In this document: positions 1-64,000 of the stretch, piece by piece
Layout of the letters: each line of letters starts with the position of its first letter
How positions within the stretch are numbered: position 1 is the first letter of the stretch
Source of the DNA: Picosynechococcus sp. PCC 7003
GTDB lineage: Bacteria > Cyanobacteriota > Cyanobacteriia > Cyanobacteriales > MRBY01
NCBI RefSeq assembly: GCF_001693255.1
Contig: NZ_CP016474.1
Coordinates: 1,878,661-1,942,660 of the forward strand
DNA length: 64,000 nt
Reading direction: 5' to 3'
Program-made: the position numbers and the translations under genes
Notes under the pieces: model-generated
What the model saw: the letters and a program-made list of their open reading frames with translations, nothing else
The model's database searches: none
What the model was told of the DNA's origin: nothing

Positions 1-160
1 GTCTTATATTCTGGCGATAGGCGGACTCCCCGGTTCCCGAGGACAAAAATCACGGTCACAAAAAAATACTTTGTATGTGTCTAGCTTGGTTTTCGCTATC
101 CGTTGCCGTGTCAACGATATGATTATAGAGCATTACGCCCCAAGGGGCGGGGATTTCAAC
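1..160 (+). repeat. IS200/IS605-like end, copy A (truncated by window edge)
   Basis: Non-coding stretch that shares two blocks with the minus strand of 31425-31516. Bases 1-25 match that copy at all but one position, and the 16-base block at 82-97 is identical, with similar spacing between blocks. It ends with a perfect 6-bp GC stem with a two-base loop (136-149) followed by GGGATTTCAACC-type sequence. Such a hairpin next to a conserved terminus is what right ends of IS200/IS605 elements, and the 3' ends of TnpB guide RNAs, look like. No transposase gene is present in the visible part. The left end lies outside the window. The repeat is seen directly; the family assignment is inference. Confidence 0.55.
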
Positions 161-228
161 CCTTTGCCGTTAAAAGCGTTGTTCATACGGAGATCCAACA
201 ATGCCCCATAGGGAAAACCAAACCATTC

Positions 229-256
229 TTGGCAGAGCAATTTGCTATTCTATGGT
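229..256 (+). promoter_or_regulatory. Candidate sigma-70-type promoter of the dnaJ-like gene
   Basis: TTGGCA (229-234) and TATGGT (251-256) are separated by 16 bases and lie about 40 bases before the dnaJ-like start. A strong ribosome-binding site AAGGAGG lies at 278-284, ten bases before the ATG at 295, and decides that start. The -10 element is imperfect, so the promoter is only a candidate. Confidence 0.4.
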
Positions 257-294
257 GTAGTAAATCATGACCCCCGCAAGGAGGCTTAATTTCG

Positions 295-1272
295 ATGGCA
301 GCAACGGATTTTAAAGATTACTATTCCATCCTTGGGGTCAGTAAAAGTGCCTCTGCCGATGAAATTAAGAAAAAGTTTCGCAAGCTCGCTCTCCAATACC
401 ATCCCGATCGCAATCCAGGGGATAAGGCTGCCGAAGCAAAGTTTAAAGAAATTAGTGAAGCTTACGAAGTTCTTTCTGATCCAGAAAAACGGCAAAAATA
501 TGACCAGTTTGGCCAATACTGGCAACAGGCTTCTCGCGGGGGCAGCAGTCCCTATAGTGCTGGCGTTAATGTCGATTTTGAGAATTTTAGTAACTTCGAC
601 TTTGGTAATTTTGGCAGCTTTGACGAGTTTATTAATGATTTACTCGGACGAGCCGCAGCGGGCGCTGGGCCACGGGGCACCGGCAATCCTTACAGTGATT
701 TTGGCTTTAATACAACAGCGAGTGGCACCACCCAGGGCGCAGATCGAGAAGCAAATATTCAATTGACATTCTCCGAAGCCTTTCGAGGCGTTGAAAAACG
801 ATTGAGTCTAGGCACAGAAACCATTACGGTTAAAATTCCGGCGGGAGTCACCAACGGCAATAAAATCCGCGTCAAAGGCAAAGGTTCTCCCAGTGTCATG
901 GGAGGACAAAGGGGGGATTTGTATTTAATTGTCCAACTCCAGTCCCATCACTTTTTCCATTTTGAAGGGGATAACCTAACCTGTACTTTACCAATTACCC
1001 CCGACGAGGCTGTACTGGGGGCCTCTGTCGCCGTCCCAACACCAGATGGCAAGGTGACGATGAAAATCCCCCCAGGGATTAAATCAGGGCAATCACTACG
1101 ACTCCGAGGCAAGGGCTGGCCCAAACCGAAGGGCAACCGCACGGATCAGCTCGTCAAAATTGAGATTGTTGTCCCGACTACGCCCACCGAAGCAGAGAAA
1201 GAGTGCTATGAGAAGCTCCGGGCCCTTAATTCTTTTAAGCCCCGCGATCGCCTCCAGAATGTCAGCCTCTAG
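295..1272 (+). CDS. DnaJ-like (type II, zinc-finger-less) co-chaperone
   Basis: J-domain co-chaperone expected to stimulate DnaK ATPase activity and deliver unfolded clients in the cytoplasm. The J domain covers residues about 8-72 with the HPD triad at 36-38, followed by a Gly/Phe/Asn-rich linker (about 74-140) and two C-terminal beta domains (about 150-310). The CxxCxGxG zinc repeats of true DnaJ are absent, so it is a DnaJ type II/CbpA-like protein. 325 aa fits this class. The start is supported by a strong AAGGAGG site. It converges with sigF; the two stop codons share the tetranucleotide CTAG at 1269-1272. Confidence 0.93.
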
Positions 1273-2051
1273 TCACTACCAATGATTTTCTTGAGGGAAT
1301 TAATGCCTTTTTTAATCCGTCGTGAAACGGTAATGACACTCACTCCCAGTAAGTCAGCGGCCTCTTTTTGGGTGAGATCATGGAGAAAAACAAATTCCAA
1401 TACCTTGCGAGTATGTTCTTCGAGTTGAGCAAGGCCCTGTTGAATGCGAATTTGATCTTCAATGGCCAGTTGAAAGCTTTTGTAACCCGGATCCGGAACA
1501 AGATCCCCTAGAGAAGTGTTTTCCCCTTGATCAGCTTTTACAGAAACGTCAAGACTAACGGGATCACGATTTTGGTAAGCAAGATTAATTGACTGCCACT
1601 CGCTCACGGAAATATCGAGATGTTCGGCAATTTCTGCGATGGAAGGTTGTCGATTATGTTCTTGGCGAAAGGCTTGGATAAATCGATTAGATTGTTGCCG
1701 TAATTGGAGCATCCGACGGGGAATACGAACAGTGGAACTTTTATCGCGCAGGTAATGTTGAATTTCACCTCGAATATAGGGGTTTGCAAAGGAACTAAAG
1801 GCATTACCGCGCTCTAGGGTAAATCGCTCAATGGCTCGGAGCAAACCTAAACTGCCCACTTGCATGAGATCATCAAAGTTCTCGCTACATTGTCTCGACC
1901 AATGATGGGCTTCTTTACGAACTAAACCAATATTTAAACTCACAATTTGATTGCGAATTTTGACATCTTGGGACTGCCGATATTCCTGTAACAGTTCCAG
2001 GGTTTTGGACTTAATATTGTCACTGACTTTCGTCGTCATCGTAGGTTCCAT
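1269..2051 (-). CDS. sigF: RNA polymerase sigma factor, group 3 SigF type
   Basis: Alternative sigma factor of 260 aa. Region 2 (about residues 33-105) holds a core-binding helix around [11 protein letters not shown] (61-71) and the -10 recognition segment. Region 3 follows the basic RIPRRM (109-114). Region 4 ends in a helix-turn-helix (about 226-256) with the [13 protein letters not shown] signature. The arrangement is that of SigB/SigF/SigG-type group 3 factors. In Synechocystis, SigF controls type IV pilus and motility genes (known for the family; not shown here). No anti-sigma gene is adjacent. A second ATG four codons downstream is an alternative start. Confidence 0.88.
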
Positions 2052-2418
2052 TATTTTTCGGCCAGATCAATAGTCAAAGTATTACTGAGAAATGGATTGG
2101 AGCAAGTCAGAAAAGATCCGCTATTTTTCTGATGAAGAAATCAAAGATTAATGCAAGACTAGAGGAGAGTTTTGGGAAAGACAATCTCAGATATCTTTAG
2201 CATCTGTCAGTTATGCCGTTTGTGATCATAATATTGGCATAGGTAGATTCAAAATAGTATTGATTTTTATCAAAGTTCACTACTTTTTACGGAATCTTCA
2301 ACAAAACTCCGTGGAATTACTGAAAAACGAAGGGGGATCTCCTTTTCAATTCTTTCAATGTTCTCCCTGGATCTACGGAATTAATGATTTTTGGTCTGTG
2401 GCAAGTGATTATTTTATC
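2052..2418. other. Intergenic region between sigF and tilS
   Basis: About 370 bases, AT-rich, upstream of sigF and beyond the 3' end of tilS. It should carry the sigF promoter. A short plus-strand open frame (2260-2505) runs into tilS antisense, has no ribosome-binding site and resembles nothing I recognise, so I do not call it a gene. Confidence 0.5.
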
Positions 2419-3411
2419 TTAGTGAATTGGCTTGGGAGAATTCGATTGTGGTGCCTTCGGCACAAGCCATTCTCCAGTGACTTGCAGTTGAATTTTCCCG
2501 GGTAAAGTGCTAAGGCGATCGCCATTAAAGCCATGGATCAATTCGACTGTAGCAGTAATTTGGGCAAAGGTTGGCATTTTGGGCAAAATTTGCTGGAGAT
2601 ATTGCCGGATAATGCGGCGTTGGAGGGCAATGTGCAAAGGCTGTAGGGTGAGGCGATGGAGGTGTTGCTGGGGATTTAGGGTTTGGTGGAGATATTGTTG
2701 AGCGATCGCCTCAAGATAGTCATTTTCATCCTGCAAAATTACTGCTGTTTGGGCGAGGTGTTTGTCAGCTTGGGTGTTTAATGTCCGTAGCTGGGGCAGG
2801 ATTTGCTGGCGTACCTGGTTGCGCTTAAAGCGCATTTGCTGATTGTAAGGATCGAGACACACAGGCAGATTAAACTGTCGGCAAAACTTACCTGTTTCCT
2901 GTCGTGTAATTGTCAACAAGGGGCGCACCAACATGACTTTGTCTGAGAGCGATCGCCATGCAGTGAGACTGCCGAGACCAGCCATCCCAGACCCCCGCAC
3001 CAGGTTATAGATTAGGGTTTCTGCGCGGTCACTTTGGGTATGACCAGTTACCACATAAGCCTTGCCGAGTTGGGCTGCTAAGTGAGTTAAAGCTTGATAG
3101 CGCCATTGGCGCGCCGCATTTTCTGTTTCTGGGAGAGAAGTCCCTGCGCAGCAAAGGTGAAAAGGTAACTGCCATTGTGCCCCCAAGGTTTGCACATGGG
3201 TTGCAATATTGTCATCACCAGGCCAGCCATGGTGACAATGGGCGATCGCCAAGGACCATTGCCAATGGCTTTGTAAGTCCAACATCAACTGACTTAAACA
3301 GACAGAATCTTGCCCACCTGAAACAGCCATAAGGATCATGGCCCCTGTCGGCAATAAATTTGATTCTTTCAACTGTTGGTTTAGCCGCGCATGTAAAGGA
3401 CTCCAGCTCAT
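2419..3411 (-). CDS. tilS: tRNA(Ile)-lysidine synthase
   Basis: Adds lysine to C34 of the CAU-anticodon tRNA-Ile so that it reads AUA instead of AUG; an essential cytoplasmic tRNA-modifying enzyme. The N-terminal PP-loop ATP pyrophosphatase motif SGGQDS is at residues 31-36, and a GHTQSDRAET-type motif follows in the N-type ATPase domain. 330 aa matches the shorter cyanobacterial forms that lack the full C-terminal tRNA-binding extension of E. coli TilS. It stands alone on the minus strand, about 50 bases downstream of the KGK-protein gene stop. Confidence 0.93.
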   Translation of the reverse strand: MSWSPLHARLNQQLKESNLLPTGAMILMAVSGGQDSVCLSQLMLDLQSHWQWSLAIAHCHHGWPGDDNIATHVQTLGAQWQLPFHLCCAGTSLPETENAARQWRYQALTHLAAQLGKAYVVTGHTQSDRAETLIYNLVRGSGMAGLGSLTAWRSLSDKVMLVRPLLTITRQETGKFCRQFNLPVCLDPYNQQMRFKRNQVRQQILPQLRTLNTQADKHLAQTAVILQDENDYLEAIAQQYLHQTLNPQQHLHRLTLQPLHIALQRRIIRQYLQQILPKMPTFAQITATVELIHGFNGDRLSTLPGKIQLQVTGEWLVPKAPQSNSPKPIH

Positions 3412-3462
3412 GGAATCACCGGTCTAATACGCCCATAGAATCTACCCTTCGTATCCAAAAGC

Positions 3463-5184
3463 CTATGGCTTTTTACGAAACATCGCCACATTAATGAACT
3501 GACCGAGATCATCATCTGAGGCTTGGGTATTCTGATTGCTTGAGACTTCAGAATCATCAAAAAGATCGCCTAAATCAAGATCACTATCTTCAGGCAAAGA
3601 CTCTTCTGCCTCGTCCAAAGACAACTCCAAATCTCCTGACAGATCATCCAGACTTTCTGTGTCATTGTCTGTGAACACCGCAAATGGATCATCTGCCTCT
3701 AAAGCAGCATCCTGAATATCATCCTGGGTTGGTGGTTGGTCTTCTGCCACCTCTCCAAAAGGATTATGGGCATCCAGAAGATCTGTTTCTAGGGCTTCAG
3801 GAGTACTTTCTGTCTCCATCTCCGGTAGATCTTCTAACGTTTCTAAATCACCAGTAGCGGGGGCTGGGTTTTCTTCCAATAGGGATTGGAATAAATCATC
3901 TTCCTCTGGAAGCTGTTCCGGTTCATCAAACAGATCCTTAAGAACCGTTTCTTGTTCTTCGCCGCTATCGACCGTGATTGCCGTTGGCTCATCATCATCA
4001 GCAAATTCATCTAAATCTAGATCAAGGTCAAAATCTCCCTCTTCTGTGTCACCAAACAAATCATCGAGATCTTCGTCAGAAATTGCTTCGTTTAGATCAC
4101 TAGCTGGTGTGTCTTCCGAGAATAACGCTTCTAAATCGTCGGTTTCTTGAAGTTCAGCTTCTGACTCTGGGGTAGGTTGTTCTGGGGTTTCAGACGTTTC
4201 TTGATCGAAAATATTTTCTAAAAACTCTTCATCCGGCTGAACAAGGGTTTCCTGAAAGACAATAGTTTCTCTACCGCTAATGGTGGATTGTTCAACGGGT
4301 TCTGGGGGAGGAGCCGAGATATCCTCCCCGCCGTGATCAGCCTCTGGGGTGATCCCAGCGAAACCCGCTTCCGCCGCCACTGCTTCGTCAAAATCTGCCG
4401 TTTTTCCGAACTCCTCTGAATCTAAGTCTGAAAAAACATCGGTGGCTTCAGCTTCTTCTTCTCGTGGCGCATCAGGCCCGTGAATCTCAGGTACTTCCTC
4501 TGCTTCCTCTGCAACGGCGGCATCAAAATCAAAGTCTTCTTCCCCGAACAGCTCATCGAGATCATCGACGGGTTCTGCTAGATCTGCCTCGGCAGCATCG
4601 CTGGATTCATCAAAAAGGGCCTCAAAATCATCGAGGTCATCTTGATCGGCAAAATCAGTACCAACATCCTGGGGGGCTGCTTCCATATCTGGCAAGTCAA
4701 GGTCTGGCAGTTCTGGCTCTGCAGTATCAGATTCAGAATCATCAAAATCCAAACCAAGGTCAGCAAATTCTGCTTCGTTAAACTCTAGTTCCAAATCATC
4801 AAAGTCTGATTCAGAAGTCGTAGATGCAGTCGCACTAGGGAAATCACTGGCAGCTACCGAAGGAAGAAGATCAGCAGCTGCCTTAGGCTTTGGGTCTGCG
4901 CTTGCCTCCCCACCATCTTCTTCGGCAAATTCAAGGTGTAGTCTGACTTTTCCTTTAACCCAACCAGAGGCTCCAAACCGTAGCACATCACATTCAATGC
5001 CATTATCCGTTAGCCAATCAATGGTTTCTTCAGTGAGTCCCCCCAACCCTTGGTCTAGTAAGAGTTGTTTTAAGGCGGCGGCGAACTCGTCAACGCGAAA
5101 AGTGCTATGGCCGATTACAAAACGGGATTCGCTATTAATCGACAGCACTTCACCGCTGCTCAGTGGTTGAAAGTTTTTGCTCAC
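3463..5184 (-). CDS. KGK-domain protein with long acidic tail
   Basis: The N-terminal 90 residues form a small globular domain ending in GWVKGKVRL (74-82), the signature of the cyanobacterial KGK family. The remaining 480 or so residues are dominated by Asp, Glu, Ser, Ala and Pro and are predicted to be disordered. A short hydrophobic motif of the form D-L-x-x-L-F inside acidic surroundings recurs many times (for example DLDELF, DLEALF, DLDDLF, DLGDLF). The last residues (NVAMFRKKP) are basic. Start is GTG at 5184, with GGGGAA a few bases upstream. Function is unknown; the repeated motif suggests a scaffold or multivalent docking platform, which is inference. Confidence 0.85.
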   Translation of the reverse strand: MSKNFQPLSSGEVLSINSESRFVIGHSTFRVDEFAAALKQLLLDQGLGGLTEETIDWLTDNGIECDVLRFGASGWVKGKVRLHLEFAEEDGGEASADPKPKAAADLLPSVAASDFPSATASTTSESDFDDLELEFNEAEFADLGLDFDDSESDTAEPELPDLDLPDMEAAPQDVGTDFADQDDLDDFEALFDESSDAAEADLAEPVDDLDELFGEEDFDFDAAVAEEAEEVPEIHGPDAPREEEAEATDVFSDLDSEEFGKTADFDEAVAAEAGFAGITPEADHGGEDISAPPPEPVEQSTISGRETIVFQETLVQPDEEFLENIFDQETSETPEQPTPESEAELQETDDLEALFSEDTPASDLNEAISDEDLDDLFGDTEEGDFDLDLDLDEFADDDEPTAITVDSGEEQETVLKDLFDEPEQLPEEDDLFQSLLEENPAPATGDLETLEDLPEMETESTPEALETDLLDAHNPFGEVAEDQPPTQDDIQDAALEADDPFAVFTDNDTESLDDLSGDLELSLDEAEESLPEDSDLDLGDLFDDSEVSSNQNTQASDDDLGQFINVAMFRKKP

Positions 5185-5332
5185 GGTTATTTCCCCACAG
5201 TATCAAAATAGTTAGGTCATCAAGCTAAAAGAGGATTCGGGTGGACTGATATCGAAATTCAATCCTTTGTGTCCTATTTTAATCGGGCTTTTCCCACGGA
5301 AATGTCTTTTTCTCTTTAAAATTTACGGATTT

Positions 5333-6349
5333 TTAGAAAAACCAACCATAGGAATGTAATCCTTTACCAAGGATGTTGACTCCTAGATAACATACCCAGA
5401 CGACAAAAAAACCTGCCGCTGCGAGAAAGGCGGGTTGTCGGCCTTGCCAACCCCGGGTGATGCGGGCATGTAAATAGGCAGCAAAAACTAACCAGGTAAT
5501 GAGGGCCCAGGTTTCTTTGGGATCCCAGCTCCAATAGGAACCCCAGGCTTCGTTGGCCCAAACGGCACCGGCAATAATCCCAATGGTCAGAAGGGGAAAG
5601 CCTAAGCCAATGATGCGGTAGCTAATGTTGTCGAGGGTATCGGCAATGCTCAACATCTGAGGGCTGAGGGTCGCAGTTGTGGTGAGCTGCTGGAGATCGG
5701 GGGACGTTAAGACAGCGGTATTCCCGTTGCTTTGGGGTTCAGTTTTCTGAAAGGACACTACGGTTGCCGGGGTTTCACCGGTGGGATTTTGGGGCTGGCG
5801 CAGTCGATAGCCACCATTGCCAACGGAGCTGCCTCGCAATTCAATTTTTTGGCCTTTGGTGACAATTAAAAAGGCGATCGCCAACAAAGACCCCACCAAC
5901 AATGCGGCATAGCTAATCATCATCACACTGACGTGCATCATCAGCCAGTTGGACTTGAGGGCCGGGACAAGGGGGGCTGAGTTTTGCATTTCCGCCGGGA
6001 GAGAAAGGGCTGCGAAGGCCGTGATCCCCATGGCGACCGGCGCAGTAATCACACCGACCCAACGACTGCGACTCATCCATTCGGCCACGAGGTGCATGGT
6101 GGTCACTCCCCAGGCGAGAAAAAAGAGCGATTCATAAAGATTGCTGAGGGGGAAATATCCCGCTTCTAACCAACGGGCTCCTAGGAGGGTGGCCATGCAG
6201 AGATTGGCGATCGCCACGCCGAGGGTGCCTAAGCCAGTTAAGCCCGGAATGTTTGGGAACGCGGCCCCGCCCCAATAGAGGAGCATTGTTAAGAAAAGAA
6301 CCAGAAAAGAAGTGTTATCTAAAAGGCTTTGGAGTGCGACCAAATCCAT
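5333..6349 (-). CDS. ccsA: Cytochrome c biogenesis protein CcsA (System II; also named CcsB)
   Basis: Integral thylakoid/plasma membrane haem-handling subunit of the System II (Ccs) cytochrome c synthetase, which with Ccs1 attaches haem to apocytochromes such as cytochrome f. 338 aa with about eight membrane spans. The tryptophan-rich WWD haem-binding segment [13 protein letters not shown] is at 269-281. A hydrophilic Gln/Thr/Pro-rich loop (about 170-240) separates the N-terminal spans from the WWD region. Its substrate cytochrome f (petA) is encoded in the same window at 15581-16570. Naming varies: chloroplast literature uses ccsA, many bacterial annotations use ccsB. Confidence 0.93.
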
Positions 6350-6440
6350 TGTGCGATTCTCCTAAAAAAATATCGATCAAAAAAGCTTGGACTTTTAGTG
6401 GACTGTGATTAAAAAATTTTTATCGTTACTTATTTTCCCA

Positions 6441-7598
6441 TTAGATCATATCGGCTGAGCTCCCCCGACGGCTATGTCGATCCTGATAGAGGGTGGTACG
6501 TTCTGCGGGAAGGCGATCCACTGAGGCGATCGCCGTTCGTAATTGAGAGACCGTTAAACAGGTTCCCCCTTGGGCACCGGCCATGGTGGTAATGTGCTCT
6601 TCCATGAGGGTACCGCCTAAATCATTACAGCCCCAACGGAGGGCAGTGGTGGCCCCTGCCAAGCCCAGTTTGACCCAACTCGGCTGGTGATTAATAATCC
6701 ATTTGCCAAGGAAGAGGCGAGCCACCGCCGTCAATAACAGTGTTTTTTGCAGATCCGGTTGATCCCGGCCCACTTTTTTGCGGAGTACCTGGGGGGCTAA
6801 CTGACCGACAAAGGGTAAGAGAATAAATTCAGTAATCTTCGCGGGTTTCCCCTCGGCGATCGCCTGTTGTTGCAACTGCCGAATTTGGGCTAAATGTTGT
6901 ACCTGATGCCATGGCGTTTCGATGTGGCCACAGAGCATTGTGCTGGTGGTCGGCAGTCCCAGGTGGTGGGCCGTACTGACAATTTCTAGCCAAGTTGCCG
7001 CCTTTAACTTTTCGGGGCAAATCTGACGGCGAATTTGATCATCGAGAACTTCTGCGGCAGTACCCGGGAGGGAATCAACGCCAGCTTCCTTGAGGGCAAT
7101 AATTACATCCCGAAAGGACAGATGATCTTCGCGGGCAATAAATTCAATTTCCTGGGGAGAAAAGGCGTGGAGATGTAAGCCAGGGAAAGCATCCTTTAAA
7201 GCAGAAACCAAATCTAGGTAATAGTTGAGCGATCGCCCATTACGTTTTGCCTGGGGATTTAGTCCCCCCTGGATGCACAGTTCCGTTGCCCCCTCCGCCC
7301 AGGCCGCCGCTGCTTTTTCCTGGAGTTGTCCTTGGTCGAGCCAAAAGGAATCTGGATCTCCCACATCTCGCCGAAAAGCGCAGAAGTGACAATGCTGCTC
7401 ACAAATATTGGTGAAGTTTAGATTGCGGTTAACTACATAGGTGACGGTTTCCCCGCAAAGCGTTTGTCTGAGGGTATCAGCCGCCACTCGGATATTTTCG
7501 ATGGCCGCCGGCTCCGTTTGGGAAAGGAGAAATACCCCTGCCTCAACCGTAAGATCAACGCCAGCGATCGCCGCATCTAGTACCTGCAGTAAATTCAT
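6441..7598 (-). CDS. cofH: FO synthase subunit 2, CofH (deazaflavin biosynthesis)
   Basis: Radical-SAM enzyme that, with CofG, makes 7,8-didemethyl-8-hydroxy-5-deazariboflavin (FO) from tyrosine and a ribityl uracil; in cyanobacteria FO serves as the antenna of DNA photolyase. The iron-sulfur cluster motif CEQHCHFC places Cys at 66, 70 and 73. GGTLMEEH near residue 325 is typical of the family. 385 aa is full length. Its start overlaps the proC stop by four bases (ATGA, 7595-7598), indicating translational coupling with proC. CofG is not in this window. Confidence 0.93.
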
Positions 7599-8404
7599 CC
7601 TTGGCCTAACTCGACAGAACGGGCCTTCGCAGCGGTCACAGCAGCAATGACCCCTGAGCGGAACCCGTGGGCTTCGAGGGCAGCGACGCCGGCGATCGTA
7701 GTGCCCCCTGGACTGGTGACTCGGTCTTTGAGTTGGGCGGGGTGTAAGCCAGAGGTTTGGAGTAATTCAGCCGTTCCCTTAACCGTTTGGAGGGCAAGTT
7801 GTTGGGCTGTGGCCCGGGGTAAACCCGCCGCAACGCCGCCATCGGCCAGGGCTTCTACCATCAAGGCCACAAAAGCCGGGCCAGAGCCAGAAAGTCCGGT
7901 AACCGCATCCATCAGGGATTCCGGTACCACCACCACTTCACCCACAGCCCCAAAAATCTGTTTTGCGAGGGCGACCTGGGCTTCTGAAACGAGATCTCCA
8001 GGGGCGATCGCTGTCATCCCTTGGCCAATAATCGCCGGTGTATTTGGCATTGCCCGCACCACAGGATAGTCCCCGAAACCGCTTTGTAACTGGGTCAGGG
8101 TCACTCCAGCAAGGATTGACAACACCAGGGGGCGCATTTGTTGCTGCTGGCCTTGGAGTTCGCTGGTGACTTGGTTGAAAATTTGTGGTTTGATCGCCAG
8201 CATCAAAACATCAGAGGCGATCGCCACTTCTAGATTCTTTGCCGTGACGTCTACCTGATATTCCTGCTGTAAATAAGCCCGCCGTTCTGCCACAGGTTCA
8301 CTTACAATCACATCCGCTGGCAAGTAAATCTGTTCCTTGAGGAGCCGTGCGAGGAGGGCTTCTCCCATGACACCGCCGCCAATCATGCCGAATTTTGCAG
8401 CCAT
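7595..8404 (-). CDS. proC: Pyrroline-5-carboxylate reductase
   Basis: Final step of proline synthesis: NAD(P)H-dependent reduction of 1-pyrroline-5-carboxylate. The Rossmann motif GGGVMG is at residues 9-14, and the C-terminal helical dimer domain carries the ProC signature around LSGSGPAFV and the [10 protein letters not shown] segment. 269 aa is the normal length. It follows sepF after about 150 bases and overlaps cofH by four bases. The pipX-pipY-sepF-proC order is a well-known conserved neighbourhood in cyanobacteria and, for yggS-sepF-proC, in Gram-positives. Confidence 0.96.
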
Positions 8405-8556
8405 TTTAATTTTTCACATTCATCCCTGAAATGACGCATTCATCTTGACTGATTTTTTCCCAGAAGGCAAATGTACCGCATCAAAAAGGGGACAGAAAAT
8501 CTATCCCCAAATTTTGGCGATCGCCGTTTGATTGCAGCGTTTTTGTGGGCTAATTT

Positions 8557-9147
8557 TTATTGAGCCTGGGCCATCGGCGTCATGTCGTCATTCCAAGCCG
8601 GAGCCGGGGCCGCCGGACGCGCCGGAGCCGCAGGGGTTTCTTCTTGGTTTAAGCTAGCTTGATTCGTGACCTGGACACAGTTCGGCGTGAAGAGAAAAAT
8701 ACTGTCACCAATCCGTTCTTGGTGGCCATCAATGGCAAAGGTCCCACCGGCAACAAAATCCACTGCCCGCTGTGCTTCGTCGGGATCCATCATGTTGAGA
8801 TTGAGCACAATGGAACGTCGATCCCTAAGGGCTTGGATAATTTGGGGCATTTCTTCGAAGGAATGAGGCTCACAAACGACCACTTCAGCCGGGGAATTAC
8901 TGACGCCAGGGAGGCCAATGACATTGTTACGAGCGGGGGTGGTGTTAGAGTTCATGGCAAAGTTAGAAACAACGGTAGGGTTTTCAGGTAGACGACGGGG
9001 GGCAGGCGCACTCTCTTCGGGCAAAGGGGTGGGCATTTCAGCAGGATAGAGGGCATGATAATCGTTATTATCAATTTCTCCTTCATAGTATTCTTCGTAT
9101 TCTTCTGATTCGTTGAAGCCTAGGAAGTTACGTATGCTGTTGAACAT
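8557..9147 (-). CDS. sepF: Cell division protein SepF (Cdv2)
   Basis: FtsZ-associated division factor that forms rings and tethers FtsZ to the membrane. 196 aa. The N-terminal 15 or so residues ([11 protein letters not shown]) form the amphipathic membrane-binding helix. A disordered acidic/Pro linker follows, then the SepF core (about 90-170) with the [22 protein letters not shown] type signature. The Ala/Pro-rich C-terminus is typical of cyanobacterial homologues. It lies between pipY and proC on the same strand; the 420-base gap upstream suggests its own promoter. Confidence 0.95.
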
Positions 9148-9567
9148 GGGGCTAAATATCCTTGGTTATAGGGTTTTCAATATTTTGATAATGATATGCT
9201 TCGCTATTTTGGTGGATGGTGGGCGACATCTCCCAAAATCGTTTGTCCAGGATATAAGGCTCGAAGGGTGAAGAGACTTGACCAAGACTTTAGGTGATTT
9301 TGAGCATATTCTAAGGGATGAATTATCTGGGGCTCCGCCAATTTAAATTTCTTAAGCTTAGCGATCGCCTTAGGACATATGGCTTATTTTGCCCTAAAAG
9401 TGGAGTTTTGGAGAATCGACATTGATAAGATTTTGTGAATCGAACATTTTAAATTCTAGATATTTTTCATCAATAGATTTGTTGCAAGAGGATCAATTTC
9501 GAAATTTTTTATGGGATTGTGGCGGGTCACTGGGATGATCGAGGTCGTTGTCAGCACTCAGATGTGC
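9148..9567. other. Intergenic region between pipY and sepF
   Basis: About 420 bases, AT-rich, with one HIP1 palindrome at 9361. It probably carries the sepF promoter. A 35-codon plus-strand open frame beginning near 9319 has no ribosome-binding site and no recognisable product. I see no RNA gene or repeat here. Confidence 0.45.
9361..9368. repeat. HIP1 palindrome GCGATCGC (representative of many)
   Basis: The octamer GCGATCGC, often extended to GGCGATCGCC, occurs very frequently throughout the window, both inside genes and between them; other examples are 2515-2522, 18246-18253 and 24722-24729. This highly iterated palindrome is a hallmark of many cyanobacterial genomes. Confidence 0.9.
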
Positions 9568-10236
9568 TTATTCCCGTGCCCCAAAGATCCCCTGGCCGAC
9601 GCGAACCATTGTTGCTCCAGCCTCAATCGCCAGGGGATAATCACCGGACATTCCCATGGATAATTCTGTTAATTGTTCCGGCAAGATTGCCATCTGATTC
9701 AGCTGTTCCTTGAGAGAAAAGACCTGCCCAAAAGCCGCTTGGGTCGCTGCGCGGGAAAGTCCTAGGGGCAGAATTGTCATTAAACCCTGAACCTTGAGGT
9801 GTTGACAGGTGGCGAGGTGCGGTAAATCAGTCAAGAGTTGAGGAATTTCCCAGCCAAATTTATTTGGGTCAGGCAATGGTTTGATTTGTAAACAGCAGCG
9901 GGCTGGATTTTCTAAGTCGGCGGCATATTGATCCAGTTTTTGGGCGAGGGCCAGACTATCGACTGTATGAATCCAATCGAAATGGGCGATCGCCTTTTTC
10001 GCCTTATTTTTTTGCAGATGGCCAATAAAATGCCACCGGATATCCGGCAAGTCTTCTAATTCCGCTTGTTTTTGCTGGGCTTCCTGGAACCGATTTTCGC
10101 CAAAATCTCGAATTCCCGCCGCGTAGGCCAGGCGAATTTTTGCCGCAGGGTGGGTTTTACTTACAGCGATCAGGCGCACCTCCGGGGGGATTTCTTCCCG
10201 TAGTCGGGCAATATTTTCGGCGATCGCATCTGACAT
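9568..10236 (-). CDS. pipY: PipY, YggS/PROSC-family PLP-binding protein
   Basis: Single-domain TIM-barrel pyridoxal-phosphate protein involved in vitamin B6 and amino/keto-acid homeostasis. The PLP-binding lysine is K27 in AVSKTHP, followed by the FGENRFQEA segment; SMGMSGDYPLAI and VRVGQGIFG near the C-terminus form the phosphate pocket. 222 aa is normal. It begins 43 bases after pipX on the same strand, the pipX-pipY arrangement known from Synechococcus elongatus, where the two genes are co-transcribed and functionally linked. No catalytic reaction is known for this family. Confidence 0.95.
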   Translation of the reverse strand: MSDAIAENIARLREEIPPEVRLIAVSKTHPAAKIRLAYAAGIRDFGENRFQEAQQKQAELEDLPDIRWHFIGHLQKNKAKKAIAHFDWIHTVDSLALAQKLDQYAADLENPARCCLQIKPLPDPNKFGWEIPQLLTDLPHLATCQHLKVQGLMTILPLGLSRAATQAAFGQVFSLKEQLNQMAILPEQLTELSMGMSGDYPLAIEAGATMVRVGQGIFGARE

Positions 10237-10279
10237 TACTAAAAAAATGACCCGTAAATTTTAGACTCAACTAACTCGC

Positions 10280-10549
10280 TTATTGAAACGTTCGTTTAAA
10301 GAGTGCCTGCAACACTTGAAACTCAGCCATGGCACCGGAGCGGCGCACCTGACGCAGGCGATTTTCCATCTTTAACCGCGCATCCATCCGAGTGACCGAC
10401 TCAAAACTCATGCCATTGGCATCTTGGTTCACAATAAAAAATAACCGCTGGGCATAGAGCGTCGTAAATAACTCCTGCTTGTCTTCCAGTTCACAAATCC
10501 GAAAGAGCATGCCAAATGTCGGGTGATTAAAATAAGATTCCGTGTTCAT
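10280..10549 (-). CDS. pipX: PipX, PII-interacting co-activator of NtcA
   Basis: Small adaptor (89 aa) that binds either the PII protein or the nitrogen regulator NtcA depending on 2-oxoglutarate and ADP/ATP levels. The N-terminal Tudor-like domain (about residues 1-55) and two C-terminal helices (about 56-89) are recognisable, with conserved segments around NHPTFGMLF and the basic RLKMENRLRQVRR. Family restricted to cyanobacteria. First gene of the pipX-pipY unit; its upstream region (10550-10829) is shared with divergent miaB. Confidence 0.96.
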   Translation of the reverse strand: MNTESYFNHPTFGMLFRICELEDKQELFTTLYAQRLFFIVNQDANGMSFESVTRMDARLKMENRLRQVRRSGAMAEFQVLQALFKRTFQ

Positions 10550-10829
10550 TCAAATTTTAGTGAGTTCACCAATAGCCACAAAGCGCCCTCTCTTTTTCGG
10601 TTCACAACCACAAAAAATTAGGGGTTATCTTTGCTGTAATCAAAAATACATATTAAAAATATTAGACATAGTATATAGGCAAGGTTCCCTCTGGGATAGC
10701 GTGATCTAGAGTTTTCACGGCTCACGTCAAGATTCTGGCGGATTCAGATCCCCATCTCCCACAAGAGAAACCTAAATTGCTAGAATAAAAAGCTGCTAAT
10801 TTGCCTAGCCCATTATTTTTGAAACGACC

Positions 10830-12185
10830 ATGACTAAGCCTCGTCAATATCACATTACCACTTTCGGTTGTCAGATGAACAAGGCCGACTCTGAACGTAT
10901 GGCGGGCATTCTCGAAGAGATGGGCTATCACTTCACCGAAGATCCCTATGCTGCAGATCTCGTTCTCTACAACACCTGCACCATCCGGGATAACGCAGAA
11001 CAAAAAGTTTATTCTTACCTCGGTCGCCAGGCCAAGCGGAAACAAACCAAGCCCGATTTGACTTTGATCGTCGCGGGCTGTGTTGCCCAACAGGAAGGGG
11101 AAAGTCTTCTGCGTCGTGTCCCGGAACTGGATCTGATCATGGGGCCTCAACATGCCAACCGTCTCCAGGATTTGTTAGAGCAGGTCGAGGGGGGCAGCCA
11201 GGTGGTCGCAACAGAACCGATTCATATCGTTGAAGACATTACGAAACCCCGTCGGGATAGCACGGTCACGGCTTGGGTCAATGTGATCTATGGCTGCAAT
11301 GAGCACTGTACCTATTGTGTTGTTCCTGGAGTCCGGGGTACGGAGCAATCGCGCTATCCAGAAGCAATTCGAGCAGAAATGGAAGAGCTGGGGCGACAAG
11401 GATTTAGAGAAGTCACTCTCCTCGGCCAAAATATTGATGCCTATGGCCGGGATCTACCAGGGACAACACCGGAAGGTAGAAATAAATACACCCTCACGGA
11501 TCTTTTGTATTACGTTCATGATGTACCGGGCATTGAGCGGATCCGCTTTGCCACCAGCCACCCCCGTTACTTTACGGAACGCTTGATCAAGGCTTGCCGG
11601 GATCTGCCGAAGGTATGTGAGCATTTTCATATTCCCTTCCAGTCTGGGGATAATGAGGTGCTGAAGGCGATGCGACGGGGCTATACCCATGAGAAATATC
11701 GTCGGATTATTAATATGATTCGGGAATATATGCCGGATGCGTCGATTAGTGCCGATGCGATCGTGGCTTTCCCTGGGGAAACAGAGGAGCAGTTTGAAAA
11801 TACGTTAAAACTTGTCGATGAGATTGGTTTTGATCAACTCAATACGGCGGCCTATTCACCCCGACCCGGCACCCCCGCAGCCACTTGGGATAATCAACTC
11901 TCTGAAGAAGTGAAAGGCGATCGCCTCCAACGGTTAAATCATCTTGTTTCCCAGAAAGCAGCGGAACGTTCCCAACGCTATGCTGGACGGATTGAAGAAG
12001 TTTTAGTGGAAGATCAAAATCCCAAAAATCCCAGTCAGGTGATGGGTCGCACCCGTGGCAATCGTTTGACCTTTTTTGCGGGGAATATCAACGAACTCAA
12101 GGGTAAAACTGTCTCGGTGAAAATTACAGAAGTGCGTCCTTTTAGTCTCACGGGTGAACCCATTGCAGCCCTCGTCACTGCTTAA
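10830..12185 (+). CDS. miaB: tRNA-2-methylthio-N6-dimethylallyladenosine synthase
   Basis: Radical-SAM methylthiotransferase that converts i6A37 to ms2i6A37 in tRNAs reading UNN codons. The N-terminal UPF0004 domain carries Cys 14, 50 and 84 for the auxiliary 4Fe-4S cluster. The radical-SAM motif CNEHCTYC gives Cys 156, 160 and 163. A C-terminal TRAM domain (about 380-450) binds tRNA. 451 aa is full length. The leader [16 protein letters not shown] is characteristic of MiaB rather than RimO. Divergent from pipX. Confidence 0.95.
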
Positions 12186-12265
12186 TATCCATGAAATTTA
12201 TCCCTTTTGTACCAGTTCCAATCCTTTCCTGACAATTGGGATTAGACTCCTTTTTGTAAAAAACG

Positions 12266-12511
12266 ATGACTGATTCTGAAAGCAATCAAATTCTCCTGGA
12301 AATACGTCAGTTTAAAACCCAAGTTAGTGGGGAGCTAAAACAATTAAATACTCGCTTAGAACATATTGAGACGAGACTTGATCGGGTGGAGATTGGTCAG
12401 GAAAAAGCAGATGCTTATCGTCAGGGGACCCAATGGGTGGTGAATTTGTCGTTTAGTTTGATTGTGGCGACGACGATTGGGATTATTTTGCGGTTTGTGT
12501 TGGCGAGTTAG
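12266..12511 (+). CDS. Small coiled-coil membrane protein, unknown function
   Basis: 81 aa. Residues about 5-50 form a charged amphipathic helix with regular heptads (ISTR/LEHIETRLDRVEIGQEK style) predicted to be a coiled coil, and residues about 57-78 form one membrane span. No family name recognised; similar small hydrolase- or phage-like coiled-coil/TM proteins are common. It starts a run of four plus-strand genes with short spacings (20 bases to the next), suggesting an operon. Confidence 0.7.
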   Translation: MTDSESNQILLEIRQFKTQVSGELKQLNTRLEHIETRLDRVEIGQEKADAYRQGTQWVVNLSFSLIVATTIGIILRFVLAS

Positions 12512-12531
12512 AGATTTTTTTCAGTATTTTT

Positions 12532-13014
12532 ATGGAACCTTGGCAGTTAGAAAGCACGATTCGGCAAACTCAGTTGATTTTGACAAATTATCGCCGTTGG
12601 TTTGGAGAGCACTTGATTAGGGTTGATGGCGATCGCCTTGAACAGGCAAAAATATTATTTGAATCGCCTTTTGTCGTGTTTTCTCACGGCACAGAAGCTG
12701 ACCCTATCTATAACTATGGTTCTCGTTTGGGTTTGGAATTATGGGAAAGAACTTGGGAAGAATTAACTCAAATGCCCTCACGACAATCCGCAGCGGCAGA
12801 GGAACAAGCGCAACAGGAACGGTACGCAGCCCTTGTAGATAGTCGTAATTATGGTTGTAAGCGTGATTTTTCGGCTGTGCGAGTCACAAAAAGTGGACGA
12901 CCCGTTCGGATTGAAAATGTGAAACTTTACGATTTACTCGATGCATCAGGAGAATATCGGGGTCAAGCTGCGGTATTTTCTAAATGGACATTTTTAGATG
13001 AAATCACGCAATGA
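12532..13014 (+). CDS. MEKHLA-domain protein
   Basis: 160 aa, soluble. The overall sequence, including the FVVFSHGTEADPIYNYGSR segment and GYxFxxW-like C-terminal part, fits the MEKHLA domain, a PAS-related sensor-like fold first defined at the C-terminus of plant HD-ZIP III proteins and found alone in cyanobacteria. Function of the stand-alone form is not established. The last codons overlap the start of the next gene by four bases (ATGA at 13011-13014), implying coupled translation. Confidence 0.8.
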   Translation: MEPWQLESTIRQTQLILTNYRRWFGEHLIRVDGDRLEQAKILFESPFVVFSHGTEADPIYNYGSRLGLELWERTWEELTQMPSRQSAAAEEQAQQERYAALVDSRNYGCKRDFSAVRVTKSGRPVRIENVKLYDLLDASGEYRGQAAVFSKWTFLDEITQ

Positions 13015-13268
13015 AAGAACAATTTATCCTCTGGCTGGATCGGTTATTGGTGGCGGATGTATTTGTGGTGTTATTTGCCTTTTTTTGGTTTGCGATCGCC
13101 CTCGTGGGTAAATCCTCCGGTATGAATTTGGGCTGGGATCTCTGGTATAGCCTTTGGGAACCTGTGTTTACGCCCGCGATTGGGATTTTAATGTTGGGGG
13201 CGATCGCCAGTTGGGTGATCAAAAAGATTAGCAATTGGTTCGGTTCCGGTTCCGATGAATTGAGCTAA
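13011..13268 (+). CDS. Two-span membrane protein, unknown function
   Basis: 85 aa with two hydrophobic segments (about residues 13-34 and 47-70) and a short polar C-terminus. No family recognised. The four-base ATGA overlap with the MEKHLA gene supports both its reality and co-expression. Confidence 0.7.
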   Translation: MKEQFILWLDRLLVADVFVVLFAFFWFAIALVGKSSGMNLGWDLWYSLWEPVFTPAIGILMLGAIASWVIKKISNWFGSGSDELS

Positions 13269-13332
13269 AGAATTTTTTCGCAGAATTTTGCTGTCTCGTT
13301 AGGATGAACGGATTCGCAGTTGGACAGAGAAT

Positions 13333-13902
13333 ATGAGACTTTCAGAACGATTTTCTAAGGCGTTGGTGCTGGCAGAAACATTGCACCGGACACAAATTCG
13401 TAAGGGTTCCGGCACACCTTACATTGCCCATTTGTTAGGGGTTGCCAGTTTAGTGCTTGAAGCGGGTGGAGACGAGGATGAGGCGATCGCCGCTCTACTC
13501 CATGATGCCATCGAAGATCAGGGCGGACTCAAAACCAGAGATTTAATTCGGGAAAAATTTGGCGATCGCGTCACCGAAATCGTTGAAGGTTGTTCCGATA
13601 GTTTTGACGGCGAAAAAAAGAAGCCCTGGCGAGAACGCAAAGAAGCCTATCTTCAGCACCTTACAACCGCTTCAGCCTCAGTACATCTTGTTTCTATGGC
13701 CGATAAACTTTACAATGCCCAATCTATTTTGCGAGATTATCAACGGATAGGTGAAATCCTCTGGACACGCTTTAAGGGCAAAAAAGAGGGCACCCTTTGG
13801 TATTACAACTCACTTTTGGCAATTTTCGACCCAGACCATCCCCTCGCCCAAGAATTACGCCATACTATTAATACATTGGAAAAAATCATACGAACCAGTT
13901 GA
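13333..13902 (+). CDS. HD-domain phosphohydrolase, RelA/SpoT-HD-like
   Basis: 189 aa metal-dependent hydrolase of the SpoT/MESH1-type HD class. The N-terminal helix GTPYIAHLLGVA supplies a conserved His at 33, the HD pair is at 57-58 (LLHDAIED), and ED follows at 61-62; a later VSMADKLYNA contains the last Asp ligand. Only the hydrolase part is present: no synthetase, TGS or ACT domain. It could hydrolyse (p)ppGpp or another nucleotide; substrate unknown. It converges with the GT39 gene with three bases between stop codons. Confidence 0.85.
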   Translation: MRLSERFSKALVLAETLHRTQIRKGSGTPYIAHLLGVASLVLEAGGDEDEAIAALLHDAIEDQGGLKTRDLIREKFGDRVTEIVEGCSDSFDGEKKKPWRERKEAYLQHLTTASASVHLVSMADKLYNAQSILRDYQRIGEILWTRFKGKKEGTLWYYNSLLAIFDPDHPLAQELRHTINTLEKIIRTS

Positions 13903-13905
13903 ACA

Positions 13906-15489
13906 TTACTTAATTCGGATTAATTGCCAAGACTTAAAGTTGGCGATCACTTCGTAATTTAATATTTTTTCCGTTAAATTTTCAGTATCAATCCAAACAT
14001 ACTGACTTTTCTTTAGGTGTTTAACATCTTGGATTTTCTCGTTGAAGTTTAGAAAATAAAATTTAATTAAAACCTTAGTTTTTCCATCACCAATAGCCGC
14101 AACTTGCTGAGTTTGAGCGACCCTTTGAACTCTCTCCACTTGAACCACTTCTTTAAAATCCGGACTAATATCTGTAATTAATCCAGAAGCCATTAATAAA
14201 CAGAAAGCAATCCAGTGACCCAACAATAAACTGGTAAGTGAATATTGACTAAAGTTTTTTTGCCAAGTAAACAGAGCAGTACAAAACCAACCGATGCCCA
14301 GAGGTAAAAGAATTAGAGAATACTGCTTGAAAACTTCTGACACATCTGGGGAAATAAATCGTAGACCAAAAAGTTGTGAACTATAGAAACCAGCGCAAAC
14401 TCCCAGGATTAGAATTCCCAAAATACCTAACAAAAAGATGGTGTAATCAAATATTTTTTGATGAGGTGGCTGTTTTTGAACATGGTTTAAGCTGCCGTTG
14501 ATAGAAACCGCTGCAAAAATCGCAATAAAGGGATAGAGAGATAAAGAGTAATGGGATAAACGTGTTGAATATATGGTGATTGCGATAAAAATAAGTGCTG
14601 GAGGTACTAAAATCAAAAAATAAGCCCATGGTCGCTTAGAAAGCATCTGATAATAGCCAAGAGCTGCAAAAATAATCCAGGGAAAACAAAGACCAATCGT
14701 TGTCCATAGATAATAAAAATACCCATTGCCTCGGCGTTCTTCTTGGGAGAGAGACCAAAACAAATTGATTAAGCTTGCGATTGAATCATAACCAAATCTT
14801 TGACTACTAAAAAACAACCAAAGTATCAAAGGAAGGCTTCCCACTATAAAACCAAAATAAAGCCAAAACTGCTTCCAGTATTTTTTTTGAACTAGATAAG
14901 GAAGTAGGCTAAATATTAGCATAAATGCCAAAAATCCTCTGAAGATAACCATTAAGGAGAGACATAATCCTACACCAAAAAGCAAAGCACTCGATTTTTG
15001 AATGTTTGGTTTTTGGCCTAAACTTAATTCACCTAAAAGAGCGATCACCAACAGAAAAAGAAAGATTGTCACATGATCAGGATTGGCAAGGTAGCTATAT
15101 CGTACCCAAAGGAATTCTAAACATAAAATCCCTCCTGCCAGTAAAGCGACCTGTTTATTCAGAAGAGATTCAGTGATTTTATAAACAAGAAGAACGCATC
15201 CTAAAGCAAGAAAGAGATTGGGAAGTCTCAGGGCAATTTCATTCACACCTAATAGAAAATAACTTAGGGCGATAATCCAGTAGATGCCAGGGGGTTTATG
15301 ATGGGGTGCTTGCCAAGGGTTAATCCAGTCACCAGTATCAAACATCAACTTCGCTCGAGTGGCATACAGTCCCTCATCATGGGCCATGATGCTTTGGTCT
15401 GCCAATAATCCAATGCTGAGAATTGGTATCGTCCATAAACAGAGCCATAGGTAAGGATTCTGGAGCAGTTTTCGATAGCTAAGCATCAA
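13906..15489 (-). CDS. GT39/ArnT-like membrane glycosyltransferase
   Basis: 527 aa polytopic membrane protein, about 11-13 spans, with a short soluble C-terminus. The first extracytoplasmic loop carries the acidic pair of PMT/ArnT glycosyltransferases (HDEGLYATRAK, D38-E39) and the HHKPPGIYWI motif, which together mark lipid-linked sugar transferases of the GT39/GT83 (dolichyl- or undecaprenyl-phosphate-sugar) group. The acceptor, protein or glycolipid, cannot be read from sequence. More AT-rich than its neighbours petA and the HD gene, so possibly acquired later. Confidence 0.85.
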   Translation of the reverse strand: MMLSYRKLLQNPYLWLCLWTIPILSIGLLADQSIMAHDEGLYATRAKLMFDTGDWINPWQAPHHKPPGIYWIIALSYFLLGVNEIALRLPNLFLALGCVLLVYKITESLLNKQVALLAGGILCLEFLWVRYSYLANPDHVTIFLFLLVIALLGELSLGQKPNIQKSSALLFGVGLCLSLMVIFRGFLAFMLIFSLLPYLVQKKYWKQFWLYFGFIVGSLPLILWLFFSSQRFGYDSIASLINLFWSLSQEERRGNGYFYYLWTTIGLCFPWIIFAALGYYQMLSKRPWAYFLILVPPALIFIAITIYSTRLSHYSLSLYPFIAIFAAVSINGSLNHVQKQPPHQKIFDYTIFLLGILGILILGVCAGFYSSQLFGLRFISPDVSEVFKQYSLILLPLGIGWFCTALFTWQKNFSQYSLTSLLLGHWIAFCLLMASGLITDISPDFKEVVQVERVQRVAQTQQVAAIGDGKTKVLIKFYFLNFNEKIQDVKHLKKSQYVWIDTENLTEKILNYEVIANFKSWQLIRIK

Positions 15490-15520
15490 TATTTATTTTG
15501 TGATTGAAATTTTGGACAAA

Positions 15521-15551
15521 ATAAAAAGACAGGCATTGTAAGTACCTGTCT
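15521..15551 (-). terminator. Intrinsic terminator downstream of petA
   Basis: Read on the minus strand, AGACAGG pairs with CCTGTCT around an 11-base loop and is followed by TTTTTATTTT. It lies 30 bases beyond the petA stop and separates petCA from the GT39 gene. Confidence 0.8.
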
Positions 15552-15580
15552 CCGATTGATTCTGGAACTCTAGTAGAACC

Positions 15581-16570
15581 TTAATAGTCGAGTTGGCCGG
15601 CGGCTTGAACCCGTTCTACTTGTTTCTTCTTCAGCACCAGGAAGATTTGAGTCAGCATAATCCCAGCCACAAAGGCCATGTAGCCATAGATGCGAGCGGG
15701 ATTTTGGAGCACTACTTCCGTATCTTTTTGGCCAAAACCACCGACGTTGGGGTTATTAGTGAGAGGATCACCGACGGTGATTGCTTGACCTTTAGAAACA
15801 ATCACTTCAGGGCCAGCAGGAATCGTGTTGGTTACTTCACCTGCTTCGGTGGAGATAATAACATCAGTGGTAATGACACCAGTACCAGCATCATTCACAA
15901 CAACATCTGCAATGGTGCCTGTGGCAGACGCTTTAAATTGATTGTTATTGCTGAGTTCACCAGTGGGATATACCTGACCACGGCCACGGTTCGCACCGAG
16001 GTGGACAGCATATTTACCGTAGTTGATATTTTTATCGGTTTTCGGATCGGGGGAGAGCACCGGGAAAACAATTTCTTCATATTGGTCACCGGAAATCGGC
16101 CCAATGATCACAACGTTTTCTTGATCCGGAGCGTAGGACTGGAAGTAGAGACCTTCAGTTTTTTCTTTTAGTTCATCGGAGAGGCGATCAGCGGGCGCAA
16201 TTTTGAAGCCTTCAGGAAGCATCAAAACGGCACCAACATTGAGGCCACCCTTCGAGCCGTCCCCTAAAATTTGTTGCTGGCTGTGGTCATAGGGAACTTT
16301 GACAACGGCTTCAAAAACTTGATCGGGTAAGACAGACTGGGGAATTTCCACCTCTGCTTCTTTGGCAGCGAGGTGACAGTTGGCACAGACGATCCGGCCT
16401 GTTGCTTCACGGGGGGTTTCCGGGGCGGTTTGCTGGGCCCAAAAAGGATAGGCAGCAGCGGCTTGGGGGAAAAGGGCGTCACTGGCGAAAAATAAACCAA
16501 AGGTGGCGATCGCCACGAGGCAGGCGGTCTTTAGCCGTTGCCAGATTGCCATCAGTTCAGGTGTTTTCAT
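15581..16570 (-). CDS. petA: Cytochrome f (apocytochrome f)
   Basis: Covalent-haem subunit of the cytochrome b6f complex; passes electrons from the Rieske protein to plastocyanin or cytochrome c6 on the thylakoid lumen side. A signal peptide (about residues 1-40) ends before YPFWAQ, whose Tyr (41) becomes the N-terminus and sixth haem ligand. The haem-binding CANCH is at 62-66. One C-terminal membrane span precedes a short stromal tail ([16 protein letters not shown]). 329 aa is the usual length. Second gene of the petCA operon, 51 bases after petC. Confidence 0.98.
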
Positions 16571-16621
16571 CGTAAATTTTTACAAGCGTTTTCTCTAATG
16601 GATGAACCCGTATGGGGGTCT

Positions 16622-17164
16622 TTAGGCCCACCAAGGAGCTTCGTCAGTACGGAAATCGGTTTCTGTCCAATCGGTGAAGGAGATCTTGTCATCTTCAGTC
16701 ACTTCCGCATGGACAAGGGCCAAGGACAACGGTGCTGGGCCGCGAACCACTTTCCCAGTTTCGTCATACTGAGAACCGTGGCAAGGACACATGAATTTAT
16801 TTTCAGCGGTATTCCAAGGGACGACACAGCCAAGGTGTGTACAGATGGCATTGATCCCATAGCTGGAGATGGTGTTATCCCCTTCGACAACCACATAGGT
16901 AGGATCCCCTTTTAGGCCTTGGGCCAAGGAGCGATCGCCTGCGGTGTGGGTTTGGAGATAGTCGCTCACGATAATGTCATTACCGAGGGCATCTTTAGCA
17001 ATCACGCCACCACCAGCGCCACCACTAGAAGGAGGAATAAAATATTTAATAACGGGATATAAACCACCGAGAGCCGTTCCTGCCGCCGTTCCCACCCAAA
17101 GGAGGTTCAAAAATTGGCGACGACCTAGATCTGGAACATCGGAGGAACCTGATAATTGAGTCAT
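16622..17164 (-). CDS. petC: Rieske iron-sulfur subunit of cytochrome b6f
   Basis: 2Fe-2S protein oxidising plastoquinol at the Qo site. N-terminal membrane anchor (about residues 19-42) with a Tat-like GRRQFLN lead, a Gly-rich hinge (47-54), then the Rieske domain with cluster ligands C108/H110 (CTHLGC) and C126/H129 (CPCHGS) and disulfide cysteines C113/C128. 180 aa is standard. First gene of petCA. Divergent from the DUF3067 gene. Confidence 0.98.
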
Positions 17165-17391
17165 AATCAGAGCCTTTTTGTATAGTTATGTAAGCGTTTC
17201 TACAATACTTCCTATGAAGAATATCATCCAAATGGCGAGCAAAGATGGCGTTTTACCTGAGCTTGAGCCTTAGTAGGTTGCCGGATAGCCTTTAAAAAGG
17301 TTAACAAAGTTTTGTAGATAAATGATTACAGATCGGCTGAGATTAAGCTTTTGGCCACAGAAATGTCAATGGGCAGCAGGAGGACTGGGCG

Positions 17392-17703
17392 ATGAATGGT
17401 GTGGAACTACGGGAACTTTTGTGGCGTAAATGGGGACGTTCCTATGACATCCAACTGCGACAAATTAAGGGGGAATGGTATCTCCAGGTGATGTGGAAAT
17501 ATTTGGAACAGGTTTCTTTTCCTCTCTCGGAGGCGCAATATGAAGAACATCTCCAGGCGATCGCCACTTATCTGGGCGAATGGGGTGTGAGTCAACAAGT
17601 TTACACTTACCTCGAAGAAACCACAGAACGCCCTAGAGTCGGCAAAGCAATTAGTATCCGCTTGGAATTGGGAGAACGGGCCTCAGAATGGCTGTTGGGT
17701 TAA
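17392..17703 (+). CDS. DUF3067 family protein
   Basis: 103 aa soluble protein with the conserved GxELRELLWxKWGRSYDIQLR opening of the cyanobacterial and plant DUF3067 family. In cyanobacteria this gene often stands divergent to petC, as here. I recall plant members linked to photosynthetic membrane-complex assembly; function here is inferred at most. Its 3' end overlaps the following AMIN gene by 16 bases. Confidence 0.8.
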   Translation: MNGVELRELLWRKWGRSYDIQLRQIKGEWYLQVMWKYLEQVSFPLSEAQYEEHLQAIATYLGEWGVSQQVYTYLEETTERPRVGKAISIRLELGERASEWLLG

Positions 17704-18236
17704 TCCAAAAATGTTTTAATCAGAGTGTCTGTGTAGTGCTGGTGTTGGTGGTCGGACTGAGCCACAGCCCCAAGGCGATCGCCGATCCAGCATCAGAATT
17801 CCCTTCCCTCCAGGACTGGGCCTTTAATCCCCAAGCTCAGCAACTCCGCCTCCAAACGGCCCCAACGACGATTCCCCAATATTCTCGCCTCAATAATCCA
17901 ACCCGTCTGATCATTGACCTCACGAATACCCGCTGGCCCGACGCGACCTTGACCCAGGACTACAACGGCACTATTCGCCAACTGCGCATTGGTCAGTTTA
18001 ATGAGCGCACCACTCGCATTGTTTTAACTTGGACTGGGGAAATTCCTCCCACTTGGTCGCCCACCTTCCAACGCTTGCCCCAAGCCGATGGCTCTGTGGT
18101 GTGGAACTTTGAATTCCAAGGGGCGATCGCCAGTGCAGATCTGGCTGAAACTGTGCCTTTCACCTTTCCCCCAGCTCTGTTGCCACCCACCCAGACAATC
18201 CCGATCCAAGTGCCCCCATTGCCAGAACTTCCTTAA
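17688..18236 (+). CDS. AMIN-domain secreted protein
   Basis: 182 aa. A signal peptide (about residues 1-32, ending near PKAIA) is followed by one AMIN domain (about 45-145; conserved RLIIDLTNT and RIVLTW strands) and a Pro-rich tail. AMIN domains bind peptidoglycan or cell-wall polymers and are usually attached to amidases or secretins; here there is no catalytic domain, so it is probably a periplasmic binding or adaptor protein. The start overlaps the DUF3067 gene. Confidence 0.82.
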   Translation: MAVGLIQKCFNQSVCVVLVLVVGLSHSPKAIADPASEFPSLQDWAFNPQAQQLRLQTAPTTIPQYSRLNNPTRLIIDLTNTRWPDATLTQDYNGTIRQLRIGQFNERTTRIVLTWTGEIPPTWSPTFQRLPQADGSVVWNFEFQGAIASADLAETVPFTFPPALLPPTQTIPIQVPPLPELP

Positions 18237-18454
18237 CGGTTTTTGGCGATCGCCACTATCTTGAGGCAGAAAAATAGCCTCCTTGGGCTAAACTCAGGGA
18301 TGAATATCAGCTTAAGGCGCTGATTTGTCATATAAGCCGAGAAAAATTCCCCACCGCTTTCTGAACGCTTCTGGGAGAAATCACCCTTTTATATCGCCTT
18401 TTTATAAATTTTCACTATTGCACCACGGCACGCATTCCTCCCCGTGAAACGCCT

Positions 18455-20113
18455 ATGACAGACCTGCAACTCCGCATCCAAGCTGAGGACTATCCAGAAC
18501 GTATCGTGGTGGTCGATCAAGAGGAGTTTGTCATTGGTCGTTTGCCAGAATGTAGTCTCACACTACAGATGAATCAAATTTCCCGTTACCACGCCCGGAT
18601 CAAACGACGGCAACAGGCTTGGGTTTTAGAGGATTTAGGCAGCACGAATGGCACATATCTCAACCATGTCCGGATCACCGAGCCCCAAACGATCCGCCAA
18701 GGAGATTTGATCCGCCTCGGCCATGCCTCAATTTTGGTCACGTTCCAGAATGTAACCCTCGATGAAACCACAGATCTGCATTTTGATCAGGGGCGGACGA
18801 TTTTACGTAACGCCGAAGATCTTAAGGAGCAATGGCTACAGGGGGAAGAAGGCTATGGTCATCAGCCCCACACAGAAACGGCGATCGCCCGCCTCAAGGA
18901 ATTGGTGGACATAGCGAAACAACTCAGTTCTGCCGAATCCATCGAAGCCATTTTCCGCTTGACCCGGAATGTTATTTTTCAGGAATTGCCAGGGTTAGAA
19001 AGGCTGGCCCTGCTCATTGATATTCAGGGCAATGGCAAATTAGAACTCCTCAGCGCTGCGGCCCAGAGTCTTCCGGATAATCATCCAGCCATCCGCACCA
19101 GTGCTTGGATTAGTCGATCGGTCTGCCAAAAAGTTTTTAAAGAAAGGGTTGCCCTCAAATCTGTAGATGCCCAGAGTGACCAGCGCTTTGCGGATGAAGA
19201 TAGTATTTTGATGAAGGGCATTCGGGGGGTGTTGGCGGTACCCCTGTGGGATCAGACAAAAGTGGTGGGGGTTTTGTATGGCGATGCCCACCTGAAGTTA
19301 GATGAATCAGAACCGCTCACCGATGATGATTTAAGTTTTTTCTCGACCATTGGTCACCTGTTGGCGGCCAGTGTGCAGCGGTGGTTGTTGAGCCGTCGTC
19401 TCCAGGAACAGGCCCAAATTCGCCAAAAATTAGAGCGCTACCATTCCCCTGCGGTGGTACATCAACTCATTTCGGTGGGGGCATTAAAAAATGGGCGGCT
19501 CCCGCCTCGGGAAGCGGAAATCAGTATTTTATTTGCGGATATCGTCGATTTTACGCCCATTGCTGAGCAGTCTAGCCCCAGTGCCATTGCGGATTTACTA
19601 AATGTTTTTTTTGAGGAGATGCTCCACTCGGTGTTTGCCCAGGGAGGGACCCTCGATAAGTTCATTGGCGACTGCATCATGGCGTTTTTTGGGGCACCAG
19701 AACCCCAGATCGACCATGCTGAACGGGCGATCGCCGCTGCCATGGGGATGCTTAACCGCTTGGATCAATTAAATTTACAGAACGTCTGGCCCCAACCGAT
19801 TCAACTGCGGGTCGCGGTAAATAGTGGCAAAGCCTTTGTGGGGGACGTGGGTAGTGCCCAGCGGGTGGACTATACGGTTCTGGGGGGAACGGTGAATCTG
19901 GCGGCCCGCCTTGAGACCATTTGTCCGCCGGGGGAATGTGTGATCACCGATGCGACATACCAAGCGATTGGCGATCGCCACCAAGATTTATTTCTCCCCA
20001 TGGGCGAGGGACGCTTTAAAGGCATTGACCGGCCGATCTCGGTATACCGTAGCCAACGGCACCGCCACACCAAACTTTCGCCGCTACACAGTGCCGAAAC
20101 CCATAGTTCCTAG
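18455..20113 (+). CDS. FHA-GAF class III adenylate/guanylate cyclase
   Basis: 552 aa cytoplasmic signalling enzyme. FHA domain at about 5-97 with phosphothreonine-pocket residues G28-R29, S43, H46 and N65-G66; GAF domain at about 145-310; class III cyclase domain at about 350-530. Metal-binding Asp are D362 (FADIVDF) and D406 (GDCIMAFFG); K402 is the purine-selecting lysine, favouring ATP; N481 and R485 are the transition-state residues, so the site looks intact. Likely makes cAMP in response to a phosphoprotein partner or small ligand. Its TAG stop shares CTAG (20110-20113) with the convergent ispD stop. Confidence 0.92.
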   Translation: MTDLQLRIQAEDYPERIVVVDQEEFVIGRLPECSLTLQMNQISRYHARIKRRQQAWVLEDLGSTNGTYLNHVRITEPQTIRQGDLIRLGHASILVTFQNVTLDETTDLHFDQGRTILRNAEDLKEQWLQGEEGYGHQPHTETAIARLKELVDIAKQLSSAESIEAIFRLTRNVIFQELPGLERLALLIDIQGNGKLELLSAAAQSLPDNHPAIRTSAWISRSVCQKVFKERVALKSVDAQSDQRFADEDSILMKGIRGVLAVPLWDQTKVVGVLYGDAHLKLDESEPLTDDDLSFFSTIGHLLAASVQRWLLSRRLQEQAQIRQKLERYHSPAVVHQLISVGALKNGRLPPREAEISILFADIVDFTPIAEQSSPSAIADLLNVFFEEMLHSVFAQGGTLDKFIGDCIMAFFGAPEPQIDHAERAIAAAMGMLNRLDQLNLQNVWPQPIQLRVAVNSGKAFVGDVGSAQRVDYTVLGGTVNLAARLETICPPGECVITDATYQAIGDRHQDLFLPMGEGRFKGIDRPISVYRSQRHRHTKLSPLHSAETHSS

Positions 20114-20808
20114 AGTTCTGGTGCGCCATCACGACACTGCAAAATAAATTCGGCGATCGCCAAGTCCCCCGGCGTCGTAATTTTGAGATTGGTTTCTTCC
20201 CCTGGCACAATCTTGACGGGGAGCCCACAACGCTCAAACAAAGCCGCATCATCTGTCACTTCCCAACCCAGGGTTTTTCCTTTTTCGTGGCAATCTTTGA
20301 GACGCTGCACCGTAAATCCTTGGGGCGTCTGGGCCGCCCAGAGATGAGACCGTTCCGGCGTCTCTTTGACCCAACCTTGGCCGTCCACTACCTTAATGGT
20401 GTCTTTTACGGGGATCGCCGCAATCAAACCCTCACAAGTTTCTAGGGCCGCTGCACAGCGATTAAATAACTCCGGGGTGGCCAAACACCTCGCCCCATCG
20501 TGGATCAGCACCTGGGTTGCCTCTGGGGGCAGCGCCTGGAGGCCGTTATACACCGATTCTTGGCGGGTTTTGCCACCTCGAATGAGCTGGACAGGCTTAG
20601 AAAGCTTTAAATCTGCCAAAATTGCCTCAAAGTCCGGAAAGTCTAACGGTTGTCCCATGATGCCGATCCAGGCCACCGAATCCGCCGCCGCCGCCGCTTG
20701 AATCGTCCAACTAAAGAGCGGTTTGTCCCGTAGCGTCATCAGCAGTTTATTGCGATCGCCGCCCATCCGTTTGCCGACGCCCGCCGCAGGCAATAACAAG
20801 TGCACCAT
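20110..20808 (-). CDS. ispD: 2-C-methyl-D-erythritol 4-phosphate cytidylyltransferase
   Basis: Third step of the MEP isoprenoid pathway: joins CTP and methylerythritol phosphate. N-terminal nucleotide-binding motif LLPAAGVGKRMGGDRNKLL with the conserved Gly, Arg and Lys; IHDGARCL and a late DDAALFE segment match IspD. 232 aa is normal. Supplies precursors for carotenoids and chlorophyll phytol; crtH is in the same window. Confidence 0.95.
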   Translation of the reverse strand: MVHLLLPAAGVGKRMGGDRNKLLMTLRDKPLFSWTIQAAAAADSVAWIGIMGQPLDFPDFEAILADLKLSKPVQLIRGGKTRQESVYNGLQALPPEATQVLIHDGARCLATPELFNRCAAALETCEGLIAAIPVKDTIKVVDGQGWVKETPERSHLWAAQTPQGFTVQRLKDCHEKGKTLGWEVTDDAALFERCGLPVKIVPGEETNLKITTPGDLAIAEFILQCRDGAPEL

Positions 20809-20887
20809 GGCTTTTCCCTAAGTTACTAAACGTTTCCGCCTATTCTCTTCTAAAATGATGCTGGATACGTAAGTTTATACCCCCAAG

Positions 20888-21847
20888 ATGCGCATACTAG
20901 CCCTAGTTCCCGGAGGAGTTGGCGACCAAATCCTCTTTTTCCCGACTCTCGCTGATCTCAAGGAACGTTATCCCGAAGCCATGATTGACGTTCTGGTCGA
21001 ACCCCGTGCCAAGGCAGCCTATCGCGTCTGTCCCCAGGTTCATGAAGTGCTAACCTTCGACTTCAAAGATCGCAATGGCCCGGCTGATTATCTCAATATT
21101 CTCGGCACCATCCGCGATCGCGAATATGAAATTGCCCTCTCCCTCGGCAAAAATTGGGCCGTGGGCTTCCTGCTTTGGCTGAATGGAATTCCCACCCGCG
21201 TGGGCTACAAAACCCCAACATCTTGGTTTATCTCTAATCCAGCCCCCCTCAACGAAAACCAATACGCAGCGGCCCTCTACCACGATCTCCTGAAAGGGTT
21301 AGGCATTGACACAGACTGTCCGTCCCCCAGCATCACCGTACCCAATGCGGATATTCAATGGGCCGAAGGGGAACAAAAACGCCTGGGCTTAGCCGAGGGT
21401 TATCTCCTGATCCACGGTGGCGCGAGTCAACTATCCCAAGCCAAGGGCCTTAAAAAACTCTATCCCGTGGAAAATTGGCAACCGATCATTGAAGATATCC
21501 AAAACAAACAGCCCAACCTTCCCATTGTTCTGCTCCAAGGCCCCGATGATGCCCCTTGGGTCACGGAACTGATCGCCCTTTATCCAGCCCTGAAGGTGAC
21601 ACGGCCTGAGGATATTGGCAAGGCGGCCGCAATGATTGCCGGGGCCAACTTGATGGTTTGTACAGATAGTGCGCCGATGCACCTGGCCGCCGCAGTCGGT
21701 ACTTACACCATTGCCCTCTTTGGTTCGACTAATGCCGAAAAGCTCTTGCCGCCAAAGAATGATAAATTGATTGGCATCCAGTCTCCCACTGGACAAATGG
21801 CAGATATTAAACCCCAAGACGTATTGGCTCAAATTTGGCGTGGCTAA
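20888..21847 (+). CDS. Glycosyltransferase family 9 (ADP-heptose transferase-like)
   Basis: 319 aa, GT-B fold. N-terminal LALVPGGVGDQILFFPTL motif and C-terminal CTDSAPMHLAAAVGTYTIALFGSTNAEK segment are the family 9 signature (WaaC/WaaF-like). Probably adds a sugar to a surface glycan on the cytoplasmic face. The next gene overlaps by eight bases and encodes an HAD phosphatase resembling heptose-bisphosphate phosphatase, so the two likely act in one glycan pathway. Confidence 0.88.
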   Translation: MRILALVPGGVGDQILFFPTLADLKERYPEAMIDVLVEPRAKAAYRVCPQVHEVLTFDFKDRNGPADYLNILGTIRDREYEIALSLGKNWAVGFLLWLNGIPTRVGYKTPTSWFISNPAPLNENQYAAALYHDLLKGLGIDTDCPSPSITVPNADIQWAEGEQKRLGLAEGYLLIHGGASQLSQAKGLKKLYPVENWQPIIEDIQNKQPNLPIVLLQGPDDAPWVTELIALYPALKVTRPEDIGKAAAMIAGANLMVCTDSAPMHLAAAVGTYTIALFGSTNAEKLLPPKNDKLIGIQSPTGQMADIKPQDVLAQIWRG

Positions 21848-22433
21848 ACCAGCAGTTTTCCTTGATCGTGATGGTGTCCTTAACATCGAAGCAGGCTATA
21901 TTCACACCCTCGAAGACCTGAATCTGATTCCAGGGGTGGCGACGGCTGTTCGATCGCTCAATGATCAAGGAATTTTTTGCTGTTTGGTTTCCAATCAATC
22001 GGGGCCAGCCCGGGACTACTATGGCATTGACCACGTGGAGGCTCTCCACACCAGATTGTGCACCCTCCTAAACCAGAAAGCGGGTGCCCACCTAGATGCG
22101 CTGTACTATTGCCCCTATTTAAGCCAGTCAGCTGGAGGCACTCACCCGGACTTTACCCGATGGGGCACTTGGCGCAAGCCGAATACGGGGATGTTGGTGG
22201 CGGCGGCCTGGGAACATGATTTAGATTTGCGCCGTAGTTTTATGGTGGGGGACAAGGCGACGGATATTGACCTCGCCCACAACGCTGGCCTCCGGGGGAT
22301 TTTGGTGCAAACAGGCTACGGAAAACAAGTCCCCAGCGGCAAATATCAGCACCACACCAAGCCAGATTATGTGGCCAAGGATCTTCAAGATGGGGTGAGC
22401 TGGCTCTTAAAGCAACTCCAAGAAAAGCCATAG
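21840..22433 (+). CDS. HAD-superfamily phosphatase, GmhB/HisB-N-like
   Basis: Aspartate-nucleophile phosphatase. Motif I FLDRDGVLN, motif II Ser in VSNQSG, and motif III/IV GDKATDIDLAHNAG are intact. I prefer the GTG at 21840, which overlaps the preceding stop and starts two residues before the conserved KPAVFLDRDG; an ATG at 21771 would add 23 residues inside the upstream gene. Where GmhB and HisB-N have zinc-binding Cys/His pairs (CxH...CxC), this protein shows CPYL...RWGTWRKP, so the structural zinc site is largely lost. Substrate is probably a sugar phosphate; heptose is a guess from the neighbour. Confidence 0.85.
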   Translation: MAKPAVFLDRDGVLNIEAGYIHTLEDLNLIPGVATAVRSLNDQGIFCCLVSNQSGPARDYYGIDHVEALHTRLCTLLNQKAGAHLDALYYCPYLSQSAGGTHPDFTRWGTWRKPNTGMLVAAAWEHDLDLRRSFMVGDKATDIDLAHNAGLRGILVQTGYGKQVPSGKYQHHTKPDYVAKDLQDGVSWLLKQLQEKP

Positions 22434-22553
22434 ACAATTAAGAAAATACGGGAATCCGCATCTAGGGATGGGGGCGATCGCCTAATTCGCAGCAACCCAT
22501 CTTCCGGCAAAATAGAGGACGAATCCTTAGATCAAGTTGGAAGCATACGACCT

Positions 22554-24527
22554 ATGGCAGTCCGCGAAAAAGGCAATATTACAATCCATACCGAGAATAT
22601 TTTCCCGATAATCAAAAAATCTCTCTATACCGACCACGAGATCTTTTTACGGGAACTCATCTCCAATGCTGCTGATGCGATCACCAAGCGCAAAATGGCA
22701 AAAATGGCCGGTGAAAGTAGCGTTGATGTCCCCGATGGAGAGATCATCATTGATGTTAACAAAGAGAAAAAACAACTCTCCATCACCGATAACGGCATTG
22801 GGATGACCGCCGAAGAAATCAAAAAATATATTAACCAAGTTGCCTTTTCGAGTGCCGAAGAATTTATTCAAAAATACGGCAAGGATGCGAACGATTTAAT
22901 CGGGCATTTTGGTTTGGGGTTTTATTCTGCCTTTATGGTGGCAACCCAAGTCGAAATCAATACCCTTTCCTGCAAAGATGGCGCTGAAGCAGTCCATTGG
23001 AGTTGTGATGGTTCCCCCGAATTTGAGTTGTCTGCCAGTGACAAAACAAGCATCGGCACGACCATTACCCTCACGATGATGGATGAGGAAACAGAATATT
23101 TAGAATCCCAACGGATTCGCCAATTGGTCAAAACCTATTCTGATTTCATGCCCGTTTCCATTCGCTTTGAAGGAGAACAAATCAACAAACAGCGGGCCAT
23201 TTGGAAGGAATCTCCCCAGAATTTAACCGACGAAGATTACCTCGAATTTTATCGCTATCTCTATCCCTTCCAAGAAGATCCGTTGCTGTGGGTTCACTTG
23301 AATACAGACTATCCTTTCCTGCTTAACGGCATTCTCTATTTCCCGAAACTACGCCCGGATATTGACGTTACTAAAGGACAAATTAAACTGTTCTGTAATC
23401 AAGTTTTCGTCAGTGACCATTGTGAAGAAGTCATTCCTGAATTTTTGATGCCCCTACGCGGCGTGGTCGATAGCACCGACATTCCCCTCAACGTTTCCCG
23501 CAGCGCCTTAACCAATCACCGGACAGTGCGCCGCATCTCCGATTACATTGCCAAAAAAGTTGGCGATCGCCTCAAGTCCCTCTACAACGAAAGCTATAGT
23601 GACTATGTTAAAAGTTGGGAAGATGTCGGCACCTTTGTTAAATACGGCAGTATTCGCGACGAGAAGTTTAAAAAACAAGTCGAAGACATCCTTATTTACC
23701 GCACAACCCACCAACCCGAAACAGCGGCAACAACGCCCAAAGTAGAGGTGCAGGGTAATGATGGCGATGTGTGGGAAGATGTCAAATCCGAAGACACCCA
23801 GGCAACGTCTACGGCCCCCTACACAACCCTAAAAGATTATTTAGAACGCAATAAAGAGAAACACGAAAATCGCGTTTTCTATTGCACCGACCCCAGCACC
23901 CAGGGCACTTACATTGAACTGTATAAAAACCAGGGTTTGGAAGTCCTTTACATGGACTCTTTTATTGATACCAACTACTTCATTCCGTTCCTGGAACAGG
24001 AATACAGCGATGTGAAGTTTTCACGGGTGGATTCGGAGTTGGATCAAAGCCTCGTAGAAGACGATAAAGCCAGTGAAATTGTTGACCCAAATACCAACAA
24101 AACCCGTGGCGATGTAATCAAAGAGTTGTTTGAAAAGGCGATCGGTAAACCGAAGGTCAACATTAAAACCCAATCGATTAAATCCGCAGAAACAGCAGCA
24201 ACTCCCCCGGCAATGGTGCTCTTACCAGAGGCGATGCGACGTCTGCAAGAGATGACAGCGATGATGCAGCAGACGGCGATGCAATTCCCAGAAGATCATG
24301 TGTTGATGATTAATTTGTCGCACCCCTTGATCGAAAATATCTACCAACTCAGCCAGGGTTCGATTATTCAAGCAGATGGTAAGTCTTCTAACCAGGAAAC
24401 CATCGATATGATGTGTCAGCACGTCTATGATCTGGCATTGATGGCCCAAAAAGCCTTTGATGCGGAGGGCATGAAAGCGTTTGTGGAACGTTCTAACCAA
24501 GTGTTGACCCGTTTAACCCAGAAGTAA
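22554..24527 (+). CDS. htpG: HSP90-family molecular chaperone HtpG
   Basis: Cytoplasmic ATP-dependent chaperone of stress tolerance. N-terminal GHKL ATPase domain with LISNAADA, the DNGIGM Bergerat motif and GHFGLGFYS lid motif; middle domain with LNVSRS containing the catalytic Arg; C-terminal dimerisation domain to residue 657. Length is standard. A Pro/Thr-rich stretch (about residues 395-430) is somewhat expanded. Followed by a strong intrinsic terminator. Confidence 0.97.
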   Translation: MAVREKGNITIHTENIFPIIKKSLYTDHEIFLRELISNAADAITKRKMAKMAGESSVDVPDGEIIIDVNKEKKQLSITDNGIGMTAEEIKKYINQVAFSSAEEFIQKYGKDANDLIGHFGLGFYSAFMVATQVEINTLSCKDGAEAVHWSCDGSPEFELSASDKTSIGTTITLTMMDEETEYLESQRIRQLVKTYSDFMPVSIRFEGEQINKQRAIWKESPQNLTDEDYLEFYRYLYPFQEDPLLWVHLNTDYPFLLNGILYFPKLRPDIDVTKGQIKLFCNQVFVSDHCEEVIPEFLMPLRGVVDSTDIPLNVSRSALTNHRTVRRISDYIAKKVGDRLKSLYNESYSDYVKSWEDVGTFVKYGSIRDEKFKKQVEDILIYRTTHQPETAATTPKVEVQGNDGDVWEDVKSEDTQATSTAPYTTLKDYLERNKEKHENRVFYCTDPSTQGTYIELYKNQGLEVLYMDSFIDTNYFIPFLEQEYSDVKFSRVDSELDQSLVEDDKASEIVDPNTNKTRGDVIKELFEKAIGKPKVNIKTQSIKSAETAATPPAMVLLPEAMRRLQEMTAMMQQTAMQFPEDHVLMINLSHPLIENIYQLSQGSIIQADGKSSNQETIDMMCQHVYDLALMAQKAFDAEGMKAFVERSNQVLTRLTQK

Positions 24528-24550
24528 AGCTTCATTGAATCTGCCTTTTG

Positions 24551-24578
24551 ATCTCCCCTCGGTGGGGAGATTTTTTTT
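24551..24578 (+). terminator. Intrinsic terminator of htpG
   Basis: ATCTCCCC pairs with GGGGAGAT around a short TCGGT-type loop and is followed by a run of eight T, 25 bases after the htpG stop. Confidence 0.9.
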
Positions 24579-24646
24579 GGTAAACACAATTAACGGACGA
24601 GCATTGCGCTATGCTCAGTAGCTGTCCCTCTGCGTAACATTTGGCT

Positions 24647-25282
24647 ATGGCTCGCCTCTCCCAAGAATTGCACCGTTATTTTTTTGAAGAAGACCGTGGT
24701 GAAACCGTGAGTTTAGCCCAGGCGATCGCCCTCGCAGAGGAAAAAGTCTTTGGGGTCATTTTGCTGCTGCTAGCCTTTCCGTCGGCCCTGCCAATTCCGG
24801 CCCCGGGCTATTCGACGCCCTTTGGTATTTTGATTTTGGCGATCGCCCTCCAGTTGATTTTTGGTCGGAAAAAACTCTGGCTCCCGGTTGCGTGGCAACG
24901 AAAAACCGTCAAAACGACCATGGCCCAGGGCATCCTGAAAAAAGGTCTCCCTTGGTTAAAGAAAATCGAGGCGATCGCCCACCCCCGGTTCCCTAGCGTT
25001 TGTCAGAGTCGCCTGGGCCGCACCGTCATGGGCTGCACCATTGCCCTGATGGCCACCTCGATGATGATCCCCATTCCCGGCACCAATACCCTCCCAGCCA
25101 TGGCAATCTTCCTCACCGCCTTTGGCCTCCAAGAGGACGACGGCTTGATCAGTGGTGCTGGGGTCATTTTCTCCCTTGTCATCGCCGTGCTGATGGTGTC
25201 CGTGATTTATGTCTTCTTCAACGGTGGCCTTAGCTTATTGGATCTGCTCAAAGACTGGGTCACGGTACGATTAGGAGGCTAG
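24647..25282 (+). CDS. ExoD-like exopolysaccharide synthesis protein
   Basis: Membrane protein of about 211 aa in the ExoD family (first linked to succinoglycan production and alkali tolerance in Rhizobium). Contains the conserved FGVILLLLAFPSALPIPAPGYS segment and four hydrophobic stretches, with basic loops between. I take the ATG at 24647; a TTG two codons upstream is the alternative. Exact biochemical role is unknown. Followed 22 bases later by recQ on the same strand. Confidence 0.85.
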   Translation: MARLSQELHRYFFEEDRGETVSLAQAIALAEEKVFGVILLLLAFPSALPIPAPGYSTPFGILILAIALQLIFGRKKLWLPVAWQRKTVKTTMAQGILKKGLPWLKKIEAIAHPRFPSVCQSRLGRTVMGCTIALMATSMMIPIPGTNTLPAMAIFLTAFGLQEDDGLISGAGVIFSLVIAVLMVSVIYVFFNGGLSLLDLLKDWVTVRLGG

Positions 25283-25304
25283 TCGTTTTCGTTTTGTTGC
25301 TGCC

Positions 25305-27443
25305 ATGTCCCAGTTCCCATCCCTAGAAGCCGCCCTCAAACACTTCTTCGGATATGACAATTTCCGCCATGGCCAAAAAGCTGTCATTACCGCCGCCCTG
25401 CAAAACCGTGATGTCCTGGCTCTGATGCCAACGGGGGCCGGAAAATCCCTTTGTTTTCAACTGCCTGCTCTGCTGAAACCGGGATTAACGGTGGTGATTT
25501 CTCCTTTAATTGCCCTGATGCAGGATCAAGTGGATGCCCTGACGGATAACGGCATCGGGGCGACATTTCTAAACAGTACCCTCAACCTCGACCAAGCGCG
25601 ATCGCGGATCCAGGCAATTTTTAACGGCAACATTAAACTTCTCTACGTTGCCCCAGAACGGCTATTTAACGAAGGCTTTCAGCAACTACTGACGGATGTG
25701 GATCAGACCATTGGCCTCGCTGGCTTTGTGGTGGATGAGGCCCACTGTGTTTCAGAATGGGGCCATGATTTTCGTCCCGAATACCGCCAACTCAGTCGCA
25801 TCCGGAGGCGTTATCCCCAGACTCCCTGCTATGCCTTTACCGCCACTGCTACTCAACGTGTCCGTGAAGATATTATTGACCAGCTCGCGTTACAAAACCC
25901 CAGCTTTCACTGCACCAGCTTTAATCGTCCCAACCTTTACTATGAAGTTCTCCCCAAAGACCGGAAGAGTTATACGCAACTGCTGCGCTATGTTCGACAA
26001 CGGCGCGGGCAACCAGGCATTATCTACTGTTCGAGTCGCAAAAAAGTAGACGAGTTGGCCGATCGCCTCAAACAAGATGGCGTTAAAGCATTGCCCTACC
26101 ATGCGGGACTAGCTGATCGTTTACGGGCTGACTACCAAGCGCAATTTATCCGGGATGATGTGCCTGTGATGGTCGCCACCGTTGCCTTTGGCATGGGCAT
26201 TAATAAACCCGATGTGCGCTTTGTGGTGCATTATGATTTGCCGACTAATTTAGAACGCTATTACCAGGAGTCGGGGCGCGCAGGCCGGGATGGGGAAGCC
26301 GCCCACTGTACTCTGTTTTATCGGGCGGGAGATATTAAAAAGGCAGAGTATTTTATTGAGCTCAAGGAAGACGAACAAGAAAAACGGATCGCCTACCAAC
26401 AACTCCAGAAAATGATTGACTATGCCGAAGGGATCGATTGTCGGCGGACGATTCAACTGAGCTATTTCGGGGAGCAATTTCCGGGGGACTGTGGCGGCTG
26501 TGACAATTGCCAGAATCCGCGTCCGGTCGAAGATTGGACCATTGAGGCCCAGAAGTTTTTATCCTGTGTTGCCCGCTGTCGAGAACGCTATGGCATGACC
26601 TACATTATCGATGTGTTGCGGGGTTCAAAAAAAGAAAAAATTATTCAGAACGGACACCATCAACTATCCACCTATGGCATTGGCCTCGACCACACCAAGG
26701 AAGAATGGAAAAATCTGGGGCGATCGCTTTTGCATCAGGGCTTAGTAGCGGAAACGAGTGATGGCTATCGGGTACTGAAGCTCAACGGCCACAGTTGGGA
26801 AGTTTTACGCAAACAGCGGGAAGTGAAAATCGCGGTAGAACGGCGGCAAACGGCCCCAGAACTTTTGGGGATTTCTGAAAGTCGTCTCGATGCGGAAATT
26901 CTCTTCGGGCAACTACGACAACTGCGGAAACAATTGGCCGATGCAAATTGGGTCGCCCCCTACATGGTTTTTTCCGACGCAACCCTCCGGCAAATGGCCA
27001 AGCGGCGACCCCGCACCCAAGCGGATTTTTGTCTAATTTCCGGGGTAACAAGTGCGAAATATCAGCGTTACGGGGAGCCTTTCCTCGCGGCGATTCAGGA
27101 ATTTTGTGCCAGCCAAGGGCCACCGAAACCCCAGATTCATAGCACTCAGTTACTCACCCTCCAGCTTTATCAACAGGGCCTCTCGGTTACAGAAATTGCT
27201 AAGCAGCGCAATCTAACGGCGGGGACGATCAACGAACATCTGGCAACGTTATTACAGAGTGGTGAGATTACCGATCTAGACCGTCTCGTTAAACCAGAAG
27301 CCCAGGTGGAAATCGAAAAGGCGATCGCCACCGTGGGGCCAGAGTCCTTAACGCAATTGCGGGAGCACCTCCAGGAAAAATACAGCTACGATGCGATTAA
27401 ACTGGTGCGGGCTAAACTGCTAAAAACCGCACAATCAGCCTAG
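25305..27443 (+). CDS. recQ: ATP-dependent DNA helicase RecQ
   Basis: 3'-5' superfamily 2 helicase acting in recombination repair. Walker A MPTGAGKS with K47, the DEAH box at 144-147, and motif VI around QESGRAGRDG. The RecQ zinc site (CRRT...CGGCDNC) lies at about residues 375-400, followed by winged-helix and HRDC domains (HRDC about 540-620) and a helix-turn-helix-like C-terminal part. 712 aa, slightly longer than E. coli RecQ because of that tail. Converges with the TPR gene with 11 bases between. Confidence 0.96.
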   Translation: MSQFPSLEAALKHFFGYDNFRHGQKAVITAALQNRDVLALMPTGAGKSLCFQLPALLKPGLTVVISPLIALMQDQVDALTDNGIGATFLNSTLNLDQARSRIQAIFNGNIKLLYVAPERLFNEGFQQLLTDVDQTIGLAGFVVDEAHCVSEWGHDFRPEYRQLSRIRRRYPQTPCYAFTATATQRVREDIIDQLALQNPSFHCTSFNRPNLYYEVLPKDRKSYTQLLRYVRQRRGQPGIIYCSSRKKVDELADRLKQDGVKALPYHAGLADRLRADYQAQFIRDDVPVMVATVAFGMGINKPDVRFVVHYDLPTNLERYYQESGRAGRDGEAAHCTLFYRAGDIKKAEYFIELKEDEQEKRIAYQQLQKMIDYAEGIDCRRTIQLSYFGEQFPGDCGGCDNCQNPRPVEDWTIEAQKFLSCVARCRERYGMTYIIDVLRGSKKEKIIQNGHHQLSTYGIGLDHTKEEWKNLGRSLLHQGLVAETSDGYRVLKLNGHSWEVLRKQREVKIAVERRQTAPELLGISESRLDAEILFGQLRQLRKQLADANWVAPYMVFSDATLRQMAKRRPRTQADFCLISGVTSAKYQRYGEPFLAAIQEFCASQGPPKPQIHSTQLLTLQLYQQGLSVTEIAKQRNLTAGTINEHLATLLQSGEITDLDRLVKPEAQVEIEKAIATVGPESLTQLREHLQEKYSYDAIKLVRAKLLKTAQSA

Positions 27444-27454
27444 AATTTGAGGAT

Positions 27455-28267
27455 TTATTGGAGATTGAGGAAATTATTTAGATCTTGGAAAACTTTCGGC
27501 GGAAAGCGCCGAATATTTTCTAGCCACTCTAAATCCCGGTAACGCTCATCTAAACCCGCTGCTGCCACCCAGTTACTTTCGGCCTCGCCAAATTGGTGGT
27601 TCCCCCAGAGCATCGCTGTCAGGGCCACCCGCGCATCGGCAAACATGGGGTATTTACGTACCAGGGCTTTCATTCGCTTGATCGCTTGGTTCTCTTCGCC
27701 AACTTGATACAGGGCGAGGGCATAGCTTTCGGCGGCCCAGGCAAAGCGGGGATCAAGTTCCGTTGCCTTTTGGTAGTCCTGCCTAGCCTGTTCCCAATTG
27801 TCCAAACTGCCGTAGGCATTGCCGCGATTGTGGTAGGCGATCGCCTCTTGGGGATCGAGTTCAATGGCTTTGTCATAATCGGCGATCGCTTCGGTAAACC
27901 GCTGTTGCTGTTCGAGGATCGCACCGCGATTAAAGTAGGGTTCGACTTGGTCGGGGGCAAGGCGGATCGCTTCATTGAGATCTTCTAGGGCCGCATCAAA
28001 CTGATTTAAACTCGCCCTAGTATTGCCCCGATTGCTCCAGAGGGCAGGATTTTGGGGAAATGCTTCAATTAAATCAGACCAAATTTTTTCGGCGGTAAAC
28101 AAATCGCCTTTTTTCGCCGCCTGGATCGCGGTTTGAGTGAGGCGCACCGCGGAGCGGATCTCTGCGAGATCGCCTTCAGAGATTTGGGCATTGGTGAGGG
28201 CAACACTGGGCCAACAGAGGCTCACCCACAGCAGCAGACTACACAGAAGACTAAAAATGGGGCGCAT
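27455..28267 (-). CDS. Secreted TPR-repeat protein
   Basis: 270 aa. Signal peptide about residues 1-23 (SLLLWVSLCWPSVALT). At least four tetratricopeptide repeats follow (about 60-230), with typical NRGNTRASLNQFDAALEDL and NRGAILEQQQRFTEAIADY units. Such periplasmic or lumenal TPR proteins act as assembly scaffolds; several in cyanobacteria serve photosystem biogenesis, but the partner here is unknown. Confidence 0.87.
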   Translation of the reverse strand: MRPIFSLLCSLLLWVSLCWPSVALTNAQISEGDLAEIRSAVRLTQTAIQAAKKGDLFTAEKIWSDLIEAFPQNPALWSNRGNTRASLNQFDAALEDLNEAIRLAPDQVEPYFNRGAILEQQQRFTEAIADYDKAIELDPQEAIAYHNRGNAYGSLDNWEQARQDYQKATELDPRFAWAAESYALALYQVGEENQAIKRMKALVRKYPMFADARVALTAMLWGNHQFGEAESNWVAAAGLDERYRDLEWLENIRRFPPKVFQDLNNFLNLQ

Positions 28268-28323
28268 AGAATAAACAGCTTGATGACTTGGATGAAAAAG
28301 GCTATGGGTACTATAACGCGTCT

Positions 28324-29886
28324 CTACCAGGTGACTTTTCCGGCGAGGTCGGCGGCCTTTTTTTCGCCAATGCCCGATACCCGTTGTAGATCCGTCAAAC
28401 CAGAATAAGGGCGGCCCTCAATAATCCTTTGGGCGAGACTAGGGCCAATGCCAGAGAGGGTTTCGAGTTCGGCGGCACTGGCGGTATTGAGGTTTACGGG
28501 GCCATCGGTGGCGGCCACAGTACAGTCAGCGGGCATTGGTTTTTGTTTGCTGGCGATGAAGGGCGGAATTCCCAGATAAGCCGTAGTATAAAACTGATCG
28601 AATTCGGCTTGAAATTGTTGGGCGATCGCCTCGTTCTGGATAATTAAGAGGGTCTCGTCGTTCTGATTATTGGCAGAGGCTGACCAGTTATGGGAACCCG
28701 TAATCACCGTTTTGCCATCGATGACGGCGAATTTGTGGTGAAATTTATCCCCCTGGGGTAATTTCGGCGTACCGACGGTTTGGATGGGGCTAGCCCAGGG
28801 CCGATTAAAGGGGTCACATTTTTCCTTGAGATTAACCCCCAACAGATCCAGCCCATCGCTGTATTCCCGAAAGGCAAAACTCGGATCGATCAAAGCCTGG
28901 ATAACGGTGCCTTCTTGAGCTTCTTTTTCTAAAATATTGGCAATTTTTTGCTCAGAAAAAACAAATAGGGCTAGACTAATCGATTCTTGGGCCTGGGCGA
29001 GGGTGCTGCCAATGAGACCATTGCTCGTATTTTCCCAGGCCTGGGAACTGGAGAAAGGGGAAAACTGAACCGTGACGCGACTATTGCCCACCGTAAAGGT
29101 TTGGGGCGGCCCTTGCAGTTTCTGAACCCCAAACTTGCGCCCAGTCCACATCTCCTCAAATTCTGCTGTAAAAACCTGGGCGATCGCCGCATCTTGGATC
29201 CGCATTAGGTGGTTTACATTGCCCCTGGTTTCCGGGTTGGCGAAATCCCCGTGGATGCCGCTCAATGTCCAGTTTGCCGAGCCGGTGATCACCGTTTCCC
29301 CATCGACCACCATAAATTTGTGGTGCATTAGGCCGCTTCCCTTGGAACCGTCGGCGGTATCGTCCAAAATCGGGATCTCTGCCCTTTCTAAAATGGCGAT
29401 CGCATCATATTTCGCAGTTTCTGCCGCATCTAAAAAGCCATCTTGGTTTTCATCGGCGAGGGCGACAAATTCTTGATATTTTCCCTGATCCCGTTCATCG
29501 AGTTCTAAAATTTCTGCTGAATCAGGCTCGGCCCAGGGTTGGTGGTAATTATTTTCGACGATCACGCGAATGTTGATCCCCGCAGCGGCTTGGGCAGCGA
29601 GGGCTTCGGCTACCAGGGGCAAATTCAACTCCTGGATCGCAACATCGATGGTGCTTTGGGCGCTGTTAATGCCCTCGATCAAAATTTCTTCGAGGTTATC
29701 CCCTGGGCGTTTCAGTTGGCGGTAGGGCTCGGTATAAACCACGCGCCGACCTTGACGCTGGTTGAAATACACCTGAATGGATTCGTCCTGGGGCGATCGC
29801 CCCCTTTCCCCCTGACAACCCAGCAGACCAACGACCAATAGACCCCAGAGGGCAAAAAATGGGCGACGAGCACGGGGATTAACCAT
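28324..29886 (-). CDS. Phospholipase D-family lipoprotein with EF-hand loop and ComEA-like HhH domain
   Basis: 520 aa. Signal peptide with lipobox LLGC (Cys24) predicts a lipid-anchored envelope protein. Two PLD catalytic motifs are intact: H188-x-K190-x4-D195 with N205, and H383-x-K385-x4-D390 with N400. Between the first PLD half's core and its HKD motif lies a perfect 12-residue EF-hand calcium loop, D145 to E156 (D-x-N-x-D-G-x-L-D-x-x-E). The C-terminus (about 463-520) is a helix-hairpin-helix pair as in ComEA (VNLNTAS...LSGIGPSLAQ...VSGIGEKKA), which binds DNA. Most likely an envelope nuclease. Involvement in DNA uptake or degradation is inference. Followed downstream by the TPR gene. 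Confidence 0.88.
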   Translation of the reverse strand: MVNPRARRPFFALWGLLVVGLLGCQGERGRSPQDESIQVYFNQRQGRRVVYTEPYRQLKRPGDNLEEILIEGINSAQSTIDVAIQELNLPLVAEALAAQAAAGINIRVIVENNYHQPWAEPDSAEILELDERDQGKYQEFVALADENQDGFLDAAETAKYDAIAILERAEIPILDDTADGSKGSGLMHHKFMVVDGETVITGSANWTLSGIHGDFANPETRGNVNHLMRIQDAAIAQVFTAEFEEMWTGRKFGVQKLQGPPQTFTVGNSRVTVQFSPFSSSQAWENTSNGLIGSTLAQAQESISLALFVFSEQKIANILEKEAQEGTVIQALIDPSFAFREYSDGLDLLGVNLKEKCDPFNRPWASPIQTVGTPKLPQGDKFHHKFAVIDGKTVITGSHNWSASANNQNDETLLIIQNEAIAQQFQAEFDQFYTTAYLGIPPFIASKQKPMPADCTVAATDGPVNLNTASAAELETLSGIGPSLAQRIIEGRPYSGLTDLQRVSGIGEKKAADLAGKVTW

Positions 29887-29918
29887 CGAAATTTAAGAGC
29901 GCGACAACACCCTTATAC

Positions 29919-30713
29919 CTAATAATCGTAAGGATTTCTGGGGGTGGGGATCGGTTCGACGGCGCTGGCCTGGATCACTAACTGGCGCTGGGGCAAACCA
30001 TTATCACTCTCGTCTTCTGTGGTGAGTTGGAGATCCTCGGTGATCATTTCCCCGGTGACTTCTACCCAAGAGTCCGGCGTAAAGGCTTGGCGATCGCCTT
30101 CGAGTTTCACGGGCAATCCTACTGGATAGGCATCCACCGCACAACAGGTCAGCACAAACCGCGACACCATCATGTAATTGTCCGGCAACTGGGGCAGATG
30201 GGTCACAAATCCGTTTACTTTCACCGGATCCCCTGTATAAGCATCAGGTTCTGGATAAACATTCAACGTCCGAATCCAATCTAATAACGTCCGCTCCTCT
30301 GGGGACGTGCCGACCCGAAAACTTTCCGGTTGACTCCGGGTGAGGGGCAATTCTTCCGTTAAACCCCGTTGAATCGCTGTTTGGCTCGACAAAATGGTGG
30401 GAGGAATCAAAAATCCGGCGATCGCCACCAAAATCAACAAACCACTCCCCACATTCTGGGGCAAAAGCGTAATGTGCTGCACGGATTCGCCGCCACTAAC
30501 CTGGGGACGCACCTGTTGCAGCAATTTTCCCAACCCAAGCAGGAGGAGAATAATCCCCGCCGCCACACATAGACCAAAGTAATTCGGATGGATCAACAGC
30601 GCCAACTGGCCTGTAATCGCGTACTTGAGCAGCAAAGCCCCCCACAACAACAGGGCCGTAATATCAAACCAAGGGGCCAAACCAGCCGCTTTCGGAGCAG
30701 AAAAATTAACCAT
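29919..30713 (-). CDS. TIGR03943-family membrane protein
   Basis: 264 aa. The N-terminal part has three or four membrane spans (about residues 15-120); the C-terminal part (about 150-255) is soluble with an OB-like beta region containing GDPVKVNGFVTHLP and CCAVDAYPVGLPV. This matches the TIGR03943/DUF1980 family, proposed to pair with a DUF318 permease usually encoded next to it. No such permease is present nearby. 32 bases separate its stop from the PLD gene start, suggesting co-transcription. Confidence 0.82.
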   Translation of the reverse strand: MVNFSAPKAAGLAPWFDITALLLWGALLLKYAITGQLALLIHPNYFGLCVAAGIILLLLGLGKLLQQVRPQVSGGESVQHITLLPQNVGSGLLILVAIAGFLIPPTILSSQTAIQRGLTEELPLTRSQPESFRVGTSPEERTLLDWIRTLNVYPEPDAYTGDPVKVNGFVTHLPQLPDNYMMVSRFVLTCCAVDAYPVGLPVKLEGDRQAFTPDSWVEVTGEMITEDLQLTTEDESDNGLPQRQLVIQASAVEPIPTPRNPYDY

Positions 30714-30769
30714 TGCGTTCCTGGAAAAAACACCTCAAACAACTATCACTCGTTTCCGTTAAGGCCACC

Positions 30770-31246
30770 CTAAAATAATCGTGTGGCCTCTTCATCCACC
30801 GTCAATTCTAGATCCTCCGCTAACATCGCCGGATCAATGAGCGTAATGTCAAAGGGATCTTCTTCCCCCGGCTGGGTGTGCTTCGGAGGACGCGGCGATC
30901 GCCTTTCATAACGACCCAAAATTTGGGGGCCAAATGTGACGACATCCCCATCTTGGAGTATCACCGCATTCACTTTGTTCCCATTGACCAAAATGCCGTT
31001 CGCACTGGCCCTCTGGAGACCATCCCCATCCACAATGCGATAGTAAACATGATCATCCGTTAGGTGCCGCACCAAGGTCGCATGGAGCCGAGACACAAAC
31101 TGCGATTGGAGATGAATCGCGCAACTGCTACGACGCCCAATTGAATAGCGGGCATCCGTCAAAATATACTCCCGTTGTCCAGTATCATCTTGAACGAGGA
31201 AAACATGTTGAGGTTGATTCATTGTGACGGTAGGAGCAACGGCCAT
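30770..31246 (-). CDS. FHA-domain protein
   Basis: About 158 aa from the ATG at 31246. One FHA phosphothreonine-binding domain (about residues 15-115) with SIGRRSSCAIHL, SRLHA and a NGILVNGNKV region, then a short acidic tail ending EEATRLF. No other domain. Probably a phosphorylation-dependent adaptor for Ser/Thr kinase signalling. Its upstream region is occupied by the repeat element at 31320-31595. Confidence 0.85.
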   Translation of the reverse strand: MAVAPTVTMNQPQHVFLVQDDTGQREYILTDARYSIGRRSSCAIHLQSQFVSRLHATLVRHLTDDHVYYRIVDGDGLQRASANGILVNGNKVNAVILQDGDVVTFGPQILGRYERRSPRPPKHTQPGEEDPFDITLIDPAMLAEDLELTVDEEATRLF

Positions 31247-31319
31247 GGATTCCAAATCGGTGCAGAAAAATTATAACTAAACAAAAATAATCCTAAATCT
31301 TCACATTTTAACTGATACG

Positions 31320-31595
31320 AGCGGGCATTCCCCTTCCTCGCACACGGTTTACTGTGACGAGCAGGGAGGGGATGAAAGCGAGTTAGGCTCATGCTACTAT
31401 AAGTTTGCCTTGACCACTTCTCCCTAAGCGAAAACCAAGCTAAACGGGCAGTGTTGCAAGAAAAGAATTTTGGCCTTCGGAACGAGGGTTTTCCGCCTAT
31501 CGCCAGAATGTAAGACTCACTATTCTTCGGAGTAGAAAGCAGTTCTTTGGGTAGAAAGCTCCTTCCTCGCTTTAGCAGGGAGGAGTGGTTCACAC
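31320..31595 (-). mobile_element. Protein-less IS200/IS605-like element, copy B (PATE-like)
   Basis: Read on the minus strand, it begins with a hairpin at 31585-31559 (CTCCTCCCTGC / GCGAGGAAGGAG arms) and ends with a longer hairpin at 31371-31330 whose arms have nearly the same sequence. Between them, blocks at 31516-31492 and 31440-31425 match bases 1-25 and 82-97 of the window (24 of 25, and 16 of 16). About 275 bases in all, no open frame for a transposase. Hairpins near both ends and no inverted terminal repeats fit a derivative of a single-strand-transposing IS200/IS605 element. Exact ends and family are inferred. Confidence 0.6.
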
Positions 31596-31722
31596 ATATC
31601 AGCTCAATATTCGAGCGCGATATCGGTCAAAAAGCCCAAGTCATCTCAATCCCATGGGACTGTCTGATCCTATCGAAGCACTACCTTTTTGGGGCCAACC
31701 CGTAACAAATTCAATCACAAAT

Positions 31723-31755
31723 AAAAAACCCATTACCTGCAACAGCAGATATGGG
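31723..31755 (-). terminator. Intrinsic terminator of pstB
   Basis: On the minus strand, CCCATATCTGC pairs with GCAGGTAATGGG around a TGTT loop and is followed by TTTTTTAT. It lies about 70 bases beyond the pstB stop. Confidence 0.85.
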
Positions 31756-31822
31756 CTAAGGCTGAGACAAAAATTTAGTGTGGCGTTACGAGAAAAACAG
31801 ACCCTAAAGTCATCCCCTCAAA

Positions 31823-32626
31823 TTAACCGAAACGGCCACTGACATACTCTTGGGTGGCCTGTTCCCGGGGGTTTTGGAAAATAACTTCCGTGCGATCGCA
31901 TTCGCCCAGATAGCCCTGGCGGGTGCCGTCATCATTTGTTTTCACGTTGAAAAACGCCGTCATATCAGCGACCCGCGAAGCCTGCTGCATATTATGAGTC
32001 ACAATGACAATTGTGTACTGCTCTTTGAGCTGGTGGATCAATTCTTCAATTTTGAGGGTTGAAATCGGATCCAAAGCAGAACAAGGTTCATCCATCAACA
32101 CAACCTCTGGTTGAATGGCGATCGTCCGGGCAATACAAAGACGTTGCTGTTGCCCCCCAGATAGGGCGAGACCACTTTGACGCAGCTTATCTTTAACCTC
32201 ATCCCAGAGAGCGGCCTGGCGTAGTGAACGTTCTACCAGTTCGTCCATGTCTCCCTTGTAACCATTGATCCGCGCCCCATAGGCGATATTGTCATAAATC
32301 GATTTGGGGAAGGGGTTTGGCTTTTGGAAAACCATGCCGATGCGGCGACGTACTTCCACTGGATCTACACCGGATCCATAGAGACTACTGCCGTGGTAAG
32401 CAATATCGCCCTCTATGCGAAAAGTGGGAATGAGATCATTGAGACGGTTGTAGCAACGCAACAGGGTACTTTTACCGCAACCAGAAGGGCCAATAAATGC
32501 TGTTACTTGATTTTTGGGAATGTTGAGGTAAACGCCTTTGATCGCCAGAAAGCTACCGTAATAGACACTGACATTTTCTGTCTGCAGAACGTAGTCTGTC
32601 GCGTTTGCATTGTCGAGATCAATCAT
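31823..32626 (-). CDS. pstB: Phosphate ABC transporter ATP-binding protein
   Basis: ATPase of the high-affinity PstSCAB phosphate importer. Walker [10 protein letters not shown] at 46-54, signature LSGGQQQ at 155-161, Walker B followed by DEP (179-181), and the His-switch in [31 protein letters not shown] is diagnostic of PstB. 267 aa is normal. No pstS, pstC, pstA or phoU lies beside it, so this copy is transcribed alone from its own promoter and stops at the terminator at 31723-31755. Confidence 0.96.
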
Positions 32627-32820
32627 TGGAAAAACAGCTTATCTAGGCCGGATGCAGGGAGTCGGGAAAATGGTCAATCAATACTTGCCGAACGACTTGA
32701 TAGGGCTAATGCTGGGGCTTGTGTAACCAGAGAAGAGATGAGCCATGGAAAGGATTTCCTTACCCATCAGCTTCATCAGTTTTGCTTAGAACATCAGCAT
32801 ACAAAACCTTCGGCCTCAGT

Positions 32821-32864
32821 ATATTATCAGTCCTGCGACATCTTGACTTTAAGAACAGGTAAAC
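32821..32864 (-). promoter_or_regulatory. Candidate Pho box and -10 element upstream of pstB
   Basis: On the minus strand GTTTACCT and CTTAAAGT are 8-base units separated by three bases (32846-32864), each two mismatches from the cyanobacterial Pho-box unit CTTAACCT. A TAATAT element follows at 32826-32821. The spacing fits tandem PhoB-type sites, but the match is weak and based only on inspection. Confidence 0.3.
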
Positions 32865-32970
32865 CTTTTAGCTTCAGCTAAATAAGGTCACAATTCACGG
32901 GTCGATGTTGAGGTTAGCTAAGGCTGAAAGCTTGATTTATCAAGGAATTTTTCGTTTGTGCCCTAGGTTT

Positions 32971-34071
32971 CTATTGGCGCGGTGGGGCGATGTCTAATTG
33001 GGGTAAATCTAAATCGTTAGGATCAATGTCATCGGCTTTGACTTCTTGGATCGGACTAACTTGAAAAATAATTTTAAAAATTTGACTGTTACGCTTGCGT
33101 AAGAATTCTTCAACGAGGAGAGCTTGTCTAGGGGTAATTTCTTTTTTCGCCTGGAGGTTGACGTAGATGATCGGTGGGGAAGATGTCCAGTCAACCCGCA
33201 CCCGAACATTTTCGACGTCTTGACCGACAGTAACGGTTTTGGTGGTGAGCTGACTGGTGATGGTTTGCTGCAGGCGGAGCTGTTGTACCAGTTGAATAAA
33301 TCTTGCCCCCAGGGGTACCAGCAAGACGAGGGTTAAGGCCATTGTCCAGCCAAGGGCGTGGTTGATCTCCGCATAACCAGCCAGGATGTAGACCACCATA
33401 CAGGCGAGGGTAATGCCGAGGAGGTTTGTTAGATAGAGCAAAAAAGCGCCACGGGAGTAATTGAAATAGCCTTGGGAAAATGATAAGCCTACTACACAGA
33501 GAGGAGGCATCAGGGCCACGGCGATCGCCGTCCCGGCGAGGGCATCACTAATCCCCCGACGCACCTTCACAAAGCCACTAATTCCGCCAGCGGCCACCGC
33601 AATACCAAGGTCGATTAAGTTGGGTTGGGTGCGGGCCGTCAGTTCTGAGCCAAAATCAGGGATGCCAATAATGACGCCGATCATCCATGACAACGCAAGA
33701 GAAAGGGCTGTTGCTCCCGTAATCGAATACAGCGATCGCCAAAATAATTTCAACTCCCCCTCTAGGGCCGCGAAGGCCAACCCCCGCAACGGCAACATCA
33801 GGGGGGCTACCAGCATCGCCCCAATAATCACAGCGGTACTATTACTAATCAGCCCAAAGGTGGCAATAATGCAGGAGCTAACAGTTAACATCACAAAATT
33901 AAGACGCCAACTCGCCTCGACTAAAAGCTGCCGATATAAACGCCGCGTCTTTTTTCCCGTCACCGGGCGCGGAATAAACCACTGCACAAAATCGACCCAA
34001 CCCAACCACCACTCCATCATCACCCCGTAGGCTTGGGGGTTACGGTATAGTCGTCGTCGATACCAAACCAT
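32971..34071 (-). CDS. DUF389/TIGR00341-family membrane protein
   Basis: 366 aa. About six to seven membrane spans between residues 55 and 260, including the conserved NSTAVIIGAMLVAPLMLPL and GTAIAVALMPPLCVVGL segments of the DUF389 family, then a soluble C-terminal domain (about 270-350). Function of the family is not established. Internal methionines at residues 18-19 could be the true start. Not obviously linked to pstB, from which about 340 bases separate it. Confidence 0.83.
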   Translation of the reverse strand: MVWYRRRLYRNPQAYGVMMEWWLGWVDFVQWFIPRPVTGKKTRRLYRQLLVEASWRLNFVMLTVSSCIIATFGLISNSTAVIIGAMLVAPLMLPLRGLAFAALEGELKLFWRSLYSITGATALSLALSWMIGVIIGIPDFGSELTARTQPNLIDLGIAVAAGGISGFVKVRRGISDALAGTAIAVALMPPLCVVGLSFSQGYFNYSRGAFLLYLTNLLGITLACMVVYILAGYAEINHALGWTMALTLVLLVPLGARFIQLVQQLRLQQTITSQLTTKTVTVGQDVENVRVRVDWTSSPPIIYVNLQAKKEITPRQALLVEEFLRKRNSQIFKIIFQVSPIQEVKADDIDPNDLDLPQLDIAPPRQ

Positions 34072-34223
34072 CGCTGTTAAGACTCCTAGACAAATAGACG
34101 CACCAATGCGATTCCGATTGTAAAAGCTTGATTCCTCCCTGGTCGGATTTGCATGGATTTCTTTACCGGTGCTAAACCTTGCCTAGGCTCAGCCCCTTGA
34201 CTCAAGAGATTTTGACGGAGGGC

Positions 34224-34252
34224 TTACTTTTTGGGAAAGAAGATTTTATAAT
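34224..34252 (+). promoter_or_regulatory. Candidate promoter of rpmF
   Basis: A perfect -10 TATAAT at 34247-34252 lies 32 bases before the rpmF ATG, with TTACTT at 34224-34229 as a weak -35, 17 bases away. Confidence 0.5.
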
Positions 34253-34283
34253 GGTAATTCTGTAAAAATCTGTAGTTAATCCC

Positions 34284-34451
34284 ATGGCAGTTCCAAAGAA
34301 GAAAACCTCAAAGGCAAAGCGTGACCAACGCCGCGCCCACTGGAAGCGTAAGGCAACCATCGAAGCCCAAAAGGCCCTTTCCCTTGGCAAATCTGTACTC
34401 ACTGGTCGTTCTAGCTTTGTTTATCCTTCCCCCGAAGACGACGAAGAGTAA
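34284..34451 (+). CDS. rpmF: 50S ribosomal protein L32
   Basis: 55 aa, translated directly from the sequence: begins [20 protein letters not shown] and ends in an acidic SPEDDEE tail. The N-terminal basic segment is the classic L32 signature; the zinc cysteines of some bacterial L32 proteins are absent, as in other cyanobacterial and chloroplast forms. Located between the DUF389 gene and crtH, with its own promoter and terminator. Confidence 0.95.
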
Positions 34452-34520
34452 ATTCAGTATTTTTCTGGCCCCAGTGCCCCCTCAATCTCTTATTAAAAAT
34501 AAATATAGTTCTGATGCAGT

Positions 34521-34547
34521 AAGGTGGAAAATTTTCCGCCTTTTTTT
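34521..34547 (+). terminator. Intrinsic terminator of rpmF
   Basis: AAGGTGGAAAA pairs with TTTTCCGCCTT with little or no loop and is followed by seven T; 70 bases after the rpmF stop. Confidence 0.8.
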
Positions 34548-34679
34548 GTGACGAATATCTCCCCCTACCCAAAATCGTTACCGCAGCATGGCCGCTAATT
34601 TCCCCTGCCAATCCCTAGAGAAATAAAGGTAGACTATGTAACAGTCAAAATTTAGCCTACCTTGCGAGCTTCACCGTTT

Positions 34680-36221
34680 ATGACCGCCAAAACTGCCATT
34701 TCTGCTCCCCAGTACGATGTGATTGTCATTGGTTCCGGTATCGGAGGCCTCGTTACGGCGACCCAATTGGCGGCCAAGGGAATTAAGGTACTCGTGCTAG
34801 AGCGCTATGTGATCCCCGGTGGCAGTGCGGGGTATTTTGAGCGGCAGGGCTATCGGTTTGATGTGGGCGCTTCGATGATTTTTGGCTTTGGCGATCGCGG
34901 CACCACCAATCTCCTCACCCGGGCCCTCGCCGCAGTGGATATGTCGCTTCCGACCATCCCAGATCCAGTCCAGATTCATTACCATCTGCCTAATGATCTG
35001 GAGGTCAAGGTACACCGTGACTACGAAGAATTTTTAACGGGGTTAACGGCGCGCTTTCCCCATGAAGCCAAGGGCATTCGTAAATTTTATGATGAGTGCT
35101 GGAAGGTGTTTAATTGCCTTAACAGCATCGAACTGCTTTCCCTCGAAGAAATCCGTTACCTGCTGCGAGTTTTTATGCAAAAGCCCTTTGCTTGTCTAGG
35201 GTTGCTTAAATATTTACCCAAAAATGCTGGGGATCTTGCCCGTCAATACATTAAAGACCCCGAACTGCTTAAGTTTATCGATATGGAATGTTACTGCTGG
35301 TCGGTGGTGCCGGCGGAGCTAACGCCCATGATTAATGCGGGTATGGTGTTTAGCGATCGCCATTATGGTGGCATCAACTATCCAGAAGGGGGTGTGGGCC
35401 AAATTGCCCTCAAACTGGTTGAAGGTTTAGAGCACCATGGCGGTGAAATTCAATACGGCGCGAATGTCTACGAAATTATCACCGACCAAGGTCAGGCTAT
35501 CGGCGTACGCTTGGCTAATGGCACCGAGTATTTCGCGAAAAAGATTATTTCCAATGCCACCCGTTGGGACACCTTTGAAAAACTCCTGCCCAGCGACAAT
35601 AAACCCTTTTTTGAAGAAAAGTGGACGGAGAAGTACCAAAAATCCCCCAGCTTTCTCAGCGTTCACCTCGGTGTTAAAGCCGATGTGCTTCCCCCTGGGA
35701 CAGAATGCCACCACATTTTGCTCGAAAATTGGGACAACATGGAGGCCGAGCAGGGTACTATTTTTGTCTCTATTCCAACGCTCCTCGATCCGAGCCTGGC
35801 CCCTGAGGGGTATCACATTATCCACACCTTTACCCCCAGTTGGCTGAGTGAATGGCAAGGGTTGTCCCCCCAGGAATACGAAGCGAAGAAAGAAGAAGCT
35901 GCCTGGCAACTCGTGGATCGCCTTGAAGCGATTTTTCCGGGTTTAGATGCTGGGTTGGATTACATGGAGGTAGGGACACCACGCACCCACCGTAAATTCC
36001 TTGGGCGAGTGGATGGCTCCTATGGGCCGATCCCCCAACGCAAACTCCTGGGGTTATTGGGAATGTTTAATTTTGCGGGTTTTCCGCCCCGGGTCAATAA
36101 AACAGAAGTCCCTGGACTTTATTGTGTTGGCGATAGTACCTTCCCCGGACAGGGTTTAAATGCCGTGGCTTTTTCTGGTTTCGCCTGTGCCCACAAGGTC
36201 GCGACAGATCTCGGTTTTTAA
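34680..36221 (+). CDS. crtH: Carotenoid isomerase (prolycopene isomerase)
   Basis: FAD-dependent isomerase converting poly-cis-lycopene to all-trans-lycopene, needed for carotenoid synthesis in the dark. Dinucleotide-binding motif [18 protein letters not shown] near the N-terminus and a C-terminal [25 protein letters not shown] motif. About 513 aa from the ATG at 34680; an in-frame TTG at 34662 would add six residues. Sequence is much closer to CrtISO/CrtH than to bacterial CrtI desaturase. Confidence 0.94.
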
Positions 36222-36259
36222 ACGAAAGGCAAATAGAAGGCGATCGCCTCTGGGGAAGA

Positions 36260-36288
36260 CAAAAAAGGAGGGGTGCAATTCCCCTCCT
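36260..36288 (-). terminator. Intrinsic terminator downstream of the SpoIID-like gene
   Basis: Perfect 8-bp stem AGGAGGGG/CCCCTCCT; on the minus strand it is directly followed by TTTTTTG. It lies 35 bases past the SpoIID-like stop, and may also help end crtH transcription from the other side. Confidence 0.8.
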
Positions 36289-36322
36289 ACAATCTTGTAT
36301 TTTTTACGCCGAAAACTGACCG

Positions 36323-37447
36323 TTACCGGGGTGTTAGCTTGGCAATGGTGGCATTTTGGTAATAGTGACGCAGAATTTGTTGATAGTCGATGCCCTGGGC
36401 CGCTAAGCCATTGGCGCCCCATTGACTCATACCAACGCCGTGGCCAAAGCCTTTACCGTAGATGTAAACGTCGCCCTGTTGAATTCTGGCATTGATCAAG
36501 GTGCTACGCAGTTCTAAAAGACTCCGCAATTGATCGCCGCTGATATTTTTCGTGCCGCGATCACCAATCACTTTCATCGTGATTACCCGACCCTGGGGAG
36601 TGGCCCGTTGGGGAATTAATTGCTTCACGGTACCAACACCACCAACCAGTTGACCTAGCTGAGCTGCTGAAATGGTTTTACTCCACTGGTAGACCGGCGA
36701 GGATTGATCATAATCCACAACTCCCCGTAGATAGGGTAGAGGTTGGCTCCAGACATCCTCAACGTTTTCGGTATGACCACCCGAAGAGGAATGAAATACC
36801 GCCAAAATAACACTGCCGTTATAGGTCATTACCTGACTTTCCGTAGCATTAACGGCAGCATGGGTTGTGCTGTATTCGCTATTCAGACCCTTATAGACTT
36901 GAGTTGCCGTCGTGGTGTCGAGGTCGTAGGGCTTCCCGGTATTTTCTGAACGTTTTTTTAAAGCATAGGTGCGGGCTGCGACGGCCTGGGCTTTGAGGGC
37001 TTCCTGGGGCCAACTGGGAATTGCTTCAGCACCGACGACACTGTAGAGATAGTCTTCGAGATCGACGTGATTAATGGCGAGAATCCCGTTACCACTCTGC
37101 CGGAGTTGGGTGCGGCCCCGGTACCAGCGATCGCCAATCCACACATAGCCATCTCCCTTGGGTTCAATCCAGACCTCAGTCGCCCGCCAACGGTCAAACG
37201 CCAATTGATTCCCCTGGCGTCCCACCGCAAAGGAACTCATGCCAGCAATTTCACCGAGGACTTGGCCTTGGCCATTTTTGATGAGAGCGTTGGTGGAACT
37301 GCCCACCTGAAGATTTGCCGTCGTCTGCCGTACAGCGACCCGGAGATCAACCGCCGCCTGTGCAGGTGCAAGGGTTGCGAGCCATACAAGCCCCGGAAGA
37401 ACCCAGGAATGTTCGATTAATCTACGTAAGGGTCTAAGCATAAACAC
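36323..37447 (-). CDS. SpoIID/LytB-domain protein
   Basis: 374 aa. Signal peptide about residues 1-31 (ending near APAQA). The SpoIID domain (about 130-370) includes YLYSVVGAEAIPSWPQEALKAQAVAARTYAL, SSSGGHTENVEDVW and the C-terminal GKGFGHGVGMSQWGANGLA motif. In Bacillus, SpoIID is a lytic transglycosylase acting on denuded peptidoglycan; cyanobacterial homologues are common, non-sporulating and probably wall-remodelling. Substrate inferred only. Confidence 0.9.
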   Translation of the reverse strand: MFMLRPLRRLIEHSWVLPGLVWLATLAPAQAAVDLRVAVRQTTANLQVGSSTNALIKNGQGQVLGEIAGMSSFAVGRQGNQLAFDRWRATEVWIEPKGDGYVWIGDRWYRGRTQLRQSGNGILAINHVDLEDYLYSVVGAEAIPSWPQEALKAQAVAARTYALKKRSENTGKPYDLDTTTATQVYKGLNSEYSTTHAAVNATESQVMTYNGSVILAVFHSSSGGHTENVEDVWSQPLPYLRGVVDYDQSSPVYQWSKTISAAQLGQLVGGVGTVKQLIPQRATPQGRVITMKVIGDRGTKNISGDQLRSLLELRSTLINARIQQGDVYIYGKGFGHGVGMSQWGANGLAAQGIDYQQILRHYYQNATIAKLTPR

Positions 37448-37574
37448 ATTAGAAATTTACAACAAGTATCAATGGCATAAAGTGGTGTGGTCGATCACTA
37501 TATAGCTTTACTCTAGAATCGCTTTTGATGTGGTTTGTTCCATTACAATTTCACGACTCAATCTAGCACGAAAC

Positions 37575-38345
37575 TTAGGCGATCGCTGTACCATCATCCG
37601 GAAAAACATCCTGTAAACGTTGGGGGCCAACCGCCTTTACCGCCTCAGCCAAATTAATATCCCCGGTATAAATCGCCCGGCCCACAATCGCCCCTGTGAC
37701 CCCAATCCCTTCGAGGGCCACCAGATTGACCAGATCAGCCAAAGAACTAACGCCTCCCGACGCAATCACTGGAATCTCCATGGTGGCTGCCAACTCCCGG
37801 AGCGCCTCTAGATTAGGGCCAGCCATGGTGCCATCCCGATGGATATCTGTGTAAATAATGGCAGCGACGCCCTGGGTAGCCATCTGCTTCGCCAAATCCG
37901 TGGCCAAAACCGCCGAGGTTTCCAACCATCCCTTGGTCGCCACTTTGCCATTGCGCGCATCAATCCCCACCGCAATCCGACCGGGATATTTTGCACAGAG
38001 TTCCGTCACGAGATCCGGATTTTCTACCGCTGCCGTCCCGATAATGGCTCGCTCTACACCCACATCAAACAATTGCGTCACACTGGCGACAGTCCGGAGA
38101 CCACCGCCCACTTGCACAGGAATATCAATCGCTGCCGCAATTTTGGCGATCGCCCCTAAATTGACGGATTCCCCCTGTTTTGCCCCATCTAAATCCACCA
38201 CATGAAGTCGGGTCGCCCCCTGCTCAGCCCACGTCCGTGCCACCTGCACTGGGTCATCATTAAACACCTGCGCCTGTTGATAATCACCCTGGTAGAGGCG
38301 CACACATTGGCCACCGAGTAGATCAATAGCGGGAATAACTTCCAT
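37575..38345 (-). CDS. hisA: Phosphoribosylformimino-5-aminoimidazole carboxamide ribotide isomerase
   Basis: Fourth step of histidine synthesis: Amadori rearrangement of ProFAR to PRFAR. TIM barrel with internally repeated halves; catalytic Asp in [14 protein letters not shown] (residue 8) and a second Asp in the central YTDIHRDG segment; phosphate-binding GGGLR and ASGGVSS loops. 256 aa is normal. Followed in the opposite direction by tRNA-Cys, with about 60 bases between. Confidence 0.96.
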
Positions 38346-38358
38346 AACGAAAAAAATG

Positions 38359-38388
38359 TTGTGATGTGAACAAAAGCCCTGTTATAAT
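38359..38388 (+). promoter_or_regulatory. Promoter of tRNA-Cys
   Basis: TTGTGA (38359-38364) and a perfect TATAAT (38383-38388) with 18-base spacing, 16 bases before the mature tRNA. Confidence 0.65.
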
Positions 38389-38404
38389 AGCGAACTGTTG
38401 ACCC

Positions 38405-38476
<72 letters not shown>

Positions 38477-38652
38477 TATTTTTCAAAAAAATCAATCTTA
38501 AGCTCTCTCTATCGCAAGGATTTTTATCTACTTTTTGGGATATTTAGTTCAACTGAGACTGAGCAAAGCACGTCTTTCAGAACAACTCTAGGAGACGACA
38601 AATCACTAAAGAAAACAACATAAATTTGTACCCAGTTTTTCTTTAACTCGGC

Positions 38653-38688
38653 AAAAAAAAGGGCCTGGAGATAAATTCCCAAACCCTG
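38653..38688 (-). terminator. Intrinsic terminator of glgB
   Basis: On the minus strand an imperfect stem AGGGTTTGGGA/TCTCCAGGCCCT is followed by eight T. It lies about 40 bases past the glgB stop. Confidence 0.7.
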
Positions 38689-38726
38689 TAAAGATAGCTA
38701 AACAGCTAACGACAAAATTTTATTTT

Positions 38727-41063
38727 TTATACTTCGCCGGATAGAGCCTTTGCTTTATCCGCTTGTTTTTGAGCGAGCATTGCGGCTGTTTTCTCTCGGT
38801 CAATTTTTAGGACGACTACGCCGAGGGGCGGCAAACACAGGTCAACCGAATAAGGAAGATTGTGGAAACTCCAGTCTTCAGTCCAGACGCCACTGAAGTT
38901 GAGCAAATTACTCCCTCCAAAAGTTTCGGCATCACTATTCAAAATTTCTTGATAGTAGCCTTCTTCTGGAATGCCAATGCGATAGTGACTATGGGGTTGC
39001 GGCGTAAAATTACAGACCACAACGAGAAAATCGTTGGGATCTTTTGCCCGTCGAATAAAGGAAAGAACACTGTTTTGATTGTCAGAGCAGTCGATCCATT
39101 GGAATCCTTCTTCTTCAAAATCCCGTTCGTAAAGGGCTGGTTCTTGTCGATAGAGGCTATTCAATGCCGCAAAGAAACCTTTGAGTTTGGCGTGGGGCTC
39201 ATGTTGTAGCAAGTCCCAACTCAAGTCACTCCAAACATTCCACTCATTCCATTGGCCAAATTCCATGCTCATAAACATGGTTTTTTTGCCAGGATGGGCG
39301 AACATGTAGGCAAATAAGGCCCGCACATTGGCAAATTTCTGCCATTCATCCCCCGGCATTTTCCCAATAATCGAGCTCTTACCATGGACGACTTCATCAT
39401 GGGAAAGGGCCAGCATGTAGTTCTCGCTGTGGTGATACCACATACTGAAGGTGATGCTGTTTTGGTGGTGCTGCCGGAACCAGGGATCCATGCTGAAGTA
39501 TTTGAGATTGTCGTGCATCCAGCCCATATTCCACTTGAGGTTGAAGCCGAGGCCGCCGAGGTAGGTGGGGCGGGAAACCATGGGCCAAGCGGTGGACTCT
39601 TCGGCAACGGAGATAATCCCTGGATAGTACTTGAAGATGAGATTGTTGGTTTGGCGGAGAAATTCTACGGCTTCGAGGTGTTCATTACCGCCGTAATCAT
39701 TGGGGAGCCATTCACCCTCTTCGCGGTCGTAATCGAGATAGAGCATCGACGCTACTGCATCGACCCGAATGCCATCGATATGATATTTGTCAAACCAGAA
39801 TAGGGCATTGGCAATCAGGAAGTTACGAACCTCATTGCGATTGTAGTTAAAGATGAGGGTGCCCCAGCCTTTGTGCTCACCTTTGCGGGGATCGGCATGT
39901 TCATAGAGATGGGTGCCATCAAAATAGGCAAGACCGTGGGCATCCTTAGGAAAATGCCCAGGTACCCAGTCAACGATCACCCCAATACCATTGGCATGAC
40001 ATTGATCGATGAAGTACATCAGGTCTTCGGGATTACCAAAGCGGGAAGTTGGGGAATAGTAGCCAGTCACTTGGTAGCCCCAGGATCCGTCAAAGGGATG
40101 TTCAGCAACGGGTAGTAGCTCGATGTGGGTGTAACCCATTTCCTTAACGTAGGGAATGAGCTTATCTACCAGTTCGTAATAGCTGAGGAAGCGGGCACCG
40201 GGTTTTTGATCGCCCACGGGAATGGGAGAGACTTCACCGGAAAGGAGTCGCATTTTTTCGGTGGCGGAACCATGGAGCCAGGAACCGAGATGAAGTTCGT
40301 AGATGGAGACGGGATTTTTGAGGGGGTCTTGTTTGGCACGCTGTTCTAGCCAGTCATGGTCTTGCCACTGGTACTGGTCGAGGTCGGCAACGATGGAAGC
40401 GGTGTCGGGACGTACTTCCCGGAGAAAGCCGTAGGGATCTGATTTTTCGTAGATGTGGCCGTGTTGGTTTTTGATTTCGTATTTGTATTTGGTATTTGGG
40501 CCAAGATCGGGAATGAAGATTCCCCAGATCCCCACGTTTAAACGGCGCATTTGGTGTTTACGGCCATCCCAGTTGTTGAAATCGCCTAGAACAGAGACAT
40601 TGCGGGCATTGGGCGCCCAAACGGCAAAGTAAACGCCTTTGATGCCATCGACTTCAACGAGGTGCGCTCCTAGTTTGTTGTAGATGCGGTGGTGATTCCC
40701 TTCAGCAAAGAGGTGGAGATCGAGATCGCTGATGTGGGGCGCTTCGGCGAAGGCATAGGGATCATTAATAATCTGTTGGCGATCGCCTTCCTGGAGTTTG
40801 AGTTGATATTTCGGTGTGGTGTCACTCTTGAGGGTGCATTCAAAAAAATGGGGATGGTGCACCGTCGCCATGGGATATTCCGTTTGGGATGACGTATCAA
40901 CGACCCAAGCTTGACTTGCGGAGGGCAAATAGGCACGAACTGACCAGGTTTTTGGTGCAGTGTCATCTTCATTGACAGGGTGACAACCAAGGATCCCGTG
41001 GGGATTATCATGCTGGTTAGAAACAATTTGATTGACCTGGTCTGGGGTGAGGAGAGTAGGCAT
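38727..41063 (-). CDS. glgB: 1,4-alpha-glucan (glycogen) branching enzyme
   Basis: Introduces alpha-1,6 branches into glycogen. 778 aa with an N-terminal N1 domain (about 1-110), CBM48 (about 125-220), GH13 catalytic barrel (about 270-620) and C-terminal beta domain. GH13 motifs visible: region I DWVPGHFPKD, region II GIRVDAVASML (nucleophile Asp), region III AEESTAWP (acid/base Glu), region IV ALSHDEVVHG. Terminator downstream. The 347-base upstream region is long, allowing separate regulation. Confidence 0.97.
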   Translation of the reverse strand: MPTLLTPDQVNQIVSNQHDNPHGILGCHPVNEDDTAPKTWSVRAYLPSASQAWVVDTSSQTEYPMATVHHPHFFECTLKSDTTPKYQLKLQEGDRQQIINDPYAFAEAPHISDLDLHLFAEGNHHRIYNKLGAHLVEVDGIKGVYFAVWAPNARNVSVLGDFNNWDGRKHQMRRLNVGIWGIFIPDLGPNTKYKYEIKNQHGHIYEKSDPYGFLREVRPDTASIVADLDQYQWQDHDWLEQRAKQDPLKNPVSIYELHLGSWLHGSATEKMRLLSGEVSPIPVGDQKPGARFLSYYELVDKLIPYVKEMGYTHIELLPVAEHPFDGSWGYQVTGYYSPTSRFGNPEDLMYFIDQCHANGIGVIVDWVPGHFPKDAHGLAYFDGTHLYEHADPRKGEHKGWGTLIFNYNRNEVRNFLIANALFWFDKYHIDGIRVDAVASMLYLDYDREEGEWLPNDYGGNEHLEAVEFLRQTNNLIFKYYPGIISVAEESTAWPMVSRPTYLGGLGFNLKWNMGWMHDNLKYFSMDPWFRQHHQNSITFSMWYHHSENYMLALSHDEVVHGKSSIIGKMPGDEWQKFANVRALFAYMFAHPGKKTMFMSMEFGQWNEWNVWSDLSWDLLQHEPHAKLKGFFAALNSLYRQEPALYERDFEEEGFQWIDCSDNQNSVLSFIRRAKDPNDFLVVVCNFTPQPHSHYRIGIPEEGYYQEILNSDAETFGGSNLLNFSGVWTEDWSFHNLPYSVDLCLPPLGVVVLKIDREKTAAMLAQKQADKAKALSGEV

Positions 41064-41410
41064 TATGGCAATTACCGGAAATCGATTAAAGGTTTATTAA
41101 AGAAATTTTTTGTTTAGGGATCTGGGGCAAGGCTGGCTCAAGATAGGGCAATCTGAGGGAGATTTATGACGTGGTGTACATTTGGGAATGATTGTGACAA
41201 AGAGGATAGGGGGGAAATGTTGTGTGTGATACCTTGCTCCTGATCGCAGGCCCTAGGGTTTGCTTTTCAGGAAAAAAGACGAGAAAACTATAAATTGAGC
41301 CCCATTTTAGGAGATTGATCCTCACTGTAAACGGTTTTAGCAAATCCGCAATCGTTCCCCTGGGGTATGGTTGAATTTTTTTATGGAAGTCGCTGCTACC
41401 AGTTTAAACT
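41064..41410. other. Intergenic region between gloB and glgB
   Basis: About 350 bases upstream of glgB and past the gloB stop. Presumably carries the glgB promoter. I see no small gene, repeat or obvious structured RNA in it; a short open frame beginning at 41367 runs antisense to gloB and is discounted. Confidence 0.45.
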
Positions 41411-42190
41411 TCAAAAGAGATCCCGTTTGCCACGCAACTTTATGAACGTCCGGAGGGGATCCGTTGTGTTTAAGTTAGCTTGCAGTTGGCGATCGCCACA
41501 GCGCAAAAAAGGATTTGTCTGTTTTTCTAAAGCCAACGCCGTGGGAATGGTCGGTTCCTGGCGTTGCCGTTGGGTCTGCACTTGTTGAAAACGCCTCTGG
41601 AGAGCCTCATTCTCTGGATTGACCGTCAAGGAAAATTTAATATTTTTCAGGGTGTACTCATGGGCACACCAGATGTTGGTGTTATCTGGCAAATCACAAA
41701 TTTGCTGGAGCGAGGCAAAAAGTTGCTCTGGCGTTCCTTCCAAAAGACGACCGCAGCCATTAGCAAACAGCGTATCGCCACAAAATAAATCACCACTGTC
41801 TTCAGGCCGCAGGGGAGGGAAATAGTAGGCGATGTGACCTTGGGTATGGCCTGGCACAAACAAAATTTCGACGGTGCGATTAAATAAATCTAAGTGATCA
41901 CCAGCCTTAAGGCTCACCGTTTGGCCTGGAATATGTCCTTTCTGTAAATCTATTGCACTGCCATACACCGCTGTTGTCGGGAAATGACTTAATAATTGAC
42001 GATTACCACCCACATGATCAGAATGGTGATGCGTAATCAAGATGCTCTTAAGCGTTAAATACTCTCTGTTTAGGTAATCCAGCACCACCTTACCGTCGCC
42101 TGGATCAACCACTGCACAGTCTCCCGTGGATCGATCAACCAAGAGAAAAATATAGTTATCGTTAAAGGCCAGTAGGCGAATAATTTCCAT
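41411..42190 (-). CDS. gloB: Hydroxyacylglutathione hydrolase (glyoxalase II)
   Basis: Metallo-beta-lactamase-fold thioesterase hydrolysing S-lactoylglutathione, the second step of methylglyoxal detoxification. The metal site THHHSDH is at residues 53-59, with further ligands in [10 protein letters not shown] and CGDTLF, and a C-terminal helical domain ending [14 protein letters not shown] choose the ATG at 42190 (259 aa), preceded by GGGGGA; this matches family N-termini. A GTG eight codons upstream is possible but less likely. Confidence 0.94.
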
Positions 42191-42259
42191 ACTGAGATTC
42201 CCCCCATAAGTCACTGATATTGATCATAACAGGGGGATCTTGCATGAAAAAACGAGTCA

Positions 42260-43174
42260 TTAATCGAGGGAAATTTTGTAAACCCAATCTGCAAACTCCG
42301 GATCACGATTTTCTGTGATCGCTGTTAGTTTTTCCCGTAATTTCTCGGTGATGGGCCGTTCCGTCGGTAAAGTATAATTTTCGACTCGCTTTACTGGGGT
42401 GACTTTGGCCGCTGTTCCGCTTAAAAAGACCTCATCGGCGATCAATAATTCCGACTTATCGATGGGACGTTCTACCACTTCGATGCCGAGGTGTTTCGCG
42501 AGGGTGACAATACTGTCGCGGGTAATCCCTTCGAGGATGTCTTGGTCGGAGCCAGGAGTGATCAGCTTGCCATCCCGGACGATAAAGACGTTCATCCCGG
42601 AGGCTTCACAAACTTTCCCCTGGGAATTCATCAGCAGGGCTTCGTCGAATCCAGAGGCGACGGCTTCGGTTTTGGCTAGGGCTGAGGCAATGTAAGCGCC
42701 GCTAATTTTGCCCCGGAGTGGGAAACTACGGTCTTCTTGGCGCGACCAGGAACTGATCCGGCAGGCGATCCCGTCGGGAGAAAGGTAGTCACCCAGCTCT
42801 AAGCCATAGACAAAGAAGTCTTTTTCGATGTTGTGGAGACGGGGAGCAATGCCTAGATCAGAGGTGTAGACAAAGGGACGAATGTAAAAGGATTTCGTGG
42901 GCCGATTTTGTTTCACAAAGTCAACGATGACATGCTCAATTTTGTCAGCCGGGAGATCAAAATGGAGAAATTTTGCGCTGTTGCTGAGGCGACGGCAGTG
43001 GCGTTCGAGACGGAAAAGAAGAATTTGCCCAGGATTGTTCGGATCAGGGATGCCCCGTAAGCCCCCAAATGCCCCTGTGCCGTAGTGGAGTGCGTGGGTT
43101 GCAATGGAAATATTTGCGTCAATGAAGGGAACAAATTTTCCTTGGAAATAGGCAGTGGGGAGGAAATTATGCAT
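42260..43174 (-). CDS. ilvE: Branched-chain amino acid aminotransferase
   Basis: PLP-dependent class IV transaminase interconverting Leu/Ile/Val and their keto acids. N-terminal FLPTAYFQGKFVPF, the HYGTGAFGGLRG segment and the PLP lysine in SGAYIASALAKTEA are typical; EASGMNVFIV and the GITRDSI segment bind the cofactor. About 304 aa from the ATG at 43174; a TTG at 43213 would add 13 residues without homology to the family. Alone on the minus strand between gloB and the M61 peptidase. Confidence 0.93.
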   Translation of the reverse strand: MHNFLPTAYFQGKFVPFIDANISIATHALHYGTGAFGGLRGIPDPNNPGQILLFRLERHCRRLSNSAKFLHFDLPADKIEHVIVDFVKQNRPTKSFYIRPFVYTSDLGIAPRLHNIEKDFFVYGLELGDYLSPDGIACRISSWSRQEDRSFPLRGKISGAYIASALAKTEAVASGFDEALLMNSQGKVCEASGMNVFIVRDGKLITPGSDQDILEGITRDSIVTLAKHLGIEVVERPIDKSELLIADEVFLSGTAAKVTPVKRVENYTLPTERPITEKLREKLTAITENRDPEFADWVYKISLD

Positions 43175-43240
43175 GGGTTGGGGGCAAACGGTAGGGTGCG
43201 AAATGGGTGACAAAAAGAATAATGAAGCAAAAAGGGATGT

Positions 43241-45043
43241 TTATCTTACCGCACTTGAATCTTTGGGATTCAGCCAGCCCTTGAGGTTCTGCAACTGCTT
43301 GGCAGAGGCTTGGGGATTTTTCACGACTTGATAACTGCTCGGTTGGGGGGCAGCGAGGGTGACGGCAAGGGTTTTCAGTTGGTCTTGGTGAAAAATCGTG
43401 ATCGAAATTGTATCACCTGCTTGGTAGTTCTGAAGGCGATGGTTGAGTTGTTCGGCATTGGTGCGATAGTTGGCGATCGCCAAGAGTTCATCTTCTGGAT
43501 CAATGCCGGCTTGGTGGGCGGGGGAGTCAACATTCACCGTTTGCACCAGGGTGCGATTGTTTTGGTCGGTGACGGTGAGACCCAGGTAGGGGAGATCTTT
43601 GTTGGTGTAGACGGGTTTGATTCGTAGACCGAAGGTTTCGAGGGTTTCGCTGAGGGGAAGTTCTGCCGTGGTGTGGAGAGATTGATGGAAAAAGTCGCTC
43701 AGGTCAAAGCCCGCCACCTCACTAATGACCTGCTCCACCTGGGTCGGAGTAAAACCAACTTCTGGTTTGCCGAATTTTTCCCACATGATCCGCAGCACAT
43801 TGTCCAAGGATTTTTGGTTTTGGTGGCGATCGCGAATTTTGAGATCCAGCAACATCGCCACCAGAGCGCCCTTGAGATAGTAGGACATCTGGTTGTTGTT
43901 ACTATGGGCCTCGCGGCGGTAGAGCTTAATCCAGGCGTCAAAACTTGACTCTGCTAGGGGTTGCACCAAACGCCCTGGGGTGAGGAGGTAGCGGGTGATA
44001 TCTTTGCTGAGGCTTTCGAGGAAAAACGCTTTGTCATAGATGCCAGCCCAGAGAGGAATGAGCAAATCGTAGTAACTGGTCACTCCTTCAGCAAACCAAA
44101 GGGAAGGGGTGTAATTTTCTGTCTCGTAGTCAAAGGTTTCGAGTTCCTTCGGGCGAATGCGTTTCACATTCCAGAGGTGGAAAAATTCGTGGGCCACCAA
44201 CTGCATAAAGCGGTTGTATTGGTCAGATTTTTGGAAACCAAACCGAGGATAGTTGAGGGAGCAACTTTCCTTATGTTCGAGGCCGCCATAGCCACTGCCG
44301 GACAGGTGCAGCAAAAACATATATTCGTCGTAGGGCAACTCACCGCCGAAAATTTTTGCTTCGGTCTGGATGATTTTTTTGGTGTCGACGATCGCCTTTT
44401 CCGCCTTGAAATTGCCTTCTCCCCAAACGACCCAACGGTGGGGCTTCCCTTCACAGAAAAATTCATAATTTTCGTGGAGACCCACTTCCACGGGACTATC
44501 CACCAACACATCGAAATTTTCGACCCAGAAACAATTCTCTTGATCTTCGATCAGGGGCAGAGTGGTATTCACTTCCCAGGCGATGTGGGGCGGTTCGACG
44601 GTCAAGGTACAGGCTTGGTCTTGGTGCCCTGGAATAAAGCAGAACAAAGCCGCACCGTTGAAATAACCGTGGGTACTATCAAGGTGGTTGGTGCGGACGG
44701 TGAGCTCATTGGCAAAGACCCGATAGTGAATTTGGACATCTGAGATGTCAGCGGTTTCAACTTGCCAGTGGTTTTTCGTCACTTTGCGCCAACTGAGGTC
44801 AACACCCGCCGCTGTGGTGGCCCGAAAATCCTGGAGATGCCGGGAATATTCCCGCACCATGTAGGAACCAGGCGTCCATACGGGCATCTTGAGATCGAGG
44901 ACAGCAGCTTCCCATTGACTAATCTCAATCGTCACCTCAAACAGGTGGGTTTGGGGCTGGGGCATTGCCACTCGATAGGCGATCGCCACCGTATCTTGTG
45001 CAGTTGGGGCTGGTGTTGCCATGGAAGTTGCCGTGTGAACCAT
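43241..45043 (-). CDS. M61-family metallopeptidase with PDZ domain
   Basis: 600 aa. N-terminal beta domain (about 15-190), then a catalytic domain with the GGLEH motif (253-257, substrate binding) and zinc site HEFFH (285-289), the third ligand Glu following in LWFAEGVTSYY. A PDZ domain occupies about 480-570. This is the glycyl-aminopeptidase family. No signal peptide is obvious, so it may act in the cytoplasm. Ends just before ilvE. Confidence 0.92.
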   Translation of the reverse strand: MVHTATSMATPAPTAQDTVAIAYRVAMPQPQTHLFEVTIEISQWEAAVLDLKMPVWTPGSYMVREYSRHLQDFRATTAAGVDLSWRKVTKNHWQVETADISDVQIHYRVFANELTVRTNHLDSTHGYFNGAALFCFIPGHQDQACTLTVEPPHIAWEVNTTLPLIEDQENCFWVENFDVLVDSPVEVGLHENYEFFCEGKPHRWVVWGEGNFKAEKAIVDTKKIIQTEAKIFGGELPYDEYMFLLHLSGSGYGGLEHKESCSLNYPRFGFQKSDQYNRFMQLVAHEFFHLWNVKRIRPKELETFDYETENYTPSLWFAEGVTSYYDLLIPLWAGIYDKAFFLESLSKDITRYLLTPGRLVQPLAESSFDAWIKLYRREAHSNNNQMSYYLKGALVAMLLDLKIRDRHQNQKSLDNVLRIMWEKFGKPEVGFTPTQVEQVISEVAGFDLSDFFHQSLHTTAELPLSETLETFGLRIKPVYTNKDLPYLGLTVTDQNNRTLVQTVNVDSPAHQAGIDPEDELLAIANYRTNAEQLNHRLQNYQAGDTISITIFHQDQLKTLAVTLAAPQPSSYQVVKNPQASAKQLQNLKGWLNPKDSSAVR

Positions 45044-45060
45044 CAGAAAAAAACTTACTC

Positions 45061-45741
45061 CTATGCTCGGTTGGCTAAATTTGTCAGTTGCTTGAAGTTG
45101 ACTAAATGAATGCGCCCTTCACCAATTTCGATCCACCCTTTCCCTTCCAGTTTAGACAGAATCATCTCGACTTCCTTGGTGGTGATATCAGCCACATCCG
45201 CCAGGTCAGACACCGACAATTGAATAATGTCTACGCCCTGATCCGTGGGGTGGCCATAGTTTTCTGCCAAGAGTAAGAGGGTTTTGACTAACTTGAGGGC
45301 GGGGGGCTGCTTACGCCAATAAAATCGGGCATTGGCATTACGGAGACGACGCACCATGAGTTGCAGCATTTTGTGGTGCAGCTGAGGGTCTTTAAACAGT
45401 AGCTGAATAAAACGCTGGGCCGAAACGCTAAATAGTTTGACTGGAGAAAGGGCGACCACATCTGTGGAACGGGGCGATTCGTCTAATACTGACATTTCCC
45501 CAAAAAAGTCGCCTTTGCCCATAATCGCGAGGGTCACGGTTTCGTCGTCCCCTGTGAGGCGGCGCACTTTAACCCAGCCGGATTCGATGAAATAGACGGC
45601 ATTGCCCCAGGAGTCTTCCATTAAGACGGTGCGTTCTGCGGGATAGTCATGCTCGGTGGTGACAGACAGGAGCCATTCGATGGTTTCGGGGTTTGCGGTG
45701 CTAAAGAGGGGAAAAAGCTCGCTAAAAGCTTCAATGTCCAT
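45061..45741 (-). CDS. Crp/Fnr-family transcriptional regulator
   Basis: 226 aa. Cyclic-nucleotide-binding domain about residues 8-125 and winged helix-turn-helix about 150-222. The phosphate-binding cassette FFGEMSVLDESPRSTDVVA keeps the cAMP-binding Glu (82), Arg (91) and Ser (92) of E. coli CRP, so nucleotide binding is plausible. The HTH segment LADVADITTKEVEMILSKLE is intact. Target genes unknown; it is upstream of the M61 gene on the same strand (17 bases), possibly an operon. Note the adenylate cyclase at 18455-20113. Confidence 0.9.
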   Translation of the reverse strand: MDIEAFSELFPLFSTANPETIEWLLSVTTEHDYPAERTVLMEDSWGNAVYFIESGWVKVRRLTGDDETVTLAIMGKGDFFGEMSVLDESPRSTDVVALSPVKLFSVSAQRFIQLLFKDPQLHHKMLQLMVRRLRNANARFYWRKQPPALKLVKTLLLLAENYGHPTDQGVDIIQLSVSDLADVADITTKEVEMILSKLEGKGWIEIGEGRIHLVNFKQLTNLANRA

Positions 45742-45982
45742 GAAATCTTGCCAGGATGTGCAGAATGAAACAATACAATGAATACAAGGTGATTGGCCGT
45801 TAGGCGCTATTTTCGCACGTTTTCTTTTCAGAATAGCTCACTTTCTGGCCAGGGCTAAATGGGGCGATCGCCTTGGGGGAAAAGTCAGCCCTTTCACATT
45901 ACAGTTTTTGTCACGATAACCATGGTAGGAGGTGTCCTTATCCATAATTTGTAGTGAAGCACTCTTGGAATACAAAAGGCGC

Positions 45983-47494
45983 GTGTTAAATACCCTTGAT
46001 CTAAAGCGAACCCTGGCAAAGGACACCTACAAAGAGCAATTAGAAGACCTGATGCAGCAGTTGCGGTCTTTGCAAAATGCCTGTTGGCAGCACCAGTTAC
46101 CCGTGACGGTTGTCTTAGAAGGCTGGGCGGCCGCAGGGAAGGGCGCTTTGGTCAAAAAAATGACCAACTACATGGATCCCCGGGGGTTTTCGGTGTTGCC
46201 GATCTTCGAACCCTCAGCCCGCGAAAAACAATATCCATTGCTCTGGCGATTTTGGCACAAGCTCCCGGCGAAGGGCAGTATCGCTTTTTTCTATCACAGT
46301 TGGTACACCCATGTGCTCGAAGATCGCCTGTTTGAGCGGGTTAATCCGGTGGACGTGCCCCTGGTGATGCGAGAAATTAATGCCTTTGAGCGGCAGTTGG
46401 TGGATGATGGCATGGCGATCGCCAAATTTTGGATTCATCTGTCCCAAAAAGAATTAAAAAAACGCCTCAAAACTGCCGAAGCTGACGAATTAGAAGCCTG
46501 GCGAGTCCGTCCTGAAGATTGGCAACAAGCGAAAAACTACAAAGAATATCGGCACCTCGCAGAGGAAATGTTGATCTACACCAGTACCGGGGCCGCTCCC
46601 TGGATTCTCGTCGAGGGCGATGATTACCGTTGGTCGGAAATAAAGGTGCTGTCCCAACTGGTGGCGACCATTGTCGAAGCCCTAGATCGTCGCAAAATCA
46701 CCATCCCTGAGGCGGTTCATATCCGTCCCCAAGCCCAACTTTTACCCACAGAACCGGACTTTCTCGCCAAGGTGGATTTAAGCCTAGAACTAGACGACAA
46801 AGACTACAAAAAACGTCTCCGGGCAGCCCAAATTAAATTACGGCAACTGCAACTTAAAATCCACCAAGAAAAATTACCGGTGCTGCTGCTGTTTGAAGGC
46901 TGGGATGCCGCGGGCAAAGGGGGCGCCATTAAACGGTTAACCGACGTCCTAGATCCCCGCAGTTATAAAGTCGATGCCTTTGGTGCCCCCACCGAAGAGG
47001 AAAACCGTTACCATTACCTCTGGCGTTTTTCTCGCCATTTACCTGGTATGGGGACGATTGGCATTTTCGACCGCAGTTGGTATGGGCGGGTTTTAGTCGA
47101 ACGGGTTGAAGGCTTTGCGACGGAAACGGAATGGAAGCGGGCCTACCGCGAAATTAACGAGTTTGAAGCTCAGCTGATTCACAAGGGTTATGTGCTCGTA
47201 AAATTTTGGCTCCACATTGACCCAGATGAACAGTTAAAACGCTTTGAGCAACGGCAGGACAATATTTTCAAAAAATATAAGTTAACCGACGAAGATTGGC
47301 GCAACCGAGAAAAATGGGGCCAATATGCGGTGGCCATTAATCAGGCGATCGCCCGCACCAGCACCCCCGCCGCCCCCTGGACGATTGTGCCGGCTAACGA
47401 CAAACTCTATGCCCGTGTTTTCGTGATTGAGACCGTGATCGAAGCCATTGAGTACAAGCTCAAACGTCTGAAAAATGGTGAGGCCATTGTCTAA
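45983..47494 (+). CDS. Two-domain PPK2 (polyphosphate:AMP phosphotransferase type)
   Basis: Tandem polyphosphate kinase 2 domains. In the C-terminal domain the motifs are complete: Walker A GWDAAGKGG, with its Asp, and Walker B FDRSWYGR. In the N-terminal domain the equivalent Asp is Ala (GWAAAGKGA) and FDRSWYGR has become FYHSWYTH, so only the second half should be catalytic, as known for class II PPK2 enzymes that make ADP from AMP with polyphosphate. I prefer the GTG at 45983, which aligns with family N-termini; the GTG at 45932 sits on its own GGAGG and would add 17 residues. Confidence 0.88.
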   Translation: MLNTLDLKRTLAKDTYKEQLEDLMQQLRSLQNACWQHQLPVTVVLEGWAAAGKGALVKKMTNYMDPRGFSVLPIFEPSAREKQYPLLWRFWHKLPAKGSIAFFYHSWYTHVLEDRLFERVNPVDVPLVMREINAFERQLVDDGMAIAKFWIHLSQKELKKRLKTAEADELEAWRVRPEDWQQAKNYKEYRHLAEEMLIYTSTGAAPWILVEGDDYRWSEIKVLSQLVATIVEALDRRKITIPEAVHIRPQAQLLPTEPDFLAKVDLSLELDDKDYKKRLRAAQIKLRQLQLKIHQEKLPVLLLFEGWDAAGKGGAIKRLTDVLDPRSYKVDAFGAPTEEENRYHYLWRFSRHLPGMGTIGIFDRSWYGRVLVERVEGFATETEWKRAYREINEFEAQLIHKGYVLVKFWLHIDPDEQLKRFEQRQDNIFKKYKLTDEDWRNREKWGQYAVAINQAIARTSTPAAPWTIVPANDKLYARVFVIETVIEAIEYKLKRLKNGEAIV

Positions 47495-47504
47495 ATAATT
47501 AATA

Positions 47505-47529
47505 AAGCCGTCCCTGAGGAACGGCCTTG
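47505..47529 (+). terminator. Weak terminator-like hairpin after the PPK2 gene
   Basis: AAGCCGT...ACGGCCTT stem with a short loop, ten bases past the stop; only a short T-rich tract follows. Confidence 0.45.
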
Positions 47530-47586
47530 TGTTCACTTAAAGATGGATGATCACCAAGCGAAAAATAAGATTGCCTAGATCAATCC

Positions 47587-48225
47587 CTAGAATTGAACAT
47601 CACTGAAGGTAAACACTTTTTTGTCAACTTCTTGATCGTTCTCTAGGTAAGTAATTTCTCGGCGGGTGAGGACATAGTAACCGCCAATTTTTTCAAAGCT
47701 ATCCCGGAAAAGGCTCTTGCCTGCTTTGGGTTCTTTGGTGGCCGCGTCAAAATAGACTGAGTCATAGCCCAAAGAAAGATAACCTTCATCAGTATTGAGC
47801 ACGTCAAAGGTATTGATATTAACGATGATGTCGCGAATTTTGCGGTTTACAAAGGTAACGACATTATTTTTGATTTTGTAGGAATTTCCCATGGAAGCGC
47901 CAGTCACTTGGATTTCCTGGGCACCATCGGCAAACTTTTCACCAAATTCAAAGCTGTTTTTGCCGTGGCTGTCTTCGAAGGAGCGTCGTACCCGGTGCAC
48001 GGTGATTTCCCACAGTTGACCTTCGATTTCTTTTTTCGCCGCTTCAGCCTCGATTCCCGTGACCTCAAAGGACATATCGGCTTTGATGGCGACTTTGCCG
48101 GTATAGCTCTGGTCGCCATGGGTAAAGGTGACGGTGGCAGTAAAGCCAGGAAAATCTTGATCCCAGGTGTAACGGTTTTCGTAGGCTGCCCGAAACGCAT
48201 CCTGGGCCGTTAAAGTCTGTGTCAT
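47587..48225 (-). CDS. DUF3386 family protein
   Basis: 212 aa soluble protein with alternating beta segments, matching the DUF3386 family found across cyanobacteria and plant chloroplasts. No signal peptide. Conserved segments around AFRAAYENRYTW and LTRREITYLE. Function unknown; the plant homologue points to a photosynthetic-organism-specific role. It stands alone between PPK2 and the EamA transporter. Confidence 0.8.
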   Translation of the reverse strand: MTQTLTAQDAFRAAYENRYTWDQDFPGFTATVTFTHGDQSYTGKVAIKADMSFEVTGIEAEAAKKEIEGQLWEITVHRVRRSFEDSHGKNSFEFGEKFADGAQEIQVTGASMGNSYKIKNNVVTFVNRKIRDIIVNINTFDVLNTDEGYLSLGYDSVYFDAATKEPKAGKSLFRDSFEKIGGYYVLTRREITYLENDQEVDKKVFTFSDVQF

Positions 48226-48460
48226 AGTATGCTCCAGCGTTGCTATGTAATCACTGTTATTGAAACGTTTCTAAGATAACAGTTTCCTTTAAGTAGCATA
48301 CCCTACTAAAAATCTTTTTCAATATTATTGAGAATTTTGTCAGAGTCAATCGGGCTGGAATCTCCCTTGATTTTCCTTAGGGTCTGGCATTAACCAAGCT
48401 TGGGGGTTACCTTACAGAAGTTGACTGTTCGCTTTATTTACTCCTGCCCCCACATCCCCA

Positions 48461-49294
48461 ATGAACCCTGTACTGCAATTGGCGATCGCCACCCTTATTT
48501 TGGGCACTTCCGGTGTTTTTATTAAGTTGGCGGCCCTATCTCCCTTTGTGATGAGCTTTTTCCGGGCAGGGATTCCATTGCTGTTCGTGTCGGGCCTATT
48601 GCTCTACCAGCGGGAACCGCTTTTTAAAGGCGTGACCCCGGGTCTGCTGTTCATTTCCTTTCTCGATGCGGTGCGCGGCCTCTGTTACATTTTTGGCTTT
48701 GGCTATGCCGACCTCAGCAGTGCGGTGATTATTCTCTACACCTGGCCGCTGTTTGCGACCCTTTTTAGTTGGCTCTTTCTCAAGGAAGCCATTCCCCGGC
48801 GTAACCTTTGGATCCTGCCTTGTTTCATCCTGGGGATTGTGGTGATTTATGCTAACGGGGAAATTAGTTTCTCTAGCCGGAGTTTTATTGGTCTAACCAG
48901 TGTGCTGATTGCCGCTGTCCTCGTGGCCTGTACGGTGGTGATGTACAAGGCTAAATCCGCTGATTTTTCGGTGTATCGTCTAATTTTCTATCAAAACCTG
49001 ATGACTGGGCTCATTGCCTTTCCTTTTCTCCTCGGCACCCAACCTTGGCCGAATCTATTTCAAATCAGCATGGGCAGCATTTACGGGATTTCCGTCGGCA
49101 TTGTCGGTTTTCTCCTCTTTTTCTCAGCCTTGAGCAAACTCCAGGCGTCCACCACCGCCCTTCTCTGTTATTTAGAAATTCTCAGCACCATCCTTTGCGG
49201 CATTATCTTTTTCCAAGAGCAGCTTTCACCCAACATTGTCCTGGGAGCGAGTTTAATCCTTGGGGGGAGCTTCTTCCTGAAAAAGAATCAATGA
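48461..49294 (+). CDS. EamA-family (DMT superfamily) transporter
   Basis: 277 aa, about ten membrane spans in two EamA repeats (about 1-135 and 145-275). Family members export amino acids or other metabolites; substrate not predictable. Converges with recG, about ten bases between stops. Confidence 0.88.
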   Translation: MNPVLQLAIATLILGTSGVFIKLAALSPFVMSFFRAGIPLLFVSGLLLYQREPLFKGVTPGLLFISFLDAVRGLCYIFGFGYADLSSAVIILYTWPLFATLFSWLFLKEAIPRRNLWILPCFILGIVVIYANGEISFSSRSFIGLTSVLIAAVLVACTVVMYKAKSADFSVYRLIFYQNLMTGLIAFPFLLGTQPWPNLFQISMGSIYGISVGIVGFLLFFSALSKLQASTTALLCYLEILSTILCGIIFFQEQLSPNIVLGASLILGGSFFLKKNQ

Positions 49295-49303
49295 GTATTT
49301 CTC

Positions 49304-51772
49304 TTAAGTCAGTACATCGGCGCCAAGGAGTTTTTGGTATTTCCGTTGGAGTTCCTGTTGCATGAGGGGATATTGCTCAAGTTCTGGATCAACCTTGAGG
49401 AGTTGTTCTGCGGCCTGGCGGGCAATGAGCAAAACTTCCTGATCCTCCGTTAGACTCGCTAGGGCAAAATCCGGTAAACCTGACTGTTTCGTCCCCAGCA
49501 CTTCCCCTGGCCCCCGCAGACGTAAATCCATCTCGGAGATAAAAAAGCCATCGGTGGATTGTTCTAAGACGCGCAGACGGGTTTGGGAATCAGGATTTTT
49601 GCTATTGGTGATCAGTAAACAGTGGGACTGGTGAGCCCCCCGACCGACGCGCCCCCGCAGTTGGTGTAACTGGGAGAGGCCAAAGCGTTCGGCATTTTCG
49701 ATCAGCATCACCGTCGCATTGGGCACATCAACCCCCACTTCGATCACGGTGGTGGAGACAATGATGTGGTCTTGGTTATCGCGGAAGGCGTTGAGGGCGG
49801 CGTCTTTTTCCTCAGATTTCATTCGTCCGTGCAGTAGGCCCACGTTAAAGCTTTTGAAAACCTGTTCTGATAATTTTTGGTGTTCGGCGACGGCGGCTTT
49901 GGCTTCGAGTTTTTCAGATTCCTCGATCAGCGGGAAAATCACGTAGGCTTGGCGACCCTGAGCCACTTCTCGCTTGATCAACTCATAGGCTTTGTGGCGA
50001 TCGCCCCCTTTAATCACCCGCGTATCAACGGGTTGGCGACCGGGGGGCAGCTCATCAATTTGACTCACATCCAAATCCCCATGGAGGGTGAGGGCCAAGC
50101 TGCGGGGAATTGGCGTTGCCGTCATGGTGAGGACGTGGGGGGCTTTCCCTTTGGCGAGGAGTCTCCCCCGCTGTTGGACGCCGAAGCGGTGCTGTTCATC
50201 GATCACCACCAGACCGAGGTTCTGGAACTGCACCGGATCTTCGATCAGGGCGTGGGTGCCAACGAGAACTTTAAGTTCTCCCGTTTGCAGTTGGCTGTGG
50301 ATCTCCCGGCGTTTTTTCGTTTTTGTCGAACCCGTCAGCAGTTCAACGGGCAGATGGAGCAGGTTAAACCAGCCCACCAATTTGCGGTAATGCTGTTCGG
50401 CGAGGACTTCGGTGGGGGCCATCAGGGCCGCTTGGTAGCCGGACTGGATCGCGGCGAGGATCGCAAAGACGGCCACAACGGTTTTCCCCGCCCCCACATC
50501 CCCCTGGACGAGACGATTCATCGGCGTTGACTGAGCTAGATCAACAAGAATTTCGTTAATTACCCGTTGCTGGGCGTTGGTGAGTTGAAAGGGCAGGAGT
50601 TTTTCAAACCGCTCGATCAGTTCCCCCTGGGGAACGAATACAGCACTTTTTCGACTGGCCTTTTCCTGTTGTCGCCGTTGGAGGAAGCCCAGTTGCAGAT
50701 AGAAAAATTCATCGAACACCAACCGTTGCCGCGCCCGCTGGAGAATCTCCGCATTTTCTGGGAAATGAATATTGGCGATCGCCTGTTGGAGTTTCATCAA
50801 GCCGTGTTGCTCCCGAAAGGCTGTAGGAAAAGCATCCTTTAACTGCTCAATGGCAGGGAGAGAATTGATCACCACTTTCCGAATTAGATCAGCCGGAACC
50901 CCTTCGGTGAGGGGATAAACAGGCAAGACTCGGCCAATTTTTAAGGATTTAATATCTGCGCCACTGCTGTCGAGCACTTCAATTTCTGGATTATCGAGGG
51001 TGAGGCCGTACTTATTTTTTTTCACAAGACCCGACGCGGCGATCGCCACCCCCTGGGGATATTGCCGTTTCATTTTTTCTTGCCAACCCCGATTACTGTA
51101 ACGGGTGCCAGCATAGAACCGACTGAGCTTAATGCGGCCGCTACTATCCCGCAGCCAAAGCTCGAAAATACTCAATTTCTGATTTTTCGGGCTGGTAAAG
51201 ATATTACAACGCACCACATAGCCCACCAGGGTCACTGTTTCTCCCGCTTCTAAGTCGGCGATTTTGACCTGCTTGGCATAGTCGATGTGCTGTCGGGGGT
51301 AGTAAAAGAGCGCATCCCGCACTGTTTCCAAACCGAGCTTTGCCAATTGATTGCTGCGTTTCGGCCCGACGCCGGGCAAATACATCAACGGTTGATCTAG
51401 GGTAAGGCCTCGGCCATAGGTCGAACGACTGGCTTTTTTCTCACAGACCGATTGGGTGCGGGGCACTTTCGCTTTGGGGGCACTCTGGCTTGGTTGTTCT
51501 AGGTCTTGTTTAACTTGCTGCAAAAAACTTCTCGCCCCAGCCACCAAAAGACGGCGCTGAGCTAAAGTTGCGGTGGAATAATCGGCAAATTTCTGGGCAA
51601 ATGCCTGCCACCGTCGCCGCTGATCCGGATCAATCCCTGCCGGGGGGACGGCTCCAAAACTAAGGCAGAGAAATTCGCTAAACCGATACTGATGGCCCTG
51701 GAGATCCTGAAAACCCCGCTCTGCTTCGATGGATAAGGCTTTTTGTAATCGCAAAAAATCCGGCTGATTCAT
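49304..51772 (-). CDS. recG: ATP-dependent DNA helicase RecG
   Basis: Branch-migrating helicase for stalled forks. 822 aa. N-terminal extension of about 120 residues typical of cyanobacterial RecG, an OB-fold wedge domain (about 180-300), then helicase domains with Walker A GDVGAGKT, DEQHRFGVQQR (DEAH-type box), and ATPIPRSLALT. QLRGRVGRG is motif VI. All motifs intact. Confidence 0.96.
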   Translation of the reverse strand: MNQPDFLRLQKALSIEAERGFQDLQGHQYRFSEFLCLSFGAVPPAGIDPDQRRRWQAFAQKFADYSTATLAQRRLLVAGARSFLQQVKQDLEQPSQSAPKAKVPRTQSVCEKKASRSTYGRGLTLDQPLMYLPGVGPKRSNQLAKLGLETVRDALFYYPRQHIDYAKQVKIADLEAGETVTLVGYVVRCNIFTSPKNQKLSIFELWLRDSSGRIKLSRFYAGTRYSNRGWQEKMKRQYPQGVAIAASGLVKKNKYGLTLDNPEIEVLDSSGADIKSLKIGRVLPVYPLTEGVPADLIRKVVINSLPAIEQLKDAFPTAFREQHGLMKLQQAIANIHFPENAEILQRARQRLVFDEFFYLQLGFLQRRQQEKASRKSAVFVPQGELIERFEKLLPFQLTNAQQRVINEILVDLAQSTPMNRLVQGDVGAGKTVVAVFAILAAIQSGYQAALMAPTEVLAEQHYRKLVGWFNLLHLPVELLTGSTKTKKRREIHSQLQTGELKVLVGTHALIEDPVQFQNLGLVVIDEQHRFGVQQRGRLLAKGKAPHVLTMTATPIPRSLALTLHGDLDVSQIDELPPGRQPVDTRVIKGGDRHKAYELIKREVAQGRQAYVIFPLIEESEKLEAKAAVAEHQKLSEQVFKSFNVGLLHGRMKSEEKDAALNAFRDNQDHIIVSTTVIEVGVDVPNATVMLIENAERFGLSQLHQLRGRVGRGAHQSHCLLITNSKNPDSQTRLRVLEQSTDGFFISEMDLRLRGPGEVLGTKQSGLPDFALASLTEDQEVLLIARQAAEQLLKVDPELEQYPLMQQELQRKYQKLLGADVLT

Positions 51773-51942
51773 AGCACCATAGACAAAAAACGAAGGCCAA
51801 CCCCTCTAGGAAACATTAAACCTTATCTGCTAATAAGCTTGTACCGCAACAGGAACGTTAAACGTTACAGGCGATCGCCTCAAGCATCTTAATTCCGCCC
51901 ATTACAATGGGACTATCGGTTTGAAACAGAACAACAGCAGCC

Positions 51943-52530
51943 ATGATTGCCAGTCCTAGTTTATCGCCCAAAAAAATGACCCCGGAGGAATACCTCGCTT
52001 GGGAAGCTACCCAGGAACTCCGGTATGAATATGTTGATGGTGAAATCATTGCGATGACTGGCGGTAGCGTTAATCACGGTAGGATTTATCTCAATTTATA
52101 CGCTGCATTACGCTCCCATCTTGAAAAACGGGGCTGTGAGGCTTTTGTCGTTGATGTCAAAGTGCAAGATCAAAAAAATCAGCGGTACTTTTATCCGGAT
52201 CTGGTAGTGACCTGCCATCCCGATGACCGTCGCAACAATCAGTTTATTCAACATCCCACGGTAATTGTAGAGGTCCTTTCTCCCAGCACCGCTAACTATG
52301 ACCAAAGCCGTAAGCTGAAGCTCTATCGGCAAATCCCCAGCCTCCAGGAATATATCTTGATTGATAGTCAACAAATTTCCGTTGCCCTTTACCAGCGACA
52401 ATCGGGACGAATGTGGGGTTACAGCGACTATGGCCCCGACGAAACCTTTTGGCTCCCTAGCATCGAATTTGAATGTGCCGTGGCTGATCTTTATGAAAAT
52501 GCGATCTTCGAGACCCTTGATGATGAGTAG
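51943..52530 (+). CDS. Uma2-family (DUF820) restriction-endonuclease-fold protein
   Basis: 195 aa. YEYVDGEIIAMTGG start, YPDLVVTC with the catalytic Asp, and VIVEVLSPSTANYDQSRKLKLYR with Glu and Lys of the PD-(D/E)xK-like core. The family is hugely expanded in cyanobacteria and its function is unresolved. No transposase or toxin partner is adjacent. Confidence 0.87.
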   Translation: MIASPSLSPKKMTPEEYLAWEATQELRYEYVDGEIIAMTGGSVNHGRIYLNLYAALRSHLEKRGCEAFVVDVKVQDQKNQRYFYPDLVVTCHPDDRRNNQFIQHPTVIVEVLSPSTANYDQSRKLKLYRQIPSLQEYILIDSQQISVALYQRQSGRMWGYSDYGPDETFWLPSIEFECAVADLYENAIFETLDDE

Positions 52531-52601
52531 AAAGGCGATCGCCTCCACCCAAAAAAACCAAAATATTAGATGATGGTCTGTGCCGTTCGTTCCCCTGGCC
52601 G

Positions 52602-53222
52602 ATGACTCGCACCCTCTATCTCCACGGCTTTGCTTCTAGTCCCCAATCCCGCAAAGCCCAATATTTCGCCGCAAATATTCCTGATCTCATCATTCCCGAC
52701 CTCAACCAAGAGGATTTTGGCAGCCTAACCATTTCCCGACAACTAAAACAGATTAAACCCCTGCTCACAGAACCCAGTTACATCATTGGCTCAAGTCTGG
52801 GGGGACTCACTGCGGCAATCCTGGCGGAACAATGCCCAGAACAGGTCAAAAAAATTGTTTTACTGGCCCCAGCTTTCCAATTCACCACCAATTGGCGTCG
52901 TCGTTTAGGAGAAACCACCATCACCCAATGGCAACAGGAAACTTATCTCCCGGTTTTTCACTACAGCTACCAACGGGAAATCCCTCTTCATTACAGCTTT
53001 TTTCAAGATGCGGAAACTTACGCCAATTATGCATTCAAAAACAAAACGTCAACGCTAATTCTCCATGGGATTCATGATGAAACAGTCCCTATCCAAGTCA
53101 GCGAAAATTATTCTCATAATCGACCCTGGACAAAGCTAATTTCCCTCGACAGTGACCACAGCTTAGGCAATTGTTTAGAAACTCTTTTACAAGAAACAAA
53201 ACAGTTTTTATTTGGGGTTTAA
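52602..53222 (+). CDS. YqiA/YcfP-like alpha/beta-hydrolase esterase
   Basis: 206 aa. Early LYLHGFASSPQSRKA motif and nucleophile elbow GSSLGG; late His in LDSDHSLGN completes the triad. Small esterase of the YqiA family. It is followed after three bases by the lipid-A-disaccharide-synthase-related gene, so the two are probably co-transcribed. Confidence 0.85.
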   Translation: MTRTLYLHGFASSPQSRKAQYFAANIPDLIIPDLNQEDFGSLTISRQLKQIKPLLTEPSYIIGSSLGGLTAAILAEQCPEQVKKIVLLAPAFQFTTNWRRRLGETTITQWQQETYLPVFHYSYQREIPLHYSFFQDAETYANYAFKNKTSTLILHGIHDETVPIQVSENYSHNRPWTKLISLDSDHSLGNCLETLLQETKQFLFGV

Positions 53223-53225
53223 GCG

Positions 53226-54476
53226 ATGCGAATTCTATGTCTCAGCAATGGCCATGGGGAAGATGCGATCGCCGTTCAAATCCTCAGTGCCATCCAAGCC
53301 CAAAACCCGGAAACAAGCCTCGCTGCACTACCTATCGTCGGTACGGGGCACGCCTACCAAAAATTAGATATTCCAATCATTGGCCGCACCCAACAAATGC
53401 CATCTGGGGGGTTTGTTTATATGGACAATCGTCAATTAATGCGGGATCTCAAAGGGGGTTTGCTACAGCTCACTTGGCAACAATATAAAGCCGTTAAACG
53501 ATGGCAGCATCGAGAAAAAGAAAAATCCTTAATTCTTGCGGTGGGTGATATTGTCCCCCTCATTTTTGCGTGGCTCAGTGGTTGCCAATATGCATTTGTG
53601 GGGACAGCAAAATCAGAATACTATTTGCGCGATCGCCAGGGAAATTGGCTCCCGAAAACCTCAGCCCTTGAAAAGTGGTTTGGATCAGTTTATTTACCTT
53701 GGGAGCGGTGGCTGCTCAGTCGAAAAAAATGTGTTGCTGTCTATCCACGCGATCGCCTGACGACGGAAATTCTACAAACCTATAAGATCCCAGCCGTGAA
53801 TTTAGGCAATCCAATGATGGATGGCCTCGAACCCCCCGAAAGTTTGCCCCAGGGAGAAGCGAAACAGACTTTGACCTTTGTCCTACTGCCGGGTTCGCGC
53901 CCTCCAGAAGCCTTGCATAATTGGCAAAAAATTCTCCAGGTGGTACAGTTGCTCGTTGAAAAATATCAAAATGTGGATTTTATTGCGGCGATCGCCCCCA
54001 GTCTCGACTCAGCCGAATTCCTCGACTGTCTGCCCTCCTTCGGTTGGCAAGCAAGCGATTCTAAGCCCTGTGAACTCACGTTTGGCGATCCCGAAGCCTT
54101 CGTTTTCCAGCAACATAAAGCCCAACTTGTCTTTACCCAACATCGCTATGCCGAAAGTTTGCACTATGCCGATTTGGCGATCGCCATGGCGGGCACCGCA
54201 ACGGAACAATTTGTTGGCTTAGGCAAACCGGCTTTAACCATCGTCGGTGATGGCCCCCAATTTACCCCTGCCTTTGCTGAGGCCCAAACTCGTCTTCTGG
54301 GAGAATCCGTTCTTCTATGTTCTAGCCCCAGAGCAGTTCCTGAAAAAGTGGATTTTCTGCTGAGTCAGCCTGATTTGCTCCAGGCGATCGCCATCAACGG
54401 CCAAGAACGTATGGGTCAAGCTGGAGCAGCCAACCGCATCGCTAACCATCTCTTGGCATTTTTCCAAAATATCTAA
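53226..54476 (+). CDS. Lipid-A-disaccharide synthase-related protein
   Basis: 416 aa, GT-B-like fold resembling LpxB but of the separate cyanobacterial/plant family TIGR03492. NGHGEDAIAVQIL near the start, LPGSRPPEALHNW and AMAGTATEQFVGLGKPALT near the donor site. True lpxB is usually encoded elsewhere; the role of this family is unresolved. No other lipid A gene lies here. Confidence 0.86.
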   Translation: MRILCLSNGHGEDAIAVQILSAIQAQNPETSLAALPIVGTGHAYQKLDIPIIGRTQQMPSGGFVYMDNRQLMRDLKGGLLQLTWQQYKAVKRWQHREKEKSLILAVGDIVPLIFAWLSGCQYAFVGTAKSEYYLRDRQGNWLPKTSALEKWFGSVYLPWERWLLSRKKCVAVYPRDRLTTEILQTYKIPAVNLGNPMMDGLEPPESLPQGEAKQTLTFVLLPGSRPPEALHNWQKILQVVQLLVEKYQNVDFIAAIAPSLDSAEFLDCLPSFGWQASDSKPCELTFGDPEAFVFQQHKAQLVFTQHRYAESLHYADLAIAMAGTATEQFVGLGKPALTIVGDGPQFTPAFAEAQTRLLGESVLLCSSPRAVPEKVDFLLSQPDLLQAIAINGQERMGQAGAANRIANHLLAFFQNI

Positions 54477-54484
54477 GGGGAAGC

Positions 54485-54868
54485 TCAAACGGGATTAAGG
54501 CGTGGAAAACGATCGCTTGCTTGGAGCTCCTGATAAAAAGTTGCCACCTCTGCTGGGGTCAACTGTTGCAAACTGGCAAGCAGCACCTCTCCCTGCTCCA
54601 CAAAGTCCACAAGATTCAGGCCACCGTAAACCTCTTCTTCCGTCTGGCGGATGCGGCGTAGTCCTTCTCCCGTGAGGATCGTCGCCCCCCTGAGATTCTC
54701 ATTACTGAGGTGATAACAAGCCACTGCAATTTGCAAAATACCTTGGTAAAGAGACTTTTCTGGCTCCATAGCTTCAAACCACAGAGCCTCAAGGGTATCG
54801 TGGCACGCATAAAACTGTTGGGTGTTTAGTTGCTCTACCCCCACGAAAAAAGTCTCTGGAATCGTCAT
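54485..54868 (-). CDS. DUF309 family protein
   Basis: 127 aa helical protein with the conserved FYACHDTLEALWFE and YQGILQIAVACYHL segments of DUF309. Function unknown. It is immediately downstream of ftrC (six bases), suggesting a two-gene transcription unit. Confidence 0.88.
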   Translation of the reverse strand: MTIPETFFVGVEQLNTQQFYACHDTLEALWFEAMEPEKSLYQGILQIAVACYHLSNENLRGATILTGEGLRRIRQTEEEVYGGLNLVDFVEQGEVLLASLQQLTPAEVATFYQELQASDRFPRLNPV

Positions 54869-54873
54869 CGGCT

Positions 54874-55233
54874 CTATCCTTTCATGCTCGCCGCTACTTC
54901 TTTGACGTAATCCAGTTCGATCTCTTGTTTATCACCAGCGAAGTCATTATCTTCGGTGATGAAAAGCATACAGTGGCAGTCATTACGCTCCCGCATGGGG
55001 ACACAGGGGCAGTTCCAAAAAGCGTTGTCAACTTCCGCCTTTTTGTCTTCGTAATGGCGACAGGGACAGAGTGGTGCGCCCAATTCTTCTTTATGCTTGG
55101 CGAGGCCCTCGATTACAACTGCAGTTACCGAAGGATCGACACAAAAGTAAGTACCTGTGCGCTGGGCATATTTTTCGGCAAAGTTTTTCATCAACTCTAA
55201 AGCCTTATCGGAAGCATTGTTCTCAGCAGTCAT
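54874..55233 (-). CDS. ftrC: Ferredoxin:thioredoxin reductase catalytic (beta) subunit
   Basis: 4Fe-4S disulfide reductase passing electrons from photoreduced ferredoxin to thioredoxin. Cysteines sit in the expected pattern: FCVDPSV, LCPCRHY, NCPCVPMRE and CHCMLF. I use the ATG at 55233 (119 aa), the family length; an upstream in-frame start at 55332 would add 33 residues with no family match. The variable subunit FtrV is not in the window. Confidence 0.95.
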   Translation of the reverse strand: MTAENNASDKALELMKNFAEKYAQRTGTYFCVDPSVTAVVIEGLAKHKEELGAPLCPCRHYEDKKAEVDNAFWNCPCVPMRERNDCHCMLFITEDNDFAGDKQEIELDYVKEVAASMKG

Positions 55234-55511
55234 CGCGGTATTTTCTGGTGTATGGGACTGTTTATACGATAGTACGCTTTCGTGAATTTCCTCAACTGCT
55301 TGGGGTCTGTGCCCTGGAAACTTCGCTAGCATTTAAGGAGTCATATTATTCAGCGGGCGATCGCCTGGGGGCATTCCTCGCCGACGGTCTCCTCGTCCAG
55401 CGTCTAGCAATAAATATTGACGAAAACCCTTGATTTCCGGCCGAAATCACGAGATTTGTCTGCTGAAGCGTTTGTATGAATATTGACTTTTGCTGTAGTG
55501 AGGTTTGAGCA

Positions 55512-55790
55512 ATGACTGGTTTAATTATTTTTGCGGTCTATTCCCTAGCCCTGGGTTCTGTATTTTATTATCTCAACCAACCCTATAACCGTGATTGGTG
55601 GCTCAAAGTAACCACCATGAATCCATTTTGTGTCTACTATTTTGGCCCTTTTTCCAGTGAGAAAATAGCGCGCTGTCACCTGGCGGGTTACCAAGAAGAT
55701 TTGGAACGAGAACAGGCCAAAATCACCCAGGTTGTTTTAAATCAAACGATGCCACCGGCACAATTGACCATTTGTCCGGACGAAGCATAA
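55512..55790 (+). CDS. DUF1816 family protein
   Basis: 92 aa. N-terminal membrane span (about residues 3-22) followed by a conserved WWLKVTTMNPFCVYYFGPFSS segment typical of cyanobacterial DUF1816 proteins, some of which relate to phycobilisome linker-like regions (CpcD-like). Function unknown. Alone on the plus strand. Confidence 0.8.
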   Translation: MTGLIIFAVYSLALGSVFYYLNQPYNRDWWLKVTTMNPFCVYYFGPFSSEKIARCHLAGYQEDLEREQAKITQVVLNQTMPPAQLTICPDEA

Positions 55791-55876
55791 ATCTTGAAAC
55801 ATCAAGATCAACAGTAACCCCCCGTTGATCTCCCTGCTAGTCAAACAATTCAGGGGCTTCTACTCTTTATCTGAAT

Positions 55877-56494
55877 CTATTGGCCGTAGCCGCGCCAGAC
55901 TCCGACTAAAACCCCTTGTAAATCAACATTGAGCGCATCGGTTTTGATTTCGTCATACTTGGGGTTTGCAGGTTTGAGAACGACCTTTTTTCCTTCTCGA
56001 TAAAAGTGTTTTAGGGTTGTGCCATCCCCTGTCACACGCGCTGCAACAATGGTGCCATTTTTGACACGGTCTGGGTCAAATACTTTTTGCATAATGGCAT
56101 AGTCCCCTTCGGCAATGAGAGCCTCGATCATGCTGTCGCCGGTAACTTTGAGAGCATAACAATTGGGTTGATTGACAACTTGATTTAAAACGAGGGTTTC
56201 GCTTTGATCGTCAGTAAAGGGTTCAACCAGGCCGCCAGCGGTAATTGTCCCAAGAATCGGCAGGCCTTCTCGTTGCTCTTGGGGCCGCAAAATCTTGAGA
56301 GTACGAGCTTTGCCATCGATCCAATCGATATATTTTTTCTTGCGTAGTCGTTCTAAGCGGCTTTGGATGGGGGCAGGCGATCGCAAATTCATCGCGACCA
56401 TCATCTGGCGAATGGATGGGGCATGTTGGTTTGTCTGGATGTAGTAGACAAGCCAATCGTAGAGTTCCTGTTGGGCAACGGTGAGTTTTTGCAT
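55877..56494 (-). CDS. lexA: LexA-type repressor
   Basis: About 205 aa from the ATG at 56494, which matches the family start (MQKLTVAQQELYDWL). N-terminal winged HTH (about 1-70), then an S24 peptidase domain with the Ala-Gly self-cleavage site in TITAGG, nucleophile Ser in GDSMIEALI and the catalytic Lys in TTLKHF. All three are intact, so SOS-type autocleavage is possible; some cyanobacterial LexA proteins, such as that of Synechocystis 6803, have lost these residues and control other processes. A half-site-like sequence lies upstream. Confidence 0.92.
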   Translation of the reverse strand: MQKLTVAQQELYDWLVYYIQTNQHAPSIRQMMVAMNLRSPAPIQSRLERLRKKKYIDWIDGKARTLKILRPQEQREGLPILGTITAGGLVEPFTDDQSETLVLNQVVNQPNCYALKVTGDSMIEALIAEGDYAIMQKVFDPDRVKNGTIVAARVTGDGTTLKHFYREGKKVVLKPANPKYDEIKTDALNVDLQGVLVGVWRGYGQ

Positions 56495-56527
56495 AGTCAA
56501 AAAATTGCGCCAGTGCCACAAGCCCAT

Positions 56528-56776
56528 CGCTTCAATAGATAGGACACGAGCATGGGAGCGTTGAATGTTTACGGTGCCATGGTGCAGTTAAAAACACATG
56601 ATCTTAAGATGATTTGTACTAAACTATGTTCCCAATAGCAACAACTTCGTGGGCAATCTGTAATATTTTTTGAGCTTTATCCCGTTCAATTTCCCTCGCA
56701 ACCTTGACTTGAATCCGCCAGAAACAAAGCCACAAGGTCAGAGAAAGGGTAATTAAGTGCGTTAGCTGATCGCGGA
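56528..56776. other. lexA upstream region bordering the tnpB element
   Basis: About 250 bases between lexA and the left hairpin of the tnpB element. A minus-strand open stretch (56774-56619) could encode about 51 residues with one hydrophobic span and a charged tail (WLCFWRIQVKVAREIERDKAQK core) and may be the 3' part of a gene cut by the insertion; this is tentative. The lexA promoter must also lie here. Confidence 0.35.
56607..56620 (-). promoter_or_regulatory. Candidate LexA-box-like site upstream of lexA
   Basis: AGTACAAATCATCT on the minus strand has a full left half and a degenerate right half of the cyanobacterial consensus AGTACnnnnGTWCT, two mismatches, about 115 bases before the lexA start. 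Autoregulation would be expected, but the match is weak. Confidence 0.3.
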
Positions 56777-56898
56777 GAAGCCCCGCGCTGTAATTTTAAT
56801 TCAGCGTCGGGATGAGGAGCGGTGAGTCGGAGCGAAGCAGAGACGAACAACTCTAGGGAGTTACTGATTTCCTCCTAAGATCCTGATATGATCGAAAA

Positions 56899-58104
56899 AT
56901 GCTTAACCTGACTTACGAATACAGGCTCTATCCGACGGTCAATCAATCTTCCAAAATGGAGGAATGGCTGGACACGTGCAAGCGCGTCTATAACTACGCC
57001 TTGGCAGAACGTCGTGACTGGATTCAGTCCCGTAAGTGCCCAGTTAATGCTTGTAGTATTCAGCGGGAATTTATTTATCCCATGGATGCGGAAAAACCGA
57101 CTTATTACAGTCAAAAGCGAAATTTGACCGCTGCGCGAAAAGAGAGTCCTTTTCTGCAAAACGTTCATTCTCAAGTGCTCCAGGACGTAATGGGTCGGCT
57201 GGAAAAGGCATTTAACGCCCTGTGGAATAGTGGGTTCGGATTCCCACGGTTTAAGAAGCGTTTTCGCAGCTTTAACTTTCCGCAGTTGGGGAAAAATCCC
57301 ATTGACAGCAATCGAATCAAGCTGCCGGTATTTGGCTGGGTTAAGACCGTAATGCACCGCCCGATCCCTGATGGGTTTGAGGCGAAGCAAGCACGGGTCG
57401 TTAAACGCGCTTCTGGTTGGTATATCCAGCTAGTTATCCAAAGCGACGTTAAAATCCCATATCCTGTCATTGGAGGTCACGCCATCGGGATTGATGTGGG
57501 ATTGACCGATTTTGTTGCGACATCAGACAACGAGTTAATTGCGAGACCCCGATTCTTTGTGGAGGCACAACACAGGCTGAAAGTGCTGAACCGTGCCGTT
57601 GCCAGAAAGCAGAAAGGGTCAAAGAACCAGCAAAAAGCTCGTCAACGAGTCGCAAGATTTTACGAACGAATTGCAAACCGACGTAAAGATTTTCACCGCA
57701 AGCTCGCCCATCATCTCTGTGATCAAGCAGGGATGATATTTGCGGAGGAATTAAACCTAAAAGGACTGGCAAAAGGAATGCTGGGGAAGCATTGTCTGGA
57801 TGCTGGTTGGGGACAATTCCTCGATACGCTTAAATGGGTTTGCTTCAAGCGTGGTGTACATTTCCAAAAAGTTGCCGCCTATGGCACTAGCCAGGAATGC
57901 CCATCCTGTGGAGTAGCGGTGAGGAAAGATTTGTCTGTGCGTCGGCATGAATGCCCGGAATGTGGTTACATCACCAATCGAGATGTGGCTAGCGGACAAG
58001 TGATTCGCAATCGTGGACTAATAGCGGTTGGACAGACCGTTCAATCCTGTGGAGCTACGCCCAGTGGGGAGGCTTTGAAGCAGGAATTTCTTAAGGCGAC
58101 TTAA
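56899..58104 (+). CDS. tnpB: TnpB RNA-guided nuclease of the IS605 family
   Basis: 401 aa. RuvC-like nuclease, the ancestor type of Cas12, guided by the element's right-end (omega) RNA. Catalytic residues are all present: D199 in AIGIDVGLTDF, E283 in FAEELNLKGL and D362 in TNRDVASGQVI. A zinc finger is formed by C334, C337, C352 and C355 (CPSCG...CPECG). The N-terminal YEYRLYPT opening is typical. No frameshift or stop interrupts it, so it may be active. The 3' end runs into the right-end hairpin. Confidence 0.93.
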   Translation: MLNLTYEYRLYPTVNQSSKMEEWLDTCKRVYNYALAERRDWIQSRKCPVNACSIQREFIYPMDAEKPTYYSQKRNLTAARKESPFLQNVHSQVLQDVMGRLEKAFNALWNSGFGFPRFKKRFRSFNFPQLGKNPIDSNRIKLPVFGWVKTVMHRPIPDGFEAKQARVVKRASGWYIQLVIQSDVKIPYPVIGGHAIGIDVGLTDFVATSDNELIARPRFFVEAQHRLKVLNRAVARKQKGSKNQQKARQRVARFYERIANRRKDFHRKLAHHLCDQAGMIFAEELNLKGLAKGMLGKHCLDAGWGQFLDTLKWVCFKRGVHFQKVAAYGTSQECPSCGVAVRKDLSVRRHECPECGYITNRDVASGQVIRNRGLIAVGQTVQSCGATPSGEALKQEFLKAT

Positions 58105-58148
58105 GAAGCCCGCGCTGTACCATTAGGTGAGCGTCGGGAGTATGTCAC
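57990..58148 (+). ncRNA. Predicted omega (reRNA) guide RNA of TnpB
   Basis: By analogy with ISDra2, the guide RNA scaffold overlaps the 3' end of tnpB and the right end of the element, here ending after the hairpin 58109-58138 and the GTATGTCAC terminus. The guide would be the first bases of flanking DNA from about 58149. The 5' end is arbitrary. Not verifiable by sequence alone. Confidence 0.4.
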
Positions 58149-58185
58149 ATTGTTGAACAGGCATATTTTGGGTGAAAAGAAAGGT

Positions 58186-58992
58186 ATGGCCGAATATATC
58201 CACGGGTATGATCCAGAAGAACAGCAACGTCTCGTTGATCAAGCACGCTACTGGAGCGATCGCCTCTTGTTAAAAGATCTCGAATTTGATCCCGAAGCCA
58301 AAATTTTAGACATTGGTTGCGGCGTCGGCGCCGTCCTGGGGATCATCGGTGAAAAGTTTCCCACCCTGACCTTTGCTGGCCTTGACCACCAACCCCGTCA
58401 AATTGCCTACGCCACAGAATATTTACGTCGCCTGGGATTGACTACCGACCTCCAGGTGGGAGATGCGTACTGTTTACCCTGGGCAAGCGATACCTTTGAT
58501 TTTGCTCTGACGGTTTGGTTGTTAGAGCATGTCCCCGATCCGGCAGGAATTATCGCTGAAGCATTGCGGGTTTTACGACCAGGGGGAAAAATTTGCCTAA
58601 CAGAAACCGATTACCAGAGCCTTCTGATTTATCCGCCCCATCCTGATTTTGACTATTTTCAGCAGGCCCTTTGTGAATTATTCCAGGTTGCAGCAGGTAA
58701 TTCCTACATTGGCCGTAGCTTAGGGGGATATTTAGAACAGGCGGGCTTTACTGGGGTTAAAAATGAGGCGATCGCCGTTCACCATTGGCACAGTCCCCAC
58801 AATCAAGACCTAAAGGGCTTAGTCAATCATCTCGACACCTGGATCAAACTGATGATCCCCCAGATGGTAGAGAAATTAGGCAAAAATCCAGACCGCCTCG
58901 AAAACGGCTTGACCCACTTCCGCCAAGTGCCCAATCATCCCCACGGCGCAATTACTCTAACCATTTATCGCGCCACAGGTTACAAGCCCTAA
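58186..58992 (+). CDS. Class I SAM-dependent methyltransferase
   Basis: About 268 aa from the ATG at 58186 (AAAGAAAGG upstream); an upstream TTG at 58150 lies only just past the insertion element and is disfavoured. SAM-binding motif ILDIGCGVGAVLG and acidic GLDHQP follow a Rossmann fold; the VWLLEHVPDPAGIIAEALRVLRPGGKI segment is typical. Substrate unknown (related to UbiE/ tocopherol-type methyltransferases). Its own promoter lies in or next to the insertion element's right end. Confidence 0.87.
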   Translation: MAEYIHGYDPEEQQRLVDQARYWSDRLLLKDLEFDPEAKILDIGCGVGAVLGIIGEKFPTLTFAGLDHQPRQIAYATEYLRRLGLTTDLQVGDAYCLPWASDTFDFALTVWLLEHVPDPAGIIAEALRVLRPGGKICLTETDYQSLLIYPPHPDFDYFQQALCELFQVAAGNSYIGRSLGGYLEQAGFTGVKNEAIAVHHWHSPHNQDLKGLVNHLDTWIKLMIPQMVEKLGKNPDRLENGLTHFRQVPNHPHGAITLTIYRATGYKP

Positions 58993-58996
58993 CCAT

Positions 58997-59024
58997 AAAA
59001 AAATCCCCCTAGAGATAAGGAGGA
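58997..59024 (-). terminator. Intrinsic terminator of clpP
   Basis: On the minus strand TCCTCCT pairs with AGGGGGA around a seven-base loop and is followed by seven T, 25 bases after the clpP stop. Confidence 0.8.
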
Positions 59025-59048
59025 CGATTGTTAGGAACAGAAAGAAAC

Positions 59049-59645
59049 CTAAGCGGGATTTGTGGCCGAAGGACTTCTCTCAATCACTTGGTCAATGAGG
59101 CCATAATCCTTTGCTTCTGCCGCAGACATAAAGAAATCCCGGTCTGTATCAATCTCAATCTTTTCTAGAGGTTGTCCAGTATGGTCAGCCAGGTGTTGAT
59201 TGAGCTTGCCTTTGAGATAAAGAATTTCTTTGGCTTGAATTTCAATATCCGTCGCCTGACCCTGGGCACCGCCGAGGGGTTGGTGGATCATAATCCGAGA
59301 GTTGGGTAAGCTCATGCGCTTTCCTTTGGCCCCAGCACTCAACAGAAACGCTCCCATGCTGGCCGCTAGACCAATACAGATTGTGCAAACATCGGGACGC
59401 ACTTGGTTCATCGTATCGAAGATCCCCATACCGGCTGAGACAGAACCCCCCGGAGAATTGATGTAGAGGTAAATATCTTTTTCGGGATCATCGGCTTCGA
59501 GGAATAACAACTGTGCCACGATGAGGTTGGCAATTTCGTCATTGACCTGGGTGCCGAGGAACACAATGCGCTCCCGGAGTAGACGAGAGTAAATATCAAA
59601 GGCACGTTCGCCCCGACCAGAACTTTCGATAACGGTTGGAATCAT
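59049..59645 (-). CDS. clpP: ATP-dependent Clp protease proteolytic subunit
   Basis: Serine peptidase ring of Clp. Triad S96 ([11 protein letters not shown]), H121 (MIHQPLGG) and D170 (DTDRDFFM). [15 protein letters not shown] loop present. 198 aa is standard; it is an active ClpP and not the inactive ClpR paralogue of cyanobacteria. Third of three genes after remA and gmk on this strand, with about 80 bases before it. Confidence 0.96.
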
Positions 59646-59723
59646 GGGGTCTGTAAGCTCGTTGTTGTTTATGTCTTGTTTGTTTGATTGTAATGGATTC
59701 AGTTGGCAGCGGTGGCGTTTCGG

Positions 59724-60278
59724 CTAGCTGAAAATGACTTTTTCGAGTTCTGTTAAGGCGGTTTCTAGGTCGTCATTGACAATTTCATGGTCGAACTCGT
59801 GACTCATGGCTAGTTCCTCTTTTGCCCGGACTAACCGTTTGGCGATCGCCGCTTCTGGATCGTTACCCCGTCCCCGCAAACGATCTTCTAGTTCCTTAAA
59901 AGACGGTGGCAAAATAAAAATTCTGAGGGCATCTGCATAGATTTCTTTGACTCTGTTGGCCCCAATCACCTCAATTTCGAGGAGCACAAAATTTCCCTGT
60001 TGAATCTGTTCTTTCACCGGAGGCAAGGGGGTGCCGTAGTAATTCCCGGCATACTCGGCCCATTCGAGCAATTCTCCCGCAGCAATCATTGCCTCAAATT
60101 GTTCACGGGTCTTAAAAAAATAATCTCGCCCATCCACTTCTCCGGGGCGCGGTTGACGGGTCGTCGCTGAGATAGAGAGAAATAAATTTTGGTGGCGCGG
60201 CAGTAAAGAACGAACCAAAGTTCCTTTACCAACACCACTAGGCCCTGTGAGGACAATTAACTTTCCGGGGGTGGTCAT
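59724..60278 (-). CDS. gmk: Guanylate kinase
   Basis: Phosphorylates GMP to GDP. P-loop GPSGVGKGT at 12-20, the RQPRPGEVDGRDYFF GMP-binding stretch, and the LEIEVIGANRVKE helix. 184 aa is normal. Adjacent to remA (35 bases), as in Bacillus and many other bacteria. Confidence 0.96.
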   Translation of the reverse strand: MTTPGKLIVLTGPSGVGKGTLVRSLLPRHQNLFLSISATTRQPRPGEVDGRDYFFKTREQFEAMIAAGELLEWAEYAGNYYGTPLPPVKEQIQQGNFVLLEIEVIGANRVKEIYADALRIFILPPSFKELEDRLRGRGNDPEAAIAKRLVRAKEELAMSHEFDHEIVNDDLETALTELEKVIFS

Positions 60279-60313
60279 GGATTCGGCGGCAATGGGAGGT
60301 AATGGCCCAACCG

Positions 60314-60586
60314 TTAAACCTTGGTCATCGCCATGGTGGGGTCTTTTTGCACAACAAAGCGATGGGCCACTGTCTCTGGTTGGATCGCTGATAGTACCAC
60401 ATGGCTGGAATCTGTAATAATCACTGCTCGGGTACGTCTACCATAGGTGGCATCAATTAATTGGCCGCGATCGCGCGCATCGCTAATGATCCGTTTGATT
60501 GGTGCAGACTCAGGACTCACAATCGCAATGACACGATTGGCAGAGACAATATTACCGAAACCGATATTAATTAATTGTATTTCCAT
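60314..60586 (-). CDS. remA: RemA-family (DUF370) DNA-binding regulator
   Basis: 90 aa. Conserved [25 protein letters not shown] segment with the basic Arg cluster used by RemA rings to wrap DNA. In Bacillus subtilis RemA activates matrix and osmoprotectant genes. The remA-gmk pairing is conserved here. Targets in cyanobacteria are not known. Confidence 0.92.
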
Positions 60587-61322
60587 AGGTCGCTTGAGCT
60601 TTCACTAGCAGCAGCCAGTAAGGTTACAGATGGTTGATTGAGCACTTATAACTCAAGTCCAATGGTAGCGAGAAAAAATCGGAGATACAACGATTTAAGG
60701 GCAAAAATAATATAAATTTCTTGATTTTTACAGTTGTTTACCCATGGGACGAAAAATCTCGCCTATCTTAAAGCAAAAGCACCATTCTTGCTCTATATTG
60801 CATAGATTTATTACGGAGTGCCACTGCAATGGTGTATTGATTGGTTAATCGGGGTGACAATTCGATCTCTGAACAATACCCAGCGGCAAGTAGTGGCAGA
60901 ATTTACCTTGGTTTCCGTAGAGCGGTTGAGCAGCAGACCCACATCATTACTGAGGATTAGGGGCCGATTGGTGGGGGGATTTTGGAACACAAATTTTCAT
61001 GATCCAAGTGCCCCATCAAACCCTTTGTAAGAATTGTGCTGTCGTACTCGATAAAAGCAAAATTGAATTGATTACAATGGAGGACAACCGTACAAGATTC
61101 GGTCAAGTCAAGCTTTCCTTTGAGCTGATCTAAAAGCGTTCGAGACTCGCAAGTTTTTCGCTCGTGGTGTTTTCGAGGTCAAGCGCAGGGGTTTCCAAAA
61201 TGTCTTTCCCGGCAGTTTTCCGGTGGGGAAGTCACGAGGAAAGTAGATTACTGACTTTGACCTGTCCCAATGGGTTGATTTTCGCCGTTCCTCCCCGCGT
61301 TTTCTTTCGTCTTCAGATCTCC
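60587..61322. other. Long intergenic region between remA and the carboxyl-terminal protease
   Basis: About 735 bases holding both divergent promoters. A 70-codon plus-strand frame (60818-61030) has no ribosome-binding site and no recognised product. Also in frame upstream of the protease is an open stretch from 61164 without family similarity, discounted in favour of the ATG at 61323. No RNA gene identified. Confidence 0.45.
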
Positions 61323-62660
61323 ATGAAAAAGATTGCTCTGTCTTTGCCTCGTTGCCCAGATACTTTTGTTAAGGGCGCCCTCAGAACGTTATCTGTTTTA
61401 GTGTTGTTGACTGCGCCCAGTTTGTCTCGTCCGGCGATCGCCGCAATGGAGGATAGTCCAAAAGCCATCGTTGATGAGATGTGGCAGATTGTCTATGCAG
61501 AATCCGTAGCCAAAAACTTTGAGCCGGAATCTTGGCTAAAAGTCCGCGAAGATTTGTTAAGCCAGAATTACGATACCTATGACACGGCCTATCGTCAAAT
61601 TCGTGGTGCCCTCAGAACCTTGGGAGATCCTTACACTCGATTTCTCGATCCAGAGGAGTTTGAAACCTTGACCAGCCAAACCACAGGGGAACTATCTGGC
61701 ATTGGCATCCGTATGGAAATCAATGCAGAAACCGGGATCTTGACGGTGGTCGATGTACTCCCGGATTCTCCGGCAGAGGCGGCGGGACTCCAGCCTGAAG
61801 ACCAGATCATGCAAATCGATGGTCAGGTGACAGCTCTTTTGAGCCTGGAGCAGTCTTCGGAACTGATTCGGGGCCTAGAAGGGACTGAGGTGAACTTAAA
61901 AATTCGTCGCCGCGACCAGTCTTCCCTAGACCTGGCCATTACGCGGGCAAAAATTGAGTTGGCCACGGTGAATTATGGGGTACAGACCGTTGGCAGTGAA
62001 AAAATTGGCTACATTCGTCTGGATGAGTTTAGTTCCCATGCTGCTGAGCAAATGTACAACGCCATCCAAGACCTAAAGACAGAAGCGGTGACGGGGTTTG
62101 TGCTCGATCTACGGGGAAATCCTGGGGGATTGCTTTACTCTAGTGTTGATATTGCCCGGATGTGGATGGAAGAGAGGGCGATTGTGCGCACGGTGGATCG
62201 TAAAGGGGGCGATCGCCAATTTAGCGCGAACCAAACAGCCATTACCGATTTACCTCTGGTGGTGCTCGTAGACGAAAACTCCGCCAGTGCCAGCGAGATT
62301 TTAGCGGCGGCCCTCAAGGATAACGAACGGGCAACCCTCGTCGGGACTCGTACCTACGGCAAAGGCACCGTCCAATCAGTCCACGAATTATCCAATGGTG
62401 CGGGCCTAGCAGTCACGATCTCCCGGTACTATCCCCCCAGCGGTATCAGCATTAACATGAATGGTGTGAATCCTGACATTACCGTAGAACTAGATAATGA
62501 ACAGTTCACCCAACTGCGTCTCGATCCAAGTTTGATTGGTACAAGTTCCGACCCCCAGTTTCTCAAGGCGGTCAACATCCTCCAAAACCAACGCTTAAGC
62601 GAAACCCCAGGAGACCAAGCGCCCCTCAGTGCCCGTTCGTCTGGTGCCGTATCCAATTAA
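61323..62660 (+). CDS. Carboxyl-terminal processing peptidase (S41, Ctp)
   Basis: About 445 aa from the ATG at 61323, preceded by a signal peptide (KKIALSLPRCPDTFVKGALR..., cleaved near PAIA). PDZ domain with GIGIRMEI (about 120-210) followed by the tail-specific protease fold; Ser nucleophile in VDENSASASEIL and Lys in GTRTYGKGTVQS form the Ser-Lys dyad. Probably thylakoid-lumen or periplasmic; CtpA of this group processes the D1 C-terminus, but which paralogue this is cannot be told. Confidence 0.9.
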   Translation: MKKIALSLPRCPDTFVKGALRTLSVLVLLTAPSLSRPAIAAMEDSPKAIVDEMWQIVYAESVAKNFEPESWLKVREDLLSQNYDTYDTAYRQIRGALRTLGDPYTRFLDPEEFETLTSQTTGELSGIGIRMEINAETGILTVVDVLPDSPAEAAGLQPEDQIMQIDGQVTALLSLEQSSELIRGLEGTEVNLKIRRRDQSSLDLAITRAKIELATVNYGVQTVGSEKIGYIRLDEFSSHAAEQMYNAIQDLKTEAVTGFVLDLRGNPGGLLYSSVDIARMWMEERAIVRTVDRKGGDRQFSANQTAITDLPLVVLVDENSASASEILAAALKDNERATLVGTRTYGKGTVQSVHELSNGAGLAVTISRYYPPSGISINMNGVNPDITVELDNEQFTQLRLDPSLIGTSSDPQFLKAVNILQNQRLSETPGDQAPLSARSSGAVSN

Positions 62661-62775
62661 GGGCCTCCCATCGCTTCGATCGTCTGCAGTTCCCGTAGAT
62701 GAGTAACCCAGAAACATTTGTTACAATCATTTACAATGCAACCCATTCAACTGTAGGCGATCGCATCGGAAAACT

Positions 62776-64000
62776 ATGCCATACCAGACCCGTACCCCCG
62801 CGACCCCGGTCAACTCGGTTATCGAACAGCCCATCCAGGAGTCCGAGCTGTGGCGTTACAATCCAGAGGCGATCGAAACCCAATACCGCAACCGTCCCTT
62901 TGCTGTTCTGGGACGTCTCCTCACCATCATTTCCAGCTTTAGTGGTCTACTGCTCAGGATCTGGTGGGCCAAAGCAACGGGCAACAAGAACAATCCCAAA
63001 GCCCAACAGAAACAAGCCGATCACCTCAAGGCAGTTCTGACGAAATTAGGCCCCACCTACATCAAAATTGGCCAAGCCCTTTCTACCCGTCCTGACCTCG
63101 TCCCTCCCGTATATCTGACGGAATTGACCAGCCTCCAGGATCAACTCCCGTCCTTTCCCAATGAAATTGCCTTTCGCTTCATCGAAGAAGAATTAGGGGA
63201 ACCCCCCGAAAAAATCTATGCCGAGATCTCAGATCATCCCCTTGCCGCTGCTTCTCTCGGCCAAGTCTATCAAGCCCGCCTTAAAACCGGCGAAAAAGTC
63301 GCTGTAAAAGTTCAACGCCCGGATCTGCAACAGCGCATCAACCTCGATATTTTTATCATGCGGCGCATTGCCCGCTGGCTCCAAAATAATGTTAAACAAG
63401 TCCGCTCCGACCTAATTGGTATCACCGACGAATTTGCGGCGCGTATTTTTGAAGAAATGAACTATGCCCAGGAAGGGCGTAACGCCGAAAAATTCAAAAA
63501 ACTCTACGGCGGCATGGCAGAAATCTATGTGCCAAAAATTTACTGGAAATATACTGGCAAGCGCGTCCTCACCATGGAGTGGCTCGATGGGACGAAGCTC
63601 ACTAACCTCAAGGAAGTTGCTGCTAAAGGGATCGATGCCACCCATTTAGTTGAAGTCGGGGTGGAATGTTCCCTCCGTCAACTCTTGGAGTTTGGCTTTT
63701 TCCATGCCGATCCCCACCCCGGTAATCTCTTGGCCCTTGATGATGGTCGCCTTGCTTATCTAGATTTTGGCATGATGAGCATGATCGAACCCTACCAGCG
63801 CTATGGGTTGATCGAAGCTGTGGTACACCTAGTCAACCGAGATTTTGAAGCCCTGGCCCATGACTATGTCAAATTAGATTTTCTTAAGTCCGACACGGAT
63901 CTCGCCCCGATTATTCCAGCTTTGAGTACCGTTTTTAATAATGCCTTAGGGGCTAGTGTTGCGGAACTTAATTTCAAGAGCATCACGGATCAAATGTCAG
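62776..64000 (+). CDS. AarF/ABC1/UbiB family kinase-like protein (partial)
   Basis: Open from the ATG at 62776 to the window end (408 codons, no stop), so the 3' part is missing. Atypical kinase motifs are present: LGPTYIKIGQALSTRPDLVP, AAASLGQVYQARLKTGEKVAVKVQRP (Ala-rich loop and Lys), FHADPHPGNLL and LDFGMM. Members act in quinone and isoprenoid lipid biology (UbiB, plastoglobule kinases). Cyanobacteria have several paralogues; which this is cannot be determined. Confidence 0.92.
   Translation, partial: MPYQTRTPATPVNSVIEQPIQESELWRYNPEAIETQYRNRPFAVLGRLLTIISSFSGLLLRIWWAKATGNKNNPKAQQKQADHLKAVLTKLGPTYIKIGQALSTRPDLVPPVYLTELTSLQDQLPSFPNEIAFRFIEEELGEPPEKIYAEISDHPLAAASLGQVYQARLKTGEKVAVKVQRPDLQQRINLDIFIMRRIARWLQNNVKQVRSDLIGITDEFAARIFEEMNYAQEGRNAEKFKKLYGGMAEIYVPKIYWKYTGKRVLTMEWLDGTKLTNLKEVAAKGIDATHLVEVGVECSLRQLLEFGFFHADPHPGNLLALDDGRLAYLDFGMMSMIEPYQRYGLIEAVVHLVNRDFEALAHDYVKLDFLKSDTDLAPIIPALSTVFNNALGASVAELNFKSITDQMS

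Follow-up and report, generated by a model that had tools for sequence, protein, structure and literature searches.

Protein-less palindrome-associated elements with a putative standalone TnpB guide RNA in Picosynechococcus sp. PCC 7003 and other cyanobacteria

Among TnpB guide RNAs, the omegaRNA of ISDra2 is the main reference for the elements described here. In the accessible parts of PMC10097598, it is given a 116-nt scaffold with stem 1, stems 3 and 4, a stem 2 of 4 bp flanked by two non-canonical pairs, and a pseudoknot that joins -5U..-3C with -103A..-105G. TnpB was reported to make its guide RNA out of its own mRNA (available part of PMC10278001) and it was proposed that reRNA-guided TnpB cuts the excision donor joint, with repair restoring the transposon (available part of PMC8612924). 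The latter text also describes insertion after the target without duplication as the mode of IS200/IS605. In parallel, PATEs have been studied as elements without protein, some of which were formed by core deletion according to the passages available of PMC3119063. PATEs and TnpB guide RNAs are each already known. In addition, trans-acting omegaRNA loci are reportedly present for IscB in Ktedonobacter and PATEs are said to lie beside TnpB elements in Geobacillus. By these accounts, the guide RNA loci likewise stand apart from the nuclease gene, and this precedent limits the claim of novelty made below.

The present analysis concerns a 64,000-nucleotide stretch of Picosynechococcus sp. PCC 7003 (NZ_CP016474.1, positions 1,878,661 to 1,942,660), hereafter the window. 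A sequence-only reading had placed a protein-less mobile element with paired hairpins at 31320-31595 and had related it to the left edge of the window through two blocks of the same order and spacing. Both blocks were recovered: window 1-25 equals the reverse complement of 31492-31516 at 24 of 25 positions, the runner-up inverted match of this 25-mer within the window reaching 18 of 25, and window 82-97 equals 31427-31442 at 16 of 16 in inverted orientation. Their order is identical in both copies, while the spacing is similar rather than equal (56 in the left-edge copy and 49 in copy B). The element is real, with a hairpin at each end of copy B in the sequence, and its bounds were corrected to those of Table 1 from the empty site. 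The left-edge relative is real as well and extends past the window, to the left of which it has its right end and predicted guide; in the genome it occupies C1:1878591-1878829 on the minus strand (window -69 to 169). The absence of a transposase also held: the ORF overlapping copy B has no Pfam family and the 16 copies found in this genome are without TnpB by tblastn.

Table 1. Features of copies A and B in window coordinates, with the basis of each assignment
Feature	Position	Strand	Basis
Copy B, complete protein-less element, B type, 282 bp	31312..31593	+	empty site in G002 (PCC 7117)
TTTAA, target of the insertion; predicted target-adjacent motif (TAM) of TnpB	31307..31311	+	adjoins right flank in empty site
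Left-end hairpin of copy B	31330..31371	+	sequence
-10-like box TACTAT, 8 bases ahead of the RNA 5' domain	31395..31400	+	by eye
Putative solo RNA 5' domain: CUUG...CAAG, CAC/GUG, CC/GG stem, AGC/GCU	31409..31460	+	A3 pair counts
Predicted omegaRNA/reRNA scaffold	31474..31593	+	covariance model, pair counts, pseudoknot, fold
Scaffold stem 1, loop GAA 31480-31482	31474-31488	+	
Scaffold stem 2	31496-31499 with 31552-31555	+	one C-A mismatch in copy B
Scaffold stem 4	31559-31585	+	
Scaffold 3' GUUCAC	31588-31593	+	
Predicted pseudoknot, GAA 31480-31482 with UUC 31589-31591	31480..31591	+	partners as in ISDra2
Predicted guide, first 16 right-flank bases	31594..31609	+	guide length from ISDra2 (available part of PMC8612924)
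Copy A (L007), truncated by window edge	1..169	-	empty site in G002
Left-end hairpin of copy A	136-149		
TTTAA target of copy A (TTAAA on +)	170..174	-	empty site

The genome of this strain (G000; 3.35 Mb, three contigs) contains 16 related protein-less elements, hereafter solos, both window copies included. Nine are of A type and three of B type, the others being diverged C and D copies, and the two other B copies are 95% and 83% identical to copy B. This is a multi-copy family and not a duplicated gene fragment, and the genome-wide search that had been suggested found the blocks beyond the window. The sister genome G002 (Picosynechococcus sp. PCC 7117) carries two A, one B and one orthologous C copy. 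In the plasmid collection searched, a single A-type relative was found, on a Planktothrix agardhii plasmid, and no B-type relatives; the viral contigs searched gave no exact match to the 26-base A/B core.

Some copies depart from this organization. A hybrid of ~50 bp (L063, C3:156579-156629) consists of A-family left and right ends only, without RNA scaffold. At C1:1014107 (L066), an A-like left end stands with another core and a right end of TGTCAC type, which makes it possibly a hybrid or a further family. A D-type solo that adjoins a tnpB element (L013/L038, C1:2489395-2489709) has its right-end hairpin split by another palindromic insertion, and the neighbour of the D copy L097 is a tnpB of another family.

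Insertion sites were sought with the joined flanks of eight copies in six genomes of the genus, this one included. The sites of D65, A7 and B1 (three of the eight copies tried, both window copies among them) are empty and continuous in G002 with gaps of at most 1 base, target duplication is absent and the right flank of each copy stands directly 3' of TTTAA. As the right flank begins directly after TTTAA in these three clear cases, the element starts behind TTTAA and ends with TTCAC. For copy B, the empty site runs continuously across TTTAA with a single 1-base gap directly before it and no duplication, and the predicted guide ACATATCAGCTCAATA equals the PCC 7117 empty site after TTTAA in all of its 16 positions but the 15th. 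The A7 site is spanned in G005 too (58 bases, just four of them left of TTTAA), the A12 site in G002 gives a less clean match with 14 extra bases, A10 yields two pieces that are separated by ~240 bases of unrelated sequence, and A4, A8 and B2 have no spanning match in the six genomes. Multiple copies, fixed ends, near-terminal palindromes, IS605-type-related ends and the lack of both protein and target duplication are features shared with the PATEs of PMC3119063, in the part available. The earlier assignment as palindrome-associated and IS200/IS605-derived is strengthened by the copy number, the clean insertion after TTTAA and the similar ends of tnpB elements elsewhere. As for ISDra2 in the accessible part of PMC8612924, the guide is predicted to come from the flank and the target motif is at the left end; by this analogy TTTAA would be the TAM of copy B, the motif given there for ISDra2 being TTGAT.

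The guide-RNA strand of copy B is the plus strand of the window, which puts the right end of the copy at 31593 with the guide 3' of it, and on this strand the right part of the copy corresponds to a tnpB 3' end. By eye, TPACGGNVRP can still be read in one frame of the C-type copy L062, and a longer TnpB-like tail is readable in a D-type copy; a TnpB of the same genome (L027), whose element ends GGGTAGTTCAC, has a similar protein tail. A covariance model of 120 positions (R1), trained solely on 13 protein-less copies, retrieved the 16 solos from the 3.35 Mb genome at E 4.5e-20 or better. Its sole other strong match, C1:2277420-2277559 (E 8e-12), is the 3' end of the intact tnpB C1:2277443-2278633 (L027). 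This TnpB of 397 aa matches ISDra2 TnpB residues 2-374 at E 4e-73, and its segments GIDVGL, VENLN and HDRDIN carry the presumed RuvC D, E and D. Its own RNA scores 61 bits with R1 as against 113-132 for the A/B scaffolds, a clear divergence that makes recognition in trans uncertain. R1 also matched members of a second TnpB family weakly, namely seven solo derivatives (E 0.0087-0.40) and the right ends of its eight tnpB copies (E 0.37-0.67); further weak matches are the minimal C3 copy (E 0.07) and one unexplained place (E 2.3).

The link of the solos to tnpB in this genome was found via structure only. Full-length relatives, which it had been proposed to look for, were identified in other genomes as tnpB loci with similar ends; in this genome, none of the 17 tnpB loci has A or B ends by blastn, L038 merely adjoining a D copy. 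In G238, the tnpB element L227 and the solo L142 have an identical right-end hairpin and similar TTTAAC left ends. Of 20 tnpB loci given to a script, L214 and L223 being one locus, 12 were oriented by it. Right ends are TAGTTCAC, with TACTTCAC in L218. Left ends, read by eye and exclusive of L218 and L223 (ambiguous) and L174 (too short), have TTTAAC before the apparent start in L222 (own genome), L224, L225, L227 and L191, CTTAAC in L226, and TTTAGC, i.e. TTTAG rather than TTTAA, in L189 and L200. The blind match of R1 at an intact tnpB 3' end, along with the ISDra2-like fold and pseudoknot described below, supports the suggestion of a solo guide-RNA end lacking tnpB, and the interpretation that the sequence-only reading gave of the element's nature is supported in large part.

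Judged from sequence comparison, copies A and B are probably protein-less palindrome-associated IS200/IS605 elements whose sole gene would be a TnpB omegaRNA, used in trans to protect the insertion. It is unlikely that they are instead inert deletion derivatives, i.e. PATEs that keep the tnpB 3' end because TnpA needs right-end DNA and in which the RNA is a functionless passenger. The ~50-bp hybrid, which shows that the ends alone suffice for a copy, and the core-deletion PATEs described in Haloquadratum (PMC3119063, in the part available) are in line with such inert derivatives, and the structure of the RNA bears on both views.

This structure was assessed in the alignment A3 of 29 class I sequences, which come from 21 of the 26 class I loci of other genomes and eight of the nine of Picosynechococcus; L128, L135, L140, L162 and L167 (longer RNAs) and L013 (interrupted end) are left out. 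Over 34 named pairs, 96.7% of cells are paired vs 34-49% when slid, 14 pairs are altered on both sides and covariation is 0.288 vs 0.119 shuffled, pair counts that are flattered since the structure was drawn by eye on one row, one helix was moved one column and stem 3, poorly aligned, was dropped post hoc. Further pair types (27) are not above the shuffles (25.1; 88/500). The two-sided changes lie deep inside the element, past any terminal TnpA hairpin, and argue against a passenger RNA, while the ordinary fold energies of single copies agree with one: folded without constraints, copy B forms the same stems at z -1.0, with 33 of 200 shuffles as low.

As in ISDra2, in the accessible parts of PMC8612924 and PMC10097598, a right-end scaffold of ~116-120 bases comprises stem 1, stem 2, stem 4 and a pairing between the 3' end and the stem 1 loop. 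Stem 2 is GCCUAU/GUAGGA in A7, A11, A47, A49, B3 and B51, and in these A copies GUAGGA stands at -36 to -31, the ISDra2 position; all eight letters published for ISDra2 at stem 2 and next to it match the A copies (PMC10097598, same part). One C-A mismatch is present there in B copies 1 and 2, and CCUG/CAGG or CCCA/UGGG is found in other types. The loop triplet can pair with that of the 3' end in 83 of 98 distinct solos (70 GAA/UUC, 7 GGA/UUC and 6 GAG/CUC, the latter a double change in the pseudoknot) and in 19 of 21 tnpB-linked copies. The 15 solos that fail favour inert derivatives, with the reservation that some failures are perhaps mis-picked hairpins, the script having relied on whichever hairpin near the 5' end was best. 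The A7 pseudoknot partner lies one base more 5' than the one given for ISDra2 in the available text. No Rfam family other than a tRNA reaches its gathering score over the window, and nothing convincing was obtained over 11 element-carrying loci. The solo L115 is weakly similar to RAGATH-18 (RF03064; E 2.5, 23 bits vs gathering 44.9), which is not significant, and RAGATH-18 represents reRNAs of IS607 TnpBs, not of IS200/IS605, according to the part available of PMC11061315.

Class I solos, a main class, also have in common a ~52-base 5' domain upstream of the scaffold, with CUUG/CAAG and further short stems, where tnpB-bearing elements carry coding sequence. In A3, one of these stems is CAC/GUG in 20 sequences and CAU/AUG in 9, and the minimum-energy fold of this domain in copy B gives the same stems at an ordinary energy (z -0.46). 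The 16-base block noticed at the outset falls within this domain of copy B and the 25-base block within its scaffold. The 5' domain of A-type copies is different, with an ACACGG/CCGUGA-like stem that seemingly co-varies (ACAUGG/CCAUGA, ACAAGG/CCUUGU) as seen by eye and uncounted. Of 26 distinct class I solos from other genomes, 25 have a TANNNT box 8-10 bases 5' of the domain; shuffled sequences, with 5-10 bases allowed, would give ~8, and the recurrence of this promoter-like box speaks against inert derivatives. ISDra2 RNA, in the source text available, matches the tnpB 3' end and right end; unlike it, solos are without tnpB and their RNA would have its own 5' domain and promoter-like box, which fits with an RNA made without a tnpB mRNA.

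The elements extend well beyond this genus. At E<=1e-4, R1 matches 74 of 386 sampled cyanobacterial genomes and 41 of 142 genera; at least 150 places are listed, 141 of them outside the own genome, and 106 of the 141 were examined. Among the matches listed, 21 of these loci are 3' ends of a same-type tnpB and 85 have no such tnpB upstream, and as R1 was trained on solos its best matches favour solos, so that 85 of 106 is no estimate of the true solo share. L130 was dropped as cut by a contig end, L138 and L165 (G279:C160) are one locus counted once, and L155 was counted as a solo since its TnpB match is solely on the opposite strand. The upstream reach for solos was 1.5-1.7 kb, except in L150 (447 bases), L173 (1263) and L197 (500), and three own-genome TnpBs served as queries, which a distant TnpB could escape. 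The same TnpB type was detected at E<=1e-85 in 64 of 386 genomes: it is present in 38 of 44 genomes with examined solos vs 26 of 342 others, kinship being ignored and G002, which carries both solos and TnpB, being omitted. G061, G066, G095, G107, G299 and G339 have solos and no TnpB of this type at that threshold. Two solos, L115 (G313) and L116 (G238), occupy corresponding sites in two species with an identical guide flank, and L148 (G377) and L196 (G072) have their first 12 guide bases in common.

On a tree of the scaffold with 112 rows (90 solo, 22 linked), 6 label changes were counted vs 20.4 shuffled, and at least 5 are forced by well-supported branches. So few changes suggest that solos had more than one origin, after which they reached other genera and families largely in solo form, and that most are not fresh deletions, which weighs against inert derivatives, though the tree has just 135 columns and many weak forks. 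The wider claim, that cyanobacteria host long-lived RNA-only selfish elements with a standalone TnpB guide RNA, its own promoter and 5' domain, parasitic on TnpA and TnpB and evolving apart from tnpB elements, is in our opinion evenly poised.

For the preferred reading of copies A and B as guide-bearing solos, the sequences show that the ends are defined, that insertion is clean and 3' of TTTAA, that a conserved scaffold of ISDra2 type ends at the boundary and that the flank in guide position matches the empty site. The solo RNA would be transcribed from its own promoter and bound in trans by an ISDra2-like TnpB encoded elsewhere, in this genome that of C1:2277443-2278633. On excision of the element, the complex of TnpB and solo RNA would cut the TTTAA-guide junction, and repair with the sister chromosome as template would then restore the element. 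A self-protecting guide would have to match its empty site, as the right flank of copy B does at 15 of 16 positions. The TnpA for movement may be supplied from elsewhere, as the sequence-only reading had supposed. The only full-profile Y1 TnpA match of the own genome belongs to an element with a different left end and a TTCAT right end, and a TnpA with ends matching the A/B elements was not found in this genome. A second Y1-transposase-like ORF (L045, C1:588943-589116) has a partial weak Pfam match (E 3e-4) and is presumably of the REP-associated (RAYT) kind.

Protection of the insertion may not be the only use of such an RNA. After fixation, some solo RNAs could direct TnpB or an inactive relative, of nuclease-dead TnpB origin, to other sites, for regulation or defence. 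The same guide of L115 and L116 at corresponding sites in two species would suit repurposed guides of this kind, which are nonetheless very improbable, as the right flanks of the three traced copies match the empty insertion site, as self-protection expects, and the near-identical A copies point to recent spread. An IscB/HEARO-type guide RNA on the opposite strand, where the same hairpin comes first and a 5' guide could be accommodated, was rejected as scarcely credible on the grounds that HEARO (RF02033) has no match in the genome at E<=10 and that the tnpB 3' end matches on the chosen strand, PF14239 having no match in the genome either, with its controls silent as well.

The same genome is home to a second, independent tnpB-less family. 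Seven solos (L100, L101, L102, L104, L105, L106 and L110) are deletion derivatives of the second TnpB family in which, apart from the right end, just residues 371-416 of the 416-aa query remain. At the left end they are similar to the tnpB copies of that family, one of which (contig C3) also has tnpA; another copy, L042 at C1:595464, is broken by a frameshift. In the window, 56899-58104 (+) holds a full-length third-family tnpB (L031) whose element ends TATGTCAC, not TAGTTCAC. Finally, a Yfr1-like small RNA was seen at L012:2313-2377 (-), with 36.7 bits vs an Rfam gathering score of 38.

In the titles and abstract openings among the matches listed, no tnpB-less omegaRNA elements are described, absence from print not being claimed. 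A conserved guide RNA and lineages apart from their parents, as proposed here for solos, are not described for PATEs in the available part of PMC3119063. Within the literature searched, what appears to be new is the extent, across many cyanobacteria, of a conserved, tnpB-less putative guide-RNA element with a promoter-like box and its own covarying domain. If the proposal is true, a guide RNA alone suffices to make a transposon stub self-protecting. Three questions would then become testable: whether TnpB serves unlinked loci in trans, how it handles a multitude of guides that compete within a single cell, and by what route guide and nuclease genes can come to be split, as they are in CRISPR-Cas12. 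Natural TnpB/guide pairs that use a TTTAA motif would also become available, and Picosynechococcus strains would offer a ready experiment.
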